From positions 3,844,001 to 3,908,000 of the forward strand of contig NZ_CP070225.1 in assembly GCF_021631985.1 (NCBI RefSeq): DNA of 64,000 nucleotides, in the 5' to 3' direction. A program made the position numbers and the translations under genes. The notes under the pieces are model-generated. The model made no database searches and was not told the DNA's origin. It was given only the letters and a program-made list of their open reading frames with translations. The stretch is from Sandaracinus amylolyticus (GTDB lineage: Bacteria; Myxococcota_A; Polyangia; Polyangiales; Sandaracinaceae). This document shows positions 1-64,000 of this stretch, in pieces (position 1 is the first letter of the stretch; each line of letters begins with the position of its first letter).

Positions 1-3000
1 CGGAGAGCGTCGCGATGCCGCTCTCGAGCGTCTCCGCCTCGGCGAGCTCGACCTCGGCGATGCGATAGAACGCCTCGACCTTCGCGTCCTCGGGGATCGA
101 GTCCTCGGCGCCGAACGACGAGGTGTCGACACCCGCCGCGACGAGGCGGCGCAGCACGCGGATCTCCTCGACGTGATCGCCACGCGCCGACGCGACACGC
201 GCGAGCGCGCGCCACGCGTCGAGGGTGCGCGCGCCGAGGTCCTCGACGCGCTGGTAGAGCTCGCTCGCGGTCGCGAGATCGCGAAGCTCGCGCTCCGTGA
301 CCTCACCGAGCGTCATGAGGAGATCCGAGACGACCTCGGCGTCCTCCTTGCGGCGCATGCGATCCGCGAGCGCGCGGACGCGCTCGACGAAGCGCGTCAC
401 CTGGTCGGTGCGCACCGCGAGATCACGCGCCGCCTCGCTCACCGCGCGGCCGGGCGCGAGCTCGAGCGCCTCGAGGCGCGAGCTCAGCGCGTCCTCGGGC
501 TTGCCCAGCAGCTTCTCCTGGATCTCGGCGCGGTCGACGAGCGTGCGCGCGCGGCTCGCGACGTCGGTCTCCGCCGCGATGCGCATGTCGATGGTGCGCA
601 GCGCGAGATCGGTCGCGCCACGGGCGACGAGGGTGCGGGTGAAGCGCGCGGCCTCCGCGGTCGAGTGCGACGCGGTCTCGAAGGCCGACTCGAGCAGCTC
701 CTTCGCCTGCGCGTCCTGCTTGCGCTCGGTCGCGAGCCGCGAGAGCTCGTAGAGCACCTCGCTCACGCCGACGGAGAGCTCGTGGCCCTCGCTCGCCTGA
801 CGGCGCACGAGGAGGAGCAGCGCGCGGTACGAGCGCTCGGCGCGATCGAGCTGGGCCGCTTCGCGGGCGAGATCGCCCGACATCTTGAGGATCCCGGGGT
901 GCCCGAGGTCCATGCTCGACGCCTTGTCGAGCTGCTCGAGCGCCTGCTTGAGATCGCCGGCTGCGTGCGCGACCTGCGCGAGCTGGAAGTGCACCGCGGC
1001 GCGCTCGGGCGAGCGACGGCGGCCGAACTCCGACGCGAGCTTCTCCAGGATCTCGCGCGCCTCGTCGAGACGACCCGCGACGCGCAGGCCCGCGGCGAGC
1101 GTGCTGCGCAGCTCCTGATCGTCGGGCGCGAGCTGGACGCCGCGCTCCATGATCGGGATCGCGAGCTCGGGGCGATCCAGGCGCTTGCGGTAGATCTCCG
1201 CGGCCTCGCGCACGTACGCGAGCTGCGTGGTCTCGTCGCTCACGTGGCCGACGCCGTCGCTGAGCAGCGCGGCGAGCTGCTCCCAGCTCTCGGCGCGTCG
1301 ATAGAGATCGGCGAGGCGCTCGCGCACGTCGCGCGCGCCGCGATCCTCGGAGAGCGCGCGCTCGAGCGCGTGCATCGCGCGATCGTTGCGGCCCGCGAGC
1401 AGGCGCGCCTCGGCGAGCCGCAGCGCGAGCGGGATGCGCTCGGCGCCCTTGGCGTGCTCGAGTCGCTTCTCGAGCCACTCGCCGGCCTGCGCGGGCTCGT
1501 TGCGCTCGAGGTGCAAGCGCGCGAGCGCGTCGAGCGCCTCGGTGGTCACGTCGAGCGCGACCACGCGACGGTGCGCGGAGATCGCGCGCTCGGCGTCGCG
1601 GAGGCGCTCCTCGGCGAGGCGCGCGACCATCGCCCAGAGGCGCGCGCCGCGCGGCGCGTCGGCGACCTCGACGTCGCGGGCCTGCGTGGTGAGCAGATCG
1701 GCGAGCTCGGGGCTGCGGCCCTTGCTCTCGAGCACCGACGCGACCTCGTCGATCGACGCGTCGTGACCGGGCTTCTCCGAGAGGTTCGCGCGCAGCATCT
1801 CGATGCGGCCGCCCTCGGCCTCGAGACGACCGAGGAGGCGCGCGACGTCGAGGCGCACCGCGAGCCGGCGCTCGGGCGTGAGCGAGCCCTCGAGCTCGCG
1901 CTGGCGCAGGGCGAGGAGCTCGGGGATGCGCTTGCGCGCCTCGTACATCGCGGCGAGGCGATCGACGGTCTCCGCGTCCTCGAGCGACTCGTCGGCGATC
2001 GACTGGTAGAGGCGCATCGCGCGCGCCTCGTCGCCGAGCTTCTCGCGCGCGAGGTCGCCGGCGCGGCGGCGCATCGCACGCGACTCGGTCGCGGGGATCG
2101 GAAGGCGCGCGCCCTGCGCGAGCAGATCGATCGCGCCCTCGACGCGATCCGACTCGAGCTCGATCCGGATCAGCTCGTCGAGCGCCCAGACCGCGGTCTT
2201 GTCCGCCGGGCGCTCGCCGCGCGTGCGGTTGCCGCGCTCCCAGAGCCGCACCGACTCGCGATAGAGCTTCGACAGGATGTGCTTGGCGAGCGCGACGTCG
2301 CGCACCGGATCGAGGGCGATCTTCGCGGCGTCGTGGAGCGCGTCGAGATCGTCCTCGAGCTGCTCGGCGAGCGAGAGCAGCGTGTCGACGAGCGCGCGGC
2401 TCGGCTCGCGCCACTGGAGGCGCGCGAGCTCGCGCAGCGTGTCGGTGTGCCCCTGCTCGTGCTTCAGCGCGCGCGCGAGCGCGGCCTCGGCCGACGCGAG
2501 ATCGCCGCGACGATCGCGGTGCCACACCGCGATGCGGGTCTCGATCGCGCGGCCGAGCTCGCCGAAGCGACGCTCGCCCGACGCCTCGAGCTCACCCTGC
2601 ACGCGCGCCATCGCCGACGCGGTCTCGGTCGAGAGCGCGTCCCATGCGACCGCCTGATCCGCGGCCGCCTCGATCTGCGTCACGAGCGCGTCGTCGATGC
2701 GGCGATGCGCGCGCACCGAGCCGACCAGCGCCGTCGCGACCGCGTCCCACCCGCCGAGCTGTGCCCCGAGGCGCACGACCTCCTCCGCAGTCGTCGCATC
2801 GCGCGGCTCGCGCGCGAACGCCGCGAGCTGCTCCGCGAGCGCGCCCGCCGCGTCACTCAGCTCCGACTCGAGCAGCGCCGCGGCACGACGGTGCAGGTGC
2901 GCGGCGCGCGCCGCGTCGGCGCTCACCGTCGGGATCGCCTCGCGCAGCGCCGAGACCACCTCGGCCCAGCCGCTCGACGCGCGACCGAGGCGCATCAGCT

Positions 3001-5134
3001 CGCCCTCGAGCCCTTCGTCGTCGGGCACCAGCAGGAACGCGCGACGGATCGCGCGCATCGCGGCGAGCGCGTCGCTGCGGCGCGACTCCTCGAGCTCCGC
3101 GGCCTCGCGCAGCAGGCGCACGCGCACGCGATCGCCGGCCGCAGCCTCGATGCGGTGCTCGAGCAGGCCGAGCAGCGCCTCGTGATCGTCGGTGCGCAGC
3201 GCGGCCTCGGCGAGGCCCTCGACCGCACCCGCCTTGGCGACGGGATCGGCGATCAGCGCCTGCAGACCGGCGCGCGCGCCCTCGTGGCGCGGCTCGAGCT
3301 TGAGCGCCTGGTGGTAGCCCTGCGCGGCGCGCGCGCTGTCCGCGAGGTGCTCGCGGCGCACGTCGGCGAGGCGCACCACGATGTCCGCGGCGCGCGCTTC
3401 GTCGCGGCGCACCGCGCGCTCGAGCATCGCTGCCATCTCCTCCCAGCGCGACTCCGCGGTGAAGAGGCGGAACAGCGCGTCGACGGTCTCGACGTCCTCG
3501 CCGAAGCGCGACTGCACCTCGAGCCAGGTCTCGATCGCGCCCGCGCGATCCCCGACGCGATCCTCCTGCACGCCCGCGAGGCGCACGAGATCGGCGCGCT
3601 GCAGCGGGCCCGGCACCGGCGACGCGGCGCGCAGGCGCAGCGTCTCGATCAGCGGCTTCCAGCGCTCCTCGCGCTCGAGGATCCCGATGCGCGCGTCGAG
3701 CGCCTCGAGGTCCTGCGCGTGCGCGTCGAGCCGCGCCTGCCAGAGCGCGAGCGCGCGATCCGACGCGCCCAGCTCCTCGGCGAGGCGCGCGGCCTGACCG
3801 ATGACGCGACGGCGCTCCGACGCGTCGTTCTCGAGCTTCGCGAGCTGCTCGAGGACGTCGAGGCGATCGCGCGCGCGCTCCGCGGTGTCGAGCAGCCCGA
3901 CGAGGCGACGCGCTGCGGTGCGCTGGAACGACTCGCTCGCGTCGGCATCGCCGAGGACGCGGCGGTAGAGCGGCTCCGCGCCCTCGCGATCGCCGACCGC
4001 CATGCCGCGCACGTCGCCCGCTTCGAGGAGCAGGGTCATGCGCCGCGCGGGCTCGTACGCGACCTCGGCGGCGGCGACGAGCGCGTCGGCGTGGCGCTCG
4101 TGCGCGCCGGTCGACGCCGCGAGCTGACGGAGCCGCTGCTCTGCGTCCTCGGCGCCGGGATCGAGCAGGAGCAGCGAGGCCCAGTGGCCCATCGAGCTGC
4201 TCTCGTCGCCGCGCGTCGCGGTGCGCTCGCCGAGCTCGCGGTGGATCGCGATCTTCTCGTCGCGGCTGCCGAAGCCGAGCGCGATGGCGAGGATGCGCTC
4301 GACCTCTGCGTCCTTGCCCTCGCCCTCGTAGCGCTCGCGGAGCAGCGCGAGCGCGCCACGCCGCACGTCGGCGCTCGCGCTCTCGAGCACCAGCACGCGC
4401 TCGAGCAGCGCGACCGCGTGCGCGATCGAGTGGCCACCTTCGATCAGCGCGCGCGACTCGGCGAGCGTCGCCGCGGCATCGCCGAGGTGATCGAGGAACG
4501 TCGTCGCGATGCGCTCGCGCAGCGACGCGGCGTCGTCGGCGCCGTTCTCGACGCGCTTGCGCCACAGGCCGATCAGCTCCTGCCAGCGCGCCTGACGCTC
4601 GAGGAGGCGCTCGAGCGAGGCGACCAGCTGCGCGTCGCCGGGGCGGAGCGCGAGCAGCTGCGTCTGGTAGTCGATCGCGCGGTCGGGCTGTCCCGCGAAG
4701 TCCTTCGCGAGCTGCGATGCCTCTTCGAGGAGCTGGGTGCGGCGCCAGTCCTCGGAGGCTGCGGCGAGCGCGCGATCGTAGAGACCGAGCAGGTCGCTCC
4801 AGCGCTCGCGCACGGTGAGCACGACGGTCGCGCGCTGCAGCGCCCAGTCGGCTCCGGGGTCGAGCGAGAGGACGCGCGTGAGCACGTCGACGAGGTGCGG
4901 CGACTCCTCGCCGAACCACTCCTCGTGGAAGCCGACCGCGCGACGGCCGAGCCGCTCGGCGACGTCCGCCGGGAGCGTGCGCCCGAGCGCCTCGCGATAC
5001 AGCGCACCGACCTCGTCGGGCCTCTGGAGCGACTCGGCGAGCTCTTCGAGCTCGTCCCAACGTCCGTCGTCGTCCGGCGCCGCGCTCGCCGCCGCGAGCG
5101 CCTCCTCGAGTCGCGGATCCATCTCGGCAGTCAC
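1..5134 (-). CDS. Giant tetratricopeptide-like repeat protein (C-terminus outside window)
   Basis: At least 1,711 codons are open on the minus strand and still open at the left edge, so the C-terminus is missing. The translation is a continuous string of amphipathic Ala/Leu/Glu/Arg-rich helices of about 17 residues, with recurring Leu-Tyr-Arg-Glu-Ala and Ala-Leu-x-Leu-Asp-Pro type blocks, typical of TPR/SEL1-like solenoids; I see no catalytic domain or clear signal peptide. The chosen GTG start has a GGGAGG ribosome site 5 bases upstream; an in-frame ATG lies four codons later at 5122. Such large TPR proteins usually act as cytoplasmic scaffolds, but no partner can be inferred. It lies downstream of the chemosensory operon on the same strand, after a 250-bp gap with a terminator-like hairpin, so it is probably transcribed separately. 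Assignment as TPR is by repeat style, not by a profile search. Confidence 0.8.
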   Translation of the reverse strand, partial: MTAEMDPRLEEALAAASAAPDDDGRWDELEELAESLQRPDEVGALYREALGRTLPADVAERLGRRAVGFHEEWFGEESPHLVDVLTRVLSLDPGADWALQRATVVLTVRERWSDLLGLYDRALAAASEDWRRTQLLEEASQLAKDFAGQPDRAIDYQTQLLALRPGDAQLVASLERLLERQARWQELIGLWRKRVENGADDAASLRERIATTFLDHLGDAAATLAESRALIEGGHSIAHAVALLERVLVLESASADVRRGALALLRERYEGEGKDAEVERILAIALGFGSRDEKIAIHRELGERTATRGDESSSMGHWASLLLLDPGAEDAEQRLRQLAASTGAHERHADALVAAAEVAYEPARRMTLLLEAGDVRGMAVGDREGAEPLYRRVLGDADASESFQRTAARRLVGLLDTAERARDRLDVLEQLAKLENDASERRRVIGQAARLAEELGASDRALALWQARLDAHAQDLEALDARIGILEREERWKPLIETLRLRAASPVPGPLQRADLVRLAGVQEDRVGDRAGAIETWLEVQSRFGEDVETVDALFRLFTAESRWEEMAAMLERAVRRDEARAADIVVRLADVRREHLADSARAAQGYHQALKLEPRHEGARAGLQALIADPVAKAGAVEGLAEAALRTDDHEALLGLLEHRIEAAAGDRVRVRLLREAAELEESRRSDALAAMRAIRRAFLLVPDDEGLEGELMRLGRASSGWAEVVSALREAIPTVSADAARAAHLHRRAAALLESELSDAAGALAEQLAAFAREPRDATTAEEVVRLGAQLGGWDAVATALVGSVRAHRRIDDALVTQIEAAADQAVAWDALSTETASAMARVQGELEASGERRFGELGRAIETRIAVWHRDRRGDLASAEAALARALKHEQGHTDTLRELARLQWREPSRALVDTLLSLAEQLEDDLDALHDAAKIALDPVRDVALAKHILSKLYRESVRLWERGNRTRGERPADKTAVWALDELIRIELESDRVEGAIDLLAQGARLPIPATESRAMRRRAGDLAREKLGDEARAMRLYQSIADESLEDAETVDRLAAMYEARKRIPELLALRQRELEGSLTPERRLAVRLDVARLLGRLEAEGGRIEMLRANLSEKPGHDASIDEVASVLESKGRSPELADLLTTQARDVEVADAPRGARLWAMVARLAEERLRDAERAISAHRRVVALDVTTEALDALARLHLERNEPAQAGEWLEKRLEHAKGAERIPLALRLAEARLLAGRNDRAMHALERALSEDRGARDVRERLADLYRRAESWEQLAALLSDGVGHVSDETTQLAYVREAAEIYRKRLDRPELAIPIMERGVQLAPDDQELRSTLAAGLRVAGRLDEAREILEKLASEFGRRRSPERAAVHFQLAQVAHAAGDLKQALEQLDKASSMDLGHPGILKMSGDLAREAAQLDRAERSYRALLLLVRRQASEGHELSVGVSEVLYELSRLATERKQDAQAKELLESAFETASHSTAEAARFTRTLVARGATDLALRTIDMRIAAETDVASRARTLVDRAEIQEKLLGKPEDALSSRLEALELAPGRAVSEAARDLAVRTDQVTRFVERVRALADRMRRKEDAEVVSDLLMTLGEVTERELRDLATASELYQRVEDLGARTLDAWRALARVASARGDHVEEIRVLRRLVAAGVDTSSFGAEDSIPEDAKVEAFYRIAEVELAEAETLESGIATLS

Positions 5135-5347
5135 AGAGGCCTCCCCGTTCTCAACGCAGCCGTCGCGACGACGAAGCCGCAGATCGTCATCGGAAACGCG
5201 CGAAAACGGCGTTTCGCGGCGAGGATATCAAGGTCGGCAGCGCGGATGATCCGCTTTTCGTCGTGACGCGCGCGCATCACGTGCGATCGGTGGTCGCGGG
5301 TGTGCCTCGACGCGGTGCGTCAGCGGCGCGCACACCGCGTCGATGTC

Positions 5348-5370
5348 GTCGTGTGCTCGAAGCACACGAC
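5348..5370 (-). terminator. Hairpin after the chemosensory operon
   Basis: A perfect 10-bp stem (GTCGTGTGCT/AGCACACGAC) closes a 3-base loop, 14 bases past the stop of the last che-operon gene. There is no clear T tract, so it is terminator-like rather than a canonical intrinsic terminator. The rest of 5135-5347 holds only a second short dyad (GCGAAAAC/GTTTCGC at 5200-5217) and presumably the promoter of the TPR gene, which I could not pin down. Confidence 0.5.
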
Positions 5371-5384
5371 CGAGCATCCCGCGC

Positions 5385-6587
5385 TCAGCGCGCCAGCGGG
5401 AGCGTGAACCAGAAGCGCGAGCCCTGCGGCTCGCGGCGCGACACGCCGATGCGCCCGCCCTGGAGGTCGACGAGGCGACGACAGATGTAGAGGCCCAGCC
5501 CGACGCCCTTGGCGACGCGCTCGCTGCCCGGCGCGCGCACGTAGCGCCCGAAGAGACGCTCGGCCGCGGCCTCCGGGACGCCGATGCCTTCGTCCTCGAC
5601 CTCGACGAGCGCCCGTCCTTCGTCGACCGACACCCGCACGTCGACGCGACCGCCGTTGGGCGAGTACTTGATCGCGTTCGAGAGCAGGTTCGCGAGCACC
5701 TGCTCGACGCGCGCCGCGTCGAACACCGCTTCGACCGACTCGGCCACGTGCACCTCGACGGGATGGCGCGCCGACACGACGGCGAAGCGGCTCGCCACCT
5801 CGCGCGCGAGCGCGCCGAGATCGCCGACGCGCGGGGTCACGCGGATCGCGCCCGACTCGATGCGCGCGACGTCGAGCAGGTCGTCGACGATCGCGCTCAT
5901 CGCGCGGACGTTTCGCGCGACGAGCTCGGCGAGCGGCGGGAGCGGCGCGCGACCGCTCACCGACGACGTCACGTGTCCCGCAGCCTCGAGACCGGCACGC
6001 AGCGAGAGCACGTTGAGCGGCGTGCGGAGCTCGTGCGCGACCACGCCGATCATCTCGTCCTGCTGTCCCTTCGCCTGCTCGAGGCGCTCGCGGCTCGCGG
6101 ACACCTCGGCGTGCCGCGACGCCGCGTCCTCGAGCGCGCACGTGAGCACGCCGAGGATGGTCTCGCGCGACGCGCGGATCGGCAGCGAGCGACCGTGGAT
6201 CTCGATCGACGCGAGCGGCGTCTCCCGCTGCGCCAGCACGCGCTGGACGCGATCGACCAGCACCGCGTCCTCGAACGGCTTGCCCACGTAGCCGTCGGCG
6301 CCCGCGGCGAGCGCGCGCAGCACGTCGTCGGGATCGGTCAGCGACGTCATCAGCACGATCGGCAGCGACGCGGTGCGCGGATCGTCGCGGAGCGCGAGGC
6401 AGAGCTCCCAGCCGTCGAGCTCGGGCATGAGCACGTCGCTGACGACCACGTCGGGCGGATCCTCGAGCGCCGCGCGCAGCCCCTCGGCGCCGTCGTGGCG
6501 CACCATCACCCGCATGCCCGCGCGCTCGAGCGCGCTCTGGAACCGGCGCGCCTGGGTGCGACTGTCCTCGACCAGAAGGACCTTCAC
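5385..6587 (-). CDS. Receiver-histidine kinase (REC-HisKA-HATPase), last gene of che operon
   Basis: Soluble 400-residue two-component protein. Residues 1-118 form a receiver domain (acidic pocket near Glu7-Asp8, phospho-acceptor Asp51 in VVVSDVLMPELDG, Lys103 in the GKPF motif). HisKA begins near 175 with phospho-acceptor His185 in VAHELRTPLN, followed by a HATPase domain with the NAIKYS N-box and a GVGLGLYI G2 box. No membrane segment. The GTG start follows a GAGGAGG site and overlaps the cheB stop (GTGA), so the two are translationally coupled. Because the operon has no stand-alone CheY, this receiver is the obvious target for phosphate from the CheA homologue, with the kinase domain passing the signal on; that routing is inference. 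No DNA-binding or cyclase output is present. Confidence 0.93.
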   Translation of the reverse strand: MKVLLVEDSRTQARRFQSALERAGMRVMVRHDGAEGLRAALEDPPDVVVSDVLMPELDGWELCLALRDDPRTASLPIVLMTSLTDPDDVLRALAAGADGYVGKPFEDAVLVDRVQRVLAQRETPLASIEIHGRSLPIRASRETILGVLTCALEDAASRHAEVSASRERLEQAKGQQDEMIGVVAHELRTPLNVLSLRAGLEAAGHVTSSVSGRAPLPPLAELVARNVRAMSAIVDDLLDVARIESGAIRVTPRVGDLGALAREVASRFAVVSARHPVEVHVAESVEAVFDAARVEQVLANLLSNAIKYSPNGGRVDVRVSVDEGRALVEVEDEGIGVPEAAAERLFGRYVRAPGSERVAKGVGLGLYICRRLVDLQGGRIGVSRREPQGSRFWFTLPLAR

Positions 6588-7630
6588 GGCTCGCCTCCTC
6601 GCTTGTCCACGATCCACTGCGCGATCGCGCGCAGCGAGAGCACCTCGTTCGCGGCGCCACACGCGATCGTCGCCTGCGGCATGCCGAACACGACCGAGCT
6701 CGCCTCGTCCTGCGCGACGATCTCGCCCCCGCGATCGCGCAGCACGCGCGCCCCCGCCGCTCCGTCGTCGCCCATCCCGGTGAGCACGACCGCGCCCGCG
6801 TCGGCGCCGAGCGTGCGCGCGAGCGAGCGCAGCATCCACGTGCCGGAGGGACGGAACAGCCCGACCGGTGGCTCGTCGCTGATCGCGATGCGCGCGTCGG
6901 AGGTGAGGCCGAGGTGGCGATCGTCGGGCGCGACGTAGACGTGGCCCTGCTCGGGTCGCTCTCCCGCGCCGCCGACCGAGACCGGATGACCGCTCGCGGC
7001 GAGCCAGCGCGCGAGGCCGTCCGAGAAGCCCTTCGCGAGGTGCTGCACGACGAGGAGCGGCGGGAAGCCCCGCTGCGGCAGCTGTTCGAGCAGCGACGAG
7101 AGGGCCGCGGGACCACCGGCCGAGGCGACGATGCCGATGACGCGCGCGGCGCGGCGCATGCTGCGGACGCGCGCGATCGGCGCACCGTGCGACGCGCTGG
7201 CGCGCGAGGGATGCGCGTTCGCGGCGGAGCGCACGAGCGCCAGGAAGCTCTCGCGGCGGAACGAGCGCGCGGCGTCGGCGGGCGGTGGAGGAGGGTCGAC
7301 GATCGCGAGCGCACCGGCGCGGATCGCCTCGAGCGCGACGCTCGCGTCGGACGGATCGACGACCTGCGAGACCAGCACGATCGGTGTCGGCCGGCTCGCC
7401 ATGAGCGCGCGCGTGGCCTGGTAGCCATCGACCTCGGGCATCACGACGTCCATCACGACGACGTCGGGCGCGAGGCGCCCCACGGCGTCGACGAGGCTCT
7501 GCGCGGACTCGAGCTCGCCGATCACGCGCAGCTGGGGATCCGAGGCGAGCGTGCGCCGCAACGACGCCCGCACCGTCGGCGAGTCGTGGACGATCAGCAC
7601 GCGCGTGGGCAGCGTGCTCGGGGGCGGCAT
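6584..7630 (-). CDS. cheB: CheB-type chemoreceptor glutamate methylesterase
   Basis: 348 residues: an N-terminal receiver domain (Asp61 in VVMDVVMPEVDGY) and a C-terminal CheB methylesterase domain. The catalytic triad is visible as Ser170 in VASAGGP, His197 in VVQHLAKGF and Asp289 in LTGMGDDGAAG. It removes methyl groups (or deamidates Gln) on the receptor encoded two genes upstream, opposing CheR, and is normally activated by CheA phosphorylation of its receiver. ATG chosen; it begins 2 bases after the cheA stop, with GGAGG about 13 bases upstream, slightly far but the only good site. A GTG overlap couples it to the following receiver-kinase. Confidence 0.95.
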   Translation of the reverse strand: MPPPSTLPTRVLIVHDSPTVRASLRRTLASDPQLRVIGELESAQSLVDAVGRLAPDVVVMDVVMPEVDGYQATRALMASRPTPIVLVSQVVDPSDASVALEAIRAGALAIVDPPPPPADAARSFRRESFLALVRSAANAHPSRASASHGAPIARVRSMRRAARVIGIVASAGGPAALSSLLEQLPQRGFPPLLVVQHLAKGFSDGLARWLAASGHPVSVGGAGERPEQGHVYVAPDDRHLGLTSDARIAISDEPPVGLFRPSGTWMLRSLARTLGADAGAVVLTGMGDDGAAGARVLRDRGGEIVAQDEASSVVFGMPQATIACGAANEVLSLRAIAQWIVDKRGGEP

Positions 7631-7632
7631 CG

Positions 7633-9657
7633 TCAAAGCAGATCCTCCAGGGTCGCCAGCAGGCGCTCTCGATCGAAGTCCCTCTTGAGCACGTAGGCGC
7701 TCGCGCCCAACTCCAACGCGCGCCGGCGATCGGTCTCGCGATCGACCGCGGTGACGACGATCACGGGGAGAGAGCGGGTTCGCGGCAGCGCGCGGATGCG
7801 CTCCAGGAGCTCGAGGCCGTCGAGGAGCGGCATCTCGAGATCGGTCACGACCGCGTCGAAGCGCTGCTCCGCGAGCACGTCGAGGGCCTCGCGACCGTCG
7901 CCCGCGACGGCGACCGCGTAGCCCGCGGACTCGAGGAGCGCGCGCTGCAGCGCGCGGGTGGTGACCGAGTCGTCGACGACGAGCACGCGCCGCACCGCGC
8001 TCGGCGCGACCTCGGGAGACGCGCGCATCGGCACCGCGAGACGGGCGAGCGCGTCGACGTCGGCGAGCAGCGCGACACGCCCTCCCTCGAGCACCGCGGT
8101 CCCGCTCACGCCCGCGACGCGGCGCACGCGACCGCCGAGCGCGCGCGCGACGACCTCGATCTCGCCGACCAGCGCGTCCACGCCGAGCGCCACGCGGCGC
8201 GCGCCGGCCGACACCACGAGCCACGAGAGGCCGACCTCGCCGTCGGCGTCGCCGAGCCCCAGCGTCCCGTCGAGGCGCGCCATCGGGATCGCCGCGCGCC
8301 CGTCGGGCAGGTGCAGGCGGCCCTCGATCGTGATCGCCTCGCCGGGCGCGACGTGGCGCACCCGCTCGATGCTCGTCGAGGGGATCAGCACGTCGACGTG
8401 CCGCACGCGCGCGTGCACGACGCGCAGCGCGCCCGACGAGAGCGGCACGCGCATCCGCACGCGCGTCCCCGCGTCGCGCTGGGTCTCGACGTGCACGCCG
8501 CCGTGCAAGCGCCGCACGCGATCGCGCACCACGTCGAGGCCGATGCCGCGCCCCGAGATCGGCCCGGCGTGCGCGCGCGTGCTGAGGCCGGGCTCGAAGA
8601 GCAACGCCAGGGGATCCGCAGCGAGCGCGTCGGCGTCGGCGAGCCCGAGCTGCCTGGCGCGCGCGAGCACCGCGTCGAGATCGATCCCGGCGCCGTCGTC
8701 GACGACGTCGACCTGCACCTCGCCGGCGACGATCGCGGACTCGATCGCGATCCGTCCCGCGCTCGGCTTGCCGGCGCGGCGGCGCACGTCGGGCGCCTCG
8801 ATGCCGTGATCGACGGCGTTGCGCACGAGGTGCAGCAGCGGCTCCCGGAGCTCGTCGCGGGTGCGGCGATCGAGCTCGACCTCACCTCCCGAGAACGCGA
8901 CGACGACCTCTTTGCCGAGCGTCGCCGCGGCCTCGATCGCTGCGCGCTCGAGCCCCGGAGCGAGCCCTGCGAACGGTGCGATGCGCACCGCGCGCAGCTC
9001 CGCGGAGAGCGCGCCGAACGCTCGGTCGAGCACCGCGCTCGCGCTCCTCGTTTCGCGCAGCGCCGCCTCGGCGAGCGCGAGCGCCTCGCGCGCCGCCGAG
9101 GTCGCACCACGCGCCCGGCGCCGCGCGTCGTCGCGCTCCTCTGCGCCGGTCGCGAGCGGCTCGACGAGCCCTCGGAGCGCATCGAGCGACGCGCGCAGCT
9201 GCTCGAGGCGATCGACCGAGCGCGCCTCGAGCAGCGACGAGCCGAGATCATCGGCGGCCGCGAGCAGCGCGTCGACGCGCGCGCTGGCGATCCGCACAGT
9301 GTCCGCGTCGGGCGGAGCGGGCTCGGGCGCTTCGTCACGCTGCGCAGGGCCCGGCTCGCGCCGCCCCGAGATCGCTGCGAGACGCGCGTGCAGCGCGGGC
9401 AGCGCGCCGCGCGCGATCGTCGCCACCGAAGCCGGATCGCCCGCGCTCGCCGCCACACGCGCCTCGGCGTCGGCGCATGCCCGCTCGACCGCGCTCTCAC
9501 CGACGGCGTGGGCGGCGCCCTTGAGGGTGTGGAACGCGCGCCGGATCTCGAGCGCAGCGCGCGCATCACCGCGCTCGAGCCGCTCGAGCGAGACCTCGAT
9601 CGCGCCGAGCACGTCCTCGAGCTCGTCGCGGAAGATCGCCAGCAGCTCGGTGCTCAT
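7633..9657 (-). CDS. cheA: Hybrid CheA histidine kinase with C-terminal receiver
   Basis: 674 residues. An HPt domain (P1) carries phospho-acceptor His43 in AFHTLKGAAH. After a short linker there is a dimerisation helix region, the CheA-type HATPase domain (N-box HLVRNAVDHGIE, then DDGAGI and GRGIGLDVV), a CheW-like regulatory domain (about 420-545) and a C-terminal receiver (from about 557, acceptor Asp606). I see no separate P2 domain between HPt and the dimerisation region; the linker is short and Pro/Glu-rich. The fused receiver is common in alternative-function chemosensory systems and may act as phosphate sink or internal regulator. It follows the mcp gene directly (3-base gap) and precedes cheB. 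Confidence 0.95.
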   Translation of the reverse strand: MSTELLAIFRDELEDVLGAIEVSLERLERGDARAALEIRRAFHTLKGAAHAVGESAVERACADAEARVAASAGDPASVATIARGALPALHARLAAISGRREPGPAQRDEAPEPAPPDADTVRIASARVDALLAAADDLGSSLLEARSVDRLEQLRASLDALRGLVEPLATGAEERDDARRRARGATSAAREALALAEAALRETRSASAVLDRAFGALSAELRAVRIAPFAGLAPGLERAAIEAAATLGKEVVVAFSGGEVELDRRTRDELREPLLHLVRNAVDHGIEAPDVRRRAGKPSAGRIAIESAIVAGEVQVDVVDDGAGIDLDAVLARARQLGLADADALAADPLALLFEPGLSTRAHAGPISGRGIGLDVVRDRVRRLHGGVHVETQRDAGTRVRMRVPLSSGALRVVHARVRHVDVLIPSTSIERVRHVAPGEAITIEGRLHLPDGRAAIPMARLDGTLGLGDADGEVGLSWLVVSAGARRVALGVDALVGEIEVVARALGGRVRRVAGVSGTAVLEGGRVALLADVDALARLAVPMRASPEVAPSAVRRVLVVDDSVTTRALQRALLESAGYAVAVAGDGREALDVLAEQRFDAVVTDLEMPLLDGLELLERIRALPRTRSLPVIVVTAVDRETDRRRALELGASAYVLKRDFDRERLLATLEDLL

Positions 9658-9660
9658 CGA

Positions 9661-11478
9661 TCAGGTCCGGTACTGCGCGATCGCGCTGCGCAGCCGGTCG
9701 CTGAGCGCACCGAGATCGCGTGCCGCGCGCTCGGTCTGGCGCGTCGCCTCGACCGACTGCGTCGCGGCCTGGTTGATCGAGTGCATCGCCTGCGCGATCT
9801 GCGAGACGCCCGTGACCTGCTGCTGCGCGGTCGTCGCGATCTGCTGGCCAGCGCCGGCCGACTCCGCGATCACGCTGGCGAGCTGCTCGATGCGCTGACC
9901 GGCCTCGTGCACCGTGCGCATCGCCTCGCTCGCGGCCTTGCCGCCCTGCTCGGTGACCAGCACCGCCTGCGTCGTCGACTTCTCGATCTCCGCGAGGATG
10001 CCGCGCACCTGCACGGTCGCGCGCTTGCTCTGCTCCGCGAGGCTCCGCACCTCCTGCGCGACCACCGCGAAGCTGCGCCCGTGCTCGCCCGCACGCGCGG
10101 CCTCGATCGCGGCGTTGAGCGCGAGCAGGTTGCTCTGCTCCGCGAGATCGCCGACCGCGGCGACGATCTGTCCGACGCGCTGCGCCTGCTCGGAGAGCCC
10201 GAGGATGCGCTCGGCGATCGCCGACATCTGCGCCTGCACACGCTCCATCGCGGTGATGCTCCCGTCGACCGCGATGCGCCCGGCGTCCGACGCGTCGACG
10301 CTCCGCCGCGCCGCATCGGCCACCTCGCGCGCGCGGTCCGACGAGGTGCGCGACGTCTGCGTCAGCTCGTCGACCGTCGAGACCGTCTCGGTGACGGCCG
10401 CCGCGGCCTCCGCGGCGCTGGCGCTCTGCTCCTGCGCGGTCGCCATGAGCTCGGCCGTCGCGCTCGAGAGCGCCCCCACGGCCTCGGCGACCCCGCCCGT
10501 CATCCGCCGGAGCGCGTCGCCCATCGTCCCGAGGTCGCGCCCGAGCGCCGCGAGATCCCCATCGCCCTCGGCGTGGACCTTCTGCGTGAGATCCCCCCGC
10601 GCGATGCTCCCGACGAAGCTTCCGTAGCGCGCGACCGCGCGCGCGAGCGCGTCCTTCTCGTCGCGTTGGGTGCGCGCGCTCGCCTGCTCCGAAGAGACCT
10701 TCCGCTCGATCGTCTCGGCCATGGTGTCGAACGCGGACGCGAGATCGGAGATCTCGTCCCTGCCCGTCACGTTGGCGCGCCGAGACAGGTCGCCGCTCGT
10801 CACCGCACGGGCGGCCGCCGCGACGTCGCGCACCCGCCGCGCGATGTCGTTCGTCAGCCAGACGCCCAGCAGGATCGCGAGGAGCGCGTCGATGATGGCC
10901 GCAGCGAACGTGATCGTGCGCGAGGTCTCGAGCGTCGCGCGGGCAGTCTCGTAGCGCGCGTCCGCGAGCGCGGCGGTGTCGTCGACCAGGCGCTCGAGAT
11001 CGTCGATCGCGCGCAGGTAGTGCGGCGACACCTCGCGCAGCATCAGCGCGATCGCCGCCGGCGTGTCCTGGGTCCGGCTCGCGGGCAGGAACACGTTCGC
11101 GCGCGCGGCGCGCCAGGCAGTGATCGCCTCGCGGATCCGGGGCAGCCGCTGGCGCAGCTCGCCTCCCTCGAGCGCCCGGTCGAGATCGCGGAGCGCGCTG
11201 TCGAGATCGCGGTCGAACTCGTTCATCTGCCGCTCGATGTCGGCCAGCTCGACCGGCGACTCGGTCGCGGCGTGCATGAAGTGCCGCGAGCGGATCCGCT
11301 CCGCGAGCATCGACGCGCGCCCCGCGGCACGCATCGCCTCGAGGCCTCGCACCTGGAGCAGCTCGAGCGTGTCCCGGAGCTCCGCGTCGCGGTACGCGCC
11401 GTACGCCGCGAGCGCGAGCGTGAACGCCATCACGACCGCGAACGACCCCAGGATCTTCGTGCCCACCGTCCCACGCAT
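9661..11478 (-). CDS. Methyl-accepting chemotaxis protein
   Basis: 605-residue transmembrane chemoreceptor. Residues about 7-28 form the first membrane helix, followed by a periplasmic all-helical sensing module of about 150 residues (four-helix-bundle style), a second helix near 190-212, a HAMP domain and a long cytoplasmic coiled coil. The signalling tip contains the highly conserved [18 protein letters not shown] stretch and [12 protein letters not shown]. No C-terminal CheR-docking pentapeptide is present. ATG chosen (AAGG about 9 bases upstream); a GTG one codon earlier is also possible. It lies between cheW and cheA, so it is the dedicated receptor of this array. The ligand is unknown. 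Confidence 0.95.
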
Positions 11479-11485
11479 CACGCCG

Positions 11486-12010
11486 TCACCTTCGCGCTGC
11501 GCGCGGCCCGACGTCGATCGTCAGCCGCGGGCTGGAGATCAGCGCGGTCACGTCGAGGACGAGCCGTCCGTCCTCGGTCGTGCCGCGAACCAATGCGCGC
11601 GACGCCGCCGCCATCGTCTCGGGCGGAGGGCGGAGCGCCTCGTCGTCGGGAAGATCGTCGTCGCCGATCGCGTCGACCGCGAGCGCGGGCTCCCCCGGTG
11701 CGTCGAGCACGATCACGCGGCTCGTCTCGGGCAGCTGCGAGAGCGGGAGACCCAGCAGCACGCGCAGGTGGAACACCGGGATGGCGCGACCGCGACGCGC
11801 GGTGAGCCCCGCGACGTGCGGCTCGGCGAACGGGATCGGCGTGAGGTGCGCGAGCGGCGCGACGGCGCGCGCAGCCTCCGCGGGAAGCAGCACGCGATCG
11901 GTGCCCACCACGAGCAGCAGCGCAGCGCGCCGCTCGCGCACCAGCGGCGCCGCAGGACGCGCGATCTCGAGGGCACGGCGCGCGAGCTCCTCCTCGAGAT
12001 CCTCGCTCAC
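11486..12010 (-). CDS. cheW: CheW-like coupling protein (second in operon)
   Basis: 174-residue single-domain CheW-fold protein. Hydrophobic beta strands such as [14 protein letters not shown] and [16 protein letters not shown], and the order of strands, match the SH3-like double barrel that links receptors to CheA. Its GTG start overlaps the cheR stop (GTGA), and it ends 4-7 bases before the receptor gene. Being next to mcp and cheA, this is the likelier structural coupler of the two CheW proteins in the operon. It has an Ala/Glu/Arg-rich N-terminal helix of about 25 residues before the domain. Confidence 0.88.
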
Positions 12011-13359
12011 GTCGCCTTCTCCGCGCCGAGCCGGCGCTCGAGCCCGTCGAGCAGCGCGAGCAGCGTCGCGCGGCTCGTCTCGGGCAGCAGGTCGATGGTC
12101 GCGTCCTGCGGCAGCACCGCGAGCGCGCGACGAGCACGGTTCACGTGGTGACGCGCGCGCGCGGCGTCGCCGAGGCGTGCGTGGGCGCGCGCGGCGACGA
12201 TCGCCGCATCGACACGACCGGGATCGAGCACCAACGCGCGCTCTGCCGCGCGCGCCGCGTCCTCCGAGCGATCGAGGCTCTCGAGCAGCATCGCGCGCAG
12301 CGCGAGCGGTCGCGCCTCGGCGTCCAGCTGCGCGAGCCGCGCGAGCGCGGACTCCACGTCACCGCGATCGGCGAGCGCGATCGCCTCCGCGACGGCGTCG
12401 GTCGCGCGCTGCGGCGCGGCCGCGGGCGCCACCGGCGCGACACGACGCGGTGGAGGCAGCGGCGCGGCACGTCGCGCGGCGGGCCCGACCGGCGCGCTCT
12501 CGACGCGCTGCACCCGCTCGGGCTCACCGGCGCGCGGGCGCACCAGCACGTTGCCCCCGAGGTCGATGCGGGCCCAGCTCGCGATCTCGTGCGGCAGCAG
12601 CGGCTCCGCGCCGCCGAGCACGAGCGCGCCGCCCTCCTCGAGCGCGCCCGCGAGCTGCAGCAGCACGCGCCGCGCGACCTCGGGCTCGAGGTACATCAGC
12701 ACGTTGCGACAGAACACGACGTCCCATCGCCCTTGCGGCATCGACGCGCCGCTCGCGAGATGGACGAGGTTGAGCCGCTCGAACCCCACGACCCCGCGCA
12801 GCGAGTCGTGCACGCGATAGCCCTCGCCCGCCCGCTCGAGCCAGCGATCGCGCAGATCGTCGGGCACGTGACGCAGGCTCCAGCTCCGGTACCCCCCGGC
12901 GCGCGCCCGCGCGAGCGCGTTCGGATCGAGATCGGTTCCGAGCACCTCCACGCGCGACGCGCTCGCGCCGGGCACCGAGAGCGCCATCGCCGCGAGCGAC
13001 CACGCCTCCTCGCCCGACGCGCACGCGCACGACCAGATCCGCGCGCGCCCCCGCGCCGCGAGCGCCTCGGGCACGAAGCGATCGCGCACCATCGCGACGC
13101 GCGGCAGGTCGCGGAAGAACCACGTCTCACCGACCACCGCGGCCGAGAGCAGCGCGTCGACCGCCTCGCGATCCCCGGCGCTCGCACGCGCCACCAGCGT
13201 GCTCGCATCGCTCGCGCCCACCGTGCTCGCCGCCCGCTGCGCGGCGTCCGCGAGGCGCGGCTCGAGCCCCTCGTCGAACACGAGCCCGGCCTCGCGCGCG
13301 AGCATCTGCTCGAGCGCGACGCGGGTCGCAGGATCGAGGCGGGCACGTCGCGCGATCAC
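12007..13359 (-). CDS. cheR: CheR methyltransferase with C-terminal TPR-like region
   Basis: 450 residues. An N-terminal helical CheR_N domain is followed by the SAM-dependent methyltransferase core (motif I IWSCACASGEEAWSLA; VEVLGTDLDPNALARA; WDVVFCRNVLMYL), then a Pro-rich linker and about 130 residues of paired helices resembling TPR repeats. It methylates receptor glutamates using S-adenosylmethionine. A TPR extension is known in CheR proteins whose receptors lack a docking pentapeptide, which fits the receptor here. The GTG start overlaps the stop of the upstream cheW-like gene (GTGA) and the stop overlaps the downstream cheW start, so three genes are translationally coupled. Confidence 0.94.
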   Translation of the reverse strand: MIARRARLDPATRVALEQMLAREAGLVFDEGLEPRLADAAQRAASTVGASDASTLVARASAGDREAVDALLSAAVVGETWFFRDLPRVAMVRDRFVPEALAARGRARIWSCACASGEEAWSLAAMALSVPGASASRVEVLGTDLDPNALARARAGGYRSWSLRHVPDDLRDRWLERAGEGYRVHDSLRGVVGFERLNLVHLASGASMPQGRWDVVFCRNVLMYLEPEVARRVLLQLAGALEEGGALVLGGAEPLLPHEIASWARIDLGGNVLVRPRAGEPERVQRVESAPVGPAARRAAPLPPPRRVAPVAPAAAPQRATDAVAEAIALADRGDVESALARLAQLDAEARPLALRAMLLESLDRSEDAARAAERALVLDPGRVDAAIVAARAHARLGDAARARHHVNRARRALAVLPQDATIDLLPETSRATLLALLDGLERRLGAEKAT

Positions 13360-13820
13360 GACCGGCCCTCGAGCGCCGCGCGCAGCTGCGCGATCTCCGC
13401 TTCGTCGAGCAGCGCGCCGGGATCGATCAGCAACGCCGCGCCGTCCGCGCCGAGCGTCACGCCCGCGATGCGCGAAGTCGGCAGCGCGGGCTCGATCACG
13501 ACGTCGTCGGGCAGCGGACCGACGCCGCGCAGCTCGTCGACGATCAGGGCGAGCCGCGGCGTGCCCTCCACCACGACCATCGGATCCCAGCGCCGCGTCG
13601 GCGCGTCCGCCCCGAAGCGCTCCCGCAGATCGATCACCACCGCAGCCGCTCCGCGATGATCGATCACCCCGCGCACCCCGAGCGGCGCGCCCGGCAGCGG
13701 CACGAACGCGACGCGCGCGATCGTCTCGAGGACGCGCGCGGCGTGGATCCGCACCGCCCACCGTGCGACGCGGGCCTCGAGCACGACGCTCGACCCGAAC
13801 GCGGTGGTTGCTCCCTGCAT
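13356..13820 (-). CDS. CheW-like coupling protein (first gene of che operon)
   Basis: 154-residue CheW-fold protein: the domain starts almost at the N-terminus (SVVLEARVARWAVRI) and contains the typical GAPLGVRGVIDHRGAAAVVIDL strand pair. Start choice is uncertain: I use the ATG at 13820 with GGGA 6 bases upstream; a GTG at 13856 would add 12 residues but has a poor ribosome site. It opens the seven-gene chemosensory operon and overlaps cheR by 4 bases. Sequence similarity to the other CheW here is low, so the two probably have different partners in the array. Confidence 0.82.
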   Translation of the reverse strand: MQGATTAFGSSVVLEARVARWAVRIHAARVLETIARVAFVPLPGAPLGVRGVIDHRGAAAVVIDLRERFGADAPTRRWDPMVVVEGTPRLALIVDELRGVGPLPDDVVIEPALPTSRIAGVTLGADGAALLIDPGALLDEAEIAQLRAALEGRS

Positions 13821-13897
13821 GCTCGTCCCACGAGCCAGCGCGGGACCGTGCGGCACCTAGCCCCGCTTCGGTGGCCTCCAACCCCCAGGACGCACGT

Positions 13898-14974
13898 TCA
13901 GGGCGCCGGCAGCCAGCGCTCGCGCACGTACCACTCGAGCGTCTCGCGCAGCCCGTCGCGCGCATCGGGCCAGCGCGGCGACCACCCGAGCCCGCGCAGC
14001 GCGCTCGTGTCGTAGACGTGATCCGCGCGCCAGTAGTCGTAGGCGTCGACGTCGATGCGCGGCGTCAGCGCGCGCGCCAGCCCGCGCTCCGCCACCAGCG
14101 CGTCCCAGCGACGCGCCAGCGACGCATTGGTGCGCGCGAGCCGCGCGCTCGCGAGCCGCGCCGCGATCTGCATCGCCCGCGCACGAAGCGGCGTCACCCG
14201 CAGCGGCGCGTTCTCGGGCAGCGCGTAGAAGCGCTCGATCCCACGCGCGACGTCGCTCCACGTGACCGGCGTCGCGTCGGCGACGTGGAACGCGCGACCG
14301 ATCACGTCCTCGTCGCGCGTCGCGCGATCGTCGCAGAGCAGCGCGCACGCCGACGCGACGTCCTCCACGTGCACGTGGGTCATGCGCGTCTCGCTCCGCA
14401 CCGAGCGATGCCCGCGCCCGCTCGCCGCCGCGAGCGCGATCGTCGACGCCATCGCGGCGAGCCCGTAGCGCCCGTGCGGTCCGTAGATGCCGCTCGGCCG
14501 CGCGATCACGAGCGGCAGCCCCGACGCGCGCGCGATCGCGCGCACCGCGCCCTCCCCCTCCTGCTTGCTGCGCTCGTACGCGCGCTCCGGACGCTGCGGC
14601 GCATCCTCCCGCACCGGCGCGGCGCGCGGTCGCCCGTACACCGTCACGCTCGAGACGTGCACGAGCCGGCGCACCCGCGCGATCGCCGCGGCCTCCGCGA
14701 CACGACGCGCGACGTCGACGTTCGCGCGCCACAGCGCGTCCTTCTGCGCCGCGAGATCGAAGAGCCCCGCGACGTGCACCACGTGCGTCGCGCCCTCGAA
14801 GAGCGGCTCGAGCGCATCGCGCGCGAGGTCCGCGCTCACGCACTCGTCGGCGTCGGGCAGCGCGACCCCGGGACGATCGGTCGCGCGCACCCGCATCCCT
14901 CGCGCGCGCAGCGCGTCGACCACGTGCCGCCCGAGGAACCCGCCCGCGCCGTCGACCAGCACGAGCGGCGTCAC
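13898..14974 (-). CDS. NAD-dependent epimerase/dehydratase (extended SDR)
   Basis: 358 residues of an extended short-chain dehydrogenase. The N-terminal Rossmann motif VDGAGGFLGRHVV (a variant of GxxGxxG) binds NAD(P); the catalytic Ser/Tyr/Lys are visible in HVSSVTVYGRP and RAYERSKQEGE. The C-terminal half resembles 3-beta-HSD/dihydroflavonol-reductase-type SDRs rather than a specific sugar epimerase, so the substrate is open. GTG start overlaps the stop of the acetoacetate-decarboxylase-like gene upstream (GTGA), making a two-gene unit; the che operon starts about 80 bases further on and may be read through. Confidence 0.87.
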   Translation of the reverse strand: MTPLVLVDGAGGFLGRHVVDALRARGMRVRATDRPGVALPDADECVSADLARDALEPLFEGATHVVHVAGLFDLAAQKDALWRANVDVARRVAEAAAIARVRRLVHVSSVTVYGRPRAAPVREDAPQRPERAYERSKQEGEGAVRAIARASGLPLVIARPSGIYGPHGRYGLAAMASTIALAAASGRGHRSVRSETRMTHVHVEDVASACALLCDDRATRDEDVIGRAFHVADATPVTWSDVARGIERFYALPENAPLRVTPLRARAMQIAARLASARLARTNASLARRWDALVAERGLARALTPRIDVDAYDYWRADHVYDTSALRGLGWSPRWPDARDGLRETLEWYVRERWLPAP

Positions 14975-15612
14975 GGCACGACTCGCTTCGGCGGGTGCAT
15001 CGTGATCGCGAAGTCGACCAGCGCCGCACCCGCACCGCGGATGCGCGTCGCGCCGCGCCACCCCGACCACCCGTCGAGCCCGCGCGCCTCGCGCACTCGG
15101 AGATGCGCCGATCGCACCGTCGCGCGCCCGCTCCCTCGGAAGCGCACCAGCGCGTCGCCCGCGTCCTGCACCGTCGCGACGTCGCTCGGGGCGCGCATCG
15201 CCGGCCCCCGCAGCGCGACGTCGAGCACCAACCGCGCGCCGTCCTCGGTCTCCACGCGCGCCTCGCGCTCGCCCCACTCGAAGCGCGCGATCTGCTTCGG
15301 CAGCGCCCAGAGCTCGCGCCCGCCGCGCAACGACGCCTCGGAGTCGACGTACATCTTCTCGACGAAGTAGCCGCTCGCCGCGCCCCTCGCGCGCACGAAG
15401 CACGGCATCCACACGAGCTCGCAGTACGTCAGCGGCGAGGGCGCGACGTACTCGACCAGCCCGAGCAGCCCGATCGCGCGCCCACCGACGAGCCGAGGCG
15501 CGAACCCCTCGGGCAGCCGCAGCGAGCTCGCACGCACGAGGAAGGGCTGGAAGATCGCCCGACCGTGGGTGTGCCACGGCGCGTCCGGATAACGCGGCTC
15601 CATGCGCGACAT
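14971..15612 (-). CDS. Acetoacetate decarboxylase-like protein
   Basis: 213 residues. The block GRELWALPKQIARFEWGE matches the region of acetoacetate decarboxylase family proteins that carries the Schiff-base lysine (GRE-x-W-x-x-PKK in relatives), and the overall strand-rich layout agrees. Many family members are not decarboxylases but bind or process other keto compounds, so activity is uncertain. ATG at 15612 was chosen (another ATG lies three codons on); GGAGG is about 27 bases upstream, so the start is not well supported. It is divergent from the DnaJ-like gene with a 59-base shared promoter region and coupled to the epimerase gene downstream. Confidence 0.75.
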   Translation of the reverse strand: MSRMEPRYPDAPWHTHGRAIFQPFLVRASSLRLPEGFAPRLVGGRAIGLLGLVEYVAPSPLTYCELVWMPCFVRARGAASGYFVEKMYVDSEASLRGGRELWALPKQIARFEWGEREARVETEDGARLVLDVALRGPAMRAPSDVATVQDAGDALVRFRGSGRATVRSAHLRVREARGLDGWSGWRGATRIRGAGAALVDFAITMHPPKRVVP

Positions 15613-15671
15613 GTGTACCGAGAGAGCGCGCGCCCGGGAACCTCCACCCGGGCTCGGTTGTCGACGACGGC

Positions 15672-16244
15672 GTGAGCCGTCCTCGACCCAACCCACACCG
15701 AGCGTTCGATCCCCACCGCATCCTCGGCGTCCGCGACGACGCGACGCCCGACGAGATCCGTCGCGCGTTCCGCGCCGCCGCGCTGCGCCACCATCCCGAT
15801 CGCAACCCCGGCGATCCCCACGCCGCGCGCCGCTTCCGCGACGCGCGCGCCGCGTACGAGACGCTGATGCGCATGCACGACGGCACGCCGCGCGAGCGCA
15901 CCCGCGCCGACCGCCCGCTGCGCGTGCGTTGCGTGCTGGTCGGTGTCGATCTCGTCGGCATCATCCCCGAAGCGCTTCGCGAGCCGGGACGCTGGATCGC
16001 GCTCGAGCTGCTCGCGGCGCGCACCTGCCCCGCGTGCCTCGGCGAGGGCGGCGAGCACGTCGCGCGCAGCTTCTTCCGCACCGAGCGCGTCGAGTGCGGC
16101 GCGTGTGACGGAGTCGGCCTGGTGCGCGTCGAGCGACGACTGCGAGTGCGGGTGCCGGTCGTGCCCGCGCGGGCGCTGCGGCTCCGCGGACGCGGGGTCG
16201 CGATCGGCGCCCACCGCGGCGACGCGATCCTCGAGATCGCGTGA
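15672..16244 (+). CDS. Small DnaJ-like co-chaperone with one zinc-finger-like region
   Basis: 190 residues. An N-terminal J domain (residues about 14-70) has the essential HPD at 41-43, needed to stimulate DnaK ATPase. Residues about 118-160 hold two CxxC pairs (CPAC and CGAC), like half of the DnaJ Cys-rich region, followed by a short beta-rich tail (RLRVRVPVVPARALRLRGRG) resembling a single DnaJ C-terminal substrate-binding subdomain. It lacks the Gly/Phe linker, so it is a minimal or specialised J protein rather than the housekeeping DnaJ. GTG start. Confidence 0.87.
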   Translation: MSRPRPNPHRAFDPHRILGVRDDATPDEIRRAFRAAALRHHPDRNPGDPHAARRFRDARAAYETLMRMHDGTPRERTRADRPLRVRCVLVGVDLVGIIPEALREPGRWIALELLAARTCPACLGEGGEHVARSFFRTERVECGACDGVGLVRVERRLRVRVPVVPARALRLRGRGVAIGAHRGDAILEIA

Positions 16245-16245
16245 T

Positions 16246-16272
16246 CGGCGCGTCCAGATCCCGGACGCGCCG
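16246..16272 (+). terminator. Hairpin after dnaJ-like gene
   Basis: Perfect 10-bp stem CGGCGCGTCC/GGACGCGCCG with a 7-base loop, beginning 1 base after the stop codon. No T run follows. An unusually AT-rich patch at about 16310-16345, exceptional in this genome, lies between this hairpin and the next gene and probably contains its promoter. Confidence 0.55.
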
Positions 16273-16388
16273 CGTGCAGAAGAGCCCGATCGCGCTCCAT
16301 CCGTACCGCGCAACACCATAGAACTATTCATCAATTCGCATCCACAACGTCCCTCGGCGATGGCCGCGCGCTTGCTCTTCGCGCCGTC

Positions 16389-16940
16389 ATGCGCCGTCTC
16401 GTCCTGCTCACGCTCCTGCTCGCGGCCTGCGGCCGCACCGCCGACACGCCGTCCGAGGCCCACGCGTCGCTCGACGAGACCGCGCTCGATCCGCTCGTGC
16501 CCGGACCGACCGTGCCGCCCTCGCCGATCGACACGCTCTCGCCCGACTCGCAGGCCGCGCTCGAGCAGGCGCCGTTCGCGATGCTGCTCCTGCCCGCCGA
16601 GTACACGCGCGGCACGATCATCACGAGCGGCGAGCGCTGGGCCGCGCTCTCGTACCGCGACGACGCGCTCACCATCTCGCTCCACGCGACGAACCTCGCG
16701 CATCCGGTCGTCTCCGACGACGAGGTCGTCACCGCACCGCCGCCCGACGAGAGCGTGCGCGGCGAGCCCGCGCGCGTGACGCTCAACGAGCAGATCCGCA
16801 GCGTCGCGTGGACCGATGGCGAGATCGCGTTCGCGCTCGAGGTCGAGTGCGCGTCGCCCGAGGACGACACGCGCTGCACCGAGCGCGACTTCGTGCTCTC
16901 GCTCGCCGATCGCCTCGTGCCCGCGGGAGGTGCGCGATGA
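16389..16940 (+). CDS. Predicted lipoprotein of unknown function
   Basis: 183 residues with a lipoprotein signal (RRLVLLTLLLAACG, lipobox Cys14). The mature part is acidic and Pro-rich at first, then appears beta-rich (SGERWAALSYRDDALTISLHA), with two cysteines near the C-terminus that could form a disulfide. I do not recognise a family. Its stop overlaps the start of the M23/MYXO-CTERM gene (ATGA), so the two are co-translated and probably work together at the cell envelope. Confidence 0.75.
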   Translation: MRRLVLLTLLLAACGRTADTPSEAHASLDETALDPLVPGPTVPPSPIDTLSPDSQAALEQAPFAMLLLPAEYTRGTIITSGERWAALSYRDDALTISLHATNLAHPVVSDDEVVTAPPPDESVRGEPARVTLNEQIRSVAWTDGEIAFALEVECASPEDDTRCTERDFVLSLADRLVPAGGAR

Positions 16941-18340
16941 GGATGCTCGTGGCGCTCGCGCTCGTGCTCGCGCTCGCTCCGTCGATCGCGCGCGCGCAGT
17001 TCACGTACCGCCCACCGGGCGAGCTCGTCTCGGGCAGCGGTCGTGGTCGCGTCGACGAGCGCGTCTACGCGCCGGGGATCCGCTTCCCGGTGCGCGACGC
17101 GCCGGCGTTCCTGAACTCGCAGGTGTGGGGCGTCGGCGGCAACGAGGGCCCGAGCGGCTCGCAGTGCGACGCGCGGAACTTCTCGTACCCGTGGCGCGAC
17201 AACTACTGCGAGTCGCGCTCGTGGGACATGCCGCTCTGCCCCGCGGGACAGGGCCATCAGGGCCAGGACATCCGCGCCTCGAGCTGCATGAACAACGTGC
17301 ATCCCGTCGTCGCGGTGGTGGACGGGACGATCACCAACATCGGCTCGTACTCGGTCTATCTCACGGCCGCGGACGGCACGCGCTTCGACTACCTGCACAT
17401 GGGCTCGGTGCGGGTGAGCGTCGGTCAGCGCGTCACCCGCGGCACCGTCGTCGGCAACGTGTCGAACGCGTTCGGCGGCACGCCGACCACGGTCCATCTC
17501 CACTTCAACATCCGCCAGAACGTGAGCGGCGTCGGCAGCGTCTACGTGCCGACGTACATGTCGCTCGTGCGCTCGTACGAAGCGCTGATCGGCCCGAGCA
17601 CGCCGCGCTTCCGCGCCGAGTACGTGAGCCAGTCGTTCCCGCTGGCGCGCGATCCCTTCGAGCTCGCGCCGGGCGAGGAGCGCGCGGGGCACATCGAGCT
17701 GCGCAACGCGGGCACCGAGACCTGGCGTCCCGGCCAGACGTTCCTCGGCACCACCGAGCCGCGCGATCGCGCGAGCCCGATCGCGGGCCCCGACTGGATC
17801 GCGCCCAACCGCGCCGCGACCGTCGATCGCGAGGTCGCGCCCGGCGCGACGGGCCGCTTCGCGTTCACGGTGCGCGCGCCCGCGAGCCCCGGCGACTACC
17901 CGCAGTACTTCAACCTCGTGCAGGAAGGCGTCGCGTGGTTCTCGGACTCGGGAGGCCCGGTCGACGCGCAGCTGCAGGTCCGCGTGACCGTGGTGCCCCC
18001 GCCCGACGCCGACGGGGACGGCTCGACGCGCGACCTCGACTGCGACGACGCCGACGCGCGCATCTTCCCCGGCGCCGACGAGACGTGCGGTGACGCGATC
18101 GATCAGGACTGCGACGGATCCGATCTCGAGTGCGTGCCCGACGCCGATGGCGGCACACCGATCCCCGACGCGGGCACCACGCCGAGCGATCGCGACGCCG
18201 GCACGGCGACGCCGATGGCGGAGCCGCGGCTCTCGGGCGGCTGCGGCTGCGTCGTCGGTGGACGCACGCCTTCGCACGCGGGTGCCCTGGCAATCGCCGC
18301 GCTCGCGTCGATGATGCTCGTACGTCGTCGTCGTCGCTGA
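16937..18340 (+). CDS. Secreted M23-like peptidase with Ig-like domain, MopE repeat and MYXO-CTERM tail
   Basis: 467 residues. Signal peptide 1-20 (cut after ARA). Residues about 100-215 are LytM/M23-like with the metal ligands HQGQD (107-111) and HLHF (187-190). Residues about 250-350 resemble the Ig-like domain found next to BRCA1 in NBR1 (ELAPGEERAGHIELRNAGTE, WRPGQTF). Then comes an acidic MopE-type calcium/copper-binding repeat (DADGDG, DCDDADARIFPGA, DQDCDGSD), a Gly/Thr/Asp linker and a C-terminal sorting signal: GGCGC, a hydrophobic helix and RRRRR, as in MYXO-CTERM proteins. It should be exported, possibly cut and anchored at the surface. ATG is supported by GGGAGG 6 bases upstream. 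Confidence 0.9.
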   Translation: MRMLVALALVLALAPSIARAQFTYRPPGELVSGSGRGRVDERVYAPGIRFPVRDAPAFLNSQVWGVGGNEGPSGSQCDARNFSYPWRDNYCESRSWDMPLCPAGQGHQGQDIRASSCMNNVHPVVAVVDGTITNIGSYSVYLTAADGTRFDYLHMGSVRVSVGQRVTRGTVVGNVSNAFGGTPTTVHLHFNIRQNVSGVGSVYVPTYMSLVRSYEALIGPSTPRFRAEYVSQSFPLARDPFELAPGEERAGHIELRNAGTETWRPGQTFLGTTEPRDRASPIAGPDWIAPNRAATVDREVAPGATGRFAFTVRAPASPGDYPQYFNLVQEGVAWFSDSGGPVDAQLQVRVTVVPPPDADGDGSTRDLDCDDADARIFPGADETCGDAIDQDCDGSDLECVPDADGGTPIPDAGTTPSDRDAGTATPMAEPRLSGGCGCVVGGRTPSHAGALAIAALASMMLVRRRRR

Positions 18341-18341
18341 C

Positions 18342-18365
18342 GCGCGCCGCCGGCTCGCGGCGCGC
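18342..18365 (+). terminator. Hairpin between M23 gene and uppP
   Basis: Perfect 9-bp GC stem (GCGCGCCGC/GCGGCGCGC) with loop CGGCTC, one base after the M23 stop codon. No T run follows, so termination efficiency is uncertain and read-through into uppP is possible. Confidence 0.45.
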
Positions 18366-18398
18366 GCGCCGGTCTGATACGACGCGACGCGCCCTCGC

Positions 18399-19208
18399 AT
18401 GGAGCTCTGGCAAGCACTCCTCCTCGGCATCGTCGAAGGCCTCACCGAGTACCTCCCGGTGAGCTCGACGGGGCATCTCCTCGTCACCCAACGCATCCTC
18501 GGCATCCCCGCGAGCGACGCGTCCAACGCGTACGCGATCGCGATCCAAGCGGGCGCGATCGTCGCGGTGCTCGGGCTCTACCGGAAGCGCGTCGGGCAGA
18601 TGGCGCTCGGTGTCGTCGGACGCGATCCGATCGGCGCGAAGCTCGCGCTCTGCGTGATCGTCGCGTTCCTGCCCGCGGCCGTCGTCGGCTTCGCGCTCGA
18701 CGATCTGATCGAGAGCGTCCTCTTCGGGCCATGGCCGATCGTCGTCGCGTGGATCGTCGGCGGCGGCGTGATCCTCTGGTTCTCTCGCGCGCGGCCGGGC
18801 AAGGAAGGACGCTCGATCGAGGAGCTCGGCTGGCGCGCCGCGCTCGCGATCGGCGCGGTGCAGTGCATCGCGATGTGGCCCGGCGTGAGCCGCAGCCTCG
18901 CGACGATCCTGGGCGGCGTCGCGGTCGGCCTCTCGCTCTCGGCGGCGGTCGAGTTCTCGTTCCTGCTCGGCCTCGTCACGCTCGGCGCAGCGACGGCGTA
19001 CAAGTCGCTGCAGCACGGCGCGACGATGCTCGAAGCCTACGGCCCGATCCCGGTCGCGATCGGCTTCGTCGCCGCGTGGATCGCGGCGGTCGTGTCGGTG
19101 CGCTTCATGGTCGGCTGGCTCAACGAGCGCGGCCTCGGGATCTTCGCGTGGTGGCGCTTCGGCGCGGCCGCGATCGTCATCGCGATGATCGCGGCCGGCA
19201 TGCTCTGA
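18399..19208 (+). CDS. uppP: Undecaprenyl-diphosphatase UppP (BacA)
   Basis: 269-residue polytopic membrane protein with about eight hydrophobic segments. The two family signatures are intact: EGLTE (13-17) within VEGLTEYLPVSSTGH, and PGVSRS (161-166) within WPGVSRSLATI. It dephosphorylates undecaprenyl diphosphate at the outer face of the inner membrane, recycling the lipid carrier for peptidoglycan and surface polysaccharides, and overproduction gives bacitracin resistance. Length is typical. It follows the envelope-related lipoprotein/M23 pair on the same strand. Confidence 0.96.
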   Translation: MELWQALLLGIVEGLTEYLPVSSTGHLLVTQRILGIPASDASNAYAIAIQAGAIVAVLGLYRKRVGQMALGVVGRDPIGAKLALCVIVAFLPAAVVGFALDDLIESVLFGPWPIVVAWIVGGGVILWFSRARPGKEGRSIEELGWRAALAIGAVQCIAMWPGVSRSLATILGGVAVGLSLSAAVEFSFLLGLVTLGAATAYKSLQHGATMLEAYGPIPVAIGFVAAWIAAVVSVRFMVGWLNERGLGIFAWWRFGAAAIVIAMIAAGML

Positions 19209-19439
19209 TCACGATCGATCGCGCGCGAGGTGCTCGACGCGCACCAGCGCGCGATCGAGCTCGGTGCCGCGCAGGAACAGGCCGAGCGCCTTGCGCAGCG
19301 AGGGAATCGCGCGCGCGAGGTCGGGCCGGGTGAGCGCGACGGGATCGACACCACCGCGCACCAGCGCGCGGCGCACGACGTCGTCCGCGATCACGTGCGA
19401 GAGCCCGGTGGCCTTCACCACTTCGTCGACGAGGGCCAT
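19209..19439 (-). CDS. Small hypothetical protein
   Basis: 76 residues, all-helical by appearance, no signal or membrane segment. I recognise no family. The start is well supported: GGAGGTGAGCC immediately precedes the ATG. The ribosome site sits within the last codons of the upstream gene (stop at 19443), so the two form an operon. It is convergent with uppP, abutting its stop codon with no gap. Confidence 0.65.
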   Translation of the reverse strand: MALVDEVVKATGLSHVIADDVVRRALVRGGVDPVALTRPDLARAIPSLRKALGLFLRGTELDRALVRVEHLARDRS

Positions 19440-19442
19440 GGC

Positions 19443-19856
19443 TCACCTCCTCGTCGCCGCGCCGAACGCGCTGTTCGCGATGTCGCGCAGGTAGCCCGCG
19501 AAGAAGCCGGCGAGCCAGTCGAGCTCCGCGGTGTCGTCCGGGTGCGGGAGCCCGCGCGTCGCGAGCACCATCACGCGAGCGCACCACGCGGCGGTGCCGT
19601 GCACGATCGACTCGGGCGACGAGCCCTGCGCGACGAGCCCGGGGATCACCGTGTCGATGTAGAACTCGTACGCGTCGTCGCTGCGCGCCTCGGCGCGCTC
19701 GCGGAGCACGTGCAAGAAGCCGTCGACCATCTGCGCGAGGTCCTCGCGCGAGTACGCTGGCGCGCCTTGCAGCGGCTCGCGATCCACCGCGCGCGTCGCA
19801 GTGGCCACGAGCGCGTCGCGTGATGCCTCGAGCATCTCGACCACTCGGTTCGTCAC
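19443..19856 (-). CDS. Hypothetical helical protein, possibly RsbR-N-like
   Basis: 137 residues, predicted all alpha. Features such as YSREDLAQMVDGFLHVLRE and AQGSSPESIVHGTAAW recall the non-haem globin fold of stress-response RsbR/RsbRD N-terminal domains, but this is a weak resemblance only. GTG start with GGGGGAG 7 bases upstream. Co-transcribed with the 76-residue protein downstream. No cofactor-binding histidine can be identified with confidence. Confidence 0.62.
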   Translation of the reverse strand: MTNRVVEMLEASRDALVATATRAVDREPLQGAPAYSREDLAQMVDGFLHVLRERAEARSDDAYEFYIDTVIPGLVAQGSSPESIVHGTAAWCARVMVLATRGLPHPDDTAELDWLAGFFAGYLRDIANSAFGAATRR

Positions 19857-19982
19857 GCCCGGCTCCCCCTGCGCGGAGACGAAACGTGATCGCACCGCGC
19901 GGGCGCCTACGTGGGGGCCCCGCGGGACGTCACAAGCTCCGCGATCGCGGCGTCCGCGCGCGCCGAGCCCGTGATGGTGGCG

Positions 19983-20363
19983 CTACGGCGACGCGGCGAG
20001 CTGCTCGGGCTGCTGCGCGAGGAACGCGCGATTGGGCCGCGGCTCGAACTTGTGATCGGGACAGATCTCGAAGAGTCGATCGGCGAGGATGATCCCGCGC
20101 ACCGTCCCGCGGCTCGGCTGCCACCGGAACGGCTTGTCGCCGCGCACCTCGCGGATCTCCGCGTCGAAGAGCCCGTTGAGCTCGCGCCATCGCTCGGCGT
20201 CGGCGCGCGTCGCGAAGACGTACTCCTCGCAGGGCAGTGTGCGCTCTCGCCGCAGCACCACGAAGCCACGGAAGTCGAACGAGTCGACCAACCCGTCGCA
20301 GTGATCGCACGCGAACGTGAAGAAGAGCGCTCGCATCGCTCGCTGGCAGTTGGGACACCGCAT
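19983..20363 (-). CDS. Zinc-ribbon hypothetical protein
   Basis: 126 residues beginning MRCPNCQRAM with a second pair CDHC at about residues 20-23, forming a four-Cys zinc ribbon typical of small zinc-binding proteins. The rest has a mixed alpha/beta appearance with a lone Cys in ICPDHKF. Function unknown. ATG chosen because GAGG lies about 10 bases upstream; an in-frame GTG three codons earlier is too close to the ribosome site. It is followed by 126 bases of non-coding sequence. Confidence 0.7.
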   Translation of the reverse strand: MRCPNCQRAMRALFFTFACDHCDGLVDSFDFRGFVVLRRERTLPCEEYVFATRADAERWRELNGLFDAEIREVRGDKPFRWQPSRGTVRGIILADRLFEICPDHKFEPRPNRAFLAQQPEQLAASP

Positions 20364-20549
20364 CGCAGTCACACCTCGCGGCGTCGCCGAGCTCGACGTC
20401 AGCGGAGCTCCAGCACGTCTGCGCCGCACCCACTCATCTGAGCGCAACGCACGCGAAACCAAGAGATCCGCGCATCCCCCAGAAACGCGACGAGCGCACC
20501 GCGCGAGGACACGCGATGCGCTCGTTCGGAGCAGCGGGCGAGACGACGA

Positions 20550-23500
20550 TCAGTCCGAGAACAGCTCGTCGATGTCGGCCTTGGTCAGGCCCTTCAGCGG
20601 CGTGCTCTCGGTCGTCAGCACGTTGCTCATCAGCTCGCGCTTCTTGTCGCTGAGCTGGAGGATCTTCTCCTCGACCGTGCCCTTCGCGATGAGGCGATAC
20701 ACGGTCACGACCTTCGTCTGACCGATGCGGTGCGCGCGATCCGTCGCCTGGTCCTCGACCGCCGGGTTCCACCACGGATCGAAGTGCACGACCGTGTCGG
20801 CGCCCGTGAGGTTCAGACCGGTGCCGCCCGCCTTGAGCGAGATGAGGAACGCGTCGACGTTCTCGTCCTTGTTGAAGTGATCGACACGGTCCTGTCGATC
20901 CTTCGTCGAGCCGTCGAGGTACTCGTAGCGGATGCCGTCCTGATCCGCCGCGCTCTTGATCAGCTGCAGCATCTCGACGAACTGCGAGAACACGAGCACG
21001 CGGTGCCCGCCCGCCTTCGCCTCCTGCAGGATCTCGCGGAGCGCCGAGAGCTTGCCGCTCGTCTCGTCGTTCCACTCGCCCTCGCGGGCGTTCATCTTCG
21101 TCAGGCGCGGATCGCACGCCGCCTGACGGAGGCGCGTGAGCGCCGCGAGGATCTGGATCTGCGCCTTGCCGACGCCCTGCTTCTCGACCTCGCTCATCAC
21201 GCTCGCGCGGACCTGCGAGAGCATCTGCTTGTAGAGCTTGGCCTGATCGTCGGCGAGCGGGACGATCATCTCCTGCTCGATCTTCGCCGGCAGCTCCGGC
21301 GCGACCTCGCCCTTCGTGCGGCGCAGCACGAACGGATGGATGATCGCGCGCAGCTTCGCGACGGTGTCCTGATCGCCGCGCTCGACCGGTCGCGCGTACT
21401 TCTCCTCGAAGACCTTCAGCGAGCCGAGCAGGCCCGGCGAGACGAAGTCGATGATCGACCAGATCTCGCTCAAGCGGTTCTCGATCGGCGTGCCGGTCAG
21501 CGCGAGCCGGCGCTCGCTCTTGAGCTTCTTCGCTGCGCGCGCGGTCGCGCTCAGCGGGTTCTTGATGTGCTGCGCCTCGTCGAGGATGACGTAGCGGAAG
21601 TCGATCTCGTTGAGCAGCTCCTCGTCGCGACGAAGGAGCGCGTACGACGTGATCATCACGTCGGTGTCCTCGATCTCCTCGCGGAGCTCGTGACGATCCG
21701 GGCCCTGCCAGATCAGCGTCGAGAGCGAGGGCGCGAACTTCTCGATCTCGCGCGCCCAGTTGGGCACCACGCTCGTCGGCGCGACGACCAGCGTCGGCTT
21801 CTGCTGCTTGGTCTTGTTCTTCAGCCAGAGCAGCATCGCGATCGTCTGCAGGGTCTTACCGAGACCCATGTCGTCCGCGAGGATGCCGCCCGTGCCGAGG
21901 TTGTGATGGAAGACGAGCCAGCTGAAGCCGCGCTTCTGGTAGTCGCGGAACTGCTGGACCTTGAGGTTCCTCGGCTTCGCAATCTGCTCGATCTCGCCGA
22001 TCTCCTCGAGCTTCCCGAGGATCTCCTTCGCCTGCGGCGAGACGCTGCTGTTGCCGACGAGGCGCAGCAGATCCTGGATGCGGCCCGCCTGGGAGAGCGG
22101 GACCTTCGCGCCGCTCGTGCCCGCGACGATCTCCGCCATGCGGTCGAGCACCTCGCGCACTTCCTCTGCCTTCACCGGCGCGAACGTGCCGTCGCTCAGC
22201 TTGACGAGGCGACGCCCCTTCTCGAGCGCATTGCGCAGCTCGTCCTCGTCGACCGCGACGCCGCCCGCGTTGAACGACATGTCGAGCGAGAGCCAGTCGA
22301 CGCCGCTCGCGACGCGCACCTGCGCCGTGACGCTCGCGTCGCGCACCTTCACCGCGCGCAGGTCGTGCGGGATGAGCTTCTCCCAGCTCTCCGGCAGCGA
22401 CGTGATGCCGCTCGTCCAGAACGTCACCGCGGTGTCGCCCTTCGTGACGAGCCCCTCGCGCGTCTCGTCGACGCCGAAGCCGAGGTTCATCAGCTGCTGC
22501 ACCGAGCTCATCTCGGCGCCGACGTCGCGACGCACCACGCGCGGCCGGCCACCAGGCTCGCGCGGAGGGAGGAACGCGAGCGGCGACGGGAACTCCGCGG
22601 GCGGGATCGGGAAGAGCTGCTCGCCGTAGTAGACGCTCAGCTTCGCGCGCGCCTCGATGATGTCGCCGTCGAGCTGCAGCTTGAAGCGCGGCGCGGCGTC
22701 GACGAGATCGGCGATCTGCGAGAGGTCCGGCAGCTCCGCGCCCAGCGAGGCCGCGACGCGCGGAATGCCTTCGCCGAGCAGGCGCGGCAGCTCGCCCATC
22801 GGCGAGATGAGCGCGGGCGAGCGATAGAGGCGCTGCAGCCACGCGGGCGTGACGCTCTCCGCGACCGGGCGCGCGATGCCTTCCGTCGTGTCGACGTGCC
22901 AGCCCGGCGTGCCCTCGAACCACGCGCCGCTCGAGAGCGGGAAGCGACGCAGGCCGCCCTTGCTCTCGAACACCACGCGCACGCGGCAGGTGCGCCCGTT
23001 CGCCTGATCGAGCTCGATGCGCGGCTTGAGCGTGTCGTCGGCGAAGCGCAGCTCCATCGACGCGGGCTCGAGCAGCACGCGGCGATCCTTGAGCATGCTC
23101 AGGACCTCGGCCGCGTCCTCGGCGCGCAGCTCCGCGGTGGCGGGCGTGTTGCGCGGCGTGTGACGCGCGAGCGCGCGCATGATCTCGCGCGTGGGGCCGG
23201 CGACCGCGTGGAACGCGGCGAGCGCGTCGGCGATCGGCACCGCGGTGCGCGTGCCCGCGATCACCGGCGTGATCGTGATCGACGCCGATCGCACCTGCAT
23301 GCGGAACTCGAGGTCGAACGGCTTCGTCTGCTCGTCGGGGCCGGGGAGCCACGCGTCGAGCACGCCGCGCGCTTCGCTCGCCGCGGCGACCGAGAGCGGC
23401 GCCGAGCCAGGGCGCTCCGCGTACGCGAGATTGCCGGTCAGCACCGCGCCCGGAGGCGGCAGGATCGCAGGCCCGGGATCGCGCGTCGTGAGGACCTCGA

Positions 23501-24206
23501 GGTGCGAGACGCCGTTCGTCTCCGCGCCGCGACGGCGCCGACGCGAGCGACGACGCTTGCCGCCGACGCTCACGGTGTGGCTCGTGCCCGGCGGGATCTC
23601 GGTCGTCGTCTTGGGATGCGCGGGCGGGCTCGACGCCGGGCGATCCTGGGGCGGCGCCTTCGGGCGCGGCGGGCGCTCGCGATCGCGCAGCGCGACGAGC
23701 AGCGCCGCGACGTGCTTGCAGTGCTGCGTCGGTCCGCGGAAGCCCGCGCAAGTGCACGACGACGTGAACGCGTTGTCCTCGCCGAGCACGAGGCGCGGCT
23801 CGTAGGTGTCCTGCTTGACGTGGATGCGGGCGTGGGCCTCGCCGTCCTGCGTCGAGAGCTCCTTCACGTCACCGCGGCGCGCGTACTGTCTGCCTCGCAG
23901 GAACGCGTTGCCGCCGACGACTCGCTGGATCGCGCGATCGGAGAAGCGGGAGACGTGCTGGGCGACGCGGCTCGGATCGGGGACGCGCGCAGGCGCTTCG
24001 TCGTCGTCGTCCTCGCCGTCGTCCTCGTCGTCGCCTTCTTCGGCATCGCCGTCGGCGTCGGCATCGGCGTGCCGCCGAGCTCGGTGGGAACGATCGTCGG
24101 CGCCTTCGTCGAGCGCGCCTTCGGGACCATCGTCGTAGCCTTCGTCGCCGTCACCTTCGGAGGCGTCGAGGGCCAGATCGTCGAGCTCGGGATGCGTGTC
24201 CGTCAT
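20550..24206 (-). CDS. SWIM-zinc-finger SNF2-family DNA-dependent ATPase
   Basis: 1,218 residues. The N-terminal 100 residues are a very acidic Asp/Glu-rich tail. A SWIM zinc motif (CxC then CxH in SCTCAGF and HCKHVAALL) lies near residue 150-165. A linker with basic RRRSRRRRR follows, then a 500-residue SNF2-associated region and the Snf2 helicase core: motif I ADDMGLGKT (about 775), motif II DEAQ (about 875), and helicase C motifs (SLKAGGTGLNLT, DRAHRIGQ). Bacterial homologues are Swi2/Snf2 translocases that remodel protein-DNA or polymerase complexes; the target is not known. ATG has AGAGG 4-5 bases upstream. Encoded alone. Confidence 0.94.
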   Translation of the reverse strand: MTDTHPELDDLALDASEGDGDEGYDDGPEGALDEGADDRSHRARRHADADADGDAEEGDDEDDGEDDDDEAPARVPDPSRVAQHVSRFSDRAIQRVVGGNAFLRGRQYARRGDVKELSTQDGEAHARIHVKQDTYEPRLVLGEDNAFTSSCTCAGFRGPTQHCKHVAALLVALRDRERPPRPKAPPQDRPASSPPAHPKTTTEIPPGTSHTVSVGGKRRRSRRRRRGAETNGVSHLEVLTTRDPGPAILPPPGAVLTGNLAYAERPGSAPLSVAAASEARGVLDAWLPGPDEQTKPFDLEFRMQVRSASITITPVIAGTRTAVPIADALAAFHAVAGPTREIMRALARHTPRNTPATAELRAEDAAEVLSMLKDRRVLLEPASMELRFADDTLKPRIELDQANGRTCRVRVVFESKGGLRRFPLSSGAWFEGTPGWHVDTTEGIARPVAESVTPAWLQRLYRSPALISPMGELPRLLGEGIPRVAASLGAELPDLSQIADLVDAAPRFKLQLDGDIIEARAKLSVYYGEQLFPIPPAEFPSPLAFLPPREPGGRPRVVRRDVGAEMSSVQQLMNLGFGVDETREGLVTKGDTAVTFWTSGITSLPESWEKLIPHDLRAVKVRDASVTAQVRVASGVDWLSLDMSFNAGGVAVDEDELRNALEKGRRLVKLSDGTFAPVKAEEVREVLDRMAEIVAGTSGAKVPLSQAGRIQDLLRLVGNSSVSPQAKEILGKLEEIGEIEQIAKPRNLKVQQFRDYQKRGFSWLVFHHNLGTGGILADDMGLGKTLQTIAMLLWLKNKTKQQKPTLVVAPTSVVPNWAREIEKFAPSLSTLIWQGPDRHELREEIEDTDVMITSYALLRRDEELLNEIDFRYVILDEAQHIKNPLSATARAAKKLKSERRLALTGTPIENRLSEIWSIIDFVSPGLLGSLKVFEEKYARPVERGDQDTVAKLRAIIHPFVLRRTKGEVAPELPAKIEQEMIVPLADDQAKLYKQMLSQVRASVMSEVEKQGVGKAQIQILAALTRLRQAACDPRLTKMNAREGEWNDETSGKLSALREILQEAKAGGHRVLVFSQFVEMLQLIKSAADQDGIRYEYLDGSTKDRQDRVDHFNKDENVDAFLISLKAGGTGLNLTGADTVVHFDPWWNPAVEDQATDRAHRIGQTKVVTVYRLIAKGTVEEKILQLSDKKRELMSNVLTTESTPLKGLTKADIDELFSD

Positions 24207-24542
24207 GGACCTCTGGAGACCGTGCAGCGGTTTGCAGGGGCCCCGGCCCTGCATGGCGTCGCGCCTTCGAGCGTCTCGGAAGCGCGGCCTCGGCGCGCCG
24301 TGCTCCGAGGCGAGTGGCCCCGAGGCGGGAGCCTCGGGTCGGCGCGTTCCCGCGGAGGACGAATCCCCGCGACGGGAAGGGAAGAAGACCCTCGGGGCGC
24401 GAGGGCTGGTGTGGAAAGTCGGCTACGGCCGAGCACGTCGGCCGAGCACGGGAGCGGCACCCGCTACGAGCGGCGTCGAGGGCGCGCCGGAGGCTCGATG
24501 AGAAGACCTCGTGATGGAGGAAATTCTGCGAGAAACTCCAGC

Positions 24543-24727
24543 GCCCCGCCCGATTCCGCTGTCTCGTGTGCGCCGCCTGCCCGTCAGGGCATGCTGCCTC
24601 AGGGAGGCAGTCGCGTTACCCGCCACCACGGCTCCCTCTCGCGAGACGTTCTCTGGGGGAACGTGCTCGGTCGACGAAGGCGAGGCCCCGGGCTCCGCGC
24701 GGAGCGAACGGAACGGATCGGTGGGGC
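24543..24727 (+). ncRNA. Candidate structured RNA element in a non-coding region
   Basis: The 655 bases between the SNF2 gene and the dehydratase gene (24207-24861) contain no convincing coding frame. Within it, GCCCCGCC/GATTC at 24543-24556 can pair (one bulge, G-U allowed) with GGATC/GGTGGGGC at 24715-24727, closing a domain of about 185 nucleotides. Inside are two perfect small hairpins, TGCCC-gtca-GGGCA and TGCCTC-agg-GAGGCA. I could not match it to RNase P, tmRNA, SRP or 6S RNA signatures. Strand is a guess, since pairing works for either strand. The 24207-24540 part shows nothing else definite. Confidence 0.25.
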
Positions 24728-24798
24728 TTATGGCATGGGCCCACCTCGGGCGCAAGAGGGCGCATGGGAGGCCCCGCGAGGGCGCCCACACCCCCCGG

Positions 24799-24826
24799 TC
24801 GACCGCCCTCGCCCGTCCGTTACAAT
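24799..24826 (+). promoter_or_regulatory. Sigma-70-like promoter of the dehydratase gene
   Basis: A near-consensus -10 TACAAT (24821-24826) is rare in such GC-rich DNA; a TCGACC at 24799-24804 is a 4/6 match to the -35 at 16-bp spacing. Predicted start is about 30 bases before the ATG at 24862. Confidence 0.55.
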
Positions 24827-24861
24827 CGGCGACTCGCCGAATCCGGAGGTTCCCGAAGGTC

Positions 24862-25827
24862 ATGCCCGTTACTTTCCAGGACGTTCTGCGCGCGTGGCCC
24901 GTGGTGCACCGCTGGCTCCCGCGGACGCCGCTCTATCGCTACCCCCTGCTCTCCGCGCGGTGGGGCGTCGACGCCTGGGTGAAGCACGAGAACCACATGC
25001 CGATCGGCGCGTTCAAGGTGCGCGGCGGCGTGAACCTCTTCGCGAACCTCAGCGACTCGCAGCGCGCCCGCGGCGTCATCACCGCGACGCGCGGCAACCA
25101 CGGCCTGTCGCTGGCATGGGCGGCGCGCGCGTTCGGATCGCGCGCCGTGATCTACGTGCCGAAGGGGAACAACCCCGAGAAGAACGCGATCATGAGCGCG
25201 CTCGGCGCCGAGGTCGTGGAGTTCGGCCGGGACTTCGACGAGGCGCGCATGGAGGCCGAGGCCCGCGCGCGCAACGAGCTGCTGCGTTACGTGCACCCCG
25301 CGAACGAGCCGCTGCTGATCGCCGGGATCGGCACGATGGCGATGGAGATCGCGGAGGACCTTCCCGACGCCGACGTGGTGATCGTGCCGATCGGCGGCGG
25401 CAGCCTGCTCGCGGGCACCATCGTCGCGCTGCGGACGTTGCGGCCCGACATGCAGATCATCGGCGTCCAGGCGGAGCGCGCCGACGCGATGGCGCGCTCG
25501 CTCGAGTCGGGGATGCTCACGAGCATCGAGAACGCCGACACCTTCGCCGACGGCCTCGCGACGCGCTTCGCGTTCGAGCTGCCCTTCGAGATCGCGAAGG
25601 GCAAGGTCGACCGCGTCGTGCGCGTGAGCGAGGACGAGATGAAGGAGGCCGTGCGCACGGCCCTCGAGGGCACGCACAACGCGGCCGAGGGCGCGGCGGC
25701 GGCATCCTATGCCGCGGCGTTCAAGCTGCGCGGCGAGCTGGCCCGGAAGAAGGTCGTGATCCTCCACACCGGGCACAACATCGACCGCAACACGCTGCGC
25801 TGGGCGCTCGGGCTCTTCGACGCCTGA
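24862..25827 (+). CDS. Threonine/serine dehydratase-like PLP enzyme
   Basis: 321 residues of fold-type II PLP enzyme. Lys52 in HMPIGAFKVRGG is the Schiff-base lysine, TATRGNHGLSLAWAA binds the substrate carboxylate and the GGGSLLAG loop holds the phosphate. The single catalytic domain without a C-terminal ACT regulatory domain resembles catabolic threonine ammonia-lyases and serine/threonine racemases rather than biosynthetic IlvA. It would convert threonine (or serine) to 2-oxobutyrate (or pyruvate) plus ammonia; exact substrate is uncertain. GGAGG and GAAGG occur upstream of the ATG. The tandem dyad array starts 9 bases after its stop codon. Confidence 0.88.
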   Translation: MPVTFQDVLRAWPVVHRWLPRTPLYRYPLLSARWGVDAWVKHENHMPIGAFKVRGGVNLFANLSDSQRARGVITATRGNHGLSLAWAARAFGSRAVIYVPKGNNPEKNAIMSALGAEVVEFGRDFDEARMEAEARARNELLRYVHPANEPLLIAGIGTMAMEIAEDLPDADVVIVPIGGGSLLAGTIVALRTLRPDMQIIGVQAERADAMARSLESGMLTSIENADTFADGLATRFAFELPFEIAKGKVDRVVRVSEDEMKEAVRTALEGTHNAAEGAAAASYAAAFKLRGELARKKVVILHTGHNIDRNTLRWALGLFDA

Positions 25828-25835
25828 GGTCCGAG

Positions 25836-26058
25836 CGAATCTCGGAGATTCGAGGAGCGATTTCAGAACCGCCGGGTGAATCTCCGAGATTCGGCGATCG
25901 ATTCCAGAACCGCCGGGTGAATCTCCGAGATTCGACGACCGATTCCATAATCGCCGGGTGAATCTCCGAGATTCGACGACCGATTCCAAAATCGCCGGGC
26001 GAATCTCCGAGATTCGACGACCGATTCCAGAATCGCCGGGGCGAATCTCCGAGATTCG
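25836..26058. repeat. Six-copy 41-bp tandem repeat built on a perfect dyad
   Basis: The perfect inverted repeat GAATCTC-N-GAGATTC occurs six times, beginning at 25837, 25878, 25919, 25960, 26001 and 26043 (spacing 41, 41, 41, 41, 42). The 26 intervening bases are also conserved (GACGACCGATTCCA core and CGCCGGG), with a second, less conserved dyad GATTC-CA-GAATC. The array fills the gap between the convergent dehydratase (ends 25827) and M23 gene (ends 26079). There are no unique spacers, so it is not CRISPR. Possible roles are a bidirectional terminator or a protein-binding array. Confidence 0.95.
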
Positions 26059-26078
26059 ACGACGGGACGCCGGCAGCG

Positions 26079-27587
26079 TCAGTCCATCACGTCTTCGCTC
26101 GCCGCGACGGGATGCGCGTCGGGCGCTTCTCTCACCGCGACCTCGGGGATCTCGATCGCGTCGAGCTCGCGCCTCAGTCCCGCGAGCTGGGCGCGGAAGC
26201 GGCCCATCTGCGCGGCCGGCAGCATGCGCCCCGGGCCGTTGAGCTCGCGCCCCGGATCGACGAACCCGCCGTGCCGCTTGAGCCCGAAGTGCAGGTGCGG
26301 GCCGGTGCTGCGCCCGGTGGATCCGACGTAGCCGATCACCTGGCGCTGGGTGACCGTGTCGCCGCGCGAGAGCCCCGGCGCGAAGCGCGAGAGGTGCGCG
26401 TAGAACGTCTCGTATCCACCCTCGTGGCGCAGCGCGACGAGGTTCCCGTTCGCCCCGCGCGGGCCGATGAACGTGATCGTTCCGTCCGCCGCGGCCCACA
26501 CCGGCGTGCCCGTCCCCGCGGCGTAGTCGATGCCGTTGTGCGGCATCACGCGGCGCAGCACCGGGTGCATGCGGCGCGGATTGAACGGCGAGCTGATGTG
26601 ATCGTAGCGGAGCGGCGTGCGCAGCCATCCGCCGTGTACGGCGCGACCGGTCTCGTCGTGGAAGTCGCCCTCGGCGGGACGACCGCCGCCGGCCGCGCGC
26701 GTCTCGAACCAGAACGCGCGCAGCACCCCGCGGCGCTGGCTGCGGTACTCGATCGCCCAGACCGTGCCGTAGCCGAGGAACTGCCCGTCGATGCGCTCCT
26801 CGTCGAGCAGGATGCGGAACGCGTCGCCGGCGCGCGTCTCGGTGTTGAAGTCGATGCGGCCGTCGAAGGTCTCGACGAACGTACCGACCATCGCGCGACC
26901 GAGCCCCGCGCCTTCGAGGGCCGCGCCGAGCGAGGTCGCGACCGTGCCGCCGCGCGAGAGGCGCGTGCGCTGCACCGGCACCTCGACCTGACGCCCGAGC
27001 CAGCGCGCGCCGTCGCGCACCGCCTCGTAGATCTGGGTGATCGACGCGCGGTACTCGAAGCGCGTGAGCGATCCGTCGGCGTCGCGCTCGAGCACGATCT
27101 GGTGCTCGGGGCGACAGCGGCGGAAATCCAGCACGCCGGTGAGCGCGGTCGTGAGCGCATCCGCGTCGGCGCCGCTCACGCCCGAGTTGGTGAGCGCGGG
27201 GCGGAAGCCGACCGCGCGCCCGAACGCGTGGGTGGTGCGCGTCCCGCCGGGCACGCCCGTCGACTCGACCGCGAGGGGCTCGGGCGGCGGAGCGGGCGGG
27301 CCGGCGTCGATCGCGAGGGGCCCCGCGTCGTGCGGCGGGCTGAACCCGACGGCGAGCGGCACCGCGGGCCCTTCGTCGGCGCTGGGGACCTCGGCGCCCT
27401 CGCCTTCCTGCGGCGGGCCCGGGACCAGCGCGACCACCGCGATCGTGACGGCTGCGAGCGCGACGAGGACCACGACGGCGAGCAGCTGCTTCTGCCGCGT
27501 CGTGCGCACATCGTCGCGGAGAAGAGGCATGCCCACCGACGGGAGCGGGCGGTGCGTCGGGATCCCGCTCGGGGTCTCGTCGGCCAT
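26079..27587 (-). CDS. Membrane-anchored LytM/M23 peptidase (MepM-like)
   Basis: 502 residues. Short cytoplasmic N-terminus, one membrane helix (about 36-55), a Pro/Ala/Asp-rich linker, then a region resembling the OapA/LysM-like substrate-contact domains of MepM/YebA proteins, and the catalytic LytM domain with HNGID (350-354) and HLHF (431-434), i.e. all zinc ligands intact. Likely a DD-endopeptidase that cuts peptidoglycan crosslinks during growth, anchored in the inner membrane. The ATG has no strong ribosome site. It is convergent with the dehydratase, with the 41-bp dyad array between them. Confidence 0.92.
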   Translation of the reverse strand: MADETPSGIPTHRPLPSVGMPLLRDDVRTTRQKQLLAVVVLVALAAVTIAVVALVPGPPQEGEGAEVPSADEGPAVPLAVGFSPPHDAGPLAIDAGPPAPPPEPLAVESTGVPGGTRTTHAFGRAVGFRPALTNSGVSGADADALTTALTGVLDFRRCRPEHQIVLERDADGSLTRFEYRASITQIYEAVRDGARWLGRQVEVPVQRTRLSRGGTVATSLGAALEGAGLGRAMVGTFVETFDGRIDFNTETRAGDAFRILLDEERIDGQFLGYGTVWAIEYRSQRRGVLRAFWFETRAAGGGRPAEGDFHDETGRAVHGGWLRTPLRYDHISSPFNPRRMHPVLRRVMPHNGIDYAAGTGTPVWAAADGTITFIGPRGANGNLVALRHEGGYETFYAHLSRFAPGLSRGDTVTQRQVIGYVGSTGRSTGPHLHFGLKRHGGFVDPGRELNGPGRMLPAAQMGRFRAQLAGLRRELDAIEIPEVAVREAPDAHPVAASEDVMD

Positions 27588-27659
27588 CGGCGGCCGGAAG
27601 GGTTATCAGGGGGGCCCCGGGAGATCAAACCTACTCCGCCCTCCCTGGCGCGCGACGTC

Positions 27660-27689
27660 TTGGCGTGGCTGGTGTGGTGCGGCTACGCT
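27660..27689 (+). promoter_or_regulatory. Possible promoter upstream of glycosyltransferase gene
   Basis: TTGGCG (27660-27665) and TACGCT (27684-27689) are spaced by 18 bp. The GGCTACGCT context recurs upstream of the gene at 52446. The implied start lies about 126 bases before the ATG at 27822, leaving a long leader that contains the 19-bp repeats. Confidence 0.35.
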
Positions 27690-27753
27690 CCGCCGCCGAC
27701 GAACGAGGCCGCTGCGATCGGCGCCGCCGCTTCGCCTTCGATCTCACCGCGCG

Positions 27754-27810
27754 TCTTCCACTTCGCCGCGCCTCATTCACTTCGCCGCGCCTCTTCCACT
27801 TCGCCGCAAC
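27754..27810 (+). repeat. Three 19-bp direct repeats just before a start codon
   Basis: Units at 27754-27772, 27773-27791 and 27792-27810 share the core CACTTCGCCGC; a fourth partial unit (GACTTCGCCGC, 27811-27821) ends exactly at the ATG at 27822. The stretch is free of a purine-rich ribosome site. Confidence 0.85.
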
Positions 27811-27821
27811 GACTTCGCCGC

Positions 27822-30524
27822 ATGGAGCTTCCGATCCGCACGGCCCGCATCGCGGCGGGCGTGACCTTCGTCGTCGCCGCGGTGCTGGTGCTCGCGGGCA
27901 TCTGGAGCTTCGGGATCTGGGATCCCTGGGAGCTCGCGAGCGCCGACGTCGCGCGCCGGCTCGCCGCCGGGGAGCCTCCGACCGAGCGCGGGACGCTCGA
28001 CGTGCCGCCGCTCGGGCCCTGGCTCGTCGCGCAGGGCTTCTCGATCTTCGGGATCCACGAGTGGTCCGGGCGCATCCCGATCGGGCTCTCGGCGCTCGCT
28101 GCGGTGGCGATCGGATACTGGCTCGTCGCGCGCTTCGCGGGACGTCGCGCCGGGATCTACGCCGCGCTGATCGCGTGCACGAGCCCGCTCTTCCTCTTCA
28201 ACGCGCGGCAGATGATCGGCGCCGGGCCCGCGTTCGCGGCGCAGGCGGCGGTGTTCCTCTGCGCGGTGTCGCTGCTCTTCCAGCCCGAGCGCGCCGAGTC
28301 GGCGACGCTGCGGGCGCCGGTCGCGCGTGCGCTGTGGGCCGTCGGGCTCGTCGTGTCGATCGCGCTGTCGACGCTCGCGAGCGGCGTGCTGCTCGGCGTG
28401 CTGCCTCCGCTCGGTGCGGTCGCGGCGACCGCGATCGCGCGCGGTGAGCTGGCGCCCCAGCGCTTCCGGGCGAACGGCGAAGCGCGGGTGCGCGCGGCGA
28501 TCGCGTGGGCGACCGTCGTCGGGACGGCGCTCGTCGCGGTGCACGTCGCGCGGCTCGTCGCGATCGACGCCGACGTGTACAGCGCGTGGATCGGGGGCCT
28601 GCCGCGCGGCGGGAACCCGCCGACGTTCGAGCGCGTGCTCGAGCTCGTGTTCCACTCGTTCGCGCCGTGGAGCGCGCTGCTGCCGATCGCGATCGGTCGT
28701 GCGATGGCGGGCCGCGCCGAGGGCGAGGATCGCGTGCCCGCGACGCTCGCGGAAGAGCCCTCGCTGCGCATCGGGCTCGTGCTCTGGGCGGCGTTCGGGT
28801 TCTGCGCGCAGACGATCTACGTGTCGCGCTTCGGCAGCGCGACGTTCCTGCCGGTGATCGCGCTCGCGGGATCGGTCGCGCTCCTGCTGCGCGACGTCGA
28901 GCGCGCGGGGCGTGGATCGTGGGCCGCGGGTCTGGTCGCGCTGCTGCTCGCCGCGCTCCTGCTGCGCGACTTCCGCGGGTACCCGGTGAGCCCGGCCTCG
29001 GGCCTCGGGATCGAAGGGCTCGCGCTGCCCGAGGACTTCCCGCGCTCGACCGGATGGCTCGCGCTGCTCGCGCTCTTCGGCGGGGTCGCGCTGCTCGGCT
29101 TCTCGGTCGATCGCGAAGAGAGCGACGAGCGCTTCGTCCGCGACATCACGCTGCAGGACACGCGCTGGTCGTCGCTCGCGCCCGCGCCGCGTGTCGCGCT
29201 CGGCGTGGTGCTGCTCGGCTGGCCGCACGGGCTCCTCGTGCAGCAGTGGCGACGTGGGCCGGGCTTCCAGGCGTGGCTGATCGTGTTCCTGCTGATCGCG
29301 ACGGCGTGCACGATCTTCGGGCTCGAGTGCTTCCTGCTCGGCGAGGAGCGTCCCTACGAGTCGCTGCTGGTGCTCGCGGCGGTGACCGGCGCGCTCGCGG
29401 GCGGGACCTGGCTCGGTGTGATCGGGATCGCGGTCGCGCGCTCGCTCTCGAAGGACGACGCGGCGCGCGCGCGCCTCGGGCGTCTCGTGACGTGGCTCGC
29501 GATCACCGGCGTCGTGCTGACGTCGCTCGCGATCGCGAACGGCATCCTCGGTCAGCCGCAGGTCTCGAGCCTCGCGGTGCGCATCGGGCGCGTGCTCGCG
29601 TTCCTCGTGCCCGCGATCGTGGTGCTGATCGCGCTCGGTCGCGCCGCGCGCTTCGCTTTCCAGAAGATGGGGGAGTGGTCGCTCGCGCCGATGCTGCTCG
29701 TGGGGCTGGCGATCGGCGGGTACACGAGCTTCCTCTTCCAGCCGAAGATGAGCTCGCACTTCTCGCCGCGAGAGGTGTACGACGCGTACAACCGCTTCGC
29801 GTCGGAGGGCGAGCCGCTCGGTGAGTATCGCGTCGGTGGGCGCGCGGCCGCGTACTACGCGCACGGCGAGGTCGAGGAGCTCACCGAGCAGAACGCGGTG
29901 CTCGACTTCCTCGCGCGCCCCGAGCGCGTGTGGCTCGCGTTCCGCGCCGACGATCTCGCGCAGCTCGATCGCGCGTACCGCCAGCGCACGCAGCGCCATC
30001 TCTTCGTCGCGGACGCGTCGAGCGCGCGGGTGCTGCTCGCGACGAACCAGCCGCCGCAGGGCCTCGCGAGCCAGAACTATCTCGCGGACGCGATCCTCGA
30101 CGAGGTGCCGCAGGTGCAGCATCGCGTCGGCGCGAACTTCGATCGACGCGTCGAGCTCGTCGGCTACGACCTCGATCTGCCGGGCGGCAACAGCGTGGGC
30201 CCGGGCCAGCAGTTCACGGTCACGTGGTACTGGCGCGTGATGTCGCCGGTGCCCGGCAGCTATCAGATCTTCCTCCACGTCGACGGCGCGGGGCAGCGCT
30301 TGAACGGCGATCACGAGCCGGTCGACGGGCACTATCCGGTGCGGCTCTGGGACGAGGGCGACATCGTCGTCGATCGACAGACGCTGCGCGTGCCGGCGAA
30401 TTTCCCGCCCGGTCAGTACACGTTCTTCATCGGCTTCTACGCGGGCGAGTCGCGGCTCGACATCATCGAGGGCCCGTCCGACGAGGTCGACCGCGCGCGT
30501 GCCGGCACCCTCCTCGTGCGTTGA
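27822..30524 (+). CDS. Large membrane glycosyltransferase, PMT/ArnT-like
   Basis: 900 residues. The first 110 residues carry the hallmark order of GT-C transferases: a membrane helix, then an acidic first periplasmic loop (WDPWELASADVARRL, where Asp/Glu are the catalytic-site candidates) and DVPPLGPWLVAQG. About a dozen further membrane helices extend to about residue 650, and a soluble C-terminal domain of about 250 residues follows, ending in a beta-sandwich-like region (QQFTVTWYWRV, FPPGQYTFFIGFY). GT-C enzymes move sugars from polyprenyl phosphate onto lipids or proteins; the acceptor here is unknown. No ribosome site precedes the ATG, and the direct repeats run up to it. Confidence 0.85.
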   Translation: MELPIRTARIAAGVTFVVAAVLVLAGIWSFGIWDPWELASADVARRLAAGEPPTERGTLDVPPLGPWLVAQGFSIFGIHEWSGRIPIGLSALAAVAIGYWLVARFAGRRAGIYAALIACTSPLFLFNARQMIGAGPAFAAQAAVFLCAVSLLFQPERAESATLRAPVARALWAVGLVVSIALSTLASGVLLGVLPPLGAVAATAIARGELAPQRFRANGEARVRAAIAWATVVGTALVAVHVARLVAIDADVYSAWIGGLPRGGNPPTFERVLELVFHSFAPWSALLPIAIGRAMAGRAEGEDRVPATLAEEPSLRIGLVLWAAFGFCAQTIYVSRFGSATFLPVIALAGSVALLLRDVERAGRGSWAAGLVALLLAALLLRDFRGYPVSPASGLGIEGLALPEDFPRSTGWLALLALFGGVALLGFSVDREESDERFVRDITLQDTRWSSLAPAPRVALGVVLLGWPHGLLVQQWRRGPGFQAWLIVFLLIATACTIFGLECFLLGEERPYESLLVLAAVTGALAGGTWLGVIGIAVARSLSKDDAARARLGRLVTWLAITGVVLTSLAIANGILGQPQVSSLAVRIGRVLAFLVPAIVVLIALGRAARFAFQKMGEWSLAPMLLVGLAIGGYTSFLFQPKMSSHFSPREVYDAYNRFASEGEPLGEYRVGGRAAAYYAHGEVEELTEQNAVLDFLARPERVWLAFRADDLAQLDRAYRQRTQRHLFVADASSARVLLATNQPPQGLASQNYLADAILDEVPQVQHRVGANFDRRVELVGYDLDLPGGNSVGPGQQFTVTWYWRVMSPVPGSYQIFLHVDGAGQRLNGDHEPVDGHYPVRLWDEGDIVVDRQTLRVPANFPPGQYTFFIGFYAGESRLDIIEGPSDEVDRARAGTLLVR

Positions 30525-30549
30525 TCTCGCGACACGACTCGGCTATGCA
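30521..30549 (+). promoter_or_regulatory. Promoter for a leaderless PilZ transcript
   Basis: TTGATC (30521-30526), 17-bp spacer and TATGCA (30544-30549). The GTG start at 30556 lies 7 bases after the -10, at the expected transcription start, implying a leaderless mRNA; consistently there is no ribosome site. Confidence 0.55.
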
Positions 30550-30555
30550 GCGCGC

Positions 30556-31008
30556 GTGAGCGACGGGGGCAAGAAGACCGACGAGGTCGCGTCGCAGGAG
30601 CGCGACGTCTCGACGGCCACGACGCCCTCGGAGGACTCGAGCGAGACGAGCGGCACCGAGCGCCGCTCGTACGAGCGCTTCGACACGCGCATCCACGTCG
30701 ACGTGACGAGCGGCGAGACGTTCCTCTTCGCCTACATCACGAACATCAGCGAGATGGGCATCTTCATCCGCTCGGAGTCGCCGCTGTCGATCGGCACCGA
30801 GCTGCGGATGCGGTTCGCGCCCGATGAGGGCGCGGAGCTCGAGCTGAGCGGGATGGTCGTGTGGATCAACCCGGTGCGCGCGAACGGCGACAACCCGAAC
30901 CCGGGCATGGGCGTGCGGTTCGAGGCGCTGACTGCGGAGCAGCGGGAGCAGGTGGTCGCGCTGGTTCGTACCGTCGCGTATCTGCAGGACGATACGCAGG
31001 GAAACTAG
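30556..31008 (+). CDS. PilZ-domain protein (TIGR02266-like)
   Basis: 150 residues. After an acidic, Ser/Thr-rich tail of about 30 residues, a single PilZ domain shows the c-di-GMP-binding RRSYERF arginine motif and the second motif NISEMGIFI (D/N-x-S-x-x-G). This short form is the myxobacterial TIGR02266 type. It probably binds cyclic di-GMP and modulates a partner by contact. The GTG start has no ribosome site but fits a leaderless promoter; a longer frame would overlap the end of the glycosyltransferase. It is convergent with the hybrid kinase gene, with a perfect hairpin between. Confidence 0.9.
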   Translation: MSDGGKKTDEVASQERDVSTATTPSEDSSETSGTERRSYERFDTRIHVDVTSGETFLFAYITNISEMGIFIRSESPLSIGTELRMRFAPDEGAELELSGMVVWINPVRANGDNPNPGMGVRFEALTAEQREQVVALVRTVAYLQDDTQGN

Positions 31009-31087
31009 GACGGCGGTGGTTCGGCCCGGGCGCGTGGCTTCGGCATACATGTCGGAACGGGGGCGCCTCGGTGTCTGGGGGCGGGAG

Positions 31088-31113
31088 CGAATCCGAGCAA
31101 ATGCTCGGATTCG
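31088..31113. terminator. Bidirectional hairpin between convergent genes
   Basis: Perfect 12-bp stem CGAATCCGAGCA/TGCTCGGATTCG with an AA loop, lying between the PilZ stop (31008) and the kinase stop (31125). It is symmetrical, so it can act on both transcripts; no T tract is present. Confidence 0.6.
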
Positions 31114-31124
31114 GACGGCCGGGG

Positions 31125-32678
31125 CTACGCGGCGACTTCGCGGATTCGGCGCGCGAGGTCGCGCATCGAGAACGGCTTCGCCAGCAGCGGGCGGCCGGTC
31201 TCGAGCAGTGCGCGGTGCAGCGTCTCCGAGCGCAGGCCGCCCGAGACGAAGAGCGTGCGCGCGGCGAGCCTCGGGTCGAGCTCGGCGATCTCTTCGTACA
31301 GACGCAGCCCGTCCATCCCGGGCATGACGATGTCGCTCAAGAGCGCGTCGAAGCGCTCCTCGCTGCGCACGAGCTGCAGCGCGATCGGGCCGCTCGGCGC
31401 GGGCGTGCACTCGAAGTCCTCCGACAGCGAGCTCGTCATCGCGCGCAGCAGGAGCTCGTCGTCCTCGACGATCAGCAGGCGCAGTCGGCTGGCGCGCGGT
31501 GGCGGCTGCGAGACGGCGCGGGGCATCGAGTGCATCCGGCGTCCGCGCGGCAGGATCACGCGGAAGCGCGCGCCGAAGCCGGGCTCGCTCTCGACGAAGA
31601 TCTCTCCGCCGCAGCGGCGCACCAGCTCGCGCGTGATCGAGAGACCGAGCCCCGTGCCCGCGCCGATCTCCTTCGTCGTGAAGAACGGATCGAAGATGCG
31701 CTCCAGCGTCTCCGGCGCGATCCCCGGACCGTTGTCCGCCACCTCGAGGCACACGGCCTCGTCGTCGTGGCTCGTCATCACGCGGAGCCTGCGGGTCTCG
31801 AGCGCGATGGACTCGAGCGCCTGCAGCGCGTTCACGACGAGGTTCGTCACGACCTGCGTCATCGCGTGCGGCGGGGCCATCACGTACGGAAGGTCCCCGG
31901 CGAGATCGAGATCGACCTTCGCCTGATAGCGCACCTCGCGCCCGACGAGGCGCATCACCGTCTGCACGTCGTCGTTGATCGACGTCGGCTCGGGACGCGA
32001 GTCGTCCTCGTTCTTGCGCGAGAACACGTGCAGCGCGCGCACGATCGACGTGATGCGACGCGACGCCGCGAGCACGTCGCCGAGCGCCTCGAGCCAGTCG
32101 CTCGCGCGCTGGTGCAGCACGTCCGCCTGCTGGAAGCGCGGGCGCGACATCACCGCCTCGATCTCCTGCCGCACGCGCTCGGTGTTCGCGAGGATCGCGG
32201 TGCTCGGGTTGTTGATCTCGTGCCCGACGCCCGCCGCGAGCAGGCCGATCGCGGTCAGACGCTCGCTGTGCGCGAGCCCCGCAGTGAGCCGCGAGCGCTC
32301 CTCGCGCATCCCGTTCACGCGCCGCGCGAGCGCGACGACACGCATCATCCCGCGCTCGAGATCCGCCGCGTCGACCACGTCCGCCGCGCCGCCCTCGCGC
32401 AGCGCGCGCTCGATGTCGAGATCCACCGCGTCGTGCACCACCGGCACGACGAGCAGCTCGGGGAACGCCGCGCTCAAGCTGTGCGCGCGCGCGATCGAGG
32501 CCGCGCCGTGATCACCGAGCTCCACGAGCAGCACGGTGCCGCCGCGCAGCTCCGGCAGTGGGTCGCTCGCGGGCCACGCGAGCGCGATCTCGAGCTCGTC
32601 GCGCGACGCCTCCACGAGGCGGTCGGCGAGCTCGGGCCGCGACCAAGCGAGGAACGCGACGACGGGACCGCTGCTCAC
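31125..32678 (-). CDS. Soluble hybrid histidine kinase (pseudo-REC, HisKA, HATPase, REC)
   Basis: 517 residues, no membrane helix. Residues 5-115 look like a degenerate receiver: the strand LLVELGD has Glu where the phospho-Asp would be and the conserved Lys is absent. A short coiled coil leads to HisKA with His153 in GVGHEINNP, then a HATPase domain (NLVVNALQAL, DNGPGI, GAGTGLGLSI) and a C-terminal intact receiver (Asp449 in LLSDIVMPGMDG, Lys in AKPFS). GTG at 32678 was chosen because it overlaps the upstream stop (GTGA); a GTG three codons earlier is possible. It is the last gene of a coupled operon with two enzymes, so it may sense their product; that is inference. Confidence 0.9.
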   Translation of the reverse strand: MSSGPVVAFLAWSRPELADRLVEASRDELEIALAWPASDPLPELRGGTVLLVELGDHGAASIARAHSLSAAFPELLVVPVVHDAVDLDIERALREGGAADVVDAADLERGMMRVVALARRVNGMREERSRLTAGLAHSERLTAIGLLAAGVGHEINNPSTAILANTERVRQEIEAVMSRPRFQQADVLHQRASDWLEALGDVLAASRRITSIVRALHVFSRKNEDDSRPEPTSINDDVQTVMRLVGREVRYQAKVDLDLAGDLPYVMAPPHAMTQVVTNLVVNALQALESIALETRRLRVMTSHDDEAVCLEVADNGPGIAPETLERIFDPFFTTKEIGAGTGLGLSITRELVRRCGGEIFVESEPGFGARFRVILPRGRRMHSMPRAVSQPPPRASRLRLLIVEDDELLLRAMTSSLSEDFECTPAPSGPIALQLVRSEERFDALLSDIVMPGMDGLRLYEEIAELDPRLAARTLFVSGGLRSETLHRALLETGRPLLAKPFSMRDLARRIREVAA

Positions 32679-33808
32679 ACCCTGCACCGGCGCACATCGT
32701 ACCAGCGCACCACGACGGCGGTGCGGGTGAAGCCCGCCGCGGGCGAGTAGAGCAGTGCGATGCGCCCGTGCTCGAGCCGACCCTGCGCGCGCGCCTCCTG
32801 CAGGTTGAACACGATCGCGGCGTCACCGACGTTGGCGATGCGCGCGAAGGTGTCGACCGTGCGGTCCCGCGGCAGACCGAGCGATCGACGACACGCATCG
32901 AGGAACCATCCGAGGCTCTGGTTGCCCGTGTAGAGGTCCACGTCGTCGAGCGTCAGCCCTGCGTCGCGCAGCGCGCCGCTGCACGCCTCGCGACAGAACT
33001 CACCCGCGCGCAGCCCCGCGCTCTTGCCCGCGTCGGCATCGAACGACGCGAGCTGCATGCGGCCCTGCCCTTCCCACCACGCGCGCCGGGGCGCGCCCTC
33101 GACCACCGGCGCGAGCACGATTCCGTCCCGCAGCGATCCATCGGTGCGCGCGTAGTGGCCGAGCACACCGAAGTCGTCGGGCACGCGCTCGATGACCGCC
33201 GCCGCCGCACCGTCGCCGAAGTTCACCGACGCGACGCTCGTCGGATCCACCGAGCGCGTCCCCGCGTGCGACTGCACGATCAGCGCGCGACGGAACGTGC
33301 CGGCGCGGATCAGCGCCGCCGCCGTGACGAGCTGCGCCTGGAAGCTCGCGCATCCGACGTCGAGGCTCCACGCCGCCGCGCGCGTGAGCCCGAGCCGATC
33401 CTGCACCGCCGGCGCGTTCGACGGGATCAGTCGATCGGGCATCAGCGAGTGCACGAGCAGCAGGTCGATCGACTCGGGATCCACGCCCGCATCGCGCAGC
33501 GCCGCGCGCCCCGCCGCGGCCTCGAGCTCCGAGACGTCGTCGTCGTCGTCGATCACGTGCCGCAGCCGCGCGCCACGGAAGAGATCGTCGCCGGTCGCCG
33601 CGATCGCATCCGCGATCTCGCGTGGCATGGCCGTGCGCGCGCCCGACGACGTGCGCTCCACCGCGAGCACGTCGCCGCGTCGCTGGGTCTCGTCGCGCGC
33701 CACCAGCACGCCGTTCCAGAACGAGTTGTCGCGCACCTTCGGCGGCAACGCGGTCCCGATCCCCACGATCCCGATCCCACGCAGACCGCGCGCGCCTTCT
33801 TCACCCAT
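32675..33808 (-). CDS. FabH-like (KAS III) thiolase-fold enzyme lacking the catalytic histidine
   Basis: 377 residues of thiolase fold. Cys153 in SLDVGCASFQ is the acyl-accepting cysteine and Asn326 in RIANVGDAA matches the FabH active-site Asn. Where FabH has His in HQAN, this protein reads YTGNQ (Thr294 at the His position by my hand alignment). Loss of the His would impair malonyl-ACP decarboxylation and suggests an acyltransferase or a condensation not needing decarboxylation, as seen in other divergent KAS III proteins. Its ATG overlaps the end of the ThDP-enzyme gene by 8 bases (ATGGGTGA), and it overlaps the kinase gene by 4. It is not a housekeeping FabH by context. Confidence 0.85.
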   Translation of the reverse strand: MGEEGARGLRGIGIVGIGTALPPKVRDNSFWNGVLVARDETQRRGDVLAVERTSSGARTAMPREIADAIAATGDDLFRGARLRHVIDDDDDVSELEAAAGRAALRDAGVDPESIDLLLVHSLMPDRLIPSNAPAVQDRLGLTRAAAWSLDVGCASFQAQLVTAAALIRAGTFRRALIVQSHAGTRSVDPTSVASVNFGDGAAAAVIERVPDDFGVLGHYARTDGSLRDGIVLAPVVEGAPRRAWWEGQGRMQLASFDADAGKSAGLRAGEFCREACSGALRDAGLTLDDVDLYTGNQSLGWFLDACRRSLGLPRDRTVDTFARIANVGDAAIVFNLQEARAQGRLEHGRIALLYSPAAGFTRTAVVVRWYDVRRCRV

Positions 33809-35474
33809 CGTTCTCCGAGCTCCCGAACTGCTTCAGCGCCGCGACGCGCTGGTTGCCCGCGAGGCGCACGTCGGGATCGAAGCGCACGTCGAGCACCACC
33901 GGCCCGTCCGCTTCGTCCGAGAGCAGCCGCACGAGATCGAGCCGCGTGCGCACCACGTGGCCCTCGGCGCCCATGCTCCGCGCCATCAGCGCGAAGTCGA
34001 CGGGCGACGTCGTGAAGTCCGGCGCGCGCCCGAAGAGGTCGTGCATGCCGTGGTGCACCATGTTCAAGCGGCTGTCGTTCATCACGACGAACGTCACGCG
34101 CAGCCCGTGCTGCACCGCGGTCGCGAGCTCGTTGCCGTACATGAGGAAGCCGCCGTCGCCGCAGATCGCGAACGTGCGCCGCTGCGGCGCGCCCAACTGA
34201 TGACCGATCGCGGTCGCGATGCCAGAGCCCATCGATCCGAAGCCGAGGCACGTGATGAAGTCGCCGTGCTCGCTCACGCGCAGGTAGTGCAGCGCGACCG
34301 AGAGGTGCTCGCCCATGTCCGCGGTGAACACCGCGTCGCGCGGGCACGCCTCGTTCATCGCGAGCACGACCTCCATCGTCGTCAGCGCGCCGCTCGGCGA
34401 GGGCACGAGCGGCTGCGTCTCGACCAGGCTCGGACCGCGACCGAGCGGCTTCGAGATGCGCTCGTCCGATCGATGCTCGAGCATGCGCCCGATCACCTGA
34501 TCCGCAGGGCCCACGAGCCCGAGATCGATCGGGTAGTTCTTCCCGAGCTGCGCCGAGTCGATGTCGATCTGGAGGAACGCCCGGGTCGCGCGGAGCAGCG
34601 GCGACCACGCGTTCGTGGTGAAGTCGTTGAGCCCGCTGCCGACCGCGAGCAGCACGTCGACCCCGCGCTCGAGATACGAGATCACCGAGTCGTGCCCACC
34701 GAACCCGAGCACGCCGAGGAAGAGCGGGTGGTCCTCGGGGAACACGCCCTTGCCCTTCGTGGTCACGCAGACCGGCGCGCCCACGTGCTCGGCGAGCCTC
34801 CGCAGCGCGCGCCGTCCCGAGAGATCGCGCGTGCCCGCGCCCGCGAGAATCAACGGACGCTGCGCGCGCTCCAGCATGTCGAGCGCCCGTCGCGTCGCGT
34901 CCGAGTCGATCTCGAACGTGGTGCGCACGCTGCCCGAGAGCGGCTGCGACTCCACGTGCGCGCACGCGACGTCGAGCGGAAGCGAGACGAACACCGGGCC
35001 GCGGCGCCCGCTGTACGCCGTCGAGAGCGCCTTGCGCAGCACCGACGTCGCGGGCCCGGGGTGCGAGAGCATCACGCTCATCTTCGTGACCCGGCGCATG
35101 ATCGCGACCGCGTCGAAGCCCGCGGGCGATCCCTCCTGCAGCGCGCCGCGACCGAACGCCGAGCGCGCGACCTCGCCCGCGATGTGCACGACCGGAACGC
35201 CCTCGTAGAACGCGCTCGCGACGCCGGTCACCGCGTTCGTGATCCCGGGCCCCGCGGTCGTGAGCACCACGCCCGGACGCCCGGTCGCGATCGCGTAGCC
35301 GATCGCGAGGAACGCCGCGGTCGACTCGTGCTTGGTCGTGATGATGCGGACGTCGGGGCGCTCGAGCAGCGCGGCGTAGAGCGCGCTGATCGCACCTCCC
35401 GGGATCCCGAACACCACATCCACACCAAAATCGCGCAGCACGTCAACCAGCTGCAGCGCGACCGTGCCCTTCAT
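33801..35474 (-). CDS. Acetolactate-synthase-like ThDP-dependent enzyme
   Basis: 557 residues with the standard three-domain ThDP layout. Glu50 in TTKHESTAAF is the cofactor-activating glutamate; GDGGF (about 439) through VVMNDS (about 467) is the ThDP/Mg motif. No regulatory small subunit (IlvN/IlvH) gene is nearby, arguing against a dedicated branched-chain amino-acid role; the enzyme could decarboxylate a 2-oxo acid and ligate the resulting aldehyde unit to an acceptor (acyloin or acetolactate-type chemistry). ATG is supported by GAGG about 8 bases upstream and overlaps the stop of the DUF2378-like gene (ATGA). It is coupled to a FabH-like gene downstream, an uncommon pairing. Confidence 0.88.
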   Translation of the reverse strand: MKGTVALQLVDVLRDFGVDVVFGIPGGAISALYAALLERPDVRIITTKHESTAAFLAIGYAIATGRPGVVLTTAGPGITNAVTGVASAFYEGVPVVHIAGEVARSAFGRGALQEGSPAGFDAVAIMRRVTKMSVMLSHPGPATSVLRKALSTAYSGRRGPVFVSLPLDVACAHVESQPLSGSVRTTFEIDSDATRRALDMLERAQRPLILAGAGTRDLSGRRALRRLAEHVGAPVCVTTKGKGVFPEDHPLFLGVLGFGGHDSVISYLERGVDVLLAVGSGLNDFTTNAWSPLLRATRAFLQIDIDSAQLGKNYPIDLGLVGPADQVIGRMLEHRSDERISKPLGRGPSLVETQPLVPSPSGALTTMEVVLAMNEACPRDAVFTADMGEHLSVALHYLRVSEHGDFITCLGFGSMGSGIATAIGHQLGAPQRRTFAICGDGGFLMYGNELATAVQHGLRVTFVVMNDSRLNMVHHGMHDLFGRAPDFTTSPVDFALMARSMGAEGHVVRTRLDLVRLLSDEADGPVVLDVRFDPDVRLAGNQRVAALKQFGSSENDG

Positions 35475-36157
35475 GCGGTGTCCTCTTCGGGGCCGTCCTC
35501 TTCGGAGCCGAGGCGCCGGATCCGCACGATGCCGTCGAAGGGTCCGTCGAGCTCGGCCGCGACCTCGACGCGCTCGCGGCAGGTGCGCGCCACGCCCTCG
35601 AGGGCACCGACCATCGCGGACTCGATGTACACGTGCTCTTGCTTGATGCGCGTGACGATGGTGCGCGAGTCCGCGGACTCGACCGAGAAGCGCGCGTGCG
35701 AGACGACGGTCTGGCTCGCGTAGGCGCGCTCGAGCACGCGCAGCACGCTCAGCAGATCGGGCGTGACCACCGCGAGCGCCGCGCGCCCGAGCAGCGTGCC
35801 CGCCCACGCGTCGAACGCGCCGGACTGCAGCTCGCGCAGCCCCGCGTGGATCTGGTGCTCGCCGTAGTGGATCTGCGAGAGCAGCACGATGCGCGTGAGA
35901 TAGTCGCGCAACGAGTACATGCGAAACGCGGAGAGCCGGTGCACCGCGAAGAAGCGCCGGTACTCGCGCTGGGTGTCGGGCGAGAGCGTGCCCGCGCGAT
36001 CGTCGAGCATGTTGAAGAACGCACCGCGGCACGTCGCGCTCGACGGGATCTGCTTGAGCCGCCACGCGAGATCGGTCGCGCGATAACACGCCTCGATGTC
36101 GGCGCGCCCCGGCTCGACGCGACGAGAGGCAAGACCACCACGCGCGGCAGCGCTCAC
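35471..36157 (-). CDS. DUF2378/TIGR02265-like protein
   Basis: 228 residues resembling the myxobacterial paralogous family TIGR02265 (DUF2378): an N-terminal ATCRGAFFN block, a central Tyr-rich region (YSLRDYLTRIVLLSQIHYG), a Gly-Arg near FDAWAGTLLGRAAL, and a C-terminal strand-helix part (YIESAMVGALEGVAR). The family has no assigned function but is expanded in social myxobacteria, often beside regulators. GTG at 36157 has GAGG 7 bases upstream; a GTG two codons earlier is too close to that site. It is the promoter-proximal gene of the four-gene operon with the two enzymes and the kinase. Family call is from memory of the pattern. Confidence 0.75.
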   Translation of the reverse strand: MSAAARGGLASRRVEPGRADIEACYRATDLAWRLKQIPSSATCRGAFFNMLDDRAGTLSPDTQREYRRFFAVHRLSAFRMYSLRDYLTRIVLLSQIHYGEHQIHAGLRELQSGAFDAWAGTLLGRAALAVVTPDLLSVLRVLERAYASQTVVSHARFSVESADSRTIVTRIKQEHVYIESAMVGALEGVARTCRERVEVAAELDGPFDGIVRIRRLGSEEDGPEEDTA

Positions 36158-36279
36158 GCGCACGCCTCACGAGATCGTCCGGCGATCGCACGGGACGACT
36201 TCACCCGGGCCTTCCTCCTCGCCATCGCCGGTGAGGGCAACGACGAGCCGGAGCATAGTCGGAAGGTCCGGTGTCGTCG

Positions 36280-36293
36280 CCCCGCGAGCGGGG
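36280..36293 (-). terminator. Small hairpin downstream of PilZ gene
   Basis: CCCCG-cgag-CGGGG, 70 bases beyond the stop of the PilZ gene at 36364 and upstream of the four-gene operon. Without a T tract it is only a weak terminator candidate. The remainder of 36158-36363 should contain the operon promoter, which I could not locate. Confidence 0.3.
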
Positions 36294-36363
36294 TCCCGCG
36301 CGCGGCGCTCACGCGCGCTCCGTACCCTCGATTCAGCTCACAGGACGCTGGGTCCTGGGACGC

Positions 36364-36906
36364 TCAGCAGATCCAGCGATACGGGCGTGCGCTGCCGGTG
36401 AGCACGGGCGCGAGCGTCTCGATCGCGAGCTCGTCGTCGTCGATCGCGGCGAGCGCCTCGCTCACCTCGAACACGTTCACGCGATCGCCGAGGTCCTCTT
36501 CCCACGTCACGAGCGCGTCGATCCACACCAGCTCGCGGCGGGCGCGGCGGTGCGGGAGCGGAGGAGGCACGTGGCGCAGCCGCAGCGCGAGGGCATCGCC
36601 GAGATCGTCGTCGAGCGCGACGAACTCGACGCCGATCGACGGCCTCTCGATCGCGAGATGCGCCGTGTGCGCGACGCGCGCGATCGTCTCGACGCGCCGC
36701 CCGAGCCGCTCGTCGGCAAACCCGAGCAGCACGTGATCCCCGGGCTCGACCGCGGCGTCGGTCATCACGCGCGCGCCGCGCGGCGACAGATCGACGAGCA
36801 CCTCGCGACGTGCTCCCAGCGCGTCCGTCGTGAGCTCGCATCCGATGCGCACGTCGCGGCGGAGCGTCGCGCGGTGGGCAGGAAGCACCTCGACCGACTG
36901 CAGCAT
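36364..36906 (-). CDS. PilZ-domain protein
   Basis: 180 residues; the single domain shows RRDVRIGCEL (arginine motif) at about residues 15-24 and DLSPRGARV (D-x-S-x-x-G) at about 37-45, the two c-di-GMP contacts. A longer C-terminal part (about 80 residues) carries acidic and hydrophobic helices with LAAIDDDELAIETL. ATG is well supported by GGAGG 8 bases upstream. It lies downstream of the metallophosphoesterase on the same strand but has its own ribosome site and a 67-base gap, so it may be separately transcribed. Predicted to bind cyclic di-GMP; target unknown. Confidence 0.85.
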   Translation of the reverse strand: MLQSVEVLPAHRATLRRDVRIGCELTTDALGARREVLVDLSPRGARVMTDAAVEPGDHVLLGFADERLGRRVETIARVAHTAHLAIERPSIGVEFVALDDDLGDALALRLRHVPPPLPHRRARRELVWIDALVTWEEDLGDRVNVFEVSEALAAIDDDELAIETLAPVLTGSARPYRWIC

Positions 36907-36973
36907 GGCGTCCACCTCCGGGCGTGATCGTCCCGGATGGCGTGCGCGCGGGGCAAGAAACCGAGCAGCAGCC

Positions 36974-37867
36974 TCAGGGGATCGCCACGGTCTCCGCGGT
37001 GTCGAGCCGGTATCCCTTCCCGTCGAACCACCCGGGCGTCGCCGAGCCACCCTCGCCGTCGACCTCGAGCATCCAGAAGCCCTCTTCGCCCTCGTGCGTC
37101 GCGCTGCCCGCGCCGAGGATCGTCGGGCGCACGCCGGGCAGGCGCAGCCGGAAGCGCTCGTGGATGTGGCCGTGCAGGACGCAGCCGCGCGGCAGCTCCG
37201 CGAGCGCGGTGAGCATCGCCTCGGCGTTCTCGAGCCCGTGATTGCGCCCGTCGGGCCGTCCGTCCGGGCGCCGCAGCGCGTAGTGCGTCGCGACGATCAC
37301 GAAGCGATCGCGCACCCGCGGATCGCGCACGATGCGCTGCATCGCCGCGAGCTCGCCCGGCTCGATCATCCCGCTCGAGCGCCAGACCTGCGGGTTCGGT
37401 CGCGCGCTGCGGACCGCGACCACCGCGAGGTGATCGCCGAAGAGACGCACCAGCGGCCATCCATCGGCGCTCGCGAGATCCGGCAGATCGTTCCGAAGGA
37501 ACTCACCGAAGTACTTATCGAAGCGCCGCTCGCGGATCGTGTCGTGGAGGTACACGTCGTGGTTGCCTGGCACCGTGACGTAGCCGAGCGGGCGCTTCGT
37601 GATCGGCTCGACCGCCTCGCGCGCCGCGGCGAGCTCGACCTCGGTGCCGAGGATCGTGTAGTCGCCCGTGCAGATCGCGAGATCGATCTCGTTCTCGTCG
37701 GCGAACGTGCCGAGCGCCGCGAGCTTCTCGCGTGTGCGCCGGAAGTGCTTGCCGCGCCGCAGGATGTGGTTCGCGCCACCGACCAGACGCTTGCCCAGCC
37801 AGTCGCGGAACGGGACCAGGTGCGGCGAGACGTCGACGTGGATGTCGCTGAAGTGGAGGATGCGCAC
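36974..37867 (-). CDS. Calcineurin-like metallophosphoesterase
   Basis: 297 residues. All five metallophosphoesterase motifs are visible: DIH (FSDIHVDV), GDY (ICTGDYTILG), GNHD (VPGNHDVYL), a later His (ATHYALRR) and GHIH (LHGHIHERF). These ligate two metal ions for phosphomonoester or diester hydrolysis. The arrangement resembles CpdA/YfcE-type cytosolic phosphodiesterases; substrate not predictable. GTG at 37867 was chosen as the first codon giving a normal N-terminus (RILHFSDIH); ribosome site is weak. It starts 17 bases after the argC stop, so the two are co-transcribed. Confidence 0.9.
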   Translation of the reverse strand: MRILHFSDIHVDVSPHLVPFRDWLGKRLVGGANHILRRGKHFRRTREKLAALGTFADENEIDLAICTGDYTILGTEVELAAAREAVEPITKRPLGYVTVPGNHDVYLHDTIRERRFDKYFGEFLRNDLPDLASADGWPLVRLFGDHLAVVAVRSARPNPQVWRSSGMIEPGELAAMQRIVRDPRVRDRFVIVATHYALRRPDGRPDGRNHGLENAEAMLTALAELPRGCVLHGHIHERFRLRLPGVRPTILGAGSATHEGEEGFWMLEVDGEGGSATPGWFDGKGYRLDTAETVAIP

Positions 37868-37884
37868 GGGCTTCTGCCGAGACC

Positions 37885-38934
37885 TTACGGCCAAGCCGCC
37901 GGCATCGCGAGGCCCGCGCCCTCGGGCAAGCCGAAGCGCACGTTCATGCACTGCACGGCCTGGCCCGACGCGCCCTTCACGAGGTTGTCGATCGCGCCCT
38001 GCGCGATGAGGAGCCCGGTGCGCGCGTCGAGCGCGTAGGACACGTGCGCGCGGTTCGAGCCGCGCACCCAGAGCGTGTCGGGGCACGCGCCCGCGTCGTG
38101 CACGAACACGCTCGGCGAGCCCTCGAAGAACGCGCGCGCCTCCGCGGTGCAGCGCGCCGCGTCGACCCCCGGCTTCGGGCGCACGTACGAGGTCGAGAGG
38201 ATCCCGCGCGTCATCGGCACGAGGTGCGGCGTGAACACGATGCGCACGTCGCGCGATCCCACGCGCCCGAGCTCCTGCTCGATCTCCGGCGTGTGGCGGT
38301 GCGCGCCCGCGATCTTGTAGGCGCGGAAGCCCTCGGTGGTCTCGCTGAAGTGCGTGCGCTCCGAGGGCGCGCGCCCCGCGCCCGACACGCCGCTCTTCGC
38401 GTCGACGATCACCGGCCCGTCCTCGACGAGCCCCTTGGCGAAGAGCGGGGCGAGCGGGAGGATTGTCGCGGTCGGATAGCAGCCCGGCACCGCGACGAGA
38501 TCGGCGGTGCGCAGCGCCTCGCGGTGCAGCTCGGGCATGCCGTAGACCGCGTTCTTCGCGAGCTCGGGCGCGTGATCCTCGCCGTACCACTCGCGGTGCA
38601 CCGCGCGATCGACGAGCCGGAAGTCGGCGCTGAGATCGAAGACGATCACGCCGCGCGCGCGCAGCTCCTTCACGATCGGCGCGCTCGCGCCGTGCGGCAG
38701 GCCGCAGAACGCGACGTCGGCACGCGCCGCCACGCGATCCGCGTCGAACGCCTCGACGTCGCCGCGCACGATCCCGGCGAGCGAGGGCAGGACGCGCTCG
38801 ACCGGCTGCCCCGCCTTGCTCGCCCCGACGAGGACGGCGAGCTCGACGTTCGGGTGACCGAGGAGCAGTCGCGCGAGCTCGGCGCCGGTGTAGCCCGTCG
38901 CGCCGACGATCGCGGCCCGGATGCGCTTCGTCAT
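37885..38934 (-). CDS. argC: N-acetyl-gamma-glutamyl-phosphate reductase
   Basis: 349 residues, typical ArgC length. NADP-binding motif GATGYTGAEL at 11-20 and catalytic Cys152 in VPGCYPTATILP; HRHTPEIEQEL with its active-site His is also present. It reduces N-acetylglutamyl-5-phosphate to the semialdehyde, the third step of arginine synthesis. No other arg gene is near. A -10-like TATACG ends 8 bases before the ATG, so the leader would be very short, and a perfect palindrome sits just upstream of it. Confidence 0.96.
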   Translation of the reverse strand: MTKRIRAAIVGATGYTGAELARLLLGHPNVELAVLVGASKAGQPVERVLPSLAGIVRGDVEAFDADRVAARADVAFCGLPHGASAPIVKELRARGVIVFDLSADFRLVDRAVHREWYGEDHAPELAKNAVYGMPELHREALRTADLVAVPGCYPTATILPLAPLFAKGLVEDGPVIVDAKSGVSGAGRAPSERTHFSETTEGFRAYKIAGAHRHTPEIEQELGRVGSRDVRIVFTPHLVPMTRGILSTSYVRPKPGVDAARCTAEARAFFEGSPSVFVHDAGACPDTLWVRGSNRAHVSYALDARTGLLIAQGAIDNLVKGASGQAVQCMNVRFGLPEGAGLAMPAAWP

Positions 38935-38942
38935 GGCGCGCA

Positions 38943-38977
38943 CGTATACCCCCGCGCGCACGCGACCGCACGTGCGG
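38943..38977 (-). promoter_or_regulatory. argC promoter with 12-bp palindromic operator candidate
   Basis: On the minus strand, TATACG (38948-38943) is a plausible -10 for argC. The perfect palindrome CCGCACGTGCGG (38966-38977) overlaps where the -35 should be, and the -35 itself is poor. That arrangement suggests a regulator-binding site; the regulator is not known and the motif does not look like an ArgR box. Confidence 0.35.
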
Positions 38978-39091
38978 CGCACGCAACGTTTGCTCGCGCG
39001 CGACGCTCGGGATCGCCGATCACGCAGCGAATCTGCGACGATCGCGGGGAACGCCGGTTGCTCCACCGCGGGCCCGGCGAAGGGAGCGACG

Positions 39092-39856
39092 ATGATCATC
39101 CACCCGCAGTACGAGGGCTTCTACGGCTCGATCGCGCGTGTCGGCAAGGGCTCGGTGCAGACGCTCTTCTATCAATTCCTCGGCTTTCCATTGTTCCCGC
39201 AGGGCACGTACTGGGTCGAGGGCTCGGCGGCGACGTCGTGGAGCAACCTCCGGGTGACCGAGCTGCGCCGCGACTGGCGATCGATCGGCGTCGGCTATCT
39301 GCGCGGCTGGTCGACGTGCACCGCGGTGTGGCTGCTCGGGATCGGCATCCTCTTCGCGTTCCTGCCGGGGCAGGCGATGTTCGCGGGTGATCCGATGCCG
39401 TTCGGGCGAAGCGTCGCGGTGCCGATCGCGATCGTGCTCGGCGTGCTCGCGCTCTTCGGGGCGATCGTGATCTGGATCGCGACGCGCTTCGCGGTGTCAG
39501 GTGACGAGCTCGCGCGGCGGGCGATCTACCAGCGCTTCCTCGGCACCGCGATCGATCCCGCGCTGCTCGACAACCCGTGGTCGCCCCGCGACGATCTGAA
39601 GCGCGCAATGGCGAACATCGCCGAGCAGATCGGGCTCGGCCGCAGCACCCAGACGTTCGATCGCTGGTCCGAGCTCGCGCTGCGCCCCGATCTCGCGCTG
39701 CCCGACTTCCTGCGCATGGCGCTCACGACCGCGCGTCTCTGCGAGGCCTCGCCCGAAGACGGCCGCGATGCCGCGTCGTACCGGATGGTGCAGGACGCGA
39801 TCTGGTCGCGCCTCGTCGCGATCGATCCGACGGCGCGCAACGCGCGCCCGAGCTGA
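39092..39856 (+). CDS. Membrane protein of unknown function
   Basis: 254 residues with two strong membrane helices (about 77-97 and 112-135) and large soluble flanks. The N-terminal half has aromatic-rich YEGFYGSIARVGKGSVQTLFYQFLGFPLFP; the C-terminal half is helical and polar. I recognise no family. ATG has GGGAG 5 bases upstream. Divergent from argC across 157 bases and convergent with rpsI over a strong terminator hairpin. Confidence 0.72.
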   Translation: MIIHPQYEGFYGSIARVGKGSVQTLFYQFLGFPLFPQGTYWVEGSAATSWSNLRVTELRRDWRSIGVGYLRGWSTCTAVWLLGIGILFAFLPGQAMFAGDPMPFGRSVAVPIAIVLGVLALFGAIVIWIATRFAVSGDELARRAIYQRFLGTAIDPALLDNPWSPRDDLKRAMANIAEQIGLGRSTQTFDRWSELALRPDLALPDFLRMALTTARLCEASPEDGRDAASYRMVQDAIWSRLVAIDPTARNARPS

Positions 39857-39870
39857 GCTCCAGACGCGAC

Positions 39871-39905
39871 GAAGCCCGCGTGCTCTCTCGAGCATCGCGG
39901 GCTTC
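39871..39905. terminator. Terminator between membrane-protein gene and rpsI
   Basis: GAAGCCCGCG + TGCTC, loop TCTC, then GAGCA, one bulged T, CGCGGGCTTC: a 15-bp stem with one bulge. TTCGT follows on the plus strand and CGTCG on the minus strand. It lies between convergent stops (39856 and 39929) and should serve both. Confidence 0.8.
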
Positions 39906-39928
39906 TTCGTGGATCCGGAGTCCGAAGA

Positions 39929-40333
39929 TCAGCGCTTGCTGAACTGGAACTTCTTGCGCGCGCCCGGCTGACCGGGCTTCTTGCGCTCCTTCTCACGCGC
40001 GTCGCGGGTGAGGAGGCCGGCCTTCTTGAGCGACGGGCGGAGCTCCGCGTCGACGTTCAGGAGCGCGCGCGAGATGCCGTGGCGGACCGCTTCCGCCTGG
40101 GCCGCGACGCCGCCGCCGCAGACAGTCGCGGTGACGTCGTAGTCGCTCATCTTCTCGATGACCTCGAACGCCTGGCGGGCGATCATCTGCGAGGTCTCGC
40201 GCGGGAAGTACTCGGCGAGCGTGCGCCCGTTCACCGTGATGTCGCCGCTGCCCGGCTTGAGGAACACACGAGCGATGGCGCGCTTGCGCTTGCCAGTGCC
40301 GTACTGCCGACCGTGGATGACCGCCTGGGGCAT
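39929..40333 (-). CDS. rpsI: 30S ribosomal protein S9
   Basis: 134 residues of the universal uS9 family: [18 protein letters not shown] near the N-terminus, [31 protein letters not shown] and the conserved basic C-terminus ending KKFQFSKR, whose final Lys-Arg reaches the P-site tRNA. It follows rplM by 35 bases in the conserved rplM-rpsI operon. Confidence 0.98.
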
Positions 40334-40368
40334 GTCTCTGTCTCGTCCTCTAGAGCTTCAGCGGGAAA

Positions 40369-40815
40369 TCAGAACTTGAGCACTTCCGGCTTCTGCGCCG
40401 CGTGCGGATGCGTCGGGCCCGCGTAGACCTTCAGCTTCGTGTGCATCTTGCGGCCGAGCGGCGTCTTCGGGAGCATGCCCTTGACCGCCTTCTCGAGCGC
40501 GAACTCCGGCTTGCGATCGAGCAGCTTGCGGTACGGCTCGGCGCGGAAGCCACCCGGGATGCCCGAGTGCTTGTAGTAGAACTTGTCGTCGAGCTTCGCG
40601 CCGGTGAGCTTCACCTTCTCGGCGTTGATCACCACGACGAAGTCGCCCGTGTCGACGTGGGGCGTGTACAGCGGCGTGTGCTTGCCGCGAAGGACCGCCG
40701 CGATGCGCGAGGCGACTCGGCCGAGGGGCTGTCCTTCGGCGTCGACGACGAACCAGCGGCGATTGACTTCCGCCGGATTGGCGCTGTGCGTCTGCTGGGC
40801 ACGGAGAAGGCGCAT
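40369..40815 (-). CDS. rplM: 50S ribosomal protein L13
   Basis: 148 residues of the uL13 family: [53 protein letters not shown]. The N-terminus ([11 protein letters not shown]) replaces the usual MKTYS and is a few residues longer. Only AGG lies 9 bases before the ATG. A perfect intrinsic terminator ends 15 bases before the start codon, between promoter and gene, so expression is probably controlled by attenuation. Confidence 0.97.
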
Positions 40816-40830
40816 GATCGAGAACCTGCG

Positions 40831-40856
40831 AAAAAAAGCGCCCCGAGCCGGGGCGC
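40831..40856 (-). terminator. Intrinsic terminator/attenuator in the rplM leader
   Basis: On the minus strand: GCGCCCCG, loop GCT, CGGGGCGC, then seven T residues (40837-40831), ending 15 bases before the rplM ATG. A second GCGCCCC copy just upstream (ending about 40860) could compete for the 3' arm. It is the only T-tailed intrinsic terminator I noticed in the window. Confidence 0.85.
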
Positions 40857-40868
40857 GAAGGGGCGCGT

Positions 40869-40897
40869 GATGTAGATGGAGCGGCTCGCCGTGTCAA
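40869..40897 (-). promoter_or_regulatory. Strong promoter of the rplM-rpsI operon
   Basis: On the minus strand, a consensus -35 TTGACA (40897-40892), a 17-bp spacer and TACATC (40874-40869). Predicted start near 40862 gives a leader of about 47 nucleotides that consists almost entirely of the terminator hairpin. Confidence 0.8.
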
Positions 40898-40977
40898 GCG
40901 AAGCCGCCCGTGCAGCCCAGCCACTCGGGCCGGAGCCGCTGCCCGGCTGCGCGCGCTGCGCGACCGAGGCCTCCCTT

Positions 40978-41496
40978 CTAGCGCGATTCCCGCCTCATGC
41001 GCCAGGTCGTCTGCGTCGCCCCACCGAGATCGCTCACCGTCGCCCGCAAGATCTCGGGGCCCTCGAGCTGGTACGTGATGCGCTGCGGGAAATCGTGCTG
41101 CGGATTCTCGAACACCGCGCGATCGGCCTCGAGCTCCACCGCGGCGAACGAGGTCTCTCCGTCCGCGCCGACCGGCAGCGCCACGTAGAAGATCGCATCA
41201 CCCCGCTGCTCGATCCGCAGGCTCTCCCAGCTGCGCGTCCGGCCGTCGGGCGCCTCGGTGTGGGACGAGCCGGGCATCACGCTCCCGCGGGGCACCGTCC
41301 ACGTCTCCTCGGTGCGCGCGCCGTCGTCGTGGTCCGCGACCCAGGTCCCGGCGAGGAACCCGTAGCCCGCGAGTGGGCCGATGCCGCCCGTCGTCGCGGT
41401 CGTGGTCCGCGCCTCCGGGCACGATCCACCACACGCCCCGATCGCGAGCGCGAACGCCGCGCCGAGCACCTTCGTCTTCGTCGTCGTGGTCGCCAT
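40978..41496 (-). CDS. Predicted lipoprotein, DUF6265-like
   Basis: 172 residues with a lipoprotein signal (VLGAAFALAIGACGG, lipobox Cys). The mature part resembles DUF6265: FLAGTWVADHDDG, an EETWTVPRGSVMPG block and the distinctive FENPQHDFPQRITYQ near the C-terminus, suggesting a small lipocalin/beta-barrel-like fold. Function unknown. ATG was chosen: GGAGG lies 4 bases upstream, whereas the preceding GTG would be too close. It is divergent from plsB with a 62-base gap. Confidence 0.8.
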   Translation of the reverse strand: MATTTTKTKVLGAAFALAIGACGGSCPEARTTTATTGGIGPLAGYGFLAGTWVADHDDGARTEETWTVPRGSVMPGSSHTEAPDGRTRSWESLRIEQRGDAIFYVALPVGADGETSFAAVELEADRAVFENPQHDFPQRITYQLEGPEILRATVSDLGGATQTTWRMRRESR

Positions 41497-41558
41497 CACA
41501 CCTCCGGGCGCGCAGGGCTGTAGGCGGCGGACTGCGTGCTAACGTCGGACGCTGGACC

Positions 41559-44294
41559 ATGAGCCAGCTGCCTCCGTCCGCCGCCGTCGGCCCGTCGAAC
41601 GTGCCCCCGCGCGGTCCCGTCGAGGAGCCCGCCGGGAGCCCTCCGGCGCGCACCAGCGAGGATAGGTACCGACCCGTCGTCTACCAGCCGAGCGGCGCGT
41701 GGCGCTCGCTGTACGAGCGGTTCTTCGCGCACATCAAGCTCGACGAGCGATGGGAGCGAACCGTCCGCGAGCAAGCGGAGCGCGGCCTCGTCGTGTACGT
41801 GGCGCGCTCGCTCTCGTTCCTCGACTTCCTCGCGCTCGACTTCCTCACGAAGAAGCACGCCCTGCCGCTGGTGCGCTTCACCAACGACGTGGGGATGTTC
41901 GTCGCGGAGCCCTTCGGTCGGGGCTCGCGACGCATGCGCCTCCAGAAGCAGATCCCCGACGATCAGGCGCTGCTCGACACGCTCGAGGGCGAGCACAGCG
42001 CCCTGCTCTTCCTGCGTCGCCCGCCGCGCCTCCAGGGCAACGGCCGCAAGGGCGACGACATGGAGGTCGATCTGATCCGCACGCTCGTCGAGCTGCAGCG
42101 CAAGACGAGCAAGCCGATCGTGCTCGTGCCGCAGACGTTCGTGTGGACGAAGCGCCCCGCGAGCCCGCAGCGACGCTCGGCGATCGATCTGATCTTCGGG
42201 CCCGCGGAGTGGCCCGGGCGCATCCGCGTGTTCCTGCAGTTCCTCGCGAACTACAAGAACTCGCTGCTGCGCAGCGGCGAGCCGTTCGACGTCCGCGCGT
42301 TCCTCGAAGAGCACCAGGACATGACCGATGCGCAGGCGGCGGATGCGATCCGCTACGCGCTGCTGCGCCGCATGGAGCGCGAGCGTGCGCTGGTGCTCGG
42401 GCCCGCGAAGAAGACGTCGACGCGCATCGTCGACGAGCTCATGCGCAGCCCGCGCCTGCGCAAGCACGTCGAGCACGCCGCGAAGGAGAGCAAGCGCGAG
42501 ATCGCCGACGTCGAAGCCGAAGCGCGGCGCGATCTCGACAAGCTCTGCGCGGCGCCGGACACCAACGTCGTCCACTTCTTCCATCGCTTCCTCGACACCG
42601 TCGTGTGGAACCGGATCTACGACGGGATGGTCGTCGATCGCGAAGGCCTCGAGCGGGTGCGCGAGGCCGCGCGCAAGGGGCCGCTCGTGCTGCTCCCCTC
42701 GCACAAGAGCCACGTCGACTACCTCGTGGTGAGCGATCTGCTCTATCGCGAAGGGCTCGCGCCGCCGCTGATCGCCGCGGGCGACAACCTCTCGTTCTTC
42801 CCGCTCGGGCCCTTCCTGCGGCGCTCGGGCGCGTTCTTCATCAAGCGCAGCTTCAAGGGCAAGAAGCTCTATCCGCAGCTCGTCGACGCGTACGTCCGCA
42901 AGATCCTGGTCGAGGGCTGGAACCTCGAGCTCTTCGTCGAGGGCGGTCGATCGCGCACCGGAAAGCTGCTCTCGCCGAAGCTCGGGATCCTCTCGATGAT
43001 CGTCGATGCGGCGCTGCAGCTCCGCGATCGCGAGATCACGTTCGTACCGATCTCGATCGGCTACGAGCGCATCATCGAGGAGAAGTCGTACGTGCACGAG
43101 CAGTCGGGCGGCGAGAAGCAGCCCGAGAGCATCGGCGGTCTGCTCGCGACGAGCCGCGTGCTGCGCAGCAAGTACGGGCGGCTCTATCTCCAGTTCGGCG
43201 AGACGATGTCGTTCCGCGGGCTCGTCGACGAAGCGGTCGCGCTCGCGGGCAAGAACGATCGTGCGCGCGGTGCGCCGTCGATGCCGAATGGCGAGAGCGG
43301 GCTCTCTCCTTCGCAGCGTCGTGCTCTCGTGCAGCGCATCGCGCACCGCGTGACCTACGAGATCAACCGCGCGACGGTGGTCACGCCCGCCGCGCTCTGC
43401 GCGACCGCGCTGATGGCGCATCGCCGCCGCGGCATCACCCACGATCAGCTGGTGCGTCAGGCGCGCACGATGCTGGCCGCGCTCGAGCGGCTGGGCGCGC
43501 GCATCGCGAAGCCGGTGATCGACGACGAGGGTCGCTTCCGCCCCGAGACGCTGAGCGAGTCACTGCGGCTCTTCGAGGACGCGAAGCTCGTCGTGACGGT
43601 CGACGACGGCAAGGGCGATCCCAAGCGCGGTGAGCCGCCGGACGAGCCGATCTACCAGATCCCCGAGGAGCGCCGGATCGCGCTCGAGTACCACAAGAAC
43701 ACGGTCCTCCACTTCTTCGTGCCGAGCGCGCTGATCTCGAGCGCGCTGCTCGCGATGAACGGCGAGGCCGAGCTCGAGACGCTGCGCGACCGCGTCCGCC
43801 GTCTCTCGCGGCTCTTCAAGCTCGAGTTCATGTACCGCGCGGACGCGGAGTTCGACGAGATCTTCGACGACGCGCTGGGCTCGATGCGCGCGGCGGGCGA
43901 GGTCGAGATCGCGGGCTCGATGGTGCGTCGCGGAGGCGGTGCGAGCAGCGCGTCGATCGAGCGCTACGCGGAGATGCTGCGCTCGTACTTCGAGAGCTAT
44001 CGCCTCGCGCTGCTCAGCGTGCGCGCGCTGCGCAACGGGGAGATCGCGTCGTTCGGCAAGAAGGAGTGGCTGAAGAACGCGCTCGCGCTCGGGCAGCGTC
44101 GCTACCTCTCCGGACAGATCACGCTGCGCGAGAGCGTGGCGCGACCGAAGCTCGAGAACGCGCTCGCCGCGCTGCACGATCACCAGGTCGTCCGCGTCGA
44201 GGGCGATCACATCAAGCCGGGCGCGCTGATCGACGACGGCACGACCTACGTCGAGCTCGATCGCGTGCTGATCGAGCACCTCGTGATCGATTGA
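41559..44294 (+). CDS. plsB: Glycerol-3-phosphate 1-O-acyltransferase
   Basis: 911 residues, PlsB family. Motif I HKSHVD (382-387, the HX4D catalytic pair), motif II GAFFIKRSF, motif III FVEGGRSRTGK and motif IV VPISIGYER are all present in order. It acylates the sn-1 position of glycerol-3-phosphate, the first step of phospholipid synthesis, at the inner membrane face. It is somewhat longer than E. coli PlsB, with a Pro-rich N-terminal extension of about 40 residues. Presence of a PlsB-type enzyme implies use of acyl-CoA or acyl-ACP donors. Confidence 0.95.
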   Translation: MSQLPPSAAVGPSNVPPRGPVEEPAGSPPARTSEDRYRPVVYQPSGAWRSLYERFFAHIKLDERWERTVREQAERGLVVYVARSLSFLDFLALDFLTKKHALPLVRFTNDVGMFVAEPFGRGSRRMRLQKQIPDDQALLDTLEGEHSALLFLRRPPRLQGNGRKGDDMEVDLIRTLVELQRKTSKPIVLVPQTFVWTKRPASPQRRSAIDLIFGPAEWPGRIRVFLQFLANYKNSLLRSGEPFDVRAFLEEHQDMTDAQAADAIRYALLRRMERERALVLGPAKKTSTRIVDELMRSPRLRKHVEHAAKESKREIADVEAEARRDLDKLCAAPDTNVVHFFHRFLDTVVWNRIYDGMVVDREGLERVREAARKGPLVLLPSHKSHVDYLVVSDLLYREGLAPPLIAAGDNLSFFPLGPFLRRSGAFFIKRSFKGKKLYPQLVDAYVRKILVEGWNLELFVEGGRSRTGKLLSPKLGILSMIVDAALQLRDREITFVPISIGYERIIEEKSYVHEQSGGEKQPESIGGLLATSRVLRSKYGRLYLQFGETMSFRGLVDEAVALAGKNDRARGAPSMPNGESGLSPSQRRALVQRIAHRVTYEINRATVVTPAALCATALMAHRRRGITHDQLVRQARTMLAALERLGARIAKPVIDDEGRFRPETLSESLRLFEDAKLVVTVDDGKGDPKRGEPPDEPIYQIPEERRIALEYHKNTVLHFFVPSALISSALLAMNGEAELETLRDRVRRLSRLFKLEFMYRADAEFDEIFDDALGSMRAAGEVEIAGSMVRRGGGASSASIERYAEMLRSYFESYRLALLSVRALRNGEIASFGKKEWLKNALALGQRRYLSGQITLRESVARPKLENALAALHDHQVVRVEGDHIKPGALIDDGTTYVELDRVLIEHLVID

Positions 44295-44331
44295 CCGGTA
44301 TCTCGAGGGCCCGATCGTCCGTCTCTCTCGC

Positions 44332-45324
44332 ATGACGACGACGAACGACGATCCGGTCCTCGATCTCTCCGGTGCCGTGAAGGGCTCGTGGCATCGATTC
44401 CTCGATCTCTACGAGCCGCTGCGGCCCGAGCTCTATCGATATTGTCGCCACCTCACGCGCTCGCCGTGGGACGCGGACGACCTCGCGCAGGACACGCTCG
44501 CGCGCGCGTTCGTCACGCTCGGGACGATCGAAGGCGGCGCCCCCACGAGCCCGCGCGCGTGGTTGTTCCGCATCGCGTCGAACCTCTGGATCGATCGCGT
44601 GCGCAGACAGCGCGAGCTCGCGAGCGAGGCCGACGCGGCGAGCACGACCCACGATCCGCGCGCGCAGCGCGAGGCCGCGGGCACGTTGCTCTCGCAGCTG
44701 TCCCCGCAGGAGCGCGCGGCGGTCGTGCTGAAGGACGTGTTCGACCTGACGCTCGAGGAGATCGCGGAGGCGCTCTCGACGACGGTCGGCGCGGTCAAGG
44801 CGGCGCTGCACGGCGGACGCAGCAGGCTCGCCGATCCCACGCTGCACGAGCGCGCGCGCCCGCTGCCGCCGCGCGAGGTGATCGACGCGTTCGTCGACGC
44901 GTTCAACGCGCACGATCTCGATCGCGTCGCCGCGTTGCTCATGGAGCGCAGCACGGTCGAGGTGGACCACGTCTGCACGCAGTACGGGCGCGCGGCCGCA
45001 CGCGAAGGTGTGCTCACCGGGATGATGTTCGGCAGCCGCCGTCTCGCGGCGGCCGACGTCGAGGGCGGGATCGATCCGCGCTTCATCCAGGGCGCGCGCC
45101 CCACCCCGCCGCGCGTCGAGGCGCGAGCGCATCGCGGCGAGTGGCTGCTCGTGCACTGGTACGATCACGACGACGGCGAGGCAGTGCGCGCGTTCACGCG
45201 GCTCGAGCTCGACGGCGATCGCATCGCGCGCGTGCGCAACTACTTCTACACGCCCGAAGTGCTCGAGGAGATCGCGCGCGAGCTCGACGTGCCGTTCCGC
45301 CTGAACGGCCATCGCTACTGGTGA
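44332..45324 (+). CDS. ECF sigma factor with C-terminal SnoaL-like domain
   Basis: 330 residues. Sigma region 2 (DADDLAQDTLARAFVTL) at about 48-64 and region 4 helix-turn-helix (TLEEIAEALSTTVGAVKAALHGGRSRL) at about 140-166 define an ECF sigma factor. Residues about 185-310 form an NTF2/SnoaL-like domain (VIDAFVDAFNAHDLDRVAALL), as in ECF groups where the tail replaces or supplements an anti-sigma factor. No anti-sigma gene is adjacent; the convergent membrane protein is a possible but unproven partner. Start ATG lies 37 bases after plsB. Confidence 0.92.
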   Translation: MTTTNDDPVLDLSGAVKGSWHRFLDLYEPLRPELYRYCRHLTRSPWDADDLAQDTLARAFVTLGTIEGGAPTSPRAWLFRIASNLWIDRVRRQRELASEADAASTTHDPRAQREAAGTLLSQLSPQERAAVVLKDVFDLTLEEIAEALSTTVGAVKAALHGGRSRLADPTLHERARPLPPREVIDAFVDAFNAHDLDRVAALLMERSTVEVDHVCTQYGRAAAREGVLTGMMFGSRRLAAADVEGGIDPRFIQGARPTPPRVEARAHRGEWLLVHWYDHDDGEAVRAFTRLELDGDRIARVRNYFYTPEVLEEIARELDVPFRLNGHRYW

Positions 45325-45328
45325 TCGA

Positions 45329-45877
45329 TCACGCCGGCCTGCGCCGGAACGGGCTGCGACGCATGACGGGCCCGTGCCGGTGCAGGTGCGCGCGTCGCGA
45401 CGCGATGACGTGCTCGGCGCTCGGCAACGAGAGGCCGAGCACGAGGCCGAACACGAGGTGCACGATGAAGTAGCGGCCCACGTGATAGCTCGCGAAGAAC
45501 CACGGGCTCGCCCACGGCGCGACGCCGTACGTCATCACCAGGAACACGAACGCGGAGAACAGGATCCCGAGCATCGCGAGGTTGCTCCGGCCGTGCACAC
45601 GACGCGTGAGCCCCGTGAACACGACGCCCCACGCCACACCGACCGCGAGGTGCAGCACCACGCCCACGAAGCCTGCGAGCGCGGGCATCTCGCTCCAGCG
45701 ATCGCGCAGCAGCGTCGCACCGATCAGCTGCACGGGCGTCCAGAAGCCGCGCCCGAGCATCGCCGAGCCGGTCATCAGGATCAGGCCCATCACGGTCGCG
45801 GCGAAGAGCCCCGCGAGGACGCCGGGGCCCACGATCGCGCGCTCACGCTCCGCTCTCGATCTCTCGTCTCGCGCCAC
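45329..45877 (-). CDS. Four-helix membrane protein of unknown function
   Basis: 182 residues: polar, Arg/Glu-rich N-terminus, then four hydrophobic helices (VLAGLFAATVMGLILM, LAGFVGVVLHLAVGVAWG, NLAMLGILFSAFVFLVM, FIVHLVFGLVLGLSL) and a basic C-terminal tail. Several membrane histidines are present (HL, YHVG, IVHL), but I cannot assign a cofactor. GTG with GAGG 5 bases upstream. Convergent with the ECF sigma gene (4-base gap) and divergent from the next gene. Confidence 0.75.
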   Translation of the reverse strand: MARDERSRAERERAIVGPGVLAGLFAATVMGLILMTGSAMLGRGFWTPVQLIGATLLRDRWSEMPALAGFVGVVLHLAVGVAWGVVFTGLTRRVHGRSNLAMLGILFSAFVFLVMTYGVAPWASPWFFASYHVGRYFIVHLVFGLVLGLSLPSAEHVIASRRAHLHRHGPVMRRSPFRRRPA

Positions 45878-45976
45878 GTCCGCCTCGCTCTCGTTGTTCG
45901 TTGCTCGGGCACACGACGCATCGATCGTTCCACGAAGGGACGTGCAACTCTCGATTGCGCTAGGCTCGAAGAGAAC

Positions 45977-46579
45977 GTGGCGGAGACCGTCATCCTCGCA
46001 CCGCGAAACCCGGTGCCGCCCAACTCGCACCTCCGCGGGACGGTGCTCGCGAACTCGATGCGTCAGGTCGAGGAGCGCGGGCTGATCGACGCGTACTGGC
46101 AGACGCTGGCGCCCGAGCACGTGCAGGCGATGCGCGAGCTCGTCGCGACCTCGTGGGTCCCGGTCGAGGTCGCGCTCGCGCACTATCAAGCGATGGGCGC
46201 GCTCATCCCCGACCCCGCGGAGCAGGTCGCGATCGGGCGCGAGTCCGCGGCGCGCGTGCAGAACGCGTACATCGAGACGCTGCTGCGCGCGATGCGCGCG
46301 TCGGGCGCGGGCGTGTCGATGGAGCTCGTGCTCGCGCAGGCGCAGAAGGTCTTCGACCGCGTGATGATCGGGGGCTCGGCCGCGGTCTACAAGACGGGCA
46401 TGAAGGACGCGCGCATCGAGTGCCTCGGCACGCGCATGGTGCAGGCGCCGTACTTCCGGAACGGCTGGCAGGGCTGGTTCGAGAGCAGCCTGGGGCTGGT
46501 GACGCGGCGGGTGTTCCTGAAGCAGATCGCGGAGATGCAGACCGCGGAGCGGATGGCGTTCGCGGCATCGTGGGTGTGA
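45977..46579 (+). CDS. Hypothetical protein, distantly DUF2378-like
   Basis: 200 residues, mostly helical, soluble. The layout (N-terminal HLRGTVLANSMRQV, a central helical region, and a C-terminal RIECLGTRMVQAPYFRNGWQGWFE then VTRRVFLKQI) is reminiscent of myxobacterial TIGR02265/DUF2378 proteins, but the match is weak. GTG start with GAAGAG a few bases upstream; TAGGCT at 45961-45966 is a plausible -10. The stop is followed by two tandem perfect palindromes. Confidence 0.65.
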   Translation: MAETVILAPRNPVPPNSHLRGTVLANSMRQVEERGLIDAYWQTLAPEHVQAMRELVATSWVPVEVALAHYQAMGALIPDPAEQVAIGRESAARVQNAYIETLLRAMRASGAGVSMELVLAQAQKVFDRVMIGGSAAVYKTGMKDARIECLGTRMVQAPYFRNGWQGWFESSLGLVTRRVFLKQIAEMQTAERMAFAASWV

Positions 46580-46582
46580 CGA

Positions 46583-46619
46583 TCGTTGGAGCTCCAACGA
46601 ATGTCGTTGGAGCTCCAAC
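46583..46619. repeat. Two tandem perfect palindromes in a convergent gap
   Basis: GTTGGAGCTCCAAC occurs at 46585-46598 and 46606-46619 (21-bp spacing); the first is extended to 18 bp (46583-46600). They fill most of the 52-base gap between convergent stops at 46579 and 46632. Confidence 0.9.
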
Positions 46620-46631
46620 CATCCGGCACCC

Positions 46632-48071
<1,440 letters not shown>

Positions 48072-48078
48072 GAGGTCC

Positions 48079-49716
<1,638 letters not shown>

Positions 49717-49817
49717 CGTTCGGCCCTCCCTCTGTCGTGCGCGACGCTACTCGATCGCGCGCGGCTGCGTCGCGAGCCTCGATCTCGGGCATCGCGGGCC
49801 GAACGGCAATCCCGGAG

Positions 49818-50486
49818 CTACTCGCTCTCGCGCACGAAGCGGTTGATCGACGCTTCCGCGCCCGCGATGAGGAGCGTGTCGCCCGCCGCGATCGTGTAGT
49901 CGGCGCCGGGCACCTCGAGCTTCTTGCCGCCCGCGCCCTTGGGGCGGACGCCGAGCACGTGGATCTCCCAGCGCTTGCGGAGCTCGGCCTGCGCGAGCGT
50001 CTTGCCGACCATCTTGCCCTCGGCGATCCAGGGCACGACGCGAACTCCATGTGCGAAATCGAGCAGGTCGCTCGCGACCGGCATGACGACGTCGGCCGCG
50101 ACGCGGTGCCCCATCTCGTGCTCGAGCTGCACCACGCGCGAGGCGCCGACCATCCGGAGCACCTCGGCCTGGCGCATCGTCGCGGCGCGCGCGATCACGT
50201 CCTTCACGCCCATCTTCTTGAGCGTGGTGACGCAGAGCACGGTCGCCTCGAAGTCCTCGCCGAACGTGACCACCGCGGTGTCGACGTGATCGGCGCCGAT
50301 CGCGGAGAGCACGCGCGGATCGGTCGCATCGCCGACGAACGCCGCGCTCGTCTTGTCCTTCGCCTGCTCGACCTGCTCGGGGTCCGCGTCGACCGCGATG
50401 ATCTCCGCGCGTGCCTGCCAGAGCGTCTCGATCAGCGAGTCGCCGAAGCGGCCGAGGCCGATCACGAGCACCTTCTTCGCCTTCAT
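49818..50486 (-). CDS. ktrA: Potassium channel regulatory subunit KtrA (RCK)
   Basis: 222 residues: an RCK_N Rossmann domain (VLVIGLGRFGDSL at 6-18; acidic Asp33-Asp35 for nucleotide ribose) and a C-terminal TrkA_C domain (about 140-222). It forms the cytosolic octameric ring that gates the KtrB pore in response to ATP/ADP and related ligands. GAAGG precedes the ATG. It follows the pore gene by 39 bases. Confidence 0.93.
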   Translation of the reverse strand: MKAKKVLVIGLGRFGDSLIETLWQARAEIIAVDADPEQVEQAKDKTSAAFVGDATDPRVLSAIGADHVDTAVVTFGEDFEATVLCVTTLKKMGVKDVIARAATMRQAEVLRMVGASRVVQLEHEMGHRVAADVVMPVASDLLDFAHGVRVVPWIAEGKMVGKTLAQAELRKRWEIHVLGVRPKGAGGKKLEVPGADYTIAAGDTLLIAGAEASINRFVRESE

Positions 50487-50525
50487 ACCTTCGCCCTCTG
50501 GGATGAGCGGACGCTCATGGGTCGA

Positions 50526-52400
50526 TCAACCGATCATCACGCGCTCGGACGCGAGCTGCACCGGTGCGCGCCTGGCCTCGCTCGCCATCGCGAGCGCGAG
50601 CGTGAGCGGGCCGGTGCGGCCCGCGAACATCATGACGATGATCACGAGCTTGCCCGCGGGGGTGAGCGACGACGTGATGCCCGTGGACAGGCCCGTCGTC
50701 GCGAACGCGCTGCACACCTCGAAGAGCACGCGCAGCGGCTCGTGCTCCTCGGTCATCAGGAGCACGAACGTTCCGATCATCACGATCGCGAGCGAGAGGA
50801 ACGTGACGCCCATCGCGCGGCGCACCACGCCGCTCTCGAGCTGACGATCGAGCAGGCGCGCCGACGCGTGGCCGCGCAGCTCGGCCCATACTTCGGCGCA
50901 GATCGCAGCGAACGACGTCGTCTTGATGCCGCCGCCGGTCGAGCCGGGCGAGGCGCCGATCAGCATCACGACGCACGCGATCGCGATCGTGACCGCACGC
51001 ATCGCGCCGAGGTCGATCGTGTTGAAGCCCGCCGTGCGCATGCTGACCGACTGGAAGAGCGACGCGAGCACGCGCGCGTGCCACGGCAGGTGCCCGAGCG
51101 ACTGGCTCCACTCGAGCACCAACACGACGGCGGCGACGCCGAACGTGAGCGCGGCGCTGGTGCCGAGCGCGATGCGCGCGTGGAGCGAGAGACGATCGGG
51201 ACGACGGCGGCGCATGCGCGCCCACGCGTGGCGCCGCAGCTCCTCGATCACGGGGAAGCCGATGCCGCCGACGGTGATCAGCGCGGCGATGGTGAGGCAG
51301 ACCGGCCAGCTCGTCGCGAAGCCCGCGAGGTTGGCGTGGCTGAGGCAGAAGCCCGCGTTGCAGAACGCGCTCACCGCGGTGAAGACCGACCACCACGCGC
51401 GATCGCCGGCGCCCGCGATCGGGTGGGGATCGTCGGGGCCGCGCATCACCTCGGGGTGGAAGCCGGTGAACGCGTAGAGCAGCAGCGCGCCGATCGCCTC
51501 GAAGAGCAGCGTGTAGCCGACGATCGCGATCAGCGTGCGGCGCAGCGCGGCGAGCGAGCCGGCGTCGATCATCTCGACCAGCACCGCGCTCTGCTTCACG
51601 CGCAGCTTGCGGCCCGCGAGCACCACGAACGACGCGGAGAGCACCATGATGCCGAGCCCGCCGATCTGCGCGAGCACGACGATCACGGCCTCGCCGAAGA
51701 ACGTGTAGGTCGCGCCGACGTCGTTCACCGCGAGGCCGGTGACGCACACCGCGCTGGTCGCGGTGAAGAGCCCGTCGAGGAACGACGCGTCCTCGACGCG
51801 CACGACCGCTTCGGGCAGCGTGAGGAGGAAGCCGCCGAGGAACGCGGTGACGCCGAAGGAGAGGACCATGAGGCGCGCCGGGTGGTCGGCGGCGTCCGCG
51901 AGGAATCGCTGCGCGCGATGGCCACGGCCGAGGATCCCGAGCGTCGCCATCACCAGCGCGACGACCGAGAACGATCGATAGCCCGAGACGAAGGGCGCGA
52001 CGTCGCTCGCGTGGAGCGCAGAGGCGAGCGCGATCCACTTCTCGACGAGGGCGAACCCGAGCAGCCCGATGTTGACGAAGTGCGCGAGCAGCATGCGCAG
52101 CTTCGGCAGCCATCCGCGCGGCCGTCGCTCGCCGGGCTCGGCGCGCAGCACGAACGAGATCCACGGCAGCGCGAGCACGGACTGCAGCACCGTGAGCGGG
52201 ATCGACGCCCAGAGGTGGATCGCGAGGCCGAAGTCGAGCACCACGATCACCAGCGCCGCGACGAGCGCGCCGGTGAGCCCGAGGCCCTGCGCGAGGGCGC
52301 GTCCTTTCGCGACCGGCGCGACGTCGAGCAACGAGATGCGCGAGGTGCGCTCTTCCGGCGGCGTGCTCGTTCGCGGCTCGCTCACGAGCGGCGATCGCAC
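50526..52400 (-). CDS. ktrB: Potassium uptake pore subunit KtrB/TrkH
   Basis: 624 residues, polytopic. Four pore-loop repeats typical of the Trk/Ktr/HKT superfamily can be read: TATSAVCVTGL, TAVSAFCNAGF, SVSMRTAGFNT and SAFATTGLSTG, each with the selectivity-filter Gly. The N-terminal region adds several helices beyond the core, giving a longer protein than Bacillus KtrB. It transports K+ coupled to Na+ or H+ and pairs with KtrA downstream. GTG at 52400 (no good ribosome site); a GTG five codons later is equally possible. Confidence 0.93.
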   Translation of the reverse strand: MRSPLVSEPRTSTPPEERTSRISLLDVAPVAKGRALAQGLGLTGALVAALVIVVLDFGLAIHLWASIPLTVLQSVLALPWISFVLRAEPGERRPRGWLPKLRMLLAHFVNIGLLGFALVEKWIALASALHASDVAPFVSGYRSFSVVALVMATLGILGRGHRAQRFLADAADHPARLMVLSFGVTAFLGGFLLTLPEAVVRVEDASFLDGLFTATSAVCVTGLAVNDVGATYTFFGEAVIVVLAQIGGLGIMVLSASFVVLAGRKLRVKQSAVLVEMIDAGSLAALRRTLIAIVGYTLLFEAIGALLLYAFTGFHPEVMRGPDDPHPIAGAGDRAWWSVFTAVSAFCNAGFCLSHANLAGFATSWPVCLTIAALITVGGIGFPVIEELRRHAWARMRRRRPDRLSLHARIALGTSAALTFGVAAVVLVLEWSQSLGHLPWHARVLASLFQSVSMRTAGFNTIDLGAMRAVTIAIACVVMLIGASPGSTGGGIKTTSFAAICAEVWAELRGHASARLLDRQLESGVVRRAMGVTFLSLAIVMIGTFVLLMTEEHEPLRVLFEVCSAFATTGLSTGITSSLTPAGKLVIIVMMFAGRTGPLTLALAMASEARRAPVQLASERVMIG

Positions 52401-52433
52401 GGGAAAGTAAGCGGGAGGTCAAGGAATTTTGGC

Positions 52434-52439
52434 TACGCT
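52434..52439 (+). promoter_or_regulatory. Possible -10 for a leaderless GST transcript
   Basis: TACGCT lies 6 bases before the ATG at 52446, in the context GGCTACGCT also seen at 27681-27689. There is no recognisable -35 and no ribosome site, consistent with a leaderless message. Confidence 0.3.
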
Positions 52440-52445
52440 CGCGCG

Positions 52446-53225
52446 ATGTCGAGCAACGCAGCGGTCCATCTCTACAGCATCCAGGTCTGCCCCTTCGCGC
52501 AGCGCACGCGCATCTTGCTCACGCTGAAGGGCGTGCCCTTCGAGCTCACCGAGATCGACATCACGCGTCCGCGGCCCGCGTGGTTCCTCGAGCTCAATCC
52601 GCTCGGGAAGGTGCCGGTGATCGCGCACGCGGGGCGCGTGCTGAACGAGTCGAGCGTCATCAACGAGTACCTCGAGGAGGTCTTTCCCGCGCGGCGCGTG
52701 TTCCCCGAGGACGCGTATCGACGCGCGCAGAGCCGCATCTTCATCGACTACGTCAACCACGGCTTCGTCGCGCCCATGTACCAGCTGCTGATGAACCAGG
52801 ACCCGGCGAAGGAGGACGCACTGATCGCGTCGGCGCGCGCGACGTGGGCGTGAAACGGCGCGTTCCTGATGCGCTTCTCACCGGACGGAACGTGGCTGTG
52901 GGACGAAGATGGCTTCGGGATGGCGGAGCTGACGATCGCGCCGTTCTTCATGCGCTACGCGCTGAACGAGCACTACAGCGGGTTCACGCTGCCGGATGCG
53001 CCGGAGTACGCGCGGGTGAAGCGCTACCGCGACGCGTGCCTCGCGCACCCGGTCGTGCGCGCGACCGGGATGAGCGACGAGGACTTCATCAAGCTCTACT
53101 ACGACTACTCGCTCGGCTACGGGAACGGCGCGGTGCCGGAGGGCGAAGAGAAGAGCTCGTTCGACACGAGCGTGCCGCTCGCGGCGCGAGCGATGCCGAA
53201 GACGAAGCGCGAGCGCTGGGGCTGA
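52446..53225 (+). pseudogene. Glutathione S-transferase interrupted by an in-frame TGA
   Basis: A GST-like protein of about 259 codons is broken by a TGA at 52851-52853. The first part (135 residues) has the thioredoxin-fold GST N-domain with Cys15 in VCPFAQRTRI (omega-like) and NPLGKVPVI, and NESSVINEYLEE. The same frame continues after the stop (NGAFLMRFSPDG..., through GMAELTIAPFFMRYAL) as the helical C-domain to 53225. Because frame is kept, a single TGG-to-TGA change (Trp-Asn-Gly) explains it. The downstream part remains free of other stops, so the change is recent, a sequencing error, or read through. Confidence 0.85.
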
Positions 53226-53228
53226 CGA

Positions 53229-54116
53229 TCAGCGCAGCTTCCGCGCGTCTCGCTGCCAGTGGCGACAGGCTTCCTTCAGCACGCACGTCTCGCAGCGCGC
53301 GGCGTCGCGCCGGCTCGGGCACTCGCGGCTCACGCCGAGGTGACAGATCGCGAAGTCGTATCGCACCGGGTCGTTCGCATCGAAGGTGCGCAGCTTCGAC
53401 GTGATCTCGGCAGCGGTTCGCAGCGATGCGTCGTTGCGGCGCGTGAGGTCGAGGTTCTTCGCGATGCGGTGCACGTGGGTGTCGACCGGAATGACGAGCC
53501 GCGAGGGCGAGACCGGCCACAGGCCGAGATCGACTCCGTCGGCGGGACGGATCATCCAGCGCAGCCAGAGGAGCAGGCGCTTGCACGCGCTGCCGGCGCG
53601 CGGATCGGGGACGAGGTGACGCAGGCCGCGTGACGCGTCCTCACCGCGCAGCGCGTCGGCGAGCCTCGCGAGGGCTTCGACGAACGCCTCGTCCTGGTCT
53701 TCGATCTCCGCGTCGCAGGCGCGCAGCCCCGTCGCGAACGCAGCGCCCAGCGAGCCGTGGTCGCGGCGGATCACGCCGGCATTCGCGAGCATCGCGGCGA
53801 CGTCGGGGCCGCGCCACACACGGTGCACGAAGCCGTGCAGCCGCGTCTCGAGCGCCTCTCGCGATTCGCGATCGATCGTCGCGGCCGGGGACTCTCCCAG
53901 CGCCTTCAATACCAGCGCGACCTTGCCGCGGATCGCCACGACGTTGCCGAACGCGAGGGATGCGGCGATCAGCGCGACGACCTCGCGATCCTCGGCGCGC
54001 GCGTAGCGGTGCACGAAGGACACCGGATCGGCGTCGCGGCGCGCGACTGCATCCGTCGAGAGCAGCAACGCATCGAGGCGCTCGCGAACGAGCTCGAGCC
54101 GAGGGGAAGAACGCAC
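53229..54116 (-). CDS. TIGR02757 (DUF2400) protein, HhH-GPD-like
   Basis: 295 residues. VIPVDTHVHRIAKNLDL recalls the VDTHV motif of HhH-GPD base-excision glycosylases, and the C-terminus carries C-x8-C-x2-C-x5-C (ECPSRRDAARC, CETC, LKEAC) similar to the Fe-S cluster of endonuclease III. The family is conserved in many bacteria with unknown function. The catalytic Lys of EndoIII is not obvious. GTG at 54116 was chosen because upstream frame overlaps the divergent gene's promoter; the ribosome site is weak. Its stop is 3 bases from the GST stop. Confidence 0.8.
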   Translation of the reverse strand: MRSSPRLELVRERLDALLLSTDAVARRDADPVSFVHRYARAEDREVVALIAASLAFGNVVAIRGKVALVLKALGESPAATIDRESREALETRLHGFVHRVWRGPDVAAMLANAGVIRRDHGSLGAAFATGLRACDAEIEDQDEAFVEALARLADALRGEDASRGLRHLVPDPRAGSACKRLLLWLRWMIRPADGVDLGLWPVSPSRLVIPVDTHVHRIAKNLDLTRRNDASLRTAAEITSKLRTFDANDPVRYDFAICHLGVSRECPSRRDAARCETCVLKEACRHWQRDARKLR

Positions 54117-54138
54117 GGGCGTCGGACAGTCTAGAGCC

Positions 54139-54825
54139 GTGATAGAAGGCCTGTCAGTGCTCCGCTCGCTCGCCGGATCCGCGCTCTTCACGTTGCTCGT
54201 CGCGTGCGGCGGCGCGAGCGCGTCGTCGTCGACGACGATCGGGAGCAGCCACGCGCCACGCCCGGAGGACGCGATCGATCTCTCGCTGCGCACCCACGAC
54301 GGGCGCGCGCTCGAGCTCTCCGATCAACAGGGCAGCCCCGTGCTCCTCTTTCTCTTCGCGACCTACGACGGTGCGTCGCTCGCGGCGGCGCGCGGTGTGG
54401 CGCGCTTCACCCGCGAGGCCCTCGACACCGTGGTGATCGCGGTCGCGCTGCAGCCCGACGCCGAGACGTTCACCGCCGCGTACGTGGAGTCGCAATCCCC
54501 GCCCTACACCGTCGCGTACGAGCCCGCGGGGCGCATCCTCCTCGGCACGACCGATCTCGGCGCGATCGACTCGATCCCGACGCTCGTCATGATCGACGCG
54601 CACGGGCGCGAGGTCGCGCGGCACACCGGGTACGTGAGCGAGCGCGTGATCGAGCAGTGGCATCAGGAAGCGATGGCGCGCGGTGGCATCATGACGCCGG
54701 CCGAGACGCCGACGGAGGAAGCGCCGCGCCGGCCGACCCCGCTGCCGGTGCAGACCGAGACGCCGCCGCCGCCCGAGAGCGACGAAGCGCCGCCCGACGA
54801 CGCGCTCGTCATCGAGCCGGACTGA
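54139..54825 (+). CDS. Thioredoxin-fold lipoprotein lacking the CxxC motif
   Basis: 228 residues with a lipoprotein signal (SALFTLLVACGG). Residues about 50-175 look like a TlpA/AhpC-type thioredoxin fold: LRTHDGRALELSDQQGSPVLLFLFATYD, then a strand-helix series ending SIPTLVMIDAHGREVARHTGY with the cis-Pro. Where TlpA has WCxxC, this protein has FATYDGAS, so it is not redox-active. A Pro/Glu-rich tail of about 50 residues ends it. GTG start. Its last 17 bases overlap the end of the convergent ptsI gene. Confidence 0.8.
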   Translation: MIEGLSVLRSLAGSALFTLLVACGGASASSSTTIGSSHAPRPEDAIDLSLRTHDGRALELSDQQGSPVLLFLFATYDGASLAAARGVARFTREALDTVVIAVALQPDAETFTAAYVESQSPPYTVAYEPAGRILLGTTDLGAIDSIPTLVMIDAHGREVARHTGYVSERVIEQWHQEAMARGGIMTPAETPTEEAPRRPTPLPVQTETPPPPESDEAPPDDALVIEPD

Positions 54826-56659
54826 TCGCGATCTCGATCCCTTGCTCGTCCCACACCTCGGCGAGCACCGGCGAGAGCGCCTCGACGACGACGCGCTCCA
54901 CCTCGGTCCCGGTGCCGCATCCGAGGCACGCGCGCGCGACCTCTTCGCACGTGACGAGGTCGACGCGATCGAGGATCTCGCGCGCGAGCGGGATCTCCGA
55001 CGCGCTCATCGAGAGGCAGCGGTAGCCGAGCCCGAGCAGCACCGGGATCGCGATCGGATGCGACGCGAGATCGCCGCAGATCGAGATCGGGATGCTCGCG
55101 TCGCGCGACGCGCGGAACGTGAGGTCGAGCAAGCGCAGCACCGCGGGCTCGAGCGGACGCGCGATGTGCGAGAGCCGTGGGTTCTGGCGATCGACCGCGA
55201 GCGTGTACTGGGCGAGATCGTTCGTGCCGACGCTGAAGAAGTCGCACTCGCGCGCGAGCGCGTCCGCGAGCACGACCGCGGAGGGCACCTCGATCATCGC
55301 GCCGAGCGGCACCGCGCGGTACGGGATGCCCTCGCGCTCGAGCTCGGCCTGCGCGCTCGCGACCATCGCGCGCGCGGCGCGCAGATCCTCGAGCGTGCAC
55401 ACCATCGGGAACATCACGCGGAGCGGCGCGACCGCGGCGGCGCGCATCATCGCGCGCAGCTGCACGCGGAAGAGATCGGGGCACGCGAGCGAGAGGCGCA
55501 GCCCGCGCAAGCCGAGCGCGGGGTTCGGTGCGCGCCCCGCGCCGAGGGGCGTGGTGCCGAGCAGCGGCATCTTGTCGGCGCCGAGATCGAAGGTGCGCAG
55601 CGTGACCGGGCGCGGCCCGAAGCGCGACGCGACGCGCGCGTAGATCTCGGTCTGGATTTCCTCGCTCGGCAGCTCGTCCTCGAGATAGAGGAACTCGGTG
55701 CGATAGAGCCCGATGCCCTCGGCGCGCTGCGCGTGCGCCTCGTCGACCTCGACCTCGAGCTCGACGTTCGCGAGCACCTCGACGCGCACTCCGTCGCGCG
55801 TCTGGCCCGACGTGCCCTCGCGATCGCGCAGACGCCCGGTGAAATGGCGATACCGGCGCGCGCGCTCCTCGGCGCGATGCTGGGTGTCCTCGTCGGGCTC
55901 GACGACGATCTCACCGCGCAGCGCGTCGACCACGACGACGCAGCCGGGCGTGAGCGCGCGAGTCACTCCGTCGACGCCGACCACCGCGGGGATCCCGAGC
56001 GCGCGCGCGAGGATCGCGGTGTGGCTCGTCGCAGTGCCGAGATCGGTCACGAGCGCGAGCACTCGATCGCGCGGCAAGCGCGCCGTCTCCGCGGGGCTCA
56101 GATCGGACGCGACGAGGATCGTCGGACGATCGATCACGGGGAGCTGGAACCCGACGCCGGTGAGCACGCGCAGCACGTGCTCGCCGACCTGCTCGACGTC
56201 GCGAGCGCGATCCTGGAGGTACGGCTCGCGCGCGTTCATCAGGCGTCGGACGATCGCCTCGATCGCGCGCCGCACCGCCCATTCCGCGTTGATCCCGCTG
56301 CGGATCCCCTCGACCGCGGCGCCGACGAAGAGCTCGTCGCGGTGCATGAGGAGGTGCGCCTCGAGCACGAGCCGATGCTCGGCGCCGGCGGTGGGATCGA
56401 TCGCATCGCGCGCTTCTTCGAGCTCGCGGCGCGAGGTCGCGAGCGCGCTCATCAGGCGCTGCACCTCACCGTCGACCTCGCCGTTGCCGATCGCGCGCCG
56501 CGGGATCGGCACGCTGCGGCGATCGAAGATCGTGACGTTGCCGACCGCGACGCCGGGCGACGCGCAGATGCCACGCAGCGTGGACCGACCTGGGGGCAGG
56601 CTGAGCCGCCGGTACGAGCTGCGTCGAACGCGCTGCGGCCGAGGCGGCTCGTCGCTCAC
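54809..56659 (-). CDS. ptsI: PTS enzyme I (phosphoenolpyruvate-protein phosphotransferase)
   Basis: 616 residues. N-terminal HPr-binding/phospho-His domain with His213 in GTATSHTAILARALGIPAVVG, then the PEP-utilising TIM barrel (RTEFLYLED, MFPMVCTLEDL, FFSVGTNDLAQYTLA, and SICGDLAS with the conserved Cys). It transfers phosphate from PEP to HPr. A 25-residue basic N-terminal extension precedes the standard start. GTG start after a G-rich site, 13 bases after ptsH. No sugar-specific EII genes are present, so the pathway is probably regulatory. Confidence 0.95.
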   Translation of the reverse strand: MSDEPPRPQRVRRSSYRRLSLPPGRSTLRGICASPGVAVGNVTIFDRRSVPIPRRAIGNGEVDGEVQRLMSALATSRRELEEARDAIDPTAGAEHRLVLEAHLLMHRDELFVGAAVEGIRSGINAEWAVRRAIEAIVRRLMNAREPYLQDRARDVEQVGEHVLRVLTGVGFQLPVIDRPTILVASDLSPAETARLPRDRVLALVTDLGTATSHTAILARALGIPAVVGVDGVTRALTPGCVVVVDALRGEIVVEPDEDTQHRAEERARRYRHFTGRLRDREGTSGQTRDGVRVEVLANVELEVEVDEAHAQRAEGIGLYRTEFLYLEDELPSEEIQTEIYARVASRFGPRPVTLRTFDLGADKMPLLGTTPLGAGRAPNPALGLRGLRLSLACPDLFRVQLRAMMRAAAVAPLRVMFPMVCTLEDLRAARAMVASAQAELEREGIPYRAVPLGAMIEVPSAVVLADALARECDFFSVGTNDLAQYTLAVDRQNPRLSHIARPLEPAVLRLLDLTFRASRDASIPISICGDLASHPIAIPVLLGLGYRCLSMSASEIPLAREILDRVDLVTCEEVARACLGCGTGTEVERVVVEALSPVLAEVWDEQGIEIAISPAR

Positions 56660-56672
56660 GGAGCCCCCCGCT

Positions 56673-56969
56673 TCAACGCTCTTCTCCGAACCGCGCGGAG
56701 ATCAGCGCGCCGATCGCGTCGACCGCGGCGCGCGCGTCGGGGCCGCGGCCGCGCACGACGAGCTGCGCGCCCGGGCTCCCGCAGAGCAGCAGCACGCCCA
56801 TGATGCTCTTGCCGTTCGCGAGCTGTCCGTCCTTCTCGAGCTCGATCTCCGCGCGATAACGCGACGCGAGCTGCACGAGCTTCGTCGCGGCGCGCGCGTG
56901 CAGGCCGAGCTCGTTCACGATCGTGAACGTCCCCTCGGCCCGCGCCAGCTCGCGCTCGCCGTCGCTCAT
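56673..56969 (-). CDS. ptsH: HPr phosphocarrier protein
   Basis: 98 residues. The EI-phosphorylated His24 in LGLHARAATKLVQLA and the HprK-target serine Ser55 in NGKSIMGVLLL are both conserved, so both regulatory phosphorylations are possible. A 10-residue N-terminal extension precedes the usual HPr start. Its ATG overlaps the rapZ stop (ATGA). Confidence 0.95.
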   Translation of the reverse strand: MSDGERELARAEGTFTIVNELGLHARAATKLVQLASRYRAEIELEKDGQLANGKSIMGVLLLCGSPGAQLVVRGRGPDARAAVDAIGALISARFGEER

Positions 56970-57865
56970 CGCGAGACGTCCCGGTGCGCGACCATCACGT
57001 CGCGTCCTTCGCCTTCGGCCTCGCCACGCAGCGATCGCCCGAGCTCTTCCGCGATCGCGACCGAGCGATGACGTCCTCCGGTGCATCCGACCGCGATCGT
57101 CAGGTACGCCTTGCCCTCGGCCTCGTAGCGCGGGAGCCAGTCGGTCAGCACGCGCTTCAGATCGGCGAGCAGCGACTGGGTCTCCGGCGCGCGCAGCACG
57201 TACTCGGCGACCGGCGGGTCGCGACCGGTGAGCGGCTTGAGCTCGGGCACGTGGTGCGGGTTCGGCAGGAAGCGCAGATCGAAGACGAGATCGGCGTCGA
57301 CCGGCAGGCCGTACTTGAAGCCGAACGAGACGATGCGGACCTGCATCGTCGGTCGCGCGCCGCCGCGCCCGATCGCCTCGACGAGGCTGCGACGCAGGTC
57401 GTGCACGCTGAGGCGCGAGGTGTCGATCACCCGCCGGGCGCGCACGCGAAGGCTCGCGAGGCGCTCTCGCTCGCGCGAGATCGCCTCGATCACGTCGCCG
57501 CCCTGCGCGAGCGGATGCGGGCGCCGCGACTCGCTGTAGCGACGCACCAGCACGTCGTCGGCGCAGTCGAGGAAGAGCACCTCGACCTCGTGCCCGCCCG
57601 CCGAGAGACGATCGAGCAGATCGCCCGCGCCCGCGAGGAACCCGCGCGTGCGCACGTCGACACCGAGGCCGACGCGCGTCAGCTCGCCGTCGGCCGCGAG
57701 GAGATCGACGAGGCCCGGTGCGAGCTTCGGCGGGAGGTTGTCGACGCAGAAGAACCCGACGTCCTCGAGCACGTGGAGAGCGCTCGTGCGCCCCGCGCCC
57801 GACATGCCGGTGACCACCACGATATGGAGCGGCGTGCCCACGGTCGGACCGAGAGCATACGGCAT
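56966..57865 (-). CDS. rapZ: RapZ/YvcJ-family nucleotide-binding protein
   Basis: 299 residues of the RapZ (YvcJ) P-loop family. Walker A reads GMSGAGRT (20-27), with Arg in place of the usual Lys, as in some other family members; VDNLPP (41-46) and the C-terminal GCTGGRHRSVAIAEEL domain are intact. In enterobacteria RapZ controls glucosamine-6-phosphate synthase via small RNAs; in other phyla it binds UDP-GlcNAc or nucleotides. Location between hprK and ptsH is a conserved synteny linking it to PTS regulation. Confidence 0.93.
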   Translation of the reverse strand: MPYALGPTVGTPLHIVVVTGMSGAGRTSALHVLEDVGFFCVDNLPPKLAPGLVDLLAADGELTRVGLGVDVRTRGFLAGAGDLLDRLSAGGHEVEVLFLDCADDVLVRRYSESRRPHPLAQGGDVIEAISRERERLASLRVRARRVIDTSRLSVHDLRRSLVEAIGRGGARPTMQVRIVSFGFKYGLPVDADLVFDLRFLPNPHHVPELKPLTGRDPPVAEYVLRAPETQSLLADLKRVLTDWLPRYEAEGKAYLTIAVGCTGGRHRSVAIAEELGRSLRGEAEGEGRDVMVAHRDVSR

Positions 57866-57892
57866 CGCGGGCGCGCTTCGCAGCGTCTCCGT

Positions 57893-58864
57893 TCAGCGTG
57901 ACGGAACGCCGAGCCCGCGCGCGAGCTGCTGTGCGAACTCGCGCGCCGAGTGGTGGCCCGCGCGCTTCAGCAGCTGGTTGCGGGTCGCGACCTCGAGCAG
58001 CACGCCCATGTCGCGGCCGGGATAGACCGGGACGCGCAGGATCGGCACCGGCACGCCGAGCACGCTGCGGGTCGCGTCGTCGAGCCCGAGGCGATCGAAG
58101 CCCTCGTCGCTGCGCTCGTCGTGCAGGTGGCAGAGCTCGATGATCACGTCGAGGTTCGCCTCGTCCTGCACCGCGGTCGCGCCGAACAGATCGCGGATGT
58201 TGAGGATGCCGAGGCCGCGGATCTCGAGGTGATGGCGCAGGAGCGCAGGCGCCGTGCCGAGCACGCGATCGCCCATGCGCACGAGGTCCACGCGATCGTC
58301 CGCGACGAGCCGCGCCCCGCGCTCGATCATGACGAGCGCGCTCTCGCTCTTGCCGATCCCGCTCGGTCCGACCAGCAGGAGGCCGAGCCCGTGCACCTCG
58401 ATCATCACGCCGTGCGTCGACTCGCGCGGTGCGAGCAGGCGATCGAGCGCCCCGTGCAGCGCCGCGATCGTGGTGCTCGAGCGCGGGGTCGCGACGAGCA
58501 GCGGCACGTCGGTCTCGCGCGCGACCGCCTCGAGCTCGGGCGGCGGCGCCACGCCGCGGGTGACCACGACGCACGCGAGCCCGAGACCGAAGAAGCCGCG
58601 CAGCCGCTCGACGCGCAGCGCGGGCGCGAGCGTCTCGAGGTAGCTGATCTCGGTCTCGCCGAGGATCTGCACGCGCGACGCGACGACGCCCACGAGGTGC
58701 CCGGCGAGCGCGAGGCCGGACTTCTGGATCCGCGGATGATCGATCGTGCGATCGAGGCCGCGCTCGCCGGTGATCACGTCGACGAGCGCGGCGAGCTCGG
58801 GATCGGCGACCAGCGCGCGCGTGGGGAGGAGCGTCGCGGGAGGGACCGACTCGCGTTCGGGCAT
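57893..58864 (-). CDS. hprK: HPr kinase/phosphorylase
   Basis: 323 residues. N-terminal HprK_N domain (about 10-140) and C-terminal kinase domain with Walker A GPSGIGKS (166-173) and the signature region EIRGLGILNIRDLFG. His151 (ESTHGVMIEVHG) matches the conserved catalytic region. It phosphorylates or dephosphorylates HPr on the regulatory serine (Ser55 in this ptsH product). First gene of the hprK-rapZ-ptsH-ptsI operon. Confidence 0.95.
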   Translation of the reverse strand: MPERESVPPATLLPTRALVADPELAALVDVITGERGLDRTIDHPRIQKSGLALAGHLVGVVASRVQILGETEISYLETLAPALRVERLRGFFGLGLACVVVTRGVAPPPELEAVARETDVPLLVATPRSSTTIAALHGALDRLLAPRESTHGVMIEVHGLGLLLVGPSGIGKSESALVMIERGARLVADDRVDLVRMGDRVLGTAPALLRHHLEIRGLGILNIRDLFGATAVQDEANLDVIIELCHLHDERSDEGFDRLGLDDATRSVLGVPVPILRVPVYPGRDMGVLLEVATRNQLLKRAGHHSAREFAQQLARGLGVPSR

Positions 58865-58906
58865 CGAGCGGGATCTTATCGCCGACGGGGAGAGACGTCG
58901 CCGTCG

Positions 58907-58985
58907 CCGTCGCCGTTCACGACCACGCCCACGTCCACGAACCCATCGTTGACGTGGACGTGGTCGGCGACGTGAACGGCGACGG
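58907..58985. repeat. Long inverted repeat between hprK and the cytochrome-like gene
   Basis: CCGTCGCCGTTCACG (58907-58921) pairs perfectly with 58971-58985, and inside it CCACGTCCACG (58929-58939) pairs with 58953-58963; the two stems are separated by 7-base asymmetric strands, and the terminal loop has 13 bases. The structure sits 9 bases after the stop of the cytochrome-like gene (minus strand) and 43 bases upstream of hprK, so it may end one transcript or regulate the next. Confidence 0.85.
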
Positions 58986-58993
58986 TCGTTCGA

Positions 58994-60841
58994 TCAGAGC
59001 GTCTCGAGGTACGCGACGAGGTCGCCGATCTGCGCCTCGGTCAGCCGCGAGGTCGCGCCGTGCGACTCACCGCCGCACTCGGGGTCGAAGCGATCGCGCA
59101 TCGTGGTCGCGCAGCCGTCGTGCATCACCGGCAGGCGCTGCGACGCGCCGACGAGCGAGGGCACCTGGAACGCGCCGCCGGTGCCGACGTCGACCGTCGT
59201 GTTGTTCGTGAGCATCGCGCCCGAGTGACACGAGCCGCACTCCGCGCCGCCGAAGAAGAGCTCACGACCGCGCTGCACCGCGATCGCATCGCGCGGCGTG
59301 ACCACCGGCGCGGGCAGCTCGTCGAGCCAACCGCCCAGCGCGTTGACCTGCGTGCCCGAGAGCCGCGGCCCGCTCATGCGACCCGTGAACACGACCTCGC
59401 TGAGCGCGCGAAGATCGGGGAGGTCGCCGTCCCAGTGGAACGGCGCCGTCTCGGTCACGTCGCCGTGCATCGCGGGGGTGCGGCGCGGGCCGAGCCCGGC
59501 GAAGAGCCAGGTGCGACCGTCCTCGCCGCCCTCGGGGTGGCACGACGCGCACGCGGTGCCGCGGCTCGCGTTCGCGTGGAAGATCGTGTGACCGGTGTCG
59601 AAGCGCGACTCGCCGCCGAGATCGACCTCGAAGCGCGCGCCGGTCGTGCGCTCGATCATCACGAGGCGCGCGGGCTCGCGCTGCTGAACCACGAGCAGGC
59701 CGCCCTCGCCGTACGCGACCGCGACCGGGTTCTGCACGCCCGCGACCGTCTCGTTGGGGAACATGCAGCCCTGATCGTCGACGCTCGTGTCGAGCACGGA
59801 GAGCGGATAGATCGCGACCGCGCTCTCGCCCGACTGGTTGCCCGCGTTGACCACCGCGATCTCGGTCTCGTCGTGCGACACCGCGAGATCGACGGGCAGC
59901 GACGACATGCCGAGGTTCGGCGCGCGCGACGCGCCGCGATCCGAGAACACCGTGACCGCGCTCTGCACGATCGATCCGTCGCAGAATCCCGTCGCGTAGT
60001 ACGCGCCCGGCGCGAGCTGCAGCTCGGTGTCGCTCGCGCGCTGGTGCACCATCGCGACGTCGCCGCTCGGCATCGAGATGGTCCGCCACGCGACCGAGGG
60101 CTGGAACACCGCCTCGCGCCACACGCCCGTGCCGTCGATGAACCCGTTGAAGGGATCGGTGACCGCGCTCGGCGCGACACGATCCATGACCGCACCGTCG
60201 ACGCTCAGCCGCACCAGCTCGGCGTTGCGGAAGCGCGTGACCAGCAGCGTGTCCCCGTCGACCACGACGTCACGCAGATCGCCGCCCTCGACGCGCATCT
60301 CGCGCACCGACGCGCCGCCCGCCGCAGGCAGGCTCACGACCTCGCCGCCGCGGCACGCGACGTGGAGCAGATCACGCCCCCCGTCGTACGCGATGCCGCG
60401 CGGCATCGGGCACACCGCGCGGCGCTCGCCCTCGCGCGCGCGCTCGGGATCGAACGAGTAGACCTCGCCGGTGCCTCGCAGCACGACGTGCGCACGACCC
60501 GCGCCGTCGCTCACGATGCGCCCCGGCTCCGCGCCCGGAGGCAGCGCGACCTCGGCGTGGACCGCGCGCGCGCGGCGATAGTCGACGACCAGGATGCGAT
60601 CGCGATCGGCGTCCGCGGCGATCGCCCAGCCGTCCTGCACCTGGAGCGTGCCGCCGCTGATCGGCGGAGGCGCGACCTCCTGGGTGACGGTGCCCTCGTA
60701 GAACCGCGGATCGATGAACGGCGAGCGCGCCTCGGGCCCGGGGGTGAATGGGTCCGGCGTCGGCGCCGTGTCGGGTGGGCGGAGACAGCCCGTGAGCATC
60801 GCGCTCGCGAGCGCGATCGAGCACCAGTCGTTGCGCGTCAT
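58994..60841 (-). CDS. Lipoprotein with beta-propeller and two c-type haem sites
   Basis: 615 residues. Lipoprotein signal (SIALASAMLTGCLR), then about 400 residues of repeated beta strands with DADRDRILVVD and similar blocks, resembling a YVTN/NHL-type propeller. The C-terminal third has two CxxCH sites, CASCH and CGSCH, with downstream Met residues (HRTPAMHG, RLPVMHDG) as possible axial ligands, like di-haem cytochrome c peroxidase/MauG-type modules. Probably an extracytoplasmic electron-transfer or oxidising protein; substrate unknown. ATG preceded by GAGAGA. Confidence 0.87.
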   Translation of the reverse strand: MTRNDWCSIALASAMLTGCLRPPDTAPTPDPFTPGPEARSPFIDPRFYEGTVTQEVAPPPISGGTLQVQDGWAIAADADRDRILVVDYRRARAVHAEVALPPGAEPGRIVSDGAGRAHVVLRGTGEVYSFDPERAREGERRAVCPMPRGIAYDGGRDLLHVACRGGEVVSLPAAGGASVREMRVEGGDLRDVVVDGDTLLVTRFRNAELVRLSVDGAVMDRVAPSAVTDPFNGFIDGTGVWREAVFQPSVAWRTISMPSGDVAMVHQRASDTELQLAPGAYYATGFCDGSIVQSAVTVFSDRGASRAPNLGMSSLPVDLAVSHDETEIAVVNAGNQSGESAVAIYPLSVLDTSVDDQGCMFPNETVAGVQNPVAVAYGEGGLLVVQQREPARLVMIERTTGARFEVDLGGESRFDTGHTIFHANASRGTACASCHPEGGEDGRTWLFAGLGPRRTPAMHGDVTETAPFHWDGDLPDLRALSEVVFTGRMSGPRLSGTQVNALGGWLDELPAPVVTPRDAIAVQRGRELFFGGAECGSCHSGAMLTNNTTVDVGTGGAFQVPSLVGASQRLPVMHDGCATTMRDRFDPECGGESHGATSRLTEAQIGDLVAYLETL

Positions 60842-61087
60842 TCTCTCTCTCGCTCCTCGCGAGGCCCACGCCCCGCCCCGGACCGCGCATAGCAGGCCGT
60901 GCGCCAGCGCAGAAACGCCCGGAATTCGCCGCGTCGAGCGCGCCACCGGGCCGGGTTTTCACACGGGCGGCCCTGGGCGTGGCACGCCCGGGCATGCGCG
61001 ACGCGTGCAGCGCGCTGCACAGCGTACAGCGCATCACACGCCCTCGTTGCCATCGCGCGCCCGCGTCCACAGAGTCCGCTCTCGCCG

Positions 61088-61930
61088 ATGACCACCGACC
61101 TCGAAGCCCTCTGCACGCTGCTCGCGGGACGACGCGTGGTCGCGCTGACCGGCGCGGGGTGCAGCACCGAGTCGGGCATCCCCGACTACCGCAGCGAGGG
61201 CACCCGCAAGCGCGCGCGCAACCCGATGCAGTACCGCGCGTTCCTCCACGACGCGCGCGCCCGAGCGCGCTACTGGGCGCGCAGCCTCCACGGCTGGCCG
61301 CGCATCGCGAGCGCGCGACCGAACGACGCGCACCGCGCGCTCGCCGCGATGGAGCGCGAAGGCGCGCTGGTCGGGCTGATCACGCAGAACGTCGATCGCC
61401 TCCACCACGCCGCGGGCAGCGCGCGCATCGTCGAGCTGCACGGTGCGCTCGCGGAGGTGCGCTGCCTCGCGTGCGGGACCACCGCGCCGCGCGCGCAGGT
61501 GCAGGAGCGCCTGCTGCACGCGAACCCCGGGTTCGTCGAGCGTCCCGTGGAGCTCAACCCCGACGGCGACGCGGAGCTCGAGGACGACGCGCTCGAGGGC
61601 TTCCGCGTGGTCGCGTGCGAGGCGTGCGGCGGCGTGCTCAAGCCCGACGTCGTGTTCTTCGGCGACAGCGTGCCGAGGCCGCGCGTCGACGCGGCGCACG
61701 CGATGGTGCGCGAGGCGGACGCGATGCTCGTCGTCGGCTCGTCGCTCGCGGTGTACTCGGGGCTGCGCTTCGTGCGCGCCGCGGCGGAGCGCGCGATCCC
61801 GATCGCGATCCTCAACGTCGGGGAGACGCGCGGCGACGCGCTCGCGACGTTGCGCCTCGAGGCGCGCGCGGGCGCGGTGCTCCCGATCGTCGCCGAGCGG
61901 ATCGCGACGCGCGACGCGCGCTCCGCGTGA
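61088..61930 (+). CDS. NAD-dependent protein deacetylase (sirtuin)
   Basis: 280 residues. Sirtuin motifs are complete: [16 protein letters not shown] (21-36) for [12 protein letters not shown] (99-107), catalytic His118 in ELHGAL, and the zinc cysteines C126, C129, C177 and C180. It removes acetyl or other acyl groups from lysines, consuming NAD. The form is closest to the bacterial group with a long zinc-module insertion. ATG start; its stop codon abuts the stop of the convergent DUF2267 gene with no gap. Confidence 0.95.
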
Positions 61931-62398
61931 TCACGCCGCGGGCTGCGCGGGGCCCAGATCGAGCGGCGGCTCGGGCCAGATCTCCCGCAGCGCCTCGCCG
62001 ACCTGGTGCCGCAGCTTGCGGATCTCGCCGGCGTCGATGTGCTCGTTGAGCACCGAGAGCGCGGCGCGCAGCACGTCGCGCGGCGCCGCGTGCGGCCCGC
62101 CCTCGAGGCCCGACGCGATCTCGTCGTAGACCTCGTCGACGCTCGCGAGCGCCGCGGGCACGTGCGAGGGACGCCAGCCCTCGTAGTACACGCCGCGCAG
62201 CAGGAGCGGGAGCTGCGCGGCGAGCGCCGCGGACTCGTTCGCCGGGAGCCGATCCCGGATCGCGTGGAGCGCGGCGCGGAGGCATCGATACGCGAGCTGC
62301 GTGGTGCCCGAGCCGAGCTCCTCGACGTAGGCGTGCAGCCATTCGTAGCTGAGCTGCATCGTGTGCTCGAAGGCATCGACGTGATCGTCACGAGTCAT
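61931..62398 (-). CDS. DUF2267 family protein
   Basis: 155 residues made of two similar helical halves: LAYRCLRAALHAIRDRLPANESAALAAQLPLLLRGVYYEGW and a later VLRAALSVLNEHIDAGEIRKLRHQVGEALREIW, the tandem layout of DUF2267. No catalytic site is known. ATG chosen because the domain begins there; GGAGG is about 13 bases upstream. Confidence 0.85.
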   Translation of the reverse strand: MTRDDHVDAFEHTMQLSYEWLHAYVEELGSGTTQLAYRCLRAALHAIRDRLPANESAALAAQLPLLLRGVYYEGWRPSHVPAALASVDEVYDEIASGLEGGPHAAPRDVLRAALSVLNEHIDAGEIRKLRHQVGEALREIWPEPPLDLGPAQPAA

Positions 62399-62576
62399 CG
62401 AGGGTGCGTGTCCTCCTGGCACCTCCGCTCAGCAATCCTCGTGCGCGGAGAGCGCCGTCGAGCACACGTGTGGCGCATCGCCGCGCAGGGACCTCGAGCG
62501 GGCTCGCTTGGTCTGGGATTGCGCGCGTGCTCCGGCTTCGCTTGCCCGTGCTCGGATGGTGCACATCTCGGTCGCC

Positions 62577-63284
62577 ATGAGCCGGCCCACGTCGATCCAT
62601 CCCGGCGAACGCCGTGCACCCGAGATCGTCGCCGAGCGGCGCGAGGTGTCGATCCCGGTCCGCGGCGCGCACGTGGAGGGCGACCTCGTGGTCCCCACCG
62701 GCGCGCGCGGGCTCGTCGTGTTCGCCCACGGGAGCGGGAGCAGCCGCTACAGCCCGCGCAATCGCTACGTCGCCGAGGTGCTGCAGCGCGGCAAGCTCGG
62801 CACGCTGCTGCTCGATCTGCTCACGCGCGAGGAAGAGGCGATCGACGCGCGCACCGCGCACCTGCGCTTCGACATCGAGCTGCTCGCGGAGCGGCTCGTG
62901 TCGGCGATCGAGTGGGCGCGGCGAGATCCCGCGACGCGCGAGCTGCGGCTCGGGTTCTTCGGCGCGAGCACGGGCGGCGGCGCGGCGCTGGTCGCTGCGG
63001 CGTTGCGCCCCGACGCCGTGGCGGCCGTGGTGTCACGCGGCGGTCGTCCCGACCTCGCGGGCAACGCGCTGCCGCTGGTCCGCGCGCCCACGCTGCTGAT
63101 CGTCGGCGGCGACGACGTGCCGGTGCTCGAGCTCCATCGCGAGGCGATCGCGCGCATGCAGCACGAGGTGCACCTCGAGGTGATCGTGGGCGCGACCCAC
63201 CTCTTCGAGGAGCCGGGCGCGCTCGAGGAGGTCGGGCGGCTCGCGCGGGAGTTCCTGGTCGCGAAGCTCGGTCCTCCCTCGTGA
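62577..63284 (+). CDS. Dienelactone-hydrolase-like alpha/beta hydrolase
   Basis: 235 residues. The nucleophile Ser131 is in GASTG, Asp180 follows in GGDDVPV and His208 is in GATHLFEE; oxyanion HGSGSSR lies at about 51-57. The same fold is found in chlorophyllase-like and phosphoribosyltransferase-associated hydrolases; substrate is unknown. ATG chosen; a GTG 18 bases upstream would also be in frame. The 178-base region upstream, shared with the divergent DUF2267 gene, shows nothing else definite. Confidence 0.85.
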   Translation: MSRPTSIHPGERRAPEIVAERREVSIPVRGAHVEGDLVVPTGARGLVVFAHGSGSSRYSPRNRYVAEVLQRGKLGTLLLDLLTREEEAIDARTAHLRFDIELLAERLVSAIEWARRDPATRELRLGFFGASTGGGAALVAAALRPDAVAAVVSRGGRPDLAGNALPLVRAPTLLIVGGDDVPVLELHREAIARMQHEVHLEVIVGATHLFEEPGALEEVGRLAREFLVAKLGPPS

Positions 63285-63312
63285 TGAGGGCGCGCTCATG
63301 GCTCGCGGCGAG

Positions 63313-64000
63313 CTATGAGCGCGCGACCATGCGCGACAGCGCGCGCGACCACGCCGCGCGCGCCGCCCCGGGACGCGACGGATAGAGCGGATGGAGGGCG
63401 CGGATCGCCTCCATGCGCGCGGCGACCCGCGCGAGCCGCGACACCAGCGCGCGCTCGCGGAGGGCGCGCGGCGCCTTCGCGAGGAGCGCGCGGGTCCCGA
63501 GCGAGGGCGGCAGCTGGGTCATCGCGGGCCGCATCATCGCGGCATCGAGCAGGCCTCCGGCGACGAGGCGCTCGAGCTCGTCGGGCGTCATGCGCTGGCT
63601 GTAACGGCGGAAGAGGTCGTACGCCGCGAGCACGCCGCCGCGCTCGCGGGTCCAGCGCGTCTCGTACTCGGCGAGCCCACCGCCGCGCGTGATCGCATCG
63701 ACGAGCACCCGCGCGGCGACGAGCCCCGCGCCGATGCCCGAGCCATGCGCCGAGAAGACCATCAGCGCGGCGTCGCCGATGCGCGCGACGCGACCCTGCG
63801 CGAGCGGGAGCGCGGGACGACCGAGCGGGATCGCGCGGGCACCGGCGCGCAGCGGTGCGCCGATCCACGGATGCTCGGCGGCGAAACGCTCGATCATCGC
63901 GCGGCCCGAGAGATGACCCTCCGCGGGGATCGATCCGGTGAGCATCGAGACGTGATCGCGCTCGAGGCGCAGGTTGAGCACCGAGTAGCCGCCCGCGCTG
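63313..64000 (-). CDS. FAD-dependent oxidoreductase (N-terminus outside window)
   Basis: About 229 codons of the C-terminal part are present; the frame is open to the right edge. GRVARIGDAALMVFSAHGSGIGAGLVAA is the FAD-binding GD motif of the geranylgeranyl-reductase/PHBH-type flavoprotein family, followed by a helical tail of about 130 residues. The N-terminal dinucleotide fold lies outside, so the exact member cannot be named. It ends 28 bases after the stop of the convergent hydrolase gene. Confidence 0.82.
   Translation of the reverse strand, partial: SAGGYSVLNLRLERDHVSMLTGSIPAEGHLSGRAMIERFAAEHPWIGAPLRAGARAIPLGRPALPLAQGRVARIGDAALMVFSAHGSGIGAGLVAARVLVDAITRGGGLAEYETRWTRERGGVLAAYDLFRRYSQRMTPDELERLVAGGLLDAAMMRPAMTQLPPSLGTRALLAKAPRALRERALVSRLARVAARMEAIRALHPLYPSRPGAARAAWSRALSRMVARS

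Follow-up and report, generated by a model that had tools for sequence, protein, structure and literature searches.

Four overlapping genes of Sandaracinus amylolyticus, encoding a DUF2378 protein, a ThDP-dependent enzyme, a KAS III-like enzyme and a soluble hybrid histidine kinase, almost certainly form one functional unit, and this module has the look of a system for chemical signalling or self-sensing that has not been described before. The genes are located in the window, by which we mean the whole stretch of 64,000 nucleotides that was analyzed, and their positions and main features are as follows.

35471-36157, minus strand: DUF2378 gene (P0001, 228 aa), above the cut-off of Pfam PF09536
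35471-35474: overlap of the DUF2378 and ThDP genes, ATGA, 4 bases
33801-35474, minus strand: ThDP-dependent enzyme gene (P0002, 557 aa), TPP_enzyme_N/M/C
35325-35327, minus strand: codon of Glu50, which aligns with the Glu that activates the cofactor in ThDP enzymes
34077-34160, minus strand: GDG...N ThDP/metal-binding motif, residues 439-466, located by alignment
33801-33808: overlap of the ThDP and KAS III-like genes, ATGGGTGA, 8 bases
32675-33808, minus strand: KAS III-like gene (P0003, 377 aa), ACP_syn_III and ACP_syn_III_C
33350-33352, minus strand: codon of the catalytic Cys153, invariant across the family alignments
32921-32923, minus strand: codon of Asn296, at the position of the FabH catalytic His in the FabH alignment
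32675-32678: overlap of the KAS III-like and kinase genes, GTGA, 4 bases
31125-32678, minus strand: soluble hybrid histidine kinase gene (P0004, 517 aa), Pfam and NCBIfam
32304-32678, minus strand: N-terminal region of the kinase, with no Pfam match
31143-31475, minus strand: C-terminal receiver domain of the kinase, Response_reg, with the phospho-acceptor region SDIVMPGMDG

The sequence-only reading had described four overlapping minus-strand genes, and both the open reading frames and the sequence confirmed this arrangement, with overlaps of 4, 8 and 4 bases. The gene of the ThDP enzyme adjoins that of the KAS III-fold enzyme (32675-35474). The flanking genes with a Pfam match were unrelated in kind, namely a semialdehyde dehydrogenase gene and the gene of ribosomal protein S9 upstream of the module, and a glycosyltransferase-like gene downstream of it. 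Among the flanking open reading frames scanned, none beside the module was a gene for an acyl-CoA ligase, an ammonia lyase or a transporter, or a target gene. Elsewhere in the window, outside the module, a second ThDP-family enzyme is encoded at 48079-49716 on the minus strand (32% identical to P0002), with the gene of an aldehyde dehydrogenase (46635-48071) immediately downstream of it.

The KAS III-like enzyme was searched against 379 genomes of the phylum, and the full-length relatives obtained form a family in which most members adjoin a ThDP gene. The tree of this family contained several deep groups; DUF2378 accompanies two of them, the group of the window and one more. A profile was made from ten members of both DUF2378-carrying groups, the order and the class were searched with it, and the neighbourhoods were then inspected. 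Among the 25 loci of this KAS subgroup, all found by their KAS III-like sequence, DUF2378 was present in 22, and a histidine kinase lay beside the ThDP-KAS pair in 20. As a control, 112 other loci with KAS III relatives were used, most of which lie beside a ThDP gene and many of which are near-identical cyanobacterial loci; DUF2378 was found in one of them, and a kinase within 4 kb in 16. When only held-out loci, absent from the profile, were counted, DUF2378 was present in 13 of 15.

The set recurred across at least six family-level groups of myxobacteria, and the newly found loci L271 and L272, which belong to another order, contain the whole operon in the gene order of the window. Gene order varied while the set was kept. 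Besides the same-strand operon, DUF2378 was divergent in L074 and convergent in L213 and L214, and in L211 and L212 DUF2378 and the kinase formed a two-gene unit on the opposite strand, away from the enzymes, which argues for the kinase as the partner of DUF2378. The sequence-only reading would have been refuted by a gene order confined to one strain, and this check did not refute it: the four gene families recur together in other taxonomic families and orders. DUF2378 was missing from three subgroup loci, L070, L218 and L220. Outside the order, the KAS relative closest to P0003 is L070 (G077:C87, 9188-10345), which has no ThDP, DUF2378 or kinase gene nearby. L220 (G455:C675, 7369-9274) has a module-type ThDP-KAS pair without DUF2378, and about 4 kb from this pair a histidine kinase gene adjoins an H-NOX gene. 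It may be as if a true H-NOX had replaced DUF2378 there, or this proximity may be a coincidence, given the three H-NOX matches in that genome.

Next, the two enzymes were compared with characterized relatives. The closest solved structure to P0002 was BbmA (8x3x, E 1.8e-100), followed by CsmA (8x3z, E 1.1e-87), with acetolactate synthases behind at 6e-65, and the region around AFG[RK]GALQE was common to P0002 and BbmA. The catalytic motifs of P0002 were intact in the alignment, and the KHE motif, which contains Glu50, was kept in nearly all ThDP partners aligned. According to a 2025 paper, the acyloin-condensing CybE has CsmA and 'BpmA', presumably BbmA, among its homologs (PMC12395478). In cyanobacterin assembly, the ThDP enzyme CybE condenses two 2-oxo acids, and CybF acylates and cyclises after this step (PMC12395478). 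The sequence-only reading had suggested that the two enzymes may build a small ketone or acyloin-type molecule; the nearest solved relatives of P0002 support the predicted acyloin-type product.

The ThDP-KAS III pair CybE/CybF is a recognized biosynthetic couple (PMC12395478, PMC8777810), and in Plesiocystis and Enhygromyxa, which produce deoxyenhygrolides and enhygrolides, Hug et al. reported that homologs of CybE and CybF are encoded together (PMC8777810). Our scan of the named genomes recovered Plesiocystis, Enhygromyxa and many cyanobacteria, with the ThDP gene adjoining the KAS III gene in almost all. An aromatic ammonia lyase gene lay upstream of many of these pairs in cyanobacteria, and at the locus of Nostoc sp. 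210A four consecutive open reading frames were of the lyase, ligase, ThDP and KAS III types (the ligase was judged by eye). By sequence, P0002 and P0003 are assigned to the two-gene family whose characterized members are CybE and CybF. In a quick ThDP tree, made without a mixture model, P0002 fell outside the CybE clade, which is the clade of lyase-linked enzymes, and grouped with other module enzymes and L059. L059 (G369:C12, 9214-11963) encodes a ThDP enzyme 59% identical to P0002, whose partner is a CybF-type KAS III enzyme, and this pairing suggests an exchange of partners between branches.

Alignment with FabH showed that P0003 keeps the KAS III catalytic Cys (C153) and Asn (N326) and has Asn (N296) in place of the catalytic His, so the alignment agrees with its earlier description as His-less. 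P0003 does not have the Cys-His-Asn triad of FabH proper, and Asn was also found at the His position in most members of the CybF-type clade (NTPTAW motif). The AlphaFold2 model of P0003 (pLDDT 81) gave FabH-type fold matches, and its N-terminal region was common to its KAS III family. In the family tree, P0003 was located outside the CybF branch, a clade of 42 rows that includes the Nostoc 210A, Enhygromyxa and Plesiocystis members, and it grouped with L068-L070; the tree therefore rejected P0003 as a member of the CybF furanolide synthases. Since both enzymes lie outside the respective clades, we did not file them as CybE and CybF, and their putative chemistry is carried over at 28-35% identity. 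The product of the window enzymes, which sit on separate branches from CybE/CybF, is for this reason only probably acyloin-derived; it is perhaps butenolide-like, and not a proven furanolide.

Other branches of the KAS III family showed different contexts. L043, L044, L077 and L085 form a separate ThDP-KAS branch, in which the KAS His is retained and histidine kinase arrays follow. L088 and L091, on cyanobacterial plasmids, have CybF-clade KAS III genes inside salicylate-synthase/NRPS/PKS clusters. No ThDP partner was listed near these genes, so that the KAS III family also works without one.

DUF2378 has been described as a family that occurs only in myxobacteria and has no known function (PMC9257966). 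P0001 scored 27.0 bits against Pfam PF09536, above the cut-off of 22.2, and 20.7 against NCBIfam TIGR02265, below the cut-off of 25. When a profile of 54 DUF2378 sequences was compared with a profile of 16 H-NOX (HNOB) sequences, the two matched with 95.1% probability over 150 collinear columns, and with 94.4% when the module members were left out. The module DUF2378 proteins alone gave a partial, weak match to HNOB (28% over 46 columns), and they count as H-NOX relatives by their membership of the DUF2378 family. As controls, the reversed HNOB profile gave 0.1%, 29 column shuffles gave at most 16%, and the KAS, kinase and ThDP profiles gave 0.2% or less in the same comparison. Neither the DUF2378-HNOB profile alignment nor the module alignment showed a counterpart of the heme-ligand His or the YxSxR motif. 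The DUF2378 family is thus probably a distant, heme-less relative of H-NOX. A profile search of the PDB with DUF2378 gave no match, and AlphaFold2 on a single DUF2378 sequence gave no usable model (pLDDT 39).

In the DUF2378 tree, the module proteins were united in a single branch with an SH-aLRT support of 93, separate from 30 other proteins. Two rows labelled as other proteins fell within this branch, namely L266, a second copy of a module gene, and L267, which has a ThDP gene and a kinase as neighbours at the end of its contig and is, therefore, also a module. Genome G487, from the same taxonomic family as the window, carries two modules, L267 and L210, one of them on a truncated contig. 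In an uncultured Myxococcota, a DUF2378-like protein with a V4R-like C-terminus (L163, 133-834) precedes a CybF-type ThDP-KAS pair.

P0004 consists of an N-terminal region of about 125 aa followed by HisKA, HATPase_c and receiver domains. HATPase_c scored 90.7 bits and Response_reg 58.1 bits, HisKA was weak and below the cut-off, and a GHEINNP motif was present at the phospho-acceptor region, which places P0004 among the hybrid histidine kinases. Comparison of the N-terminal region with a receiver domain gave 36% probability for the window clade and 0.2% for the other clade, so a receiver-like fold was not established for this region.

We propose that the module couples the synthesis of a small molecule to its sensing via a DUF2378-kinase pair, a mechanism that in full is quite possible, though somewhat short of probable. 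The ThDP enzyme would condense two 2-oxo acids to give a product of the acyloin type, and the KAS III-fold enzyme, with its Cys and without the His, would place an acyl group from CoA or ACP onto the acyloin and may cyclise it to a butenolide-like compound. DUF2378, as a presumed heme-less H-NOX relative, would bind this product or a derivative of it and would control the neighbouring soluble hybrid kinase, much as H-NOX does its partner kinase. We infer this binding and the tuning of the kinase from the gene linkage and from the H-NOX-kinase precedent. The further idea that this is a new class of myxobacterial cell-cell signal, in which the ThDP and His-less KAS III enzymes make an acyloin ester or butenolide-like lactone, a heme-less H-NOX-type receptor controls the soluble hybrid kinase, and synthase and receptor are co-inherited, is put forward tentatively.

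The main alternative is that the genes form a specialised-metabolite operon with its own regulators, in which the product is antibiotic-like and not a signal, and DUF2378 and the kinase sense another cue (redox, gas, precursor or prey) and switch production on. We regard this as possible but doubtful. In its favour, the furanolides known to date have bioactivity (PMC12395478), the prey signal HHQ induced a DUF2378 gene in two myxobacteria (PMC9257966), and the H-NOX gene beside a kinase in L220, which has no DUF2378, would also fit. Furthermore, 96 of the 112 other ThDP-KAS loci had no kinase nearby, indicating that ThDP-KAS chemistry does not need one. However, the module does not contain the tailoring, export and precursor genes usual in such clusters, and the tight co-inheritance of sensor and enzymes despite rearrangements suggests more than shared regulation. 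It is less likely still that DUF2378 is a carrier or helper that holds a hydrophobic intermediate or product while the kinase answers something else. Such a role would suit the operon type, where the DUF2378 gene overlaps and precedes the ThDP gene, and the DUF2378-like gene ahead of the CybF-type pair in L163, but the pairing of DUF2378 with the kinase on the other strand in L211 and L212 and the relation to H-NOX, a fold that serves as a sensor working with kinases, speak against it. The same distant homology and kinase pairing make it unlikely that DUF2378 is a mere accessory of the enzymes, as the sequence-only reading had supposed.

That the four genes are chance neighbours in a compact, kinase-rich genome is highly improbable. 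The S. amylolyticus genome has at least 150 HATPase domains, of which about 0.11 would be expected in any 8 kb, so a kinase nearby is by itself weak evidence; for the 6 DUF2378 genes the expectation in any 8 kb is about 0.004. Recurrence of the set across many genera and in several arrangements refuted this explanation, with Fisher p values for DUF2378 of 3e-21 over all loci and 8e-15 over the held-out loci, which are inflated by the non-independence of related genomes.

Although myxobacteria are multicellular and have hundreds of orphan kinases, few pairs of a diffusible signal and its receptor are known from them, and a compact operon that unites synthesis with candidate perception makes the signalling idea testable. 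If true, the coupling of synthesis to sensing would provide the first function hypothesis for DUF2378, and it would place CybE/CybF-like chemistry in signalling, beyond toxin-like natural products.

The module shares features with several known systems. Like the module, the CybE/CybF systems (cyanobacterin, nostoclide and maculalactone, with deoxyenhygrolide candidates in Plesiocystis and Enhygromyxa) have adjacent ThDP and KAS III-fold genes, and the likeness extends to a long N-terminal region and to a kept Cys with His replaced by Asn in most members. In contrast to them, the module has no CoA ligase or ammonia lyase beside it, its enzymes fall outside both clades, and DUF2378 and a kinase accompany the pair. 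BbmA and CsmA, the closest solved relatives of P0002, resemble it by sequence. In the xenocyloin pathway of Xenorhabdus (XclA-E), a ThDP acyloin synthase is followed by KAS III-like acyl-transfer enzymes, so that the module resembles it in the kinds of enzyme encoded; unlike in the module, we know of no kinase in the XclA-E cluster. The literature search found no paper on stigmolone biosynthesis, none on a kinase coupled to a ThDP-KAS III pair and no description of such a pair combined with DUF2378 and a kinase, with most subscription journals lying outside its reach.

The alpha-hydroxyketone quorum-sensing systems CqsA/CqsS and LqsA/LqsS also pair the gene of a synthase with an adjacent one for a sensor kinase, and a ketone- or acyloin-type signal chemistry is plausible for the module. 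The CqsA and LqsA synthases are PLP-dependent and the CqsS and LqsS kinases membrane-bound, whereas in the module the candidate synthase is a ThDP enzyme, together with a KAS III-like one, and the kinase is soluble. H-NOX genes often adjoin hybrid kinases, and in the HnoK/HqsK type, as in the module, a small stand-alone H-NOX-related protein lies beside a soluble hybrid kinase; the module differs in that DUF2378 lacks the heme-ligand His and YxSxR and has biosynthetic enzymes among its neighbours. Synthase-kinase, ThDP-KAS III and H-NOX-kinase pairs are each known already; for their combination, the literature covered by our search gave no description.
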